30,481 nucleotides of DNA, from positions 1 through 30,481 of IMG/VR virus record IMGVR_UViG_3300037189_014276. One strand, 5' to 3'. Each line of letters begins with the position of its first letter. The stretch's first letter is position 1. This DNA comes from a virus. A model generated the notes under the pieces. It was given only the letters and a program-made list of their open reading frames with translations, had not been told where the DNA came from and made no database searches. Position numbers and translations under genes: made by a program. Below, in pieces: positions 1 through 30,481 of this stretch.

Positions 1-65
1 ATCGTTTCGCACCCGCATGGGCCTCCCCTGGGGAGGACCCGCGACGATTGACCGAGCTACCGCTG
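1..65. other. Gene-free edge with GC palindrome, possible part of cos region
   Basis: No gene is visible in these bases. Positions 22-36 form a 15-nt inverted repeat, CCTCCCC-T-GGGGAGG, flanked by GC-rich sequence. It lies just downstream of the minor tail gene on the minus strand. If the genome is circular, the terminase genes should lie directly beyond, which is where lambda-like phages carry cos. I cannot see a nicking site or sticky ends, so the cos reading is a guess. A terminator is a weaker alternative because no T-run follows the stem. Confidence 0.3.
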
Positions 66-665
66 TCACTTGCTGAACCTCGACAGAGCGAAGCGAGCCT
101 CGCGCTCGAAGATGGCGGGCAGCTTGGTCTGGATCGCACGGATCACGGCGCTGTTGACGCGCCTGGTCGTGAACATCTGCGGCACGTCGATCGTGCGCAC
201 GGCATCGATCTGCTCGCCATGCTTGGTGCCGCCATACTGACTGCGACTGGCCATGGTCGTGCCCTCTACACGCCTGAACACCGTGCGGCCCTTGTTGCCG
301 ATGAAAGCGCCACTGATCACCTTGCGGCTGCCCATGCGCTTGATCTTCACGCTCACGCCCTTGGCCACCTGGCGCGCAGCGAAGGCGATGACGTTGGCCG
401 ATCGGCGCTTGCCGTTGCCACCGATCAGCTCGGCCTCGACGTTGAAGCGCCCGGCCTTGAAGCTGGCCTTGCGCACGCGCAGGCGCTCGCGCACATAGGT
501 GGCGGTGACGTTGAACTCCTGACGGATCGAGCGGCTCATGTCGACCTTGGCCCCGTCGATGGTCTTGTTCACGGTGCGCACCAGCACGGTGTTGCGCATG
601 TCGGCCTGCAGCTCGTTGAGCTTGCGCTGCACGTCGGCGAAGTTGGTGCTGATGCTCAGCTGCAT
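66..665 (-). CDS. Minor tail protein Z-like (tail completion)
   Basis: A 199-residue protein resembling lambda gpZ (Minor_tail_Z family), which completes the tail end that joins the head. Shared features are a basic N-terminal half rich in R and K (about 25-90), the segment VISGAFI near residue 117, a following FRRVEGT, and an IDVPQMF segment in the C-terminal third. The length is close to lambda gpZ (192 residues). Its start overlaps the end of the upstream small gene by 10 bases, so the two are probably co-translated. The position is odd: lambda Z lies between FII and U, but here those two genes are adjacent (22741-23022 and 22307-22738) and Z sits beyond the replication genes. Confidence 0.8.
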   Translation of the reverse strand: MQLSISTNFADVQRKLNELQADMRNTVLVRTVNKTIDGAKVDMSRSIRQEFNVTATYVRERLRVRKASFKAGRFNVEAELIGGNGKRRSANVIAFAARQVAKGVSVKIKRMGSRKVISGAFIGNKGRTVFRRVEGTTMASRSQYGGTKHGEQIDAVRTIDVPQMFTTRRVNSAVIRAIQTKLPAIFEREARFALSRFSK

Positions 666-895
666 GGTCGTGCCCCCACATCGATGCCGACGTTGTGCTC
701 GCCCTCGACCAGCCAGAGCCGGCCATGGTGGAAGCGTTGGCGCTTCAGCCAGGCCTGGGCCGCGGCGTCGCCCTGTTCGGCCTGCAGGCGCTTGAATTCG
801 CGGCGGGCCTGCTGGGATGAAGCCAGGGCGCCGTCGACGAGCTCAGCGCCGCATTTCGCCCGCAGCTCGGCCATCAGCTCTGCAGCCAGCGGCAT
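656..895 (-). CDS. Small unknown protein coupled to the Z-like gene
   Basis: A 79-residue protein of unknown function. I chose the ATG at 895 because AAGGAG (about 902-907) lies a good distance upstream; a longer start at 922 would put that site inside the gene. The protein looks helical and charged, with a QQARREFKRLQAE stretch near the middle and a short basic/aromatic stretch (KRQRFHHGRLW) near the C-terminus. The stop lies inside the start region of the Z-like gene, so both are likely translated together. It is the first gene after the iteron array and may open the late operon. No membrane segment or catalytic motif is visible. Confidence 0.65.
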   Translation of the reverse strand: MPLAAELMAELRAKCGAELVDGALASSQQARREFKRLQAEQGDAAAQAWLKRQRFHHGRLWLVEGEHNVGIDVGARPCS

Positions 896-937
896 CAACA
901 CCGCTCCTTTTTTTTCATGCATGGGTGGTGATGTGTA

Positions 938-1165
938 GTTGCGCGAGTTGCGCGAGCGGTTGCGCGTGAATCGCCCGTAGAGACCCGCAGTTGCGTGAGT
1001 TGCGCGAGTTGCGGGTGGTTGCTGAATCGGAGCAGAAGTGCACATGCAGCGGCCCTCGTGCGCGCGCACATGTGGGGCGGGAAACCTCGCGCAACTCGCG
1101 CAACTCACGCAACTGCGCGGGTTTGCGGGGAGGTGTCGCGCAACTGGTCGCGCAACTCGCGCAAC
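938..1165. repeat. Mirror-symmetric 12-copy iteron array, candidate replication origin
   Basis: Twelve 9-bp units of consensus GTTGCGYGA, eight of them exactly GTTGCGCGA. Six point right (938, 947, 959, 990, 999, 1008) and six point left (starts at 1087, 1096, 1105, 1136, 1148, 1157). Every left unit has a right unit at the exact mirror position about 1051.5. This includes two 3-base gaps and two 22-base gaps. The central 70 bases contain the palindrome GTGCGCGCGCAC (1058-1069) inside an 18-base alternating pyrimidine-purine run (1057-1074). The array fills the non-coding gap next to the helicase and primase genes, the usual place for an iteron origin. A partition site or a regulator-binding late promoter are alternatives. 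Confidence 0.7.
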
Positions 1166-1182
1166 CATGGGGCGGTGGGAAA

Positions 1183-2595
1183 TCACGGCGGCGCACCTCC
1201 ATCGGCCTGCTGCTCGCCGAAGCGGCGCAGCGCGTCCTCAAACGCCTCGATCGCCTCGCGTGCCCACTGGCCCTTGCCCACGCCATCGGGCGGGCCGGCA
1301 TCGCCGTGCACCCACACGCGCAGCCAGCTCTTGCCGTTGACCTCGGTGTCGAGCTTCACCGCATCGCCGCGCAGCTTGCCGCGGCCGGCCTTCTCCACGC
1401 CCTTCGAGAACGTGATCTGGTTGGGGATGAATCGCTCGCCGGTCTGCGCGCACCATCGTCGGAAAGCGCGGAACAGCTGTTCGGTGCTACATACCCAGCG
1501 AGGGAGAGGGAGATAACCTTCGGACCACTCACGCACAAACCGCTCGTGAGGCTTGAGGCCCAGCGCGATCAGGTCGGCCTTCGCCGCGGTCATCGGCGGG
1601 ATCTCGAACTCGTTGAACTCGAGCATCGGCAGCGACAGCAGGTAGGCGTAGAACGCCTCGGTGCCGCCGTTGGCCATGCACCTGGCGACGCGGGTGTAGA
1701 GGTCGTCCTCGCGCCTGGGCGGGGTGTAGACCACGAAGTAGCGCCGATCGCCGGGCTCGAGGGCCAGCGGCTGCATGTCGTTGCTGAGGAACACCACGTT
1801 GACGTGGTTCGCCTCTGTGCGCAACGGCAACATCTTGGCGTTGATCTGGATCGTCTCGCCGGTGATGAAGGCCTTGAGCTTGTTTTTCTGGTGATACAGC
1901 TCGGCCTTGGCCACCACCTCGTCGCCGATCAGGAACAGCTTCTGGCTGGCCCAATCGTTGAACTTGTCCTCGAGCTGGTCCTGGCCGACGACCAGCGCAT
2001 AGCTGCCGTAGATCTTGGCCACGATCTCGAACAGCAGGTTCTTGCCCGCGCCCTGCGGGCCGTGGAAGACCATGGCGCTGCGCATCTTCACGCCAGGCCG
2101 CTGCAGCGGCAGCGCCAGCCAGCGCAGCGCCCAGGCGCAAACCTTGGCGCAACCTTCGGGCGTGTCGGCGCTTTCGGCGCACAGGTGCTGCAGCAGCTCG
2201 AGGATCGGGGCAAAGTCGCCCTTGCGCGGCTGCATCGCCAGGCCATCGAACAGATTGATCGCCGGCGGCTCGATCTCGCGGCCGGGCTCGAACATCAGCT
2301 CCTCGGCCAGGCACATGCGGCGGTGTGGTGAATTGAGCCAGCCCTTCACCGGATCCGTGCCGAAGCGCGCCCGCATCGCCCGAAGAGTGACCACCCGGCG
2401 CGTGGCCGAGTCCCACGCCGTCTCCGTCGGGTAGATCAGCGTGAAGCACTCCATCAGCGCGCTGTAGCTGCCCAGGTCGACCGGCTTCGGCCTGCGCTTT
2501 TTGCGGGCCCCTTCCCCCGTGGGGGGCGGGGTCGCCCCACCGTCAGAGGGTGGCTGGTAGTCGCTCATCGGAATGACGTTGTCTTCAGGCTGCAT
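1183..2595 (-). CDS. Replicative helicase, DUF5906 type (primase-helicase module)
   Basis: A 470-residue NTPase of the phage DUF5906 / D5-like helicase group, expected to unwind DNA at the phage origin. Visible motifs are Walker A GPQGAGKN (179-186), Walker B FLIGDE (221-226), a sensor-like VVFLSND (about 267-273) and a PGDRRYF segment with a candidate arginine finger (about 281-287). The first 40 residues are low-complexity and basic. It lacks a Toprim domain, which the adjacent upstream gene supplies, so the two proteins probably act as a split primase-helicase. The start at 2595 overlaps the primase end by 11 bases; an alternative ATG lies 27 bases downstream. The iteron array follows the stop codon. 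Confidence 0.85.
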   Translation of the reverse strand: MQPEDNVIPMSDYQPPSDGGATPPPTGEGARKKRRPKPVDLGSYSALMECFTLIYPTETAWDSATRRVVTLRAMRARFGTDPVKGWLNSPHRRMCLAEELMFEPGREIEPPAINLFDGLAMQPRKGDFAPILELLQHLCAESADTPEGCAKVCAWALRWLALPLQRPGVKMRSAMVFHGPQGAGKNLLFEIVAKIYGSYALVVGQDQLEDKFNDWASQKLFLIGDEVVAKAELYHQKNKLKAFITGETIQINAKMLPLRTEANHVNVVFLSNDMQPLALEPGDRRYFVVYTPPRREDDLYTRVARCMANGGTEAFYAYLLSLPMLEFNEFEIPPMTAAKADLIALGLKPHERFVREWSEGYLPLPRWVCSTEQLFRAFRRWCAQTGERFIPNQITFSKGVEKAGRGKLRGDAVKLDTEVNGKSWLRVWVHGDAGPPDGVGKGQWAREAIEAFEDALRRFGEQQADGGAPP

Positions 2596-3544
2596 TCAGG
2601 ATTTCCGAACCCAGCGCAGGCAGCACATGCCGAAGCTGGCGTTGCACCACGTTGAGCCCGAAGCGCACGTGGAGGTCGTTGAAGTCGGTGTCCTTCGCGC
2701 CGCGCATCTGAGGCAGGAACACCGGGTAGGTGTAGGCGCATCGGTCGACGGCGCGGCTCGCCTTGTGCGCCTTCTCGCGGCCAGGGTTGCCGGGCGTTCG
2801 GTAGTCGTCGTCGGCGCAGATCAGCAGGCGGCTGCGCGGGTACAGCGTGCGCAGCAGCTCGCACACCGGCAGCAGGTTGCCGGCATCGAGCGCCACGAAC
2901 ACCGGCAGGCGCTTGCCCACCGCCATGCGCAGCGTGAGGCCGGTGGCGTAGCCCTCGCACACCAGCACCGGCTCGCCAACCTGCACCAGGCCGAGGCGCA
3001 GGCAGACGCCCGGCTTCTGCAGGCCCTTCGTGAATCGCTTGCTGCCGTCTACGAAGATCTGCTGCACAGCCCGCAGCGCGTCCTCGCGCGGCAGGTCGTA
3101 GCGCAGCAGCGGGATCACGATCGATCCATCGGGCAGGTAGCGGCAGGCCTCGGCGTCGACGCCCTTGCGGCGCAGGTAGTCGCTCGAACCGGTGCGCGAG
3201 GCCGCAGCCCACAGCTCGCCGGCCGTCATGGCCGCACGGGCAGCCGCAGCAGCTCGAGCCCGCGCATCGGCATCGGCCTGCGCCTGGCGCTTGGCCTGCA
3301 GCTCGGCACGCTCGGCATCGTTGATGCCCTGCCAGTCGACCTCGACCTTGTACTTCTCGCCCGTCTTCCAGCTGCCGAAGCTGCCCAGCACGATGTACTG
3401 GCCGCTGTCGGTGCGCTCCTCGCGCAGGTGATACCAGTGCGCCTTTTTGTCGCCGAAGCGCTGCACACCGCCGAACTTCAGCGCCTTCTCAGGCGCGCCC
3501 AGGCCGGCCTGCATCATTTGGTGCACGATGTCTTGCGGTGTCAT
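2585..3544 (-). CDS. Toprim-domain phage primase
   Basis: A 319-residue protein with a Toprim domain in the C-terminal half: VCEGYATG with glutamate 197, LICADDD (241-247), and DTDFNDL (about 285-291). These carry the acidic residues that bind metal in primases. Toprim primases make RNA primers for phage DNA replication. No CxxC or CHC2 zinc finger is visible in the N-terminal part, so template recognition may use another element or partner. Residues about 78-106 are an Ala/Arg/Gln-rich helical linker. The start overlaps the upstream small gene by 4 bases (ATGA) and the end overlaps the helicase gene. Confidence 0.85.
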   Translation of the reverse strand: MTPQDIVHQMMQAGLGAPEKALKFGGVQRFGDKKAHWYHLREERTDSGQYIVLGSFGSWKTGEKYKVEVDWQGINDAERAELQAKRQAQADADARARAAAAARAAMTAGELWAAASRTGSSDYLRRKGVDAEACRYLPDGSIVIPLLRYDLPREDALRAVQQIFVDGSKRFTKGLQKPGVCLRLGLVQVGEPVLVCEGYATGLTLRMAVGKRLPVFVALDAGNLLPVCELLRTLYPRSRLLICADDDYRTPGNPGREKAHKASRAVDRCAYTYPVFLPQMRGAKDTDFNDLHVRFGLNVVQRQLRHVLPALGSEILNAA

Positions 3545-3756
3545 GTGGGCTGCATTCCGATCTGCAACAGCCGACGCGCATAGCGCAGGCTGACCACCAG
3601 CATCGGCGGCGCCGCGGCATCGCCAGGCTCACCGAGCAGCACGATCGGCTCGCGCGGGTCCCCGCTGGTCCAGTACGTCGAGCGCACCTGCAGCAGGCCC
3701 ATGGTGTGAGTGAAGATCAGCGACCCCACCTTGACCACGCGCGTGTTGTCGGACAT
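3541..3756 (-). CDS. Small unknown protein in the replication operon
   Basis: A 71-residue protein that I do not recognise. It has a beta-rich N-terminal part (VVKVGSLIFTH) and a basic C-terminal helix (LRYARRLL). It is joined by ATGA overlaps to the CII-like gene upstream and the primase gene downstream, which supports real expression. No catalytic motif, signal peptide or membrane segment is seen. By position it could be an accessory replication or regulatory factor, but the sequence does not show this. Confidence 0.6.
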   Translation of the reverse strand: MSDNTRVVKVGSLIFTHTMGLLQVRSTYWTSGDPREPIVLLGEPGDAAAPPMLVVSLRYARRLLQIGMQPT

Positions 3757-4154
3757 CAGGCCACCCGGCGAACGTGGTGGCTGGCCTGCACCTGTTTCAG
3801 CGATTCAAGCGCCGACGCCAGGGTCTTGGTCGACTGCTCGATCACCGAGGTAAGGCGGTCCACCTCTTCGGCCTTGGTCACCGGCCGCGCCTCGTAGCCG
3901 ATCTCGGCCGCCAGCCAGGCGAACGGGCCGTGGCAGCCGGCCTCGTGCGCACGGCGGAACACGAACATCAGCTCGGTGATGTCCAGGCGCTCGGTGCGCG
4001 AGGGGTTCAGGCAGTCGAGCAGTCGCGTTCTGGCGGCGTCGGGTGTCTTGTCGGGCCAGAGCGATGCGCCCACTTGCTTGGCCCCGCCCAGCACCTGCAC
4101 CGCGGCCTTCAGCGCGTCCTCGGGCGACTCGTAGAACGGAAGATCAACCTGCAT
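3756..4154 (-). CDS. CII-like phage regulatory protein
   Basis: A 132-residue protein resembling CII-type phage regulators (Phage_CP76 group). It has an N-terminal helical DNA-binding-like region (DALKAAVQVLGGAKQVGASL, about 13-32), a segment typical of this group (LLDCLNPSR), and a polar C-terminal helix that could serve in oligomerisation. I chose the ATG at 4154 because GGAGGG lies about 6-11 bases upstream; a longer reading to 4226 crosses a T-rich leader. It comes second in the operon after the Cro-like gene, separated by a terminator, as cII follows cro and tR1 in lambda. The exact family is uncertain; a replication-operon regulator of another kind is possible. Confidence 0.55.
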   Translation of the reverse strand: MQVDLPFYESPEDALKAAVQVLGGAKQVGASLWPDKTPDAARTRLLDCLNPSRTERLDITELMFVFRRAHEAGCHGPFAWLAAEIGYEARPVTKAEEVDRLTSVIEQSTKTLASALESLKQVQASHHVRRVA

Positions 4155-4163
4155 GCCGAACCC

Positions 4164-4176
4164 CTCCGAAAATTTC
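4164..4176 (-). promoter_or_regulatory. AT-centred palindrome upstream of the CII-like gene
   Basis: CCGAAAATTTCGG is a 13-nt inverted repeat starting about 9 bases upstream of the CII-like start codon, and TTCGGATG occurs twice next to it (about 4172 and 4182). It may be a protein-binding site or an RNA hairpin that affects translation of the CII-like gene. The binding partner is unknown. Confidence 0.3.
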
Positions 4177-4242
4177 GGATGCCTTCGGATGGCAGCCAAA
4201 AGGCAAAAAAAAGAGACTGGCCACATGCACCAGGCTCACACC

Positions 4243-4286
4243 GAAGAAAGAAGCCCAGCCACACGCTGCGACCCGCGTGGCTGGGC
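4243..4286 (-). terminator. Intrinsic terminator between Cro-like and CII-like genes
   Basis: On the minus strand a 10-bp perfect stem GCCCAGCCAC / GTGGCTGGGC with a 14-nt loop is followed by TTCTTTCTTC. It lies about 60 bases past the Cro-like stop codon and before the CII-like gene, the position of tR1 in lambda. Leftward transcription would partly stop here unless antiterminated. No N-like antiterminator gene is recognised in the window. Confidence 0.65.
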
Positions 4287-4344
4287 GAAGCCGCGCCGGA
4301 GTAAGCGCGGAGGAGACAACAGGGAAAAGGCAGGCCATGGGCGT

Positions 4345-4605
4345 TCAGGCGGCCAGCTTGGCCTGCGGGGCTTCAGCTTCGCCGAGCGGCGGCCAGGGCG
4401 CGAGGAGTTGGTCGCGCGTCACGGCGCCAAAGGTCAGGCGCTCGATGGCCTGGCTGTAATGCGTCTCGCCTGTCCATTCGGTGCGCGGCATGCGGCCAGC
4501 GCGCTGCCACTTGCGGATCGCCTGGTGCGAGAGGCCCAGCTCGCGCGCCAGGCAGGCGAGGCCGACCAGGCGCGCGGCGTTTGCGATGGGGTCTGAGCTG
4601 CTCAT
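4345..4605 (-). CDS. Cro-like / YdaS-type helix-turn-helix repressor
   Basis: An 86-residue DNA-binding protein resembling the YdaS/Cro group. Its N-terminal half has a helix-turn-helix: LARELGLSHQAIRKWQRAG (about 19-37), followed by the conserved-looking segment MPRTEWTG. It is the first gene of the leftward early operon and is divergent from the CI-like gene, which fits the lytic-switch role. I chose the ATG at 4605 because the -10 box TAGTAT (4613-4618, minus strand) places transcription start at about 4606; the longer reading from 4635 would begin upstream of the transcript. No Shine-Dalgarno is visible, so the mRNA may be leaderless. The C-terminal tail is Ala/Pro-rich. Confidence 0.75.
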   Translation of the reverse strand: MSSSDPIANAARLVGLACLARELGLSHQAIRKWQRAGRMPRTEWTGETHYSQAIERLTFGAVTRDQLLAPWPPLGEAEAPQAKLAA

Positions 4606-4612
4606 GGCGCGC

Positions 4613-4642
4613 ATACTACAACCGCAAGTTACCATCCGTCAA
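4613..4642 (-). promoter_or_regulatory. Leftward early promoter of the Cro-like operon
   Basis: Minus-strand boxes TTGACG (4642-4637) and TAGTAT (4618-4613) are 18 bases apart. Operator O1 fills most of the spacer and touches the -10 box, and operator O2 ends on the first base of the -35 box. The transcription start should lie within a few bases of the Cro-like ATG. Confidence 0.6.
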
Positions 4643-4681
4643 CAACCCAATGTTGTCGGTCGAGTGGTTACTTTAGGTTGT
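4618..4681. promoter_or_regulatory. Three-operator switch region between CI-like and Cro-like genes
   Basis: Three 15-bp sites share the form RYAAC-N5-GTTRY: O1 ACAAC-N5-GTTAC (4618-4632), O2 ACAAC-N5-GTTGT (4642-4656) and O3 GTTAC-N5-GTTGT (4667-4681, one mismatch). Start-to-start spacing is 24 and 25 bases, about the spacing of the lambda right operators. O1 and O2 cover the leftward promoter; O3 ends one base before the CI-like start codon, so it can give negative autoregulation. TACTTT (4669-4674) may be a -10 box of a weak, CI-activated maintenance promoter producing a nearly leaderless transcript. Confidence 0.65.
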
Positions 4682-5119
4682 ATGGCACACGATCAGGCGT
4701 TAGAAGGGTTCGCTCAGCGCCTTCGCGAGCTCTGCGAAGACAAGGAGCTGCCCGAGCGAGGCCGGCAAAGTCGCCTCGGCCAGCGTTTCAAGGTCTCTCA
4801 GCAGGCCGCCCGCAAGTGGCTCGACGGCCTGAACTACCCCGACATGCGCACCATCGTCGCCATCGCCGAGTGGGGCGAGGTGAATGTGAACTGGCTGCTG
4901 CAGGGGGTGGGCCCAAAGCACGGCAACCGCGTGGATGCCAAGGTCCTGGTGCTCGATGAGGCGCTGCACGCGCTGCCCCGCGAGATCGCGCTCGACGTGA
5001 TTGACAGCTTGCGGGCAAAACTGGTTCGATTCGGCAAAATCACCGCCGAAGAGCCTGTTGCCCGCTACAACGTCATGCTCGACGCCTATGAAAAAGAGAT
5101 CTCCCGCAAGCCCCACTAG
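4682..5119 (+). CDS. CI-like repressor without a peptidase domain
   Basis: A 145-residue repressor-like protein. The N-terminal part has a helix-turn-helix (RLGQRFKVSQQAARKWLDG, about 32-50) and the conserved-looking NVNWLLQGVGP segment after it. The C-terminal 60 residues are helical and carry no S24/LexA-like Ser-Lys self-cleavage domain, which full-length CI proteins (about 230 residues) have. The start codon follows directly after operator O3, and only AGG at 4675-4677 resembles a ribosome site, so translation may start near the 5' end. It is divergent from the Cro-like gene and probably binds O1-O5. Induction by RecA-driven cleavage seems unlikely from the sequence. Confidence 0.75.
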   Translation: MAHDQALEGFAQRLRELCEDKELPERGRQSRLGQRFKVSQQAARKWLDGLNYPDMRTIVAIAEWGEVNVNWLLQGVGPKHGNRVDAKVLVLDEALHALPREIALDVIDSLRAKLVRFGKITAEEPVARYNVMLDAYEKEISRKPH

Positions 5120-5486
5120 ACACGCCCAGCGCGGCGCCGCTTTTGGCGTGGCCGTGTTGCTGATCGTGGTGGCAGTCGGGCTGCTGTCCATGTGCAGCAC
5201 CCAGACCACTCCCACGGCCAGCGCGCCTGCAGTCGACGCGACGCCGGCCGCAGCGCGATCGGCCTGCCGCACGTTCCTCGAGCGCGTCATGCGCGACCCA
5301 GCCACCGCCGAATGGATTGAGCAGTGGAACTGGACGACCTTGCAGAACGCCGACAGCACCTGGAGCGTGCTGGCGCACTACCGCGCCGCCAACGGTTTCG
5401 GCGGGCGCAACCTCGAGAAGACCACCTGCGTCATGAGCAACAGCGGCGACAACTGGCAGCTGATCAGTACGGCGCGCATGCAGTGA
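5088..5486 (+). CDS. Small membrane protein in the repressor operon
   Basis: A 132-residue protein with a basic N-terminus (MKKRSP), one hydrophobic segment (about residues 20-36, GVAVLLIVVAVGLLSM) and a polar C-terminal domain probably outside the cytoplasm. LLSMC resembles a lipobox, but Met before the Cys is unusual, so a simple membrane anchor is as likely. The gene overlaps the CI-like gene by 32 bases and shares its transcript, so it should be made in the lysogen. Repressor-linked membrane proteins often serve superinfection exclusion; that role is an inference here. The start is uncertain because no clear ribosome site is visible. Confidence 0.6.
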   Translation: MKKRSPASPTRHAQRGAAFGVAVLLIVVAVGLLSMCSTQTTPTASAPAVDATPAAARSACRTFLERVMRDPATAEWIEQWNWTTLQNADSTWSVLAHYRAANGFGGRNLEKTTCVMSNSGDNWQLISTARMQ

Positions 5487-5494
5487 GAAAATAA

Positions 5495-5536
5495 GTAACT
5501 TCAGGTTGTTGACAGACTACAACTACAGGTTACACA
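5495..5536 (+). promoter_or_regulatory. Two-operator rightward promoter for the accessory operon
   Basis: O4 GTAAC-N5-GTTGT (5495-5509) and O5 ACAAC-N5-GTTAC (5519-5533) both match RYAAC-N5-GTTRY exactly and start 24 bases apart. A promoter overlaps them: TTGACA (5509-5514), 16-base spacer, TACACA (5531-5536). The -35 box begins on the last base of O4, just as the leftward promoter begins on the last base of O2. The repressor therefore probably shuts off the accessory and integrase operon as well. Confidence 0.65.
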
Positions 5537-5576
5537 ATCGCCACCAATGCCTCACCCCGAGGCCTTGGAGGCGACG

Positions 5577-5720
5577 ATGTCAGAGACTGCTTACCGATTG
5601 CACCTGATGCTGCAGGCCCTGCGCCGCAGCGACGCCGAACTGTTCGGCAACCGCGCAGGATACGAAGCCGCGCGTGACCGCCTGGCTGCCCAGCTCATCG
5701 CTGGCAAGGCGGTGTCATGA
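5577..5720 (+). CDS. Small unknown protein, first gene of the accessory operon
   Basis: A 47-residue charged, helical protein, too short for family recognition. GGAGG (5567-5571) lies 5 bases before the ATG, the clearest ribosome site in this operon. The stop codon overlaps the next start (ATGA). It is the first gene behind the two-operator promoter. No motif points to a function. Confidence 0.6.
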   Translation: MSETAYRLHLMLQALRRSDAELFGNRAGYEAARDRLAAQLIAGKAVS

Positions 5721-5881
5721 GCGCCGCCGACCAGTTCTTCTGGGCTGCCCTCGGAGCCGCCGCCTTGTGGCTGCTCATGCTGTTGGCCTGCGTGGTCTGG
5801 TTCGCGCTCAGCGTCTGGATCGAGGCCGATGAAGCGCCCGACACGCACGTCGGACTGGCTGACGACAGGAGCGCACCATGA
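5717..5881 (+). CDS. Single-pass small membrane protein
   Basis: A 54-residue protein that is mostly one long hydrophobic helix (about residues 7-36: aromatic start, then LWLLMLLACVVWFAL), followed by a short acidic tail. It is coupled to both neighbours by 4-base overlaps. The function is unknown; early phage membrane peptides of this kind can affect host membrane processes or superinfection, but nothing here proves it. Confidence 0.6.
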   Translation: MSAADQFFWAALGAAALWLLMLLACVVWFALSVWIEADEAPDTHVGLADDRSAP

Positions 5882-6027
5882 TGCGCGCCTACACCGCCAC
5901 CTACCGCCTGCAGAACGGCGCCACCGGCTCACTGACGCTGATCGTGCGCGACAGCTGCAGCGCCGTGCTGGCCATGCTCGAGCAGTTTGGCGACCAGCTG
6001 CGCTCGATCTCGGTGAGGCCGTCATGA
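5878..6027 (+). CDS. Small unknown protein
   Basis: A 49-residue protein with a pattern of short beta strands and one helix (YTATYRLQNG, then VLAMLEQFGDQL). It starts with two Met codons; the first overlaps the upstream stop. The end overlaps the next start. No known family is recognised. Confidence 0.55.
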   Translation: MMRAYTATYRLQNGATGSLTLIVRDSCSAVLAMLEQFGDQLRSISVRPS

Positions 6028-6257
6028 CGCCGTCGACCAAACCTGTCACGCGCATGAGCAGCGCCTACGCCCGCGACCGCGGCATGCGGCCCATCGCCGT
6101 CACCATCACCGGCAGCCTCATCGAGCTGCGGCTGAAGGGCCTGCGCTCGGTCGAGACGCTCGATGTCGCCACGCTGTATTACCAGGCCGTCAAGGCCCGA
6201 GTGAACCGTGAGCGCGCCGAGAAGAAGGCAGCACGCAAGTCGAGGAGATCTCTGTGA
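6024..6257 (+). CDS. Small basic unknown protein
   Basis: A 77-residue protein with a very basic C-terminal tail (RERAEKKAARKSRRSL). The middle part has beta-like segments (PIAVTITGSLIELRLKG). The charge suggests nucleic-acid contact, but there is no recognised DNA-binding fold. It is translationally coupled on both sides. I do not recognise the family. Confidence 0.6.
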   Translation: MTPSTKPVTRMSSAYARDRGMRPIAVTITGSLIELRLKGLRSVETLDVATLYYQAVKARVNRERAEKKAARKSRRSL

Positions 6258-6415
6258 TGGACTGGAAGCCCCTCAGCGCCATCGACGCCACCCCTATCGA
6301 AGGCCCGCACCGAAAGCCCTGGCTCGACAGCGCCCTGCTGCGCTTCGCTGCCGCGATCGTGCTGGTGGCCGCATGCGTGGCCATCGTCGTGTTCTTCGCC
6401 CCTCCACCGCAATGA
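6257..6415 (+). CDS. Small C-terminally anchored membrane protein
   Basis: A 52-residue protein with a polar N-terminus and a hydrophobic segment at about residues 30-47 (AAAIVLVAACVAIVVFF) right before the proline-rich end. GAGGAG (6242-6247) lies upstream of the ATG. It is the third membrane peptide in this cluster, after those at 5088 and 5717. Function unknown. Confidence 0.55.
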   Translation: MDWKPLSAIDATPIEGPHRKPWLDSALLRFAAAIVLVAACVAIVVFFAPPPQ

Positions 6416-6423
6416 GGACCGCC

Positions 6424-6606
6424 ATGAAACTGCACCACTACACCGTGCCCAGCACGGACACCCCCGGCCGCTGGCTGGTGGTCTACCGCATCCCCGGCAT
6501 GGATCGCTTCGAGGCGCCGGTCGCGGACTGCCCGACCGAAGCCGCCGCGCAGCGCGAGGCCGACCGACTGAACGGCACGCCGATCCTGATGAGGACGCTG
6601 GCATGA
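6424..6606 (+). CDS. Small unknown protein
   Basis: A 60-residue protein with beta-like segments (RWLVVYRIPG) and an amphipathic helix with repeated Ala/Glu/Arg (TEAAAQREADRL). The stop overlaps the start of the DUF4406 gene. I see no catalytic motif. Confidence 0.6.
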   Translation: MKLHHYTVPSTDTPGRWLVVYRIPGMDRFEAPVADCPTEAAAQREADRLNGTPILMRTLA

Positions 6607-6947
6607 ACCGCACCGTGCATAGGCTGTACCTGTCCGGTCCCATGACCGGCCTGCCCGAGATGAACTTTCCGGCGTTCAACCAGGCCGCACGCGCGCTGCG
6701 CCGCGAGGGCTTCCTGGTCGTCAACCCGGCCGAGATCAACGACGACTGCGAGCTCGACTGGCACAACTGCCTTCGCGCCGACATCAAGGCGCTATGCGAC
6801 TGCGACCTGATCGTGCTGCTGCCCGGTTGGGAGACCAGCAACGGCGCCCACCTTGAGCTGCATGTGGCGCACCGCCTGGGCCTGCGCGTGGTCACGCTCG
6901 ACAAGCTCATCAACAACACCACCGTGCAGGAGAGCCTGGCGCTATGA
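6603..6947 (+). CDS. DUF4406 protein, nucleoside deoxyribosyltransferase-like fold
   Basis: A 114-residue protein matching the DUF4406 pattern: YLSGPMTG (9-16), NFPAFN (21-26), a VVNPAE segment (about 39-44), and LPGWETSNGAHLE (about 73-85) near the C-terminus. The fold is related to nucleoside 2-deoxyribosyltransferases and nucleotide-binding proteins, and phage copies are common but mostly uncharacterised. Direct overlap with a dNMP kinase gene suggests a joint role in nucleotide supply or base salvage; this is inference. Confidence 0.75.
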   Translation: MNRTVHRLYLSGPMTGLPEMNFPAFNQAARALRREGFLVVNPAEINDDCELDWHNCLRADIKALCDCDLIVLLPGWETSNGAHLELHVAHRLGLRVVTLDKLINNTTVQESLAL

Positions 6948-7519
6948 ACCGCGACCCGTTGATCATCGGCCTGACCGGCCTGGCCGGCGCCGGCAAAGAC
7001 ACCGTCGCCGACCGACTCTGCTGCCGGCACAACTTCGAGCGCCACGCCTTCGCCGAGCCCATCCGCGACATGCTGACCGCGCTGCTCACCGGCGCCGGCA
7101 TCGATTACGCGCACCTGTTCGAGCGCGATCTTAAGGAGCTGCCTGTGCCCGGCATCGGCGTCAGCGGCCGGCGCATGATGCAGACACTGGGCACCGAGTG
7201 GGGCCGCTCGCTCGACACCCAGCTGTGGGTGCGCGTCGCGGCCGTGACCCTCGGCCTGGACGATTTGCCGAACACCTCGCCGGTGCACGACCGCATCGTG
7301 CTGACCGACGTGCGCTTCCCGAACGAGGCCGAGTGGATCCGCAGCCTGGGTGGCTACATCTGGCGCGTGGTGCGTCCGGCGCCCTCGGTGGCCGAGCACG
7401 TGAGCGAGCAGCACATTAACCAGCTGCCCTGCGATCTGTCGATCGACAACAGCGGCACGCTCGAAGATCTGCACGACGAGGTCGACTTCTTTGCGCGCGT
7501 GACGCTGCAGCAGCCATGA
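6944..7519 (+). CDS. Deoxynucleoside monophosphate kinase-like protein
   Basis: A 191-residue P-loop kinase. The Walker A sequence GLAGAGKDT lies at residues 12-20, followed by a FAEPIRDML region (about 36-44) and a GRRMMQTLGTEWGR substrate-side segment (about 72-85), as in phage dNMP kinases related to T4 gene 1. A later VLTDVRFPNEAEWI segment (about 119-132) is also typical. The enzyme would phosphorylate deoxynucleoside monophosphates for phage DNA synthesis in the cytoplasm. It overlaps the DUF4406 gene upstream and a small gene downstream by 4 bases. Confidence 0.85.
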   Translation: MNRDPLIIGLTGLAGAGKDTVADRLCCRHNFERHAFAEPIRDMLTALLTGAGIDYAHLFERDLKELPVPGIGVSGRRMMQTLGTEWGRSLDTQLWVRVAAVTLGLDDLPNTSPVHDRIVLTDVRFPNEAEWIRSLGGYIWRVVRPAPSVAEHVSEQHINQLPCDLSIDNSGTLEDLHDEVDFFARVTLQQP

Positions 7520-7773
7520 AGAAGCCCGTGCGCATCGAGCTCAACAATAGCGGCAGCTGGAAGTGTCTCGGCCGATTTGACGCTGCCGACGACGAGCAGG
7601 CCAGCCTGGTGATGGATGCTGCCGAGGATCTCATCAGGACCCTGCATAACAGCGAATGCTCTCGCCGCTGCCCGACGCTGCGCGTGACGATCGACGACAG
7701 CCTGGCCACGGTGCTGACGCGCTGGTCGATCGCCGAAGGCTGGCGGAATGCGGAAACCGGAGAACCGGCATGA
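7516..7773 (+). CDS. Small unknown protein
   Basis: An 85-residue protein with a beta-like N-terminus (VRIELNNSGSWKCLGRF) and two cysteines in one segment (NSECSRRCP). Two cysteines alone do not make a zinc finger. It is coupled to both neighbours by ATGA overlaps. I do not recognise it. Confidence 0.6.
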   Translation: MKKPVRIELNNSGSWKCLGRFDAADDEQASLVMDAAEDLIRTLHNSECSRRCPTLRVTIDDSLATVLTRWSIAEGWRNAETGEPA

Positions 7774-8258
7774 AGCGCCGCCCCGCCAGCAAGACCGAGC
7801 TCATCGCCCGCCTGAGCCCAGGCCTGCGGCCGAAGCTCGTGCGCGACCAGCTCACCGACCTGGCGCTGGTGCATCACAGCAACTTCGACCTGATCGCCAA
7901 GGGCAAGGGCACGCACCAGCTGCTGCTCGACTACGCGGCCTCGGTGCTGACCTGGTCCTACGTGGCCGACGCACTGGTGAAGCGCGAGCTGGTCACCGCC
8001 GAGGCGGTCGACCTGATGACCGAGCAGGTGCTGATGGTCGAGCGCATGGTGGCAAGGTACGGCCGCACCGGGCGCATCGCCTTCGACGGCCCGGACATGC
8101 AGCTGGGCAAGGATGGCCTCGACGTGATGGACGAGCTGGCCCGCCTGGTCGACCGGCCCACGGCCGTGGCCGCGGCTGACTGGTCAGAGATGCGCATGGC
8201 GGAAATGGAAGCCAGCGGCGAGATCCGGCTGCGCGAGCGCGAGGCGAGGGCGGCATGA
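7770..8258 (+). CDS. Unknown helical phage protein
   Basis: A 162-residue, largely helical protein with a conserved-looking core (HQLLLDYAASVLTWSYVADA, about residues 50-69). The C-terminal tail is charged. Similar proteins seem common in Burkholderiales phages, but I know no function for them. It lies between small genes and the HNH gene in the same operon. No transmembrane segment, nuclease or helix-turn-helix motif is evident. Confidence 0.65.
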   Translation: MKRRPASKTELIARLSPGLRPKLVRDQLTDLALVHHSNFDLIAKGKGTHQLLLDYAASVLTWSYVADALVKRELVTAEAVDLMTEQVLMVERMVARYGRTGRIAFDGPDMQLGKDGLDVMDELARLVDRPTAVAAADWSEMRMAEMEASGEIRLREREARAA

Positions 8259-8953
8259 CGAAGAGCCGCAACATCCACGCGCCACGCCGCCGGTGGACTG
8301 ACGCCGAGGTTGAACTGCTGCGCCGCGAGTTTGCTGATCGCCGCACCGATGACGTCGCCACGATGCTGGGGCGCACCTACGGCACGGTCTCGCAAAAGGC
8401 CAAGACCTTGGGCCTCCACAAGTCGGCAGCCTTTCTGGCCAGCCCCGCTGCGCATCGTTTCGATGGGCTGAGGGGAATGAGCACCCGTTTCGGGCGCGGC
8501 CAAATGCCATGGAACAAGGGCACCAAAGGACTGGTCGGCGTGCAGGAGGCCTGCCGGGCGAACCACTTCAAGCCTGGCCGGCCGGCCTGCGAGGCCCGCA
8601 ACTACCGGCCCATCGGCAGCCTGCGCATCAACGGCGACGGCTACCTCGAGCGCAAGGTGACCGATGAACCGACGCTGGTGCCCGCACGGCGCTGGGTCGC
8701 TGAGCACCGCCTGGTGTGGGAGGCCGCGAACGGCAAGACGCCTGCCGGGCATGTGGTTGTTTTCCGCGAGGGCAGGAGAACAACCGACATCGAAAAGCTC
8801 ACCCTCGACGCGGTCGAGCTGGTGAGCCGCAAAGAACTGATGAGCCGCAACACCCTGCACAACATGCCGAAGCCGTTGGCCGAGCTGGTGCAGCTGCGCG
8901 GCGTTCTCACCCGACAGATCAACCGCAAGGCCAAGGAGGCCAAAACAACATGA
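8255..8953 (+). CDS. HNH-type endonuclease-like protein
   Basis: A 232-residue protein. Residues about 10-50 resemble a SANT/Myb-like DNA-binding segment (RRWTDAEVELLRREF and TYGTVSQKAKTLGL). The second half has an HNH-like layout: VAEHRLVWEAANGK with the first His, then GHVVVFREG, then LTLDAVELVSRKELMSRN. The usual second catalytic His after the central loop is Val-Phe here, so activity is uncertain. Such genes are common in phage accessory regions and may act in packaging, recombination or homing. The end overlaps the next gene. Confidence 0.7.
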   Translation: MTKSRNIHAPRRRWTDAEVELLRREFADRRTDDVATMLGRTYGTVSQKAKTLGLHKSAAFLASPAAHRFDGLRGMSTRFGRGQMPWNKGTKGLVGVQEACRANHFKPGRPACEARNYRPIGSLRINGDGYLERKVTDEPTLVPARRWVAEHRLVWEAANGKTPAGHVVVFREGRRTTDIEKLTLDAVELVSRKELMSRNTLHNMPKPLAELVQLRGVLTRQINRKAKEAKTT

Positions 8954-9207
8954 CCGACCACACCATCGCAGACCTGCGCCGCCGCCTGTTCGAGACCATC
9001 GACGGCGTGAGGGACGGCAGCATCGACATCGACAAGGCCAAACTGGTCGGCGACCTCAGCCAGGTGATCGTCAACACCGCCAAGGTCGAGGTCGAATACC
9101 TGCGCACCACCGGCGGCGGCGAAAGCACGTTCATCGACACCGCGATCGGTGCCGACAACCTGCCCAACGGCATTACGGCGATCACGCGGCATACGTTGAA
9201 GGGGTGA
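8950..9207 (+). CDS. Small unknown phage protein
   Basis: An 85-residue protein with an N-terminal helical region (ADLRRRLFETIDGVRDG) and a following segment with IDKAKLVGDLSQVIVNTAKVE. It looks like a small helical phage protein often found near HNH or integrase genes. The start overlaps the HNH stop by 4 bases. No function is known to me. Confidence 0.6.
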   Translation: MTDHTIADLRRRLFETIDGVRDGSIDIDKAKLVGDLSQVIVNTAKVEVEYLRTTGGGESTFIDTAIGADNLPNGITAITRHTLKG

Positions 9208-9210
9208 GGG

Positions 9211-9399
9211 ATGACAGTCGCCGAGCTGATCCGCGAGCTACAGGCCATGCCGCCGGGCGCTACGGTGCACGTGGTCGCCAGTTGCGTGTTCCTGAGCCAA
9301 ACCGAAGGAGACCCCGAGATTCAGCCCGACGAAACATATGTGACTTCGGACGTCGCGGTGCAGAGAATGGGCCCGTGGTGCATGGTCGTCGGCAAGTGA
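9211..9399 (+). CDS. Small unknown protein
   Basis: A 62-residue protein with a short helix (VAELIRELQAM) followed by beta-like segments (ATVHVVASCVFL), a common layout of small phage proteins of unknown role. GAGGG at about 9206-9210 may act as ribosome site but is very close to the ATG. The stop overlaps the DUF4224 start by one base. Confidence 0.55.
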   Translation: MTVAELIRELQAMPPGATVHVVASCVFLSQTEGDPEIQPDETYVTSDVAVQRMGPWCMVVGK

Positions 9400-9659
9400 T
9401 GTCAGCCGACTACTACACCGACGCCGAAGTCGCCGAGCTGTGCGACGGCCTGACCCAGCCTGCGGCGATGGTGCGCTACCTGCGCTCGATCGGCCTGCGC
9501 GTCGACCGCAAGCCGAACGGCAAGCCGCTGGCCTGGCGGCCGGTGGCGGCTCCCGTTCAGGCGCAGAATGCACCGGCACCCGCAGGCCTGAACAGCGCCG
9601 CGCTGGTGCTCAAGTTCAGCCAAGGGGGTCGACGTGGGCCGCAAGCGCAGAGACGATAG
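9399..9659 (+). CDS. DUF4224-like protein upstream of integrase
   Basis: An 86-residue protein with features of DUF4224: YYTDAEVAELCDGLTQPAAM, a helix ending in RYLRSIGLRVDRK, and GKPLAWRP near residue 50. Genes of this family often sit directly before phage integrase genes and may assist excision or regulation. The C-terminal part is proline/alanine-rich. The end overlaps the integrase start by 26 bases, so the two are tightly coupled. A role as the recombination directionality factor is possible but not shown. Confidence 0.65.
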   Translation: MSADYYTDAEVAELCDGLTQPAAMVRYLRSIGLRVDRKPNGKPLAWRPVAAPVQAQNAPAPAGLNSAALVLKFSQGGRRGPQAQRR

Positions 9660-10692
9660 CCAGGGCCTGCCAGCGCGGGTGTACCTGCGCTCGGGCACGT
9701 TCTACTACGTGCACCCGGCCGGCAAGTGGGAGAACCTGGGCAAGGACCTGGCCACTGCCCGCCGCCGTGCCGAGCACTACCAGGACCCGACCGGCTCATA
9801 CGGCACGATGTCCTGGTTCCTGGCGCAGTTCCTGATCGACTGCGAGCAGCGGGTGAGGGCGGGCACGCTGTCAGACCGCACCCTTGCCGACTACCAGACC
9901 GCCATCGGCACCGCCGAGAAGCCCGGCGGCCTGCTGATCGGTTTCGGCCACCTGCAGCCAGGCCAGATCGGCCCGCACCACATCAGCGAGTACCTCGACA
10001 TCGGCGCCAGGGCAGGGCGCCCGGTGCCGGCAAACCGCGAGCGTGCCTGCCTGTCGTCGTGCATGAGCTGGATGCTGCGCTCGAACATCGGCGGCCTGAC
10101 GGTCAACCCTTGCATGCGATCGGCCGGCGTCAAGCGCAACACCGAGCGCAAGCGCGAGCGGTACGTCACCGACGCCGAGTACAGCGCCGTGCACGCGGTG
10201 GCGCCGACTCAGGTGCGGCTGATGATGGAGCTGGTGTATCGCACGCTGCAGCGCCCCGAGATCGACGTGCTGGCCTGGACCCCTGCCAACGTGAGGAAGA
10301 AGGCCGGCGAGGCCGTGCTGAGCATCCGCCAGCACAAGACGAAGCGCCTGATCGACATCGCGCTCACCGGCCAGCTGGGCGACTTGGTGCAGGCAGCGAT
10401 CGGCCAGGTGCCGGTGCTGCACCAGCCCATCGTGCACACGCTGGCCGGCACGGCGTACAGCTATGACGGCCTGAGCTCGAGGTTGAAGCGCGCCCAGGTC
10501 AAGGCGAAGGTCGCGTCGTTCGGGTTCAGAGATCTCAAGGGCAAGGGCGCCACCGACATGTGGCTGGCTGGCGTGCCGATCGAAACGATCCAGATGCTGT
10601 GCGGCCACGCCAGCAAGTCGACGACCGAGATCTACATCAAGGCGCGGTGGCGTGAGACGGCGCAGCCGAACAGCCTCAAGATTGGGGCATGA
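9634..10692 (+). CDS. int: Tyrosine integrase
   Basis: A 352-residue tyrosine recombinase. The N-terminal part (about 1-60) is the arm-binding type, the middle is the core-binding domain, and the C-terminal domain holds R207 (TLQRPE), a Lys in RQHKTKR, CGH with H325, and the nucleophile Y334 (TTEIYIKARW). The place of the usual H-x-x-R box reads R299-D-L-K302. I recall related Burkholderiales phage integrases with a similar DLKGKGATDM segment, so this may be a family trait. The GTG start at 9634 follows AAGGGGG. The attP with arm sites follows about 270 bases past the gene, which fits integration into tRNA-Asn. Confidence 0.9.
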   Translation: MGRKRRDDSQGLPARVYLRSGTFYYVHPAGKWENLGKDLATARRRAEHYQDPTGSYGTMSWFLAQFLIDCEQRVRAGTLSDRTLADYQTAIGTAEKPGGLLIGFGHLQPGQIGPHHISEYLDIGARAGRPVPANRERACLSSCMSWMLRSNIGGLTVNPCMRSAGVKRNTERKRERYVTDAEYSAVHAVAPTQVRLMMELVYRTLQRPEIDVLAWTPANVRKKAGEAVLSIRQHKTKRLIDIALTGQLGDLVQAAIGQVPVLHQPIVHTLAGTAYSYDGLSSRLKRAQVKAKVASFGFRDLKGKGATDMWLAGVPIETIQMLCGHASKSTTEIYIKARWRETAQPNSLKIGA

Positions 10693-10693
10693 T

Positions 10694-10709
10694 CTTTCAG
10701 CTCTGAAAG
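10694..10709. repeat. Short hairpin directly after the integrase gene
   Basis: CTTTCAG-CT-CTGAAAG forms a perfect 7-bp stem starting 2 bases after the integrase stop. No T-run follows, so it is a poor terminator. Its right half overlaps the GAAAGG ribosome site of the next small gene, so the hairpin could limit translation of that gene. Confidence 0.4.
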
Positions 10710-10716
10710 GCTCACC

Positions 10717-10953
10717 GTGGTCAAACTGCAAGCCGATACCAAGGTCGAGGTTTTCCGCCCACGCCAACACGTGGCCGGCTGGTGGTCAGCGGCCGTGAAG
10801 CAAGCCGGCCAGGTCACGCTGCGCGGCATCAGCGGCAACGCCAGGGACCGGCGCAGGTTTCGTCGTGCAGCCTTGAAGCGGTCCAACATCCTGTTCGCCA
10901 ACGGCTGCGCGGATTGGGTGAGCCTTGAAAGCCTGCAGGTGCGCAAGCCATGA
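10717..10953 (+). CDS. Small basic unknown protein next to attP
   Basis: A 78-residue basic protein with several Arg clusters (NARDRRRFRRAALKR). It starts with GTG after GAAAGG. By size, charge and position between integrase and attP it could be a DNA-binding helper of recombination, but no helix-turn-helix is clear. Function is unknown; it may also be a fortuitous reading frame, though the ribosome site supports translation. Confidence 0.5.
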   Translation: MVKLQADTKVEVFRPRQHVAGWWSAAVKQAGQVTLRGISGNARDRRRFRRAALKRSNILFANGCADWVSLESLQVRKP

Positions 10954-11089
10954 AGCTGGCCTTCCAATATCCAGTGGTTTAAGCAGTTTCTACGGGGCAG
11001 CAAAACCACCGATCCGGCCCTCCGATATTGGAAGCCAGAAAGCCAGAAGCAAGCATTCATGCGGCTGAGCGGGCAGATCGGCCCCCCGT

Positions 11090-11134
11090 CTGTTAATCCG
11101 TAGGTCCCTGGTTCGAGCCCAGGTCGAGGAGCCA
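11090..11134 (+). other. att core: 3' part of tRNA-Asn(GTT), not a full tRNA gene
   Basis: The sequence begins in an anticodon loop CTGTTAA (anticodon GTT at 11092-11094) and continues with the anticodon stem 3' strand TCCGT, the T-arm CCTGG-TTCGAGC-CCAGG (11107-11123), the acceptor strand TCGAGGA, discriminator G and CCA (11132-11134). The upstream bases do not pair with the anticodon stem, so identity to the host gene likely starts near 11090. On integration it would rebuild the 3' end of the host tRNA-Asn gene. Confidence 0.88.
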
Positions 11135-11152
11135 GAATAAGCTAGAAGAATC

Positions 11153-11186
11153 AAGCACTTAGGTCAAAAGCCTAGGTGCTTTTTTC
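11153..11186 (+). terminator. Intrinsic terminator behind the tRNA-Asn core
   Basis: AAGCACTTAGG and CCTAGGTGCTT form an 11-bp stem containing a G-T pair with a 7-nt loop, followed by TTTTTTCTT. It would end transcription of a rebuilt tRNA-Asn gene and may also shield phage genes from host read-through. The A-run on the other side makes it potentially bidirectional. Confidence 0.75.
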
Positions 11187-11251
11187 TTGGCCGGCTGCCG
11201 GAATATTGGAAAGATATTGGAAGGCTTCCAATATCCAGTAGTCCGAAGGCG

Positions 11252-11506
11252 TCACTTTGGCAGCGCCGCGGCCCTGCATCGGTCGTACTGCGCGGCGATT
11301 TCCTGGGCCTTCAGCACCCAGGCGCCGAAGCTGTCATCGAGCAGCGGCGTCCGCGGCGGGCAGCTGGCCCGGATCAGCGGCGCTTGCGGGCTGGGGGTGA
11401 TCGATGGAGCTGTTGAACACGCTGACAGCAGCAGGGCCGCTGCGGCAGTCGCGGAACACAGGCCGCTCGATGACCTCGCGCTCAAGGGTCTGGCGGATGG
11501 TTGCAT
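11252..11506 (-). CDS. Rz1-like outer-membrane spanin lipoprotein
   Basis: An 84-residue lipoprotein precursor. The signal sequence is followed by a lipobox LLSAC with the acylated Cys at about residue 30, then a proline-rich segment (STAPSITPSPQAP) typical of Rz1. It starts inside the Rz-like gene in another frame and runs 82 bases past its end, the usual overlapping spanin layout. Rz and Rz1 join inner and outer membranes and complete lysis. The exact start codon is uncertain. Confidence 0.75.
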   Translation of the reverse strand: MQPSARPLSARSSSGLCSATAAAALLLSACSTAPSITPSPQAPLIRASCPPRTPLLDDSFGAWVLKAQEIAAQYDRCRAAALPK

Positions 11507-11699
11507 GCTTCACCTCGATTCGACTGATGGCAGAGGCCGCGGCATCGGCAGCGGCGGCGGTGGCGATCTGCGCCACGCGCTCGTCGCGCGCCTGGGCTGC
11601 CTCGCACTTGTCCAGGCCGTCGCTGCGGCCCTGCACATAGGCACCGCCGATCGCCACCATCGCGGCGAGCACACCACCCAGCAGCACGTATGGATTCAT
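11334..11699 (-). CDS. Rz-like inner-membrane spanin
   Basis: A 121-residue protein with one N-terminal transmembrane helix (about residues 4-22, VLLGGVLAAMVAIGGAYVQ) followed by a helical, coiled-coil-prone region rich in Ala, Glu and Arg (about 30-80). This is the form of Rz i-spanins. The start overlaps the endolysin stop by 4 bases, and the Rz1-like frame is embedded in its second half. The C-terminal 25 residues are Ala/Pro-rich. Confidence 0.75.
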   Translation of the reverse strand: MNPYVLLGGVLAAMVAIGGAYVQGRSDGLDKCEAAQARDERVAQIATAAAADAAASAISRIEVKHATIRQTLEREVIERPVFRDCRSGPAAVSVFNSSIDHPQPASAADPGQLPAADAAAR

Positions 11700-12151
11700 G
11701 AGAGGCCCGATGTGTAGCTGACACCCGACGATGAGAAGTGCGCGGTGAGCACCTGGTTGCGCGGCCTGGTCGAGAAGCTGATGTGCACCCAGCGGCCCTC
11801 CTGGATCAGCTGGTCGAACTTCAGCGCGGCCATGTGCTTGACCAGCTCGGCCGCCACCTCGGCCGGCGAGCCGAACGCGGGGCACTTGAAGTCGGCCGCG
11901 TGCCCGGTGACGTGCTGGCTGTTGCCGGATCCGCGCACCGCAGCGTTGACTGACGGCGAGCGGTAGCCGCTGGTGATGAACACGGGCTTCGCCAGGATAT
12001 TGCGCACCTGCTGCATGCCGGGGATCAGCACGTTGCGCAGCGTGGCGAGCACGTCGGGCGTGGGCGTGTTGTCCAGGTCCAGGCGCGTGGCGGTCTCGGA
12101 GTCGAGGAACTCGCTCAGGCGGAAGTGCTGGGTGAGGAGCGGGTCGATCAT
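11696..12151 (-). CDS. Endolysin, M15-type zinc peptidase
   Basis: A 151-residue peptidase of the M15_3 type, which cuts peptide cross-links in peptidoglycan. Zinc-binding residues can be placed in the motif S-x-H-x-x-G-x-A-x-D ([11 protein letters not shown]80 and D87) and in WVHISF (H123). A conserved [15 protein letters not shown] segment (58-72) precedes them. No signal peptide is seen, so it needs a holin. It lies between the holin-like gene and Rz, linked by 4-base overlaps. Confidence 0.88.
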
Positions 12152-12342
12152 TTCTCAACCTCCGGTGCCTTGATCTTCTGGGTCGTGTTGCCGGCGATGT
12201 AGGCGCCGACGGTGCCGACGATCACCAGCGCGTAGGTGCTGCCGGCCGGGTCGAGCTTGCCGGCGAACTGCAGCAGCGAGGTCGCCACGCCACAGCCGAG
12301 GGTCAGCAGGAAGCGCCGGCCGCCAAAGGTGTCGAGTTTCAT
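12148..12342 (-). CDS. Holin-like small membrane protein
   Basis: A 64-residue protein with two hydrophobic segments (about 11-26 and 37-51), a short N-terminal basic part and a charged C-terminal end. The size and the position right before the endolysin gene suggest a holin. No family signature is certain. Overlaps of 4 bases link it to both neighbours. Confidence 0.6.
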
Positions 12343-12575
12343 GGCTTGTCTGCCTTGTGGGCCAGGCTGGCCTTGATCTCTGCGACGCCCTCGGCTATCG
12401 GTCGCAACATGTCCTGCAAGCGGTCGTATCGGACAAAGTCGGTGCCGATGCGAACCTCAAGCTGGGCCATTTCCATCTGAAGTTTCTGGACCGCTTGGTA
12501 GAGTTGATTTGCAAACCATCCCAAACAGGCGCAGCAGGCACCAATGAGTCCGATGAGCATTTGTTCGGTGGTCAT
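12339..12575 (-). CDS. Small membrane protein with coiled-coil tail
   Basis: A 78-residue protein with one N-terminal membrane segment (about 5-22, [18 protein letters not shown]) followed by a helical region (about 27-72) with heptad-like spacing ([13 protein letters not shown]). Lysis cassettes often hold a second membrane protein that acts as holin or antiholin; that is the likely role. I chose the ATG at 12575, whose ATGA overlaps the upstream fibre stop. Confidence 0.6.
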
Positions 12576-13225
12576 ACGTCCGCCGTGACTCTGATCACGT
12601 TGGTTCCGTCGCACTCCACGAGAGCACCGAGGCCGATCCCGATCGTGATGCCTGTGCCGGTGGCTCCGATCACACGAATGGCAAACGCGCTTCCTGTGTG
12701 GCGCACATACCACCGACGGCGTACAAGCGGGACGATGATGTCTCGAATGCTGCCCGTGAGCACTCCAGTGACCGTCAGCGTGTCGCACAGCGCCTGGGAC
12801 TGCGTCAGCGTGACGTTCGCGCCAGTAACGGCAATCGATGTCGCGCCGTGGCTGATGCGCTCGAGGGCGTTGCAGTCGCGCTCGTCGGTGTAGCTGGTGA
12901 CAGCCGAAGCGCCTGTCACGATGCTGTAGAGAGGCGCAAGCAGCGGGTCGCGTGTGGTGGCGGTTGAGACAACGCCTGCCCTGCTGATCTGCACAAAGTT
13001 CGTGGTGCTGGCGGTGAGGGCAACAGTCCCGTTTGCGGTCACCGTTTCCACGCCATCGACAAGCAGTTTGCCGCCCAGGAATCCCCACGTCAGGCCGCTC
13101 GACGTGGCAGCGTTGCGCCCGTAGTAGGTTCCGACGCTGGCGGCATCGAGCAGTTCGTTGAACCGCGCCTCTTGGTTGTTCTGCGATGCCGACAGTTGCG
13201 GCAGATTGGTCGTACTGTCAGCCAT
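12572..13225 (-). CDS. Distal tail / fibre protein
   Basis: A 217-residue protein with long beta-rich, Thr/Ala/Val-rich stretches after a helical N-terminus (about 1-35, LPQLSASQNNQEARFNELLD). GGGGAGC lies just upstream of the ATG. It follows the J-like gene and precedes the lysis genes, the position of small tail fibre or tail appendage genes. A middle segment (TRDPLLAPLYSIVTGASAV) looks like that of phage appendage proteins of unknown family. A role in host contact is likely but unproven. Confidence 0.6.
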   Translation of the reverse strand: MADSTTNLPQLSASQNNQEARFNELLDAASVGTYYGRNAATSSGLTWGFLGGKLLVDGVETVTANGTVALTASTTNFVQISRAGVVSTATTRDPLLAPLYSIVTGASAVTSYTDERDCNALERISHGATSIAVTGANVTLTQSQALCDTLTVTGVLTGSIRDIIVPLVRRRWYVRHTGSAFAIRVIGATGTGITIGIGLGALVECDGTNVIRVTADV

Positions 13226-16200
13226 TAAACAGCTCCCCTGAGTTTGGTGCCGCGCCCGATGGCGGCGGATACTTGATAGACATCGATGTACAGCGTGGCG
13301 GGCACAGACCCGAAGTCGGTGGTCTGCAGCGCGTTGCTGTAATCGACCGATGGGCTGGCGCTGGTGAGCGTGCGCTTCAGCACCGAATAGGTGTTGTCCG
13401 ACCACACATCGACCGAGTAGGACTCGACCGCTTCGCCCAGAGGCACATAGCCGTTGGTGAAGTTTTTCGCCAGCCTTGTTCGCCTGTCCCAACTGATCGT
13501 GGTCTGTGAGGTTTCTGGGAACGCTGCGCTTGGCACGATGAAGTTGGTGGCGTATCGCCCGACTCCCTTCGTGATCCGGATCTCATCCATGCTGCCGTCG
13601 AAATACTGCGTGGCAGTGATGGAGTCCCGGCCAATGAAGCAGCGACCATCGGAGTAGTTCGACGCCGCAACATAGGTGGTGCCCTGCTGCGTGCCGTTGA
13701 CGAACAGACGGATCGATGTGCCCACCCGGCTCACCGCGACGTGCTGCCAAGTGTTCGCCAGCAGCACGGCAGAAGACGTGATTCGGTCGCCGTTGCTGAA
13801 GAACCGCACCGTCTGGTTTTGCTGATAAATCACCAGCCCGGTCAGGTTGGTGGTGACCGCGTAATGCGAAAAGATGATGCCGACAGCGCCCGAGGTCAGG
13901 CTCGCTGTCGTCGGGCGAATCCACGCCTCGATGGTGAAGTCGCCGGGGAACTGAAAGTCCGCCCCGGTCGGTGCCGAAATGTAGGAGTTGCTGCCGTTGA
14001 ACAACAGCGAGGCCGAACCGAACTTTGATTGAGCAGTGCTGAGTTGCGCCGACCCGAACGCAGTGACCGCTCGCGCTGCGGGGCTGCTGTCTGTGATCGT
14101 GGTGGAGCCGTTGATGCCGTCGCAATGCAGCAGCAGCACGTTGCTGCTGGAGTCAGGGTCTCCGACTCTCTGCGCCCTCAGACCGACCGGCGAGAATGGT
14201 TTCTGGCCGACCGAAGCGAGCGTGATTGGCTGCGCGTCTGCCGTTGACAAAGCGCGACCCAGCGTCGGAGCCTTGAAGTAGCGAATCGCACCAATCTCGC
14301 TGGTCGTCATCGTCTCGCGCCGAAGACCAGACGACGACAGCACGGTGAACAGTTCGCCCGCGGTATGGCCTGACATCGCCCACTCAGTGCCGCGCAGGCC
14401 GCGCAACAGCCCTGTCAGGGTGTAGGTGTTGGTGGCGATCAGCGTGGCGTTGCGGGCGTACAGGATTTCGCTGCCGATGAGGTACGCAGGCGCGGTGCTG
14501 TCAAATATCTGGTCGCGGGTATAGCTGGATAAAGTGCCCGAGTCCATCAGCACGGTGACCGACGACGACTCATCGAACACAAAGCCACCGGTCCAAGTGG
14601 TAAGCGCGTTGGTCGTGGCTCCCATGCCCGCCGCATCGGTGGCAGACTGACTCAGGGTGTAGATGGCGTCGTCGGCACTCTTGTACAAAGCCGCCCCAGC
14701 CCACGGGATTGACTCACCAGCAAAGGCCGCATAGATGCCCACCGCGTCGTCACTGTCGCGCAAGATGGGGATGTCGAGCAATCGCAGCAGCGTGTCTGAC
14801 TTCCCGGCGACCGAGGTGCTGTCGGTGTAGGCCGTGCTTGTGATGCCTGAGCTGGTGAGCGCGCTGGCGTCGTCGAGCACCAGGTCGAGCGTGATCACTG
14901 GCCCCGCCTCGGTCTTGCGGGTCACCCGCATGCGGTAGCTGCTGCTGTCTTCATCGATGACGGTGACGACGTCGGTCGGCTCGATGCGGGCCCACTCGTC
15001 GAACACGGCGATCGTGGTCGAGAAGATGGCGGCGGCTGAATCGGCGACCATGGAGTCGACCGTCCCCTTGGCCTCGCTGGGCGTGAGCCCGAGCGGCAGC
15101 TGCACCGAGCTCGTCGAGGTCTGGCCAGTGAGCAGCCGGTCGCTGTATTCCGTGGCCACGTTGTAGTCACCGTCGACGTTGCTGTACGTCAGCGCGATCT
15201 GCGCCGGTATCTCGAGCTCGTTGGCCAGATTGAGGCTCAGGGGTTCGGTGGCGGGCTGGCCTTCACCGGCGCCCAGCGCGGAATATGGAATGGTGGCAAC
15301 CGATGAGCCGCCACGAGCGCGAAAGTAGATTTTGTCGGAGAGCGTGCCGCCAAAGTAGTACGCGCTGGCCAGCGTCTCGATGACCGAGCGGATCGTCGTG
15401 ACCTGGCTGATCGACAGCGAGCGCACCGGCCGCGTGATCGTGCTGAGTCCGCCGGCGTCGTACTGAGACGCATCGAGGTCGGCGCGGGCGCACAGGCGCT
15501 CGACGACGGTTTGAACAGTCGGCTGAACGGCAGTTGGGCACTTGAAGCGCCTGAATCTGTAGCTGAGAACAAGGCCAGCGACATCGGCACCAAAGGCCGC
15601 GAATGGCTGCTCACAGTAAAACACGCCGTCCTGCGGCGACGTGTTGTAGGTGTGCACATTTGACGCTGTGCTGACTTCCTCAAAGATAGTCCCGACCTTG
15701 AACAGCCTGCCCCGAAGGGCGTTGAAAACCCAGGTCTGACCGTCAGCATCGACGCGCAGCCAGTTGGTGTTGGTGGATGTCCCAGACGCGCTGAAGGCGC
15801 CAGCCGTGTCCACCACTTCATCGACGAACGTGCCCAGGTAGTCGTACCGGCGCACGCGCCAGAAGCCGCCGGAGTCGGCCAGCGCGTACCAATATCCGCC
15901 CTGTGCGGCCACTGCGGTCAAGCCGGTGATCGACGGGCCGCGTATGTAGGAGCCCGCACGGATGATGAACGGCGAGGTGATGTCCGCGCCCGATGCTCGC
16001 GAGCAGATGACGTAGGCGTTCTGCGTCGGGTCGAACGCCACATAACGCTGCGCCGGGTAGCAAACATCTGCGTTGGCCGCTGGCACATAACTGATGATGT
16101 TGCTGACAATGCCAGTCTCTGGGTCGATGGCTTCGATGTTGATGCCACCCGAAATCAGTGCTGTGTTGAAGGTCAAGTAAACGAGCCGCGCCGTTGCGTT

Positions 16201-17061
16201 GGTCTGCACGAACACAGGCGTGCGAAAGCTGTACCGCGGGTTCAGCGTGACCCGTCTCTTGAATGCAAAGGCTCCGAAGTTCTTTGACTTCTGAAAATCA
16301 AAATTGTTCGATGACGTGTTCGTGTCTTGGGAGTAGTACCACGCAGTGTTTTCGTACACCGCAGTCGCCTGCTCGCCGATTGGATTGGGCCGCGTGAACG
16401 ACGCGAAAGTCAGCGACACGTCGGCCAGCGCGGTCTCTCTGAACACCTCGAAGCTCAGGTTTGGAATCTGGCCCGAGCCGCCGAGTTGAAGCCCTTCGAT
16501 GAAGATGCAGGCGCGGCCACGGTAGGCCGGTGCGTTGCCGATGCCAACTGCTGCCTCATACGTCGGGTCTGGCAGTTGCGTGGCCGATCCGCTGTAGAAC
16601 GTGATGCGCCGCCACAGTTCGGTGGTCTCTGACGCGACTGCCGTGCCGACCGATGCGCTGGGCAGGTTGTTGTAGACCAGCTTGCCGTTGTTCCACACGC
16701 GGGCAAAGGTGCTCATCTCGCAGTCGCTGAGGAGGTACAGCAGGTCGACCTCGTAGGTGTACGTCGTCGACTCGACGCCGCCACCCTTGCCCTGCTCGGT
16801 CGTGGTGGCAATCTCGCGGCGGTCGCTGGCCCATGCGATCTGGCCGCTAGTTCGCACCCGGCCGTCGAAGTACGGGATTGGCTGGCCCTGCTCGGTGCCG
16901 CTGACCTTCAGGTCGGACAGGCGCGGGCCCTGCTGCTTCTGGCTCGGCGCGAAGATCGCGTTGCCGATAGCCGTAAACGCAAAGGCGGCGATTGCCCCGC
17001 CCACACCTGGAATGGCTGCACTGATTGCCGCACCAGCCGCTGCAATGACCAGCTGCGCCAT
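13225..17061 (-). CDS. J-like tail tip protein with LamG domain
   Basis: A 1278-residue tail-tip protein. The N-terminal hydrophobic segment (about 1-36) resembles that of other tail-tip proteins. Residues about 560-715 resemble the Phage-tail_3 domain of J-like and GTA host-specificity proteins. Residues about 968-1184 look like a LamG/concanavalin-type domain: LLLHCDG, then FTIEAWIRP, then WQHVAVSRVG, then SMDEIRITKG, all hallmarks of the fold. Such domains bind sugars, so it may bind host surface glycans. Lambda gpJ has 1132 residues. The ATG at 17061 overlaps the NlpC-like stop by one base. Confidence 0.85.
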   Translation of the reverse strand: MAQLVIAAAGAAISAAIPGVGGAIAAFAFTAIGNAIFAPSQKQQGPRLSDLKVSGTEQGQPIPYFDGRVRTSGQIAWASDRREIATTTEQGKGGGVESTTYTYEVDLLYLLSDCEMSTFARVWNNGKLVYNNLPSASVGTAVASETTELWRRITFYSGSATQLPDPTYEAAVGIGNAPAYRGRACIFIEGLQLGGSGQIPNLSFEVFRETALADVSLTFASFTRPNPIGEQATAVYENTAWYYSQDTNTSSNNFDFQKSKNFGAFAFKRRVTLNPRYSFRTPVFVQTNATARLVYLTFNTALISGGINIEAIDPETGIVSNIISYVPAANADVCYPAQRYVAFDPTQNAYVICSRASGADITSPFIIRAGSYIRGPSITGLTAVAAQGGYWYALADSGGFWRVRRYDYLGTFVDEVVDTAGAFSASGTSTNTNWLRVDADGQTWVFNALRGRLFKVGTIFEEVSTASNVHTYNTSPQDGVFYCEQPFAAFGADVAGLVLSYRFRRFKCPTAVQPTVQTVVERLCARADLDASQYDAGGLSTITRPVRSLSISQVTTIRSVIETLASAYYFGGTLSDKIYFRARGGSSVATIPYSALGAGEGQPATEPLSLNLANELEIPAQIALTYSNVDGDYNVATEYSDRLLTGQTSTSSVQLPLGLTPSEAKGTVDSMVADSAAAIFSTTIAVFDEWARIEPTDVVTVIDEDSSSYRMRVTRKTEAGPVITLDLVLDDASALTSSGITSTAYTDSTSVAGKSDTLLRLLDIPILRDSDDAVGIYAAFAGESIPWAGAALYKSADDAIYTLSQSATDAAGMGATTNALTTWTGGFVFDESSSVTVLMDSGTLSSYTRDQIFDSTAPAYLIGSEILYARNATLIATNTYTLTGLLRGLRGTEWAMSGHTAGELFTVLSSSGLRRETMTTSEIGAIRYFKAPTLGRALSTADAQPITLASVGQKPFSPVGLRAQRVGDPDSSSNVLLLHCDGINGSTTITDSSPAARAVTAFGSAQLSTAQSKFGSASLLFNGSNSYISAPTGADFQFPGDFTIEAWIRPTTASLTSGAVGIIFSHYAVTTNLTGLVIYQQNQTVRFFSNGDRITSSAVLLANTWQHVAVSRVGTSIRLFVNGTQQGTTYVAASNYSDGRCFIGRDSITATQYFDGSMDEIRITKGVGRYATNFIVPSAAFPETSQTTISWDRRTRLAKNFTNGYVPLGEAVESYSVDVWSDNTYSVLKRTLTSASPSVDYSNALQTTDFGSVPATLYIDVYQVSAAIGRGTKLRGAV

Positions 17062-17495
17062 TACTCGACCCCCGGCAGGCTGTATGCGCCGACGAAGCGC
17101 ATGGAGCGGGAGAACATCAGCCGCGTCTCGATGACGCACTTGGCGGTGATGCCCAGCGAGTGGATGATCGAAAGACCGCCGTGCAGGTAGTCGGCGACGA
17201 TGCCCATGTGACCTGGCGCCGCGTCGAAGGCGACCAGCACCACGTCGCCGGGCTGCATTTCGTCGCGGCGGATCTGCGTCATGCTGTCATCGCACCAACC
17301 GCGCAGGCTCACGCCGTCGGGCTGCCTGGCGTAGCCTTGAACGTCCCAGTCGGGCGCGATCAGGCCCAGCTCGCGGGCGACGCCGATTACCAGGCCGGCG
17401 CAGTCAACGCCCACGCCCCTCATGCGGCCCTGGTGCTGGTACGGCGTGTGCAGCCAGGTGCGCGCACAGGTCACGACATCGGCGCGCGTGCTCAT
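17061..17495 (-). CDS. NlpC/P60 tail peptidoglycan hydrolase (lambda K-like)
   Basis: A 144-residue NlpC/P60 cysteine peptidase. The catalytic Cys32 lies in VDCAGL and the His96 in PGHMGIV; CARTWLHTPYQHQGR precedes them as usual for the family. It helps the tail pass the cell wall during infection and is a standard member of siphophage tail-tip clusters. It overlaps the DUF2163 gene by 4 bases and abuts the J-like gene. It lacks the N-terminal Mov34-type domain of lambda gpK. Confidence 0.88.
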   Translation of the reverse strand: MSTRADVVTCARTWLHTPYQHQGRMRGVGVDCAGLVIGVARELGLIAPDWDVQGYARQPDGVSLRGWCDDSMTQIRRDEMQPGDVVLVAFDAAPGHMGIVADYLHGGLSIIHSLGITAKCVIETRLMFSRSMRFVGAYSLPGVE

Positions 17496-18364
17496 GCGGT
17501 GGCGTCCGGTGACTTGGTCAGGTCGTCGGTGGTCGGGCGGTGTGGTTCGCCCTGGAAATTGACCACGTTGCTGAACTTGGTCTGGCAGTCCTCGGTCAGC
17601 CGCTTTCTGCAGCCGGCGATGATCGAGAACGCATTGCCGATGGCGACACTGAGCAGCATCGGCCGCGACAGCGTGATCACGCCGCCGGCGCCATGCGTGC
17701 GTACTTTCTCGCGCAGGCCGCTGTTTGGGCCGCTGGTCCAGGTGAGCACGCCCTCGCCGAAGTAGTCGGCAGCCTGGGTCAGGCCCGTGGCGGTGAACAG
17801 CTGGTTGCTGGTCACGCTGGTGACGCTGGCGGTGAAGGTGTAGGTGGCCGCGACCAGGCGGCAGCGGTTGTTGTTGTTGGGCACGGGGAAGTCGGCAAAG
17901 CGTGCGCGGCAGGTCTTGCTGCTGACATCGCCAACCGGCTGCTGCAGGTACTGCTGCAGGCCGCGCAGCTCGAGCACGATCGATGAGGCGCGCAGCGTGC
18001 CCTCGCCGAGCGTGCCGGTGAGGACGGTCTCGATGCCGTCGGCCACGTTGGCCCAGTTGGCCTTGAAGATGGTGAACGCCGCGTTGCGCCACTTGCCAGA
18101 AAGCACCTCGGCGCGGCTGAACACGCTGCCGTCGTCGATGGTGCTGAGCTCGAGGTTGTCGACATCGAAGCCCGAGCTGCTGACCACGCTGGTGATGTCG
18201 AGGCCCGGCGCCGACTGGTACAGCTGCGACGAGATCGTCAGGTCGCGGCTGTGGCTGGTGAACCCGAACACGGTCGCGTCGGTGCGCGTGATGCGCAGGC
18301 AGTGCGCGATGCTGGTGGCGTTGCCCGCGTAGTGAGTGGCCAGGGCGCCGGGGATCGACTTCAC
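17492..18364 (-). CDS. DUF2163 / BR0599-type tail tip protein
   Basis: A 290-residue protein of the DUF2163 type with the C-terminal Phage_BR0599 signature: GCRKRLTEDCQTKFSN followed by NFQGEPH near the end. These proteins form part of the tail hub, like lambda L. I chose the GTG at 18364 because its GTGA overlaps the stop of the upstream DUF2460 gene. Two cysteines in the C-terminal motif and one in an internal KTCRARF segment may bind a metal cluster, as proposed for L-type hubs. Confidence 0.85.
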   Translation of the reverse strand: MKSIPGALATHYAGNATSIAHCLRITRTDATVFGFTSHSRDLTISSQLYQSAPGLDITSVVSSSGFDVDNLELSTIDDGSVFSRAEVLSGKWRNAAFTIFKANWANVADGIETVLTGTLGEGTLRASSIVLELRGLQQYLQQPVGDVSSKTCRARFADFPVPNNNNRCRLVAATYTFTASVTSVTSNQLFTATGLTQAADYFGEGVLTWTSGPNSGLREKVRTHGAGGVITLSRPMLLSVAIGNAFSIIAGCRKRLTEDCQTKFSNVVNFQGEPHRPTTDDLTKSPDATA

Positions 18365-18975
18365 AGCCTGATTTCCTCGAGCGGGATGGACTGGTTGACC
18401 ACCAGCAGATTGGGCGCCGCGCCCTCGAGGCTGCTGACCCACTCGTCCGACGAGAACGTGACCGGCAGATCGAACTCGCCGGCCCAGGTGTAGGTGTCGC
18501 CGGCGACGTGGCCGGAGATGGTGGCGATGCCGGTGGTGGTGTCGAGTGTGTGTGTGGCCGTGCTGGGCGTGCCCGAGCGCGTGCGCGTGATCACCACGCC
18601 GGCGACCGGCTTGTAGATGGCACGCAGCACCTCGACACCGCCGAACACGTGCACCCGCTGCAGCTGGTAGGTCGAGCCGGTGATCAGCGTGCAGCGGCTG
18701 TTGGTGGCGGTGGCGCGGTAGTCGCGCCAGTCGCGGAAGCGGAAACCCTCATAGGGCGTGAGGTTGACGATGTACCAGAGGTCGAGCACGGTCTGGTAGT
18801 CGGCCGCCTGGCGCAGGCCGTGGCTGACGTCGAACTTGTGGATTGGTGCCGAGGCCACGAAGTTCTGGCGCAGCCTGCCAGATGGCGTGTAGGCTTTGGT
18901 GCGGCCGGGCACGGTGGGCCCACCGCTCGCGCCTTGTTCGATGCGGGTGGACAAGCGTTGTTCGAGGAAGGCCAT
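18361..18975 (-). CDS. DUF2460 distal tail protein
   Basis: A 204-residue protein of the DUF2460 family, found next to DUF2163 and NlpC/P60 genes in GTA-like and siphophage tails, where it acts as a distal tail protein. Visible pieces are FRFRDWRDYRA (about 78-88) and a C-terminal GEFDLPVTFSSD with EEIRL end. The start overlaps the tape measure end by one base and the end overlaps the DUF2163 gene by 4 bases. Confidence 0.85.
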   Translation of the reverse strand: MAFLEQRLSTRIEQGASGGPTVPGRTKAYTPSGRLRQNFVASAPIHKFDVSHGLRQAADYQTVLDLWYIVNLTPYEGFRFRDWRDYRATATNSRCTLITGSTYQLQRVHVFGGVEVLRAIYKPVAGVVITRTRSGTPSTATHTLDTTTGIATISGHVAGDTYTWAGEFDLPVTFSSDEWVSSLEGAAPNLLVVNQSIPLEEIRL

Positions 18976-20996
18976 TACAAGTTCCTCGCCCCGGCCTCGA
19001 GCGCACGCCGCGCGTCAGCGGCGGCCTGGGCGGTCGTCTGGCGCGAGGTGTTCTGCCCGAAGGTCTGGTTGATGTTGACCGTGATGGCACGCCCACCGCT
19101 GCCGCCGGCCGCGGGGTTGTACTGCTTGGGCACGATCGCCTCGCCCTTGTGCACGAGCGTGATCATGTCGCGCTCGAGCATGTTGCTGCCGGTGGCCGCG
19201 CCGCCACTCGGGCTGAAAAAAGACGACCCGAAACTGCCCAGCGCCTTGGCGCCCGACTTGAACAGGTTCCCCAGGAAGCCGCTGTCACCGCCGCCGCTGC
19301 TTTGCTTGCCGCCATCCAGCAGATCGCCGAACAAGGCCCGCGCGATCTGCGCCGCGGCGGCCTCGGCCACCATGCGGTTGAGCAGCTTGGCAAAGCTGTT
19401 TCCGATGTTCTTGAAGTTGCCGTCAAGCACGTCGGCCAGGCTGCTGCCCAGGGTGTCCTGGATGTTCTGCGCGGCGCGCTGGGCGAAGGTGTCGAGCTCG
19501 GAGATGCTTTCCTTCGACTCGTTGGCCTTGTCGAACTCCTCGCGCAGCTGGGCGACGCGGCGGTAGTAGGTGTCGCTGTCGATCGCGCCTTTCTGCAGCA
19601 GCACCTGGATGTCGCCCAGCTGGGCGCCGAACTTCTCGGCCGAGGTGCGTGTGGCATCGAACACCGAGGCGCCATCAGAGCGCAGCTTCTCCTGCTCGGT
19701 GCGCAGCTGGCGCACCTGCTCGGCCTCGGCCTTCAGCTGGTCCTGGCGGCGCTTGGCCTGGTCGATCTGCGTGGCGATGTCGAGCAGCGGCTGCGCGCTT
19801 TCGCCCTTGGCCAGCTTCAGGCGGCCAGCCTGGATGTCGGCCAGCACCGTCTCGGCGACGCTCAGATCCTGCGTGCCTTGCAGCTGGCGCTGCAGGTTCT
19901 CGAGGTACTGCTGCGCGTCACTGAGGCGGGCCTTGGCGGTGCTCGTCTTGGTGTTGTTGCCGGTGGCCACGGCGCCGATGCTCGGCCTGGGCCTGCCGCG
20001 GCCCTCGTTGCCGTAGTTGCTGTCGTCCTCGAAGGGCTTGGCCGCGTCAGCGAAGCCCTTCAGCGCTTCGCTGGCCTGCGATGCCTCGCGGGTCAGCCTG
20101 GCGGCCTCGGCCCTCAGCTCGGCCATCCGCGTGTTGATGGCCGGCGTGGCGCGGCCCCGGTTGATGACCGCCTGCAGGCTTTCGATCTCGCTCACCACGC
20201 CGCGCAGCTTGTCGCCGGCCAGATTGGCGTCGATCTCGAGCCCGAGGCTTTTGAAGAACCCGCCGCCGGCGTTGATGCCGTTGAGCCGAGTCAGAAACGT
20301 GTTGACCGCGGGCAGCAAGTCGGACACCAGCGACCTGGCGGCGTCCGTGATGTTCTTCTGCAGCTGGAACAGTTGCTGGTTGAACTTCTCGGCCTCCTCG
20401 GCCTGCTTGGTGGTGACCGTGGCGTTGATCTCGCCCTTCTCGGCCAGATCCTTCAGGAACGGCGCCAGCTCGCGCGTGGACTTGCCGAGCAGCGCCAGCT
20501 GAAACTGCGCCTTATCGGCTCCATCGGCAAAGCCGCCCAGCGCGGTGGCTACGCGCAGCAGGGCCTGCGATGGGTCGAGCTTGCTGAGCTCGTCGACATT
20601 GAGCCCGAGCTGCTTGAACAGCGCGGCGGCCTGGCTGGCCGGGTCCTGCGCTTCAAGCAGGTTCTTGTTGAGCTTGAGCACCGCAGCGCCGACCGTGTCG
20701 ATGCTGGTGCCGGTGCGCGCGCCGATGTCCTCGAGGCCGCTGAGGTTCTCGACGCTGCTGCCGGTGGCGTCGGCCAGGTCGTTCAGCTTGTCAACGCCAT
20801 CGGTCACCTTGCCGATGAACGACGCGATGCCCACCACGCTGAAGGCGCTGAGCAGCGCGGTGTTCAGGCCGATGAAGCTGGAGTTGACCGCGTCGGCCTG
20901 ACGGGTCAGCCCGCCCAGGTTGGCCTTCAGACCCGAGAACACGCGCGAGGTGCGGTCCTCGGCCGACAGGACGATCTTTGCTTGCGTGTCAGCCAT
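18975..20996 (-). CDS. Tail tape measure protein
   Basis: A 673-residue protein with long helical regions, hydrophobic stretches near the N-terminus (about 40-65, ALLSAFSVVGIASFIGKV), a coiled-coil middle (about 340-440, rich in Gln, Glu, Lys and Arg), and a C-terminal tail-component-like region (FGQNTSRQTTAQAAADARRA). The length sets the tail length: by the usual ratio of about 1.5 angstrom per residue the tail would be near 100 nm (estimate from family knowledge). The start overlaps the end of the GT product by 8 bases. Confidence 0.88.
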   Translation of the reverse strand: MADTQAKIVLSAEDRTSRVFSGLKANLGGLTRQADAVNSSFIGLNTALLSAFSVVGIASFIGKVTDGVDKLNDLADATGSSVENLSGLEDIGARTGTSIDTVGAAVLKLNKNLLEAQDPASQAAALFKQLGLNVDELSKLDPSQALLRVATALGGFADGADKAQFQLALLGKSTRELAPFLKDLAEKGEINATVTTKQAEEAEKFNQQLFQLQKNITDAARSLVSDLLPAVNTFLTRLNGINAGGGFFKSLGLEIDANLAGDKLRGVVSEIESLQAVINRGRATPAINTRMAELRAEAARLTREASQASEALKGFADAAKPFEDDSNYGNEGRGRPRPSIGAVATGNNTKTSTAKARLSDAQQYLENLQRQLQGTQDLSVAETVLADIQAGRLKLAKGESAQPLLDIATQIDQAKRRQDQLKAEAEQVRQLRTEQEKLRSDGASVFDATRTSAEKFGAQLGDIQVLLQKGAIDSDTYYRRVAQLREEFDKANESKESISELDTFAQRAAQNIQDTLGSSLADVLDGNFKNIGNSFAKLLNRMVAEAAAAQIARALFGDLLDGGKQSSGGGDSGFLGNLFKSGAKALGSFGSSFFSPSGGAATGSNMLERDMITLVHKGEAIVPKQYNPAAGGSGGRAITVNINQTFGQNTSRQTTAQAAADARRALEAGARNL

Positions 20997-21623
20997 GGTT
21001 GCGGATGTGCTGCATCAGGTCGGTCAACAGGTGCCAGTCGGACACTTCATAGAGCGCTGCGTACATGGGCCACGCCTGTGGATGCCAGCCGTTGCACCAC
21101 AGGTAGCAGTGGCGCGCCCGCTCGCTGGCTTCGCACAGGGTGGGCTCGGTTGGCATCGCCCCCCGAAGCCCCAGCCCGCTGTAGCCGTCCGCATCGTCCT
21201 TCGATCGCTCGAAGGCGATGCGGTCGGTCAGTTTTTTGCGGCTGTATCCCGCGTCTCGTTCCATGCCCGGATGCGATCGAACAGATCGCGGCCGAGCAGC
21301 TCGGCGACGCCGGGCTGTTCGTCGAGCAGCAGGCCGACCATGGCGCGGTCGAAGGCGCAGAGCTCGTCGGCCGGAGCCGCGTCTCCCAGCACCCAGCGCA
21401 GCGGCACATCGGACCAGCCGACGATGGCCTGCACCAGCGACTCGCGCTCGACGCGGATGGCCAGCACATCGTTGGCCTCGCCGGGGTTGGCGGCGAGCAC
21501 GCGCGCCAGCGCGACCCGAGAGTCGATCCGCGTCGGCAGGCGCAAGCTGAACGTGGCGCCGTCGATGCTGCTGGTGAACTCACGGGCTGCGGCGGCGAGG
21601 CGTTGGATGTCAGCCAGGTCCAT
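20989..21623 (-). CDS. Tail assembly chaperone GT (by -1 frameshift)
   Basis: The frameshift product of the gene at 21228-21623. At the slippery heptamer A-AAA-AAC (21237-21231) ribosomes slip back one base and avoid the TGA stop right after it. The new frame then reads KKLTDRIAFERS and continues to the stop at 20989, giving 211 residues. The T part has a W/C-rich middle (CYLWCNGWHPQAW). In lambda, gpG and gpGT are made in a fixed ratio and assist tail tube growth around the tape measure. The T frame alone also reads from an ATG at 21264. Confidence 0.75.
21228..21623 (-). CDS. Tail assembly chaperone G-like
   Basis: A 131-residue acidic protein just before the tape measure gene, in the place of lambda G. 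It has an N-terminal helical part and ends with RDTAAKN, whose last codons form the slippery site. The stop TGA follows at once. It overlaps the tube gene by one base. The chaperone role rests on position and the frameshift signal rather than on clear sequence similarity. Confidence 0.75.
   Translation of the reverse strand: MDLADIQRLAAAAREFTSSIDGATFSLRLPTRIDSRVALARVLAANPGEANDVLAIRVERESLVQAIVGWSDVPLRWVLGDAAPADELCAFDRAMVGLLLDEQPGVAELLGRDLFDRIRAWNETRDTAAKN
21231..21237 (-). other. -1 ribosomal slippery heptamer A-AAA-AAC
   Basis: On the minus strand the frame reads GCA AAA AAC TGA. AAAAAAC fits the X-XXY-YYZ rule in the zero frame and lies directly before the stop. A -1 slip gives a frame that stays open for 80 more codons to 20989. 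Confidence 0.8.
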
Positions 21624-22288
21624 CAGCTCGTGTACTCAGTGAACAGCGACGCGAGCGCCACGTTGATGGTGCGCTTCTGCACGTTGTTGCCGCTCAAGGC
21701 GGGGGCAGCGCTCACGGTCCAGATCCCGGTGCCCACGGCAAAGCCGCCGCTGCCTGGGTACTGAAAACGCACCGGGTAGTTGGTCAAGGCTGCCTCGGCC
21801 GCGCGAACGGTCGTCCAGTAGGTAAGCGCCTGGTCATCGTCGACGACCATTTCGGCGTTGATCGGGGTCTTCAAAGTAGGAAATCGGAACTGCAACGCGC
21901 TGTCGATGTACTGCCCCTCGGTGAACTGCTGCTCGCCACCGTCGACCGTGAGGCCGTCGGCGTTGACTTGCTGGATGGCCGCCCAGGTGATGATGCGCCG
22001 GCCGCTGCTGCCTGCAGCTGCGCCGGACGGATACAGCGCGGTGCTGGTGGCGTCGAGGCCGGCCAGCGTGATCACGTCAGCGGCGACCACCGAGGCGCGG
22101 AACACACGTCCGGCTGCCAGCGGCCAGCCGCTCGAGATGATCTCGACATAGTCGCCCACCACGATGCCGTGGCCTGATGCGAAGGTGGCCACCGCGGGGT
22201 TGGCGTTGGTGATGCCTGTTATGTTCGTGGCCGTGCCGAAGGTGGCACCAATGGCCGGAATGGTTCCGTTGACGAGTTTGCGTGCCAT
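21623..22288 (-). CDS. Major tail tube protein (lambda V-like)
   Basis: A 221-residue beta-rich protein in the place of the tail tube gene, directly before the chaperones. The first part (GTIPAIGATFGTATNI) resembles phage tail tube proteins with an early Gly-rich strand. The second half has a long beta stretch (LTVDGGEQQFTEGQYIDS). AAGGAG lies 8 bases before the ATG. It forms the tube rings. Confidence 0.8.
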   Translation of the reverse strand: MARKLVNGTIPAIGATFGTATNITGITNANPAVATFASGHGIVVGDYVEIISSGWPLAAGRVFRASVVAADVITLAGLDATSTALYPSGAAAGSSGRRIITWAAIQQVNADGLTVDGGEQQFTEGQYIDSALQFRFPTLKTPINAEMVVDDDQALTYWTTVRAAEAALTNYPVRFQYPGSGGFAVGTGIWTVSAAPALSGNNVQKRTINVALASLFTEYTS

Positions 22289-22306
22289 GGTGTCGGCTCC
22301 TTTTGG

Positions 22307-22738
22307 TCAGGTGAGTAGGGTTCCGGGCGCCGTCGCGTCGACGGCGAAGCGGGCGGTGACGCCCAGGGTGATGACGCCCACCGCGGCCTCGCCCTCGGTG
22401 GCGGTGCTGCGGCTGATGGAGTCGAGCTGCAGGTCGTAGATCTGCGGGTTGGCAAACAGGGCGGTGAGTCCCTGCTCGGCCAGGTTGTGCATGGCATCGT
22501 CGAGGTCGGCCGCGGCTCGCACGAAACCCGCGCACTCCACCTGCAGCAGGTGCTCGTTGATGGTCTGGCCGACGTACTGGCGCGTCACCGACTCATCGGC
22601 AGCAGTTACCCGCCAGGCGGGCAGACCGGCCTCGGTGAGCGGCCAGGTGCGCGAGGTGTAGACCCGCCCGCCCGACAGCACCACAGGCCCTAGCCGGGCA
22701 GCTAGGGCATCGACGACATCAGCGGCGGCGAGGGTCAT
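22307..22738 (-). CDS. Tail terminator-like protein (lambda U-like)
   Basis: A 143-residue protein with an N-terminal helix (ADVVDALAARL), a RVYTSRTWPL segment and beta strands, as in U-like tail completion proteins that close the tube end. It lies between the FII-like gene (2-base gap) and the tube gene. In lambda the Z gene would come before it; here Z is displaced to 66-665. Confidence 0.7.
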   Translation of the reverse strand: MTLAAADVVDALAARLGPVVLSGGRVYTSRTWPLTEAGLPAWRVTAADESVTRQYVGQTINEHLLQVECAGFVRAAADLDDAMHNLAEQGLTALFANPQIYDLQLDSISRSTATEGEAAVGVITLGVTARFAVDATAPGTLLT

Positions 22739-22740
22739 GC

Positions 22741-23022
22741 TTACCTCGTCAGCACCAGGCGCGTCAGCACGCCATCAGGCGGCTCGCGCAGCACGCGGCG
22801 CACGGTGTAGGTGACGGCGTTGGCCACGAACGCCTGGCCCGGCGCCGTACTGGCCGCCGAGCTGGTGGGCAGCAGCGCCGAGGGCTGCTGCGTCACCACG
22901 CCGTCGAGCTCGAAGAGCGATTCGGTGTCGAAGATCGCCGAGACGGCCACAGCGTTCAGCGTGGCATCGACAGCAAAGCCGCCGGCCACGTCGAAGAACT
23001 GCGACACGTTCTCGGTGAACAT
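22741..23022 (-). CDS. Head-tail joining protein (FII-like)
   Basis: A 93-residue protein with N-terminal FTENVSQFFDV and C-terminal TYTVRRVLREPPDGVL, which resemble head-tail attachment proteins of the FII group. It sits between the decoration-like gene and the U-like gene. The start overlaps the upstream gene by one base. Confidence 0.65.
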   Translation of the reverse strand: MFTENVSQFFDVAGGFAVDATLNAVAVSAIFDTESLFELDGVVTQQPSALLPTSSAASTAPGQAFVANAVTYTVRRVLREPPDGVLTRLVLTR

Positions 23023-23405
23023 CAGACGACCTGGCGCTTGCCGAGGGTAGACACCGACACCAGCGCGGGGCCGGTGACGATGGTGCCGACGTAGCCCAGG
23101 AAGCCACCCACAACCTGGCGCGGATCGATCACGACCCGCTGCACGTTGTTGGCGGCCGACACTGACGTGAAGGTGGCGCCGGTAATATCAGCAGCGCCGG
23201 TGCCGTTGGCATCGGTGGCCGACTGCAGCTTGCCGGCGATGGAGCCGGTCACGGCGCCGATGTTTTGCACCACCACGATCTCACCGGTGTAGGTGCGAAC
23301 GTCGAGCCACTTGGCGCTGCCGCTGGTGGCGTTGGCGGTGGCGGCGGCGGAGACCGCATCCAGAATGTTGCCGGCGGTAGACGCCGAGCCTTGACTTGAA
23401 AGCAT
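23022..23405 (-). CDS. Capsid decoration / head protein
   Basis: A 127-residue beta-rich, Gly/Ala/Thr-rich protein. The first part has an Ala/Ser-rich helix (about 10-30); the rest has alternate strands such as VRTYTGEIVVVQNIG. Its place after the capsid gene points to a head decoration or connector role. AAAGGAG, located within the codons at the end of the upstream gene, lies upstream of the ATG. Confidence 0.55.
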   Translation of the reverse strand: MLSSQGSASTAGNILDAVSAAATANATSGSAKWLDVRTYTGEIVVVQNIGAVTGSIAGKLQSATDANGTGAADITGATFTSVSAANNVQRVVIDPRQVVGGFLGYVGTIVTGPALVSVSTLGKRQVV

Positions 23406-23406
23406 G

Positions 23407-23595
23407 TCACTTCTCCTTTACGGGTTTCGCTGCCGGGGCAGCGGGTTCGGGTTCGGGTTCGGGCGTGTAGATCTCGACCGCCTTGATGGCGATCAGGAAG
23501 GGCAGGTGCGGGTCGTCGAGCTCGGCCATCTCGCCGGCGACCAGGTTCTGATCGACCCCCACGCAAACGCCCCGCAGGGCGCGCACGGTTGCCAC
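23407..23595 (-). CDS. Small head protein with proline-rich tail
   Basis: A 62-residue protein with a GTG start (23595 is the favoured choice; another GTG lies at 23586). It has a conserved-looking N-terminal half and a repetitive tail of Pro-Glu and Pro-Ala units ending KPVKEK. The tail codons contain the ribosome site of the decoration gene, so the two are coupled. Small proteins of this kind lie after the capsid gene in many phages; function unknown. Confidence 0.55.
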   Translation of the reverse strand: MATVRALRGVCVGVDQNLVAGEMAELDDPHLPFLIAIKAVEIYTPEPEPEPAAPAAKPVKEK

Positions 23596-23597
23596 GG

Positions 23598-25487
23598 TCA
23601 GCTCAGGTTGCTGGAGACAACGAAGGCCTGCGGATAGCGGATGGCCACGTCGACCATCCACATCGCGCGAATGCCCACTTGCGCCAGGTTGAAGCGCGTG
23701 CCGCCGGTGTCCATGGCCAGCTCGAGCACACCCCAGTCGCCGATGACGATCTCGTCCCACGAGCCGAACACCAGCCGGCCCGAGGTGGCCTGCTCGCTGC
23801 TCATGGCCTTGAAGCCGACCAGCTCGCCGTCAAAGATGTTGCCCTGCCAGATCGGCGTGTCGGTCGAGGTGAAGCGCTGACGCTGCAGGCAGACTGCGGC
23901 GCCGGCTGCGTTGGTCAGGAATCCGGCGTTGCCGCGGATGGCGTTGTTGGCTGCTGCGGTGCTGACGAAAGCCAGCGCCTTGGCGTAGGTGATCGAGGCA
24001 GCATCCTGACCCGAGGTGATGCCCACCGTGTTGACGATGCCCAGAGGTTGAGCGCCGCCGGTGCCGTTGAGCACCGCGTTGTCGACGCCGTCGATGGCCA
24101 CGTTGGCGGCCAAATCGGCCATGACAAACTGCTCGGCTGAAGGCGACGACTGGCGCAGCAGCTGCTCCGACACGTCGGTGATGCAGATCGCGGTGCGCGG
24201 GGTCATCGTGATCTGGCCGAGGGTCTGATCGGCCGCGGTGACCGAAGCGTTTTCACCGGCCTGCCAGGTGACCGAAGGCTTGCCGGTCTGCCGCGGGATG
24301 GCCACGTTGCCCACCAGGCCAGGCAGGTTACGCACACCCATGTTCATCGTGATCGAACGGTTGCGCAGGATGTCCAGAAAGCCGAGGTTTTCGGTCTGCA
24401 CGAGGTAACCGCCCTTGGGGCCTGGCACGGCCGTCATGGCGCGCATCGCGGCCTCGGCGCCCACCGGGCGCTGCAGCACTTCGCCGGGCACCAGGATGTT
24501 GAGCGTGTCGCCGCGGCCGGTGCGCTTGGCCACTTCCTTGGAGCACTCCATCTCGAAGGCAGCTTCGGCGATGTAGCGGCTGTCGCGGCCGCCGAAGTGC
24601 ATGGCGCGGATCGCCTTGAACAAGCTGTATCGCTGCGCTTCGCGCGACGACAGACCGAGAGCCGACGCGGCCACCGGGCGAGCCTGCGCGCGCTCCTCCT
24701 GGATGGCCAGGATTTCGAGGGCGACCTTGTCCATCGGAGTGCCGTCCTGGACCCAGCCGCTGATCGCGCGCTCGTCGATCTTGCAGCCCTTGCCCAGGTT
24801 GATGATGGCGTCGCGCCGCTGGCGCTCGGCTTCGCTGGCGCTGACGCGCTGGCTGTGGTCTTCGGTGATGCGGATGTTCGGCTCAGCGGCCGAGGCGGTC
24901 GTGGTTTCGGCCATGGTGGCGTTCTCCTGAGATTGCCTTGCGGCGGGTGGTGAAACTTCGCGCACGAGGCGCACTGTCTTGGCTTGGTCGTCGGCAGCGC
25001 GGCCGATGCCGACACTGGCGTCGGCCGGCACGGTGACCAGGCTGACCTCCAGAACACCCCACTCGGTGGCGGTGTAGGTCGAGGTCTTGGTGTCTTCGCT
25101 CATCGTGTCGACCTCGTAGCCGATCGACACGTTGCGCAGGCCGCCGTCGACCATTTGCGCGATCTCGGCGGCGCGATCGGTGGCGAACAGGTGGGCGTCG
25201 ACCCACAGGCGCTTGCCATCCAGCCAGGCGCGATCGATCATGCCGATCGGGTCGTTCCAGTCGTGGTTGAACAGCAGCGGCACGGCGCCGGCGTTGAAGC
25301 GATCCATGCGCACGGCCTTGGCCGCATGGCTCAGCACCTCGGTGCCGTAGTAGCGGTCGATGGGCGTCTCGCTGGACACCGGGAAGCTCATGCGCATGGG
25401 CTCGTCGGCCTGGCGCTTCACGACGATGGCGTCGTTGCTCAGGTCACGGCGCTGCATGGCCAGGCTCAGCGTGGTTTCGGTGGTCAT
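23598..25487 (-). CDS. Prohead protease - major capsid protein fusion
   Basis: A 629-residue fusion. Residues 1 to about 185 are a HK97-type (U35) prohead protease with catalytic His75 in FNHDW and Ser121 in RNVSIGYEV. Residues from about 190 resemble an HK97-fold major capsid protein, with a helical delta-like region and the core (TLGQITMTPRTAICI and beyond). No stop separates them. An internal ATG at residue 192 has AGGAG (24928-24924) 9 bases upstream, so capsid subunits may also be made separately. Protease and capsid genes are usually separate in HK97-type phages, although fusions are known. The start overlaps the portal stop by 4 bases. Confidence 0.85.
   Translation of the reverse strand: MTTETTLSLAMQRRDLSNDAIVVKRQADEPMRMSFPVSSETPIDRYYGTEVLSHAAKAVRMDRFNAGAVPLLFNHDWNDPIGMIDRAWLDGKRLWVDAHLFATDRAAEIAQMVDGGLRNVSIGYEVDTMSEDTKTSTYTATEWGVLEVSLVTVPADASVGIGRAADDQAKTVRLVREVSPPAARQSQENATMAETTTASAAEPNIRITEDHSQRVSASEAERQRRDAIINLGKGCKIDERAISGWVQDGTPMDKVALEILAIQEERAQARPVAASALGLSSREAQRYSLFKAIRAMHFGGRDSRYIAEAAFEMECSKEVAKRTGRGDTLNILVPGEVLQRPVGAEAAMRAMTAVPGPKGGYLVQTENLGFLDILRNRSITMNMGVRNLPGLVGNVAIPRQTGKPSVTWQAGENASVTAADQTLGQITMTPRTAICITDVSEQLLRQSSPSAEQFVMADLAANVAIDGVDNAVLNGTGGAQPLGIVNTVGITSGQDAASITYAKALAFVSTAAANNAIRGNAGFLTNAAGAAVCLQRQRFTSTDTPIWQGNIFDGELVGFKAMSSEQATSGRLVFGSWDEIVIGDWGVLELAMDTGGTRFNLAQVGIRAMWMVDVAIRYPQAFVVSSNLS
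24912..24928 (-). promoter_or_regulatory. Internal ribosome binding site and start for the capsid protein
   Basis: AGGAG (24928-24924) lies 9 bases before an in-frame ATG (24914) between the protease and capsid domains of the fusion. Residues just before it are a polar linker. Independent starts would give a 438-residue capsid protein besides the fused form. This is read from the sequence; use in vivo is not known. Confidence 0.6.
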
Positions 25488-27124
25488 TGCAGCCTCGCGT
25501 TCAGGTTGACGATGCGCGCACGGGCTGGTGCGCCATCTGTCTGGTCGGGTTGATCGGTCTGATCGGCGGGGTCTTCGGCATCCGCCAGGGCAGCGCCCGC
25601 AGGCAAGGGCGCGCCGGCAGGCACAGGCTCTTCGCCCACGTCGCTCGGGATGTCGTTTTCTTCGAGCAGATCGAGCTCGCGGCGGCGCGTGGCGACCACG
25701 TCCTCGATGTCCTGGCCGCCCCCGGTGGCCGCGATCACATCGGTGAGGGTGGTGAGGCCGGCCTTGATGGCCTCTTTGTAGGCCGCGACTTCCTTCGTCG
25801 GGTCCACCCAAGACCAGCCTCTGGGCTTGAACAGGGCGGCGGTGAATTTGTCGGGCTCCGCACCGTAGGCGATGGCTGGCACGCTCGGGATCGCGCCGGC
25901 CAGTGCGGCCTGGCGCATCCACAGCGCGTGCAGCGGCTGCCTGAAGCTGCGGATCCACCACTGCTGCAGCGCGCGCCAGGTGTCGCGGTCGTCGAGCATG
26001 GCCAGCCGGCTGCTGCTGTAGTTGCTCTGACTGTGGTCGCTGCTCAAGCTGGCGTAGCTGGTGCAGGTGCCCACGGCCACCTCGCGCAGCATGGCGCGGA
26101 AGAAGGCGTCGAACGAAGGGTTCGGCCGGTTCGGCGTGTGGAACTGCAGCTGCTCGCCAGGGTTGAGCGCCTGGATGGTGAGCGGGTCGATGTCCATCAC
26201 GCCGCTGCCGTCGTCCTCTTCGGCTGACTTCAGCGGGTTGTTGTCTTCCGGCGTGGTGATGGTGCCGAAGTAGGCGGCACCGGCGCGGGCGGCGTCGACC
26301 TCGAGCTGGCTGTATTCGGCCAGGCTGTCGAGCTTGCGCAGCACGGTGTGCATCCAGGGCACGCCGCGGGTCTGTGGCCAGCGCTCGACGATGCGCAGGT
26401 GGAAGATCTGCTCGGCCGGGATGCGCTCATAGGATTCGTCGCGCCCAGGGATGCCGAGGTGCAGGTCACCAGGGTGACGCTTGCGAACCCAGTAGGCCAG
26501 CGGTCGCTGGTAGGCGTCCACCTCGATGCCAAGGCGCACCTCGGAGGCCTCGCTGCTGCGCGCGATCTGGTGCAGGCTGTCGGCCAGGCGCTCGGCCTCG
26601 ATGAACTCCAGCGCCACCGGCACGCTGCTGTTGCCGAAGCGGCGCATGTGAACGCGCACCAGCGCCTCGCCGGCCTCGAACACCTCGCCCAGCAGGGCGC
26701 GCTCGAGGTCGCAGAAGTGCATGGCGCCGCCGGTGTGGCACTGGTCGGCAGCAGCCCAGCGATACCAGGCGGCCTCGATGTCGGCGTTGACGCGCGCCGC
26801 CATCTGGCCGCGGGTGGTGCTGACCTGGGCCTGCAGGCCGACGCCTGAGCCGATCACGTTGTTCACCACCAGCTGCTTGGCGCGCTTGGCGTAGGCGCTG
26901 TCTCGGATCATCTGCCGCGACCTGGCGCGCAACTGCGTGAGCGAGGTGTTGAGCTCGGCGTCGCTGGAGGCGTTGCTGCTGCTGCCGAAGCCGCCTGTGA
27001 GGCGCGAGCCGCGGGCGCTGCTGTATATGCGCTTGCCGGCCTTGGGCGATGGCTGCGCCGCTGCAGGCGCAATCACACGCGCCAGCGCGGCACGAATGCG
27101 AGTCAGCCTCGTGGCCTCAGGCAC
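25484..27124 (-). CDS. Portal protein, lambda B-like
   Basis: A 546-residue lambda-type portal, which forms the DNA entry ring of the capsid and joins head and tail. Recognisable parts are a ARSRQMIRDSAYAKRAKQLV segment (about 48-67), a VIGSGVGLQAQVST segment (about 71-84), and the middle YERIPAEQIFHL region. The C-terminal tail is Asp/Pro/Gln-rich. The length matches lambda gpB (533). The start overlaps the upstream connector gene by 8 bases. Confidence 0.9.
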   Translation of the reverse strand: MPEATRLTRIRAALARVIAPAAAQPSPKAGKRIYSSARGSRLTGGFGSSSNASSDAELNTSLTQLRARSRQMIRDSAYAKRAKQLVVNNVIGSGVGLQAQVSTTRGQMAARVNADIEAAWYRWAAADQCHTGGAMHFCDLERALLGEVFEAGEALVRVHMRRFGNSSVPVALEFIEAERLADSLHQIARSSEASEVRLGIEVDAYQRPLAYWVRKRHPGDLHLGIPGRDESYERIPAEQIFHLRIVERWPQTRGVPWMHTVLRKLDSLAEYSQLEVDAARAGAAYFGTITTPEDNNPLKSAEEDDGSGVMDIDPLTIQALNPGEQLQFHTPNRPNPSFDAFFRAMLREVAVGTCTSYASLSSDHSQSNYSSSRLAMLDDRDTWRALQQWWIRSFRQPLHALWMRQAALAGAIPSVPAIAYGAEPDKFTAALFKPRGWSWVDPTKEVAAYKEAIKAGLTTLTDVIAATGGGQDIEDVVATRRRELDLLEENDIPSDVGEEPVPAGAPLPAGAALADAEDPADQTDQPDQTDGAPARARIVNLNARLQ

Positions 27125-27665
27125 GACCCATCCTCACGTGGATCTGGCGGTTGCTGGGCTGCCCGGCGGCGATGCGGGCGGCGTTGATCTCGCGCGCCAC
27201 ATCTGCCTTGAGCTTGCTTTCGAGCTGGATCAGCTCGGCGATGCTGTAGCTGCGCAGCTCGCGCTCGCCGATGCGGTAGCTGGCCGTGCCACTGGTGGCC
27301 TTGCCCGACAGCGTGGCCTGTACGGCATCGAGGGCAACCTGAGCGTCAGTGCGCAGGTCCAGGCCGCTGGCGGTGACGCGCGGGTTGGCGATGAGCTGGA
27401 TGGAGCCGGTCGACACCGAGTAGGTCTCGGCCGCCTTGGTGACGTAGCTGGCCCAGCTGTAGGTGCCGACCGCCCAGCCTGCCGTGGTGGCTGCGGCCAC
27501 GAGCGCGCGGTGGTCTGCGCCTTCGGCCGTGCAGGTGATGGTGATGGCCGTGCCGGCACCACGCGGCACGAGGCGATAGGTCAGCACCCAGCTCGAGCTG
27601 GCGGGGTAATCCGCCACCGTCGTCAGGAAGTTGAGCGTGTCGCCGAGGATCAGACGTTCCAGCAT
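27117..27665 (-). CDS. Head-tail connector with gpW-like C-terminus
   Basis: A 182-residue protein. The C-terminal 60 residues resemble gpW-type connectors: SGTASYRIGERELRSYSIAE followed by a helix (LIQLESKLKADVAREI). The N-terminal part (about 1-110) is beta-like and has no clear match. Lambda W is only 68 residues, so this is an extended form. I chose the ATG at 27665; a TTG start 21 bases upstream is possible, and no ribosome site is visible. It directly precedes the portal gene, as W precedes B in lambda. Confidence 0.65.
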   Translation of the reverse strand: MLERLILGDTLNFLTTVADYPASSSWVLTYRLVPRGAGTAITITCTAEGADHRALVAAATTAGWAVGTYSWASYVTKAAETYSVSTGSIQLIANPRVTASGLDLRTDAQVALDAVQATLSGKATSGTASYRIGERELRSYSIAELIQLESKLKADVAREINAARIAAGQPSNRQIHVRMGRA

Positions 27666-27686
27666 GGAACTGGAGTCTGGAGACAA

Positions 27687-27722
27687 GGCGCGGAACTTTT
27701 AACCCGCTAAAACTTCCGCGCC
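27687..27722. repeat. 14-bp inverted repeat at the fibre cassette border
   Basis: GGCGCGGAACTTTT (27687-27700) and AAAACTTCCGCGCC (27709-27722) pair with one C-C mismatch around an 8-nt loop. The hairpin sits between the last fibre-cassette gene (stop at 27724) and the gpW-like gene. No long T-run follows on either strand, so it is a weak terminator. It may limit read-through into the head genes or mark a cassette junction. Confidence 0.55.
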
Positions 27723-27723
27723 G

Positions 27724-28158
27724 CTAGTGCGAGGCGCCGCCGATGCGCCGGCGTTGGCGCAGCCCCGCGCCGATGCTGCGCGACGTGGCAATGCCGGCGT
27801 CAATCGCGGCCTGCTCGTTGACGCCGCCCTCGATCGCCCTGCCAGCTGGCAAGCTCGATGAGCTGCCAATACCGGCGGCAGATTCCAGCCCGACAAATGG
27901 AGGGCCGGCAAGCACCCCCGCCACCGGGTCACCGATTCGCTGATGCGCTGCAGCTGCATCGTCGAACGGCAACGGCAGACGCGCATCGACCAGGTCGCCG
28001 ATGCGCCCGCTGTCAGGCAGGCCCTCAGGCCAGCCCAGCTCGACGAACTGCAGACGCGCGCCGATGCGCTGCAGGCTGTCTGCCGTGGCGACGCCTGCGA
28101 CCGCAACGACCTCGAGCCCCGCCAGCGGCAGCGCAGAGATGGGCGAAAAGCCCAGCAT
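27724..28158 (-). CDS. Unknown protein of the fibre cassette
   Basis: A 144-residue protein with a MLGFSPISALPLAGLE start that recalls small phage proteins encoded beside fibre genes. The rest is low in complexity, with Ala/Gly/Arg-rich segments and no clear fold. It ends two bases before the hairpin at 27722. Function unknown; it may be a structural helper of the cassette. Confidence 0.5.
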   Translation of the reverse strand: MLGFSPISALPLAGLEVVAVAGVATADSLQRIGARLQFVELGWPEGLPDSGRIGDLVDARLPLPFDDAAAAHQRIGDPVAGVLAGPPFVGLESAAGIGSSSSLPAGRAIEGGVNEQAAIDAGIATSRSIGAGLRQRRRIGGASH

Positions 28159-28161
28159 GGT

Positions 28162-28446
28162 TTAGCCCTGGTCGAACTGCTTGACGATGGCTGTGACGCC
28201 TGCAGAGTTGACCCCCGCAAGCATCGTCACCACCGCGTCGTACATGATCGCGCCCTGGCCCGAGGTCAGACCTGAGCCGACTTCGGGAGAAGTCTCAAGG
28301 TTGGCCTTGGTCACGCCGCCACCAGTGATTTCGTCCATGATGTTTTTGGTGCGGGTGAGGTCATCGCGCAGGTTGATGATCTGCTGAACAGCAGAGATGA
28401 ACTGGCGCGAAACCAGCGGGGTTGCGTCGAGAAGAATGCGAGGCAT
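28162..28446 (-). CDS. Unknown small protein of the fibre cassette
   Basis: A 94-residue, mostly helical protein (VSRQFISAVQQIINLRDDLTR) with a Gly-rich loop (TGGGVTKAN). It lies between the fibre-like gene (14-base gap) and the unknown protein at 27724. The size and helical content would fit a fibre assembly or appendage subunit, but I cannot name a family. Confidence 0.55.
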   Translation of the reverse strand: MPRILLDATPLVSRQFISAVQQIINLRDDLTRTKNIMDEITGGGVTKANLETSPEVGSGLTSGQGAIMYDAVVTMLAGVNSAGVTAIVKQFDQG

Positions 28447-28460
28447 GGTGTGTCCTTGGG

Positions 28461-29588
28461 TTAAGAGCCGAAATCGCCGCGTAGCTTCAGGTAATCAATG
28501 ATTGCCTTGACCCGTTCGGCCAGTTGTGCGGTGGTTACTGTTGAGGTGGCGAAAGTGGTTTTCGTTGCCGTCCCCGTTGGGCTCCCCCAGCCGGTTGACT
28601 GAGCGACGGGAGTGACGCCGAAGAATGCGATCTCTTGAGTGCCGAACGTGGATTCACCAAATTCAAAAATAGTCCCGTTGTCGGTCAGGAACTGAAACCC
28701 GTTATTCCCAGACGAGGCCGAATTAATGCCAGCAATGAACTGCGTTGGCGCGTCAACTGGAGGCGGGATTGTTGACCCTTGAGCAATCAACGCGCCCCCA
28801 GCTATCGTGAAACCCGCGCCATACGCATCAAGCGCCGCCACCCCGTTTTCGTTGGAAACACTGACGTATGTAGTGTTGTCCTGCGAGAGAAGTCGAACGG
28901 TTCCGCTAAACCCCGTGCCTGTGTTGTCGCCGCCTTGAATGGTGACGCCGCCGCCGTTAGCGTTTGCTCTGCTGACGTTGGCATCCCTTGCCCGAATGGT
29001 CAGCGTGCCCGCATTTTCAAGAACAGTCGGCGCTCTTGGCTGAATCGTCATCGCCAGCGCAGAGCCGGTCAGATTCCCGAAGGTGACGGTGTTAGTCCCG
29101 GCGTTGTAAGTGAAATTTGCATTACCCGCAAAGGCTCCAGCGTTGTTGTATTGGATTTGCGTTGTTGCGCCACCGGGGCTGGTGACCGTGCCCGGTGGCA
29201 CGGCAAACTGGCCATCGGCACGCAAGAAGTTGCTAGTCCCGCCAGCCGAAGCTGGCACAACTCCTTGGGTTGAGCCGCTGAAAGGCACCAGATAACTTGA
29301 CGGGGCCGTGCAGAACACATCCTTGGTGCCGACCGAGAACGGGACCAGGGCGCCGGCGTTGCTGCTAGCCAATACGGTGGTGCGGGTCAACCCGGTGGTG
29401 CCGTTGAACGTGCCCGTGCCCACTTCCCAACTGGCGCCGGCCTGGTCGGCGATGCAATAGGCGACCAGAATAGGCGTTGAGCCGAATGCAGCGGCAAATG
29501 TCTGGTAGCCAAACGGCGCACTGTTTGCCAGCGTGATCGCGCCGGTGCCCGTGCTGCTGCTAGTGTCTTTTACGCGGTCGCGGTACAT
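28461..29588 (-). CDS. Fibre or appendage protein
   Basis: A 375-residue protein with an N-terminal attachment-like domain (MYRDRVKDTSSSTGTGAITL, about 1-20, then EVGTGTFNGTTGLTRTTVL), followed by a Gly/Asn/Thr-rich beta region (about 140-330) as in tail fibres and neck appendages, and a short C-terminal helix (AQLAERVKAIIDYLKL) that could act in trimer formation. AAGGA lies upstream of the ATG. Its place between the terminase and portal genes is unusual for a fibre in a lambda-like order and suggests a neck or head-attached fibre. Confidence 0.7.
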   Translation of the reverse strand: MYRDRVKDTSSSTGTGAITLANSAPFGYQTFAAAFGSTPILVAYCIADQAGASWEVGTGTFNGTTGLTRTTVLASSNAGALVPFSVGTKDVFCTAPSSYLVPFSGSTQGVVPASAGGTSNFLRADGQFAVPPGTVTSPGGATTQIQYNNAGAFAGNANFTYNAGTNTVTFGNLTGSALAMTIQPRAPTVLENAGTLTIRARDANVSRANANGGGVTIQGGDNTGTGFSGTVRLLSQDNTTYVSVSNENGVAALDAYGAGFTIAGGALIAQGSTIPPPVDAPTQFIAGINSASSGNNGFQFLTDNGTIFEFGESTFGTQEIAFFGVTPVAQSTGWGSPTGTATKTTFATSTVTTAQLAERVKAIIDYLKLRGDFGS

Positions 29589-29597
29589 GTTCAGTCC

Positions 29598-29858
29598 TTA
29601 CTTGTTGCAGGCTCTTCTTGCGAGCGCGCGCACCCAGCGCTCGGTCACGTCTTCGGCCTGGCTGACCTGCTGCACGGACTGGCCAGCAGCAAGCGCCTGC
29701 CAGATTCGTGCGTTACGTTCAGCGCGCTCCGACGCGACTGCCATTGGCACGTAGAGGGTCAGCCGTTCGCCGCCGAAGTAGGGCACCAGCAGCTCGCGCG
29801 CACGCTTGAGTGCCAGTGCGTCATCGGTCAACAGTCGAATTTTTCCGGCCTGCTTCAT
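29598..29858 (-). CDS. Mor-like helix-turn-helix protein
   Basis: An 86-residue protein whose C-terminal half (about 50-84) has a helix-turn-helix: IWQALAAGQSVQQVSQAEDV followed by TERWVRALARRA, like that of Mor/C-type phage activators. The N-terminal part has a GGERLTLYVPM segment. It overlaps the terminase stop by 4 bases. A gene of this type here could activate late transcription, but no matching promoter is identified, and a structural role is not excluded. Confidence 0.6.
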   Translation of the reverse strand: MKQAGKIRLLTDDALALKRARELLVPYFGGERLTLYVPMAVASERAERNARIWQALAAGQSVQQVSQAEDVTERWVRALARRACNK

Positions 29859-30481
29859 TGCCACCCCCTGTTGCGCCCGCTGCCGATGGAGCCTCGCCTG
29901 GCGGCGGGGCGCTTGATAGGTGCCGACGGCTCGAGCGGCGGCTGCTGCTCGGCGCTGGCGGCCGGCGTGTGCGGCTGCGGCGCGGCGGCGGTGAACAGGT
30001 CGGCCTTCGGCTGGCTGCGCGCCTGCCACTTGGCCCAGTCCCCCTCGCGCCAGCGGTCGACGCCCACCCAGTGCGCCATAGCGAGGGCGTACACGGCCAT
30101 GTCGAGCTGCTCGTTGCGCTTGCCGGCGGGCTTGACCCATTCGAGCTTGGCGTGGCCCTTGACGTAGCGGGTGACCAGGCGCTCGGCGGTGAGCTGCTCG
30201 AACACCTCGGCCGGCAGCTGGCGCGACAGGTGCACGTAGCCGGGGCCGGGCTCGGCGATGCGCAGGCGGCCGTAGATCTCGCTTTTGGCAGTGTCGGTGC
30301 CGATCGGCCACAGCTTCACGCCGCGCTTGATCTTCTGGCCGCGCCAGTTGACCTCCTGCTCGGTGGGCTTGCCGATGATGGCGCGCCCGCCGATGCTGCT
30401 GCCCTTGACGGCCATCACGTTGGCGTGGCCGTGCGCACGCACGTAGCCGTACACCGCCTGGGTGTGGTGGCCACCGCTGTC
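29855..30481 (-). CDS. Terminase large subunit, GpA family, C-terminal part (cut by window edge)
   Basis: The C-terminal 208 residues of a lambda A-type large terminase, open at the window edge. It begins inside the nuclease domain at DSGGHHTQAV, whose Asp is probably the first metal ligand, and continues with RAIIGKPTEQEVNWRG, GPGYVHLSRQLP and a NEQLDMAVYALA segment with a late Asp. The tail is Pro/Ala/Arg-rich. The N-terminal ATPase half (about 450 residues by family length) lies outside. The protein packages DNA into the prohead and cuts cos. Confidence 0.88.
   Translation of the reverse strand, partial: DSGGHHTQAVYGYVRAHGHANVMAVKGSSIGGRAIIGKPTEQEVNWRGQKIKRGVKLWPIGTDTAKSEIYGRLRIAEPGPGYVHLSRQLPAEVFEQLTAERLVTRYVKGHAKLEWVKPAGKRNEQLDMAVYALAMAHWVGVDRWREGDWAKWQARSQPKADLFTAAAPQPHTPAASAEQQPPLEPSAPIKRPAARRGSIGSGRNRGWQ

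Follow-up and report, generated by a model that had tools for sequence, protein, structure and literature searches.

The 228-bp block directly 3' of the helicase gene of a temperate tailed phage, made up of twelve short repeats in two inward-pointing sets, is very probably a replication origin, because in most relatives its layout is kept while the repeat itself is swapped together with the DNA-binding domain of the helicase. Taken as a whole, with helicase loading included, an origin of phage replication is the best explanation of this block, and we hold it with good confidence. The window analysed is the entire IMG/VR record IMGVR_UViG_3300037189_014276 (30,481 bp), which carries integrase, portal, terminase and tail genes.

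A two-sided iteron array next to the helicase gene

The features of the locus are collected in Table 1. The array lies between the stop codon of the helicase gene, 17 bp away, and a short ORF that gave no match in Pfam or PHROG. It thus adjoins the primase-helicase genes, as the first-pass annotation had it, with the Toprim_3 primase gene overlapping that of the helicase. The DUF5906 domain of the helicase scored 72.4 bits (curated cut-off 27.6) and structural matches identify a D5-type fold. Spurious ORFs overlie the array. Its DNA gave no direct DNA similarity to known phages.

Table 1. Features of the array and of the neighbouring genes (window coordinates).
Feature	Position	Strand	Remarks
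Iteron 1	938..946	+	GTTGCGCGA, exact
Iteron 2	947..955	+	GTTGCGCGA, exact
3-bp gap	956-958		mirrored at 1145-1147
Iteron 3	959..967	+	GTTGCGCGT, 1 mismatch
22-bp gap	968-989		mirrored at 1114-1135
Iteron 4	990..998	+	GTTGCGTGA, variant
Iteron 5	999..1007	+	GTTGCGCGA, exact
Iteron 6	1008..1016	+	GTTGCGGGT, 2 mismatches
Centre	1017..1086	.	70 bp, separating both iteron sets
Alternating purine-pyrimidine run	1057..1074	.	18 bp, Z-prone, CGTGCGCGCGCACATGTG; same kind of element in 53/57 lineages
Iteron 7	1087..1095	-	GTTGCGCGA, exact
Iteron 8	1096..1104	-	GTTGCGCGA, exact
Iteron 9	1105..1113	-	GTTGCGTGA, variant, twin of 990
22-bp gap	1114-1135		mirrored at 968-989
Iteron 10	1136..1144	-	GTTGCGCGA, exact
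3-bp gap	1145-1147		mirrored at 956-958
Iteron 11	1148..1156	-	GTTGCGCGA, exact
Iteron 12	1157..1165	-	GTTGCGCGA, exact
87-aa ORF	656-919		between array and Minor_tail_Z gene
SF3/D5-like helicase (DUF5906, VapE-like)	1183..2595	-	470 aa; proposed origin-binding, self-loading initiator
C-terminal winged-helix codons	1291..1485	-	helicase residues 371-435; predicted iteron reader
Toprim_3 primase	2585..3544	-	its end overlaps helicase start; proposed primer at opened origin

The first-pass annotation had described twelve copies of a 9-bp unit, GTTGCGYGA, placed at exact mirror positions about 1051.5. Twelve units are indeed present, but only ten fit that consensus; those at 959 and 1008 deviate at the unit ends, whereas their mirror partners are perfect. 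The mirror placement itself stands, since every unit maps to a partner (six units on each strand), and so do the paired gaps of three and 22 bases and the matching variants at 990 and 1105. Complementarity about 1051.5 is 65%, compared with 18-37% at neighbouring centres. On a two-sided inverted-repeat measure the array scores 25; the highest values were 10 among 400 dinucleotide shuffles and 12 among 295 further windows from the record. The array is therefore real and far beyond chance.

Relatives retain the array at the helicase 3' end

We retrieved 125 loci, this phage included, from bacterial genomes and viral contigs by means of the helicase protein. The 430 bp after each helicase stop was then searched for any unit present in forward orientation on the left side and in reverse orientation on the other, no repeat sequence being presupposed. 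A score of at least 16 was reached in 111 of the 125 loci but in none of 2500 dinucleotide shuffles and no in-gene window. The loci share ancestry, an effect that clustering and permutations lessen without removing. Clustering at 80% identity left 72 non-redundant lineages, 61 scoring at least 16 and 63 at least 14. The first-pass annotation had proposed such a search among phages with DUF5906 helicases and held that loss of the array in close relatives would speak against an origin; the array was kept, in 61 of 72 lineages. Nine lineages scored below 14, some of them cut by contig ends and one with a displaced array (locus L080, where an array of the same type lies ∼ 564-822 bp past the helicase stop, a displacement of ∼ 560 bp).

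Among named phages, Stenotrophomonas phage S1 has a clear 7+6 array. An annotated gene of that phage, gp2, overlies the iterons (L132, 2454-2804), a situation that the spurious ORFs over 938-1165 resemble; because the 9-bp repeats hold the frame open, gp2 is probably not a gene. Weaker arrays (scores 11-14) occupy the expected place in Halomonas H4907, Pseudomonas Turba, PG1 and KT1, and Microcystis MJing1. No array above background was found at the expected spot in Moraxella Mcat7, nor next to the distant DUF5906 helicases of Pamexvirus phiH1, Stenotrophomonas A1432, chi-like iEPS5, Vibrio VP5 and K294, Rhizobium Y52 and ctUtU524.

The association was also recovered in the opposite direction. 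When dimers of one common unit, TGTGCAGGG, were picked from viral contigs without reference to genes, 74 of 119 lay 3' of a DUF5906-type helicase. The unit of this phage, used as a dimer in the same way, occurred in 13 other viral contigs, all GC-rich and none with it beside such a helicase. Several contigs carry arrays and no helicase: two are truncated at contig ends (L192 and L202), and four contain what resemble coding or GC repeats (L207, L248, L241 and L276). On a further contig a two-sided GTGGAGGG array with an alternating centre (L232, 6954-7211) has no helicase-profile match nearby and possibly belongs to another type of initiator.

Here and in Stenotrophomonas phage S1 the array adjoins morphogenesis and terminase genes, as might be expected if it were a packaging site (cos or pac) whose repeats bind the small terminase and border the late genes. 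In Turba, PG1 and Halomonas H4907, however, it remains at the helicase 3' end with the terminase 2-3 kb off, and the unit sequence covaries with the winged helix of the helicase (see below). Given that the array keeps to the helicase where kilobases separate it from the terminase, we regard a role in packaging as very improbable.

Layout is more stable than unit sequence

The repeat unit varies by lineage (GTTRCGCG, TGTGCRGG, TTATTACG, CACTACGG, AACCACGG, CGCACG and others), to the extent that 64 representatives yielded 63 distinct consensus 12-mers. The layout is much more stable, with the units on both sides pointing to the centre, and the same set of unit positions (0, 9, 21, 33, 65, 74) recurs with unrelated units. 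Six units per side is the mode (left side in 38 of 63 arrays, right side in 24 of 63) and the median total is 12. The number per side ranges from 3 to 9, counts that depend on the scoring threshold. A wrong-way unit is present in 19 of the 63 arrays and absent from the other 44. With this range and these wrong-way units, one iteron per helicase subunit describes the modal pattern and is not a rule. Within a side the units are spaced with a period of ∼ 10.7 bp (amplitude 0.42, null maximum 0.13), which places the units on one face of the helix.

The first-pass annotation had taken perfect mirror symmetry to be the remarkable property of the array. That emphasis was misplaced: among the 64 representatives exact mirror spacing occurs in this phage alone, and what is conserved is a pair of inward-pointing sets of about six units. 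Mirror matching within loci averaged 3.98 sites, barely above the 3.38 of a swap control, so exact mirror spacing is not general.

The symmetry bears on a different kind of origin, in which the inverted repeat would extrude a hairpin whose structure is what is recognized. Plasmid pRN1 and Bordetella phage BIP-1 have been suggested to use stem-loop origins (PMC4234260), pRN1 requires a stem-loop downstream of its rep gene, and the arms of the present array (938-1020 and 1083-1165) are 82% complementary. In the relatives, by contrast, median mirror complementarity is 0.45 (0.67 here), and unit, orientation and phasing persist although left and right layouts usually differ, which leaves no long stem possible. 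BPP-1, which is nearly identical to BIP-1, lacks an array of this kind, and by BLASTP its primase-helicase shows no detectable relationship. We therefore rejected the hairpin as a common feature, the relatives having no conserved long stem-loop of the pRN1 type, and with the stem not conserved a hairpin origin seems to us most unlikely.

Repeat sequence follows the winged helix of the helicase

An AlphaFold2 model of the helicase (64 sequences, pLDDT 88.6) places a helix-helix-hairpin domain (residues 371-430) after a D5/SF3-type AAA+ core. Its structural matches were the NrS-1 primase-polymerase (Z 26.9), the D5/E5 hexameric helicases (Z ∼ 16) and SaPI5 PriRep1. Across lineages, distance between iterons correlates with distance between winged helices (r 0.62). 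The correlation persists when the core is controlled for (partial r 0.50, reached in 0 of 2000 permutations), whereas that between iterons and core vanishes given the winged helix (partial r 0.02). One pair of loci is instructive: the cores of L098 and L110 are 91% identical and their winged helices only 45%, and the units are AACTTACG and AACCACGG in nearly the same layout. On the tree of the core we count at least 16 changes of unit class.

By this covariation the likely reader of the iterons is the helicase itself, and the proposed binding by its C-terminal domain gains support. It is highly likely, in our judgement, that the origin is bound by the phage's own helicase. Residues 70-99, outside the winged helix, also covary with the iterons (partial r 0.48 and 0.32) and might contact DNA as well. 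The link between origin and DUF5906 helicase made in the first-pass annotation is thus strongly supported, by the relatives, by the winged-helix covariation and by the likeness to the origins of phage-inducible islands (PICI/SaPI) described below.

The same repeats could in principle form an operator or terminator array through which a regulator controls early or late transcription, with no part in replication initiation. The array does have an early gene on one side and the following downstream gene on the other, and initiators that bind iterons often act as regulators too. Yet the protein that covaries with the repeats is the helicase, the array lies 3' of the gene, and neither the alternating core nor the 6+6 phasing would be expected of an operator. 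The PICI counterpart, moreover, works as an origin (PMC6092414). A purely regulatory array accordingly has very little probability.

An alternating, Z-prone centre in place of an AT-rich zone

The first-pass annotation had noted that the centre holds a Z-DNA-prone run and a palindrome and is not AT-rich. Both observations were borne out, and the alternating run proved to be a conserved hallmark of the relatives. In this phage it is the longest alternating run of the 30.5-kb record and contains a 12-bp palindrome, GTGCGCGCGCAC. The AT fraction of the centre is 0.36 (0.34 for the record), and its best 20-bp AT stretch ranks at the 56th percentile within the phage's genome. Over the lineages the mean AT percentile is 0.61 (0.56 here), and an AT-rich opening zone was rejected as a common feature.

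Between the inner units, the centres measure 60-100 bp across lineages. An alternating run of at least 12 bp is present in 53 of the 57 lineages with a definable centre (median 18); the corresponding figures are 1.4% for shuffles and 1.7% for windows taken from other parts of these loci. Against dinucleotide shuffles of the centres themselves, mean run length is 18.9 versus 11.0, and 37 centres have a run of at least 16 bp versus at most 12. The runs are equally frequent in lineages whose unit does not alternate, and spacers between units of one side seldom contain them (4%, compared with 37% of centre pieces of equal length). In a motif fitted to the centres, several positions accept C or T, or A or G, almost freely, so that descriptively it is alternation and not sequence that is conserved; the motif was trained on these same centres and, being circular as a test, describes the alternation only.

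Z-DNA is a natural reading of the alternating core, which we infer to be a Z-DNA-prone element. Whether this property is what matters is less clear-cut. A conformational role for the core is plausible, at somewhat less than an even chance. The run could instead be bound by a protein of the host or of the phage within an otherwise identical origin, which we consider a possible but less favoured account. Some centres contain a recognizable inverted pair, TATACGCGCGAG...CTCGCGCGTATA (L014 and L075), as such a site might; the property conserved across lineages, on the other hand, is the alternation (the motif having been trained on the same sequences). Our search of open-licence papers found no description of an iteron origin with a Z-prone core.

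Relation to known origins

The nearest known kind is the SaPI/PICI origin. PICI origins lie 3' of rep, with an AT-rich region between two sets of iterons; their iterons vary between elements, as do those of SaPIs, and deletion of the origin lowers replication (PMC6092414). SaPI Rep helicases recognize the origin directly downstream of their own gene via the C-terminal domain and appear to bind there as two hexamers (PMC7581432). The present locus shares with EcCICFT073, SaPIbov1 and SaPI5 an origin directly 3' of a D5/DUF5906-type helicase (Rep or Pri-Rep) with two sets of short iterons.

When the same tool was applied to the EcCICFT073 origin (E. coli CFT073; L285, 13997-14284), this proved to be an inverted two-sided TGTCTACC array 3' of a D5_N/DUF5906 helicase. 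Its unit spacings are similar to those of the phage arrays, with 5+4 main units and one wrong-way unit per side. Phages L075, L082 and L083 also have one wrong-way unit per side. The EcCICFT073 centre, however, spans 31 bp (inner units, start to start) with a longest alternating run of 6, whereas the phage centres are alternating and 60-100 bp long. The two helicases gave no significant similarity by BLASTP. PICIs and SaPIs are satellites, whereas the arrays described here belong to full-size phages with a Toprim primase that is either separate or fused. This phage has its own portal, terminase, tail and integrase genes, and lacks an AT-rich region between the sets. The EcCICFT073 array makes the kind of origin a known one; what is new is a class carried by phages, in which the centre is long and alternating and the modal count is 6+6.

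Phage P4 shares the Toprim primase and DUF5906 helicase combination (alpha), 8-bp type I repeats and a crr 3' of the alpha gene. In P4 the repeats face both ways, within ori as well as within two 120-bp direct repeats, and ori is a separate element > 2 kb away. There is no alternating core (longest run 7-8) and the two-sided score is only 6-9. Our array differs from a P4-type replicon (GGTGAACA-like type I repeats, separate ori and crr) in its unit and in being a single two-sided locus. The putative SCCmec Cch2 origin resembles it in that the C-terminal domain of the helicase binds short direct repeats just downstream of the gene; Cch2, too, has been discussed as two hexamers (PMC7581432). That origin has three 5-nt iterons only, deletion of its inverted repeats left binding unaffected, and its priming enzyme is a different one, CCPol-MP.

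The best structural matches to the helicase are the NrS-1 primase-polymerase and poxvirus D5/E5, for which we know of no comparable two-sided iteron origin. E5 has been solved as a head-to-head double hexamer (9im3).

A model for initiation and its implications

We propose that the C-terminal winged helix of the DUF5906 helicase would bind the 9-bp iterons, one subunit per iteron. On either side, the six iterons that point inward at close to whole-turn spacing may then nucleate one hexamer, the two hexamers being opposite in orientation. Both rings would act on the centre, where a torsionally labile, Z-prone core could aid opening without a special AT-rich zone. The adjacent Toprim primase would prime, and two forks would depart in opposite directions.

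The suggestion in the first-pass annotation that the array loads two helicase complexes for bidirectional replication fits this anatomy. Judged separately, assembly of two hexamers on the 6+6 sites is slightly favoured, and a bidirectional start is evenly balanced. Only tentatively do we extend the model to a widespread class of phage origins, in which twelve phased iterons would template two opposed hexamers (one winged helix per iteron) and opening would occur at an alternating purine-pyrimidine site that acts by its conformation (a B-Z transition), in place of an AT-rich unwinding element.

The same basic plan as that of PICI-type origins is now seen in dozens of full-size phage lineages, and it provides a practical rule for locating origins in such prophages. 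The lineage set constitutes a collection of natural helicase/origin pairs with swapped specificity. The modal 6+6 count can be used to test opposed-pair assembly of self-loading hexameric helicases, and the conserved Z-prone core offers a direct way of testing whether alternative DNA structure contributes to origin opening.
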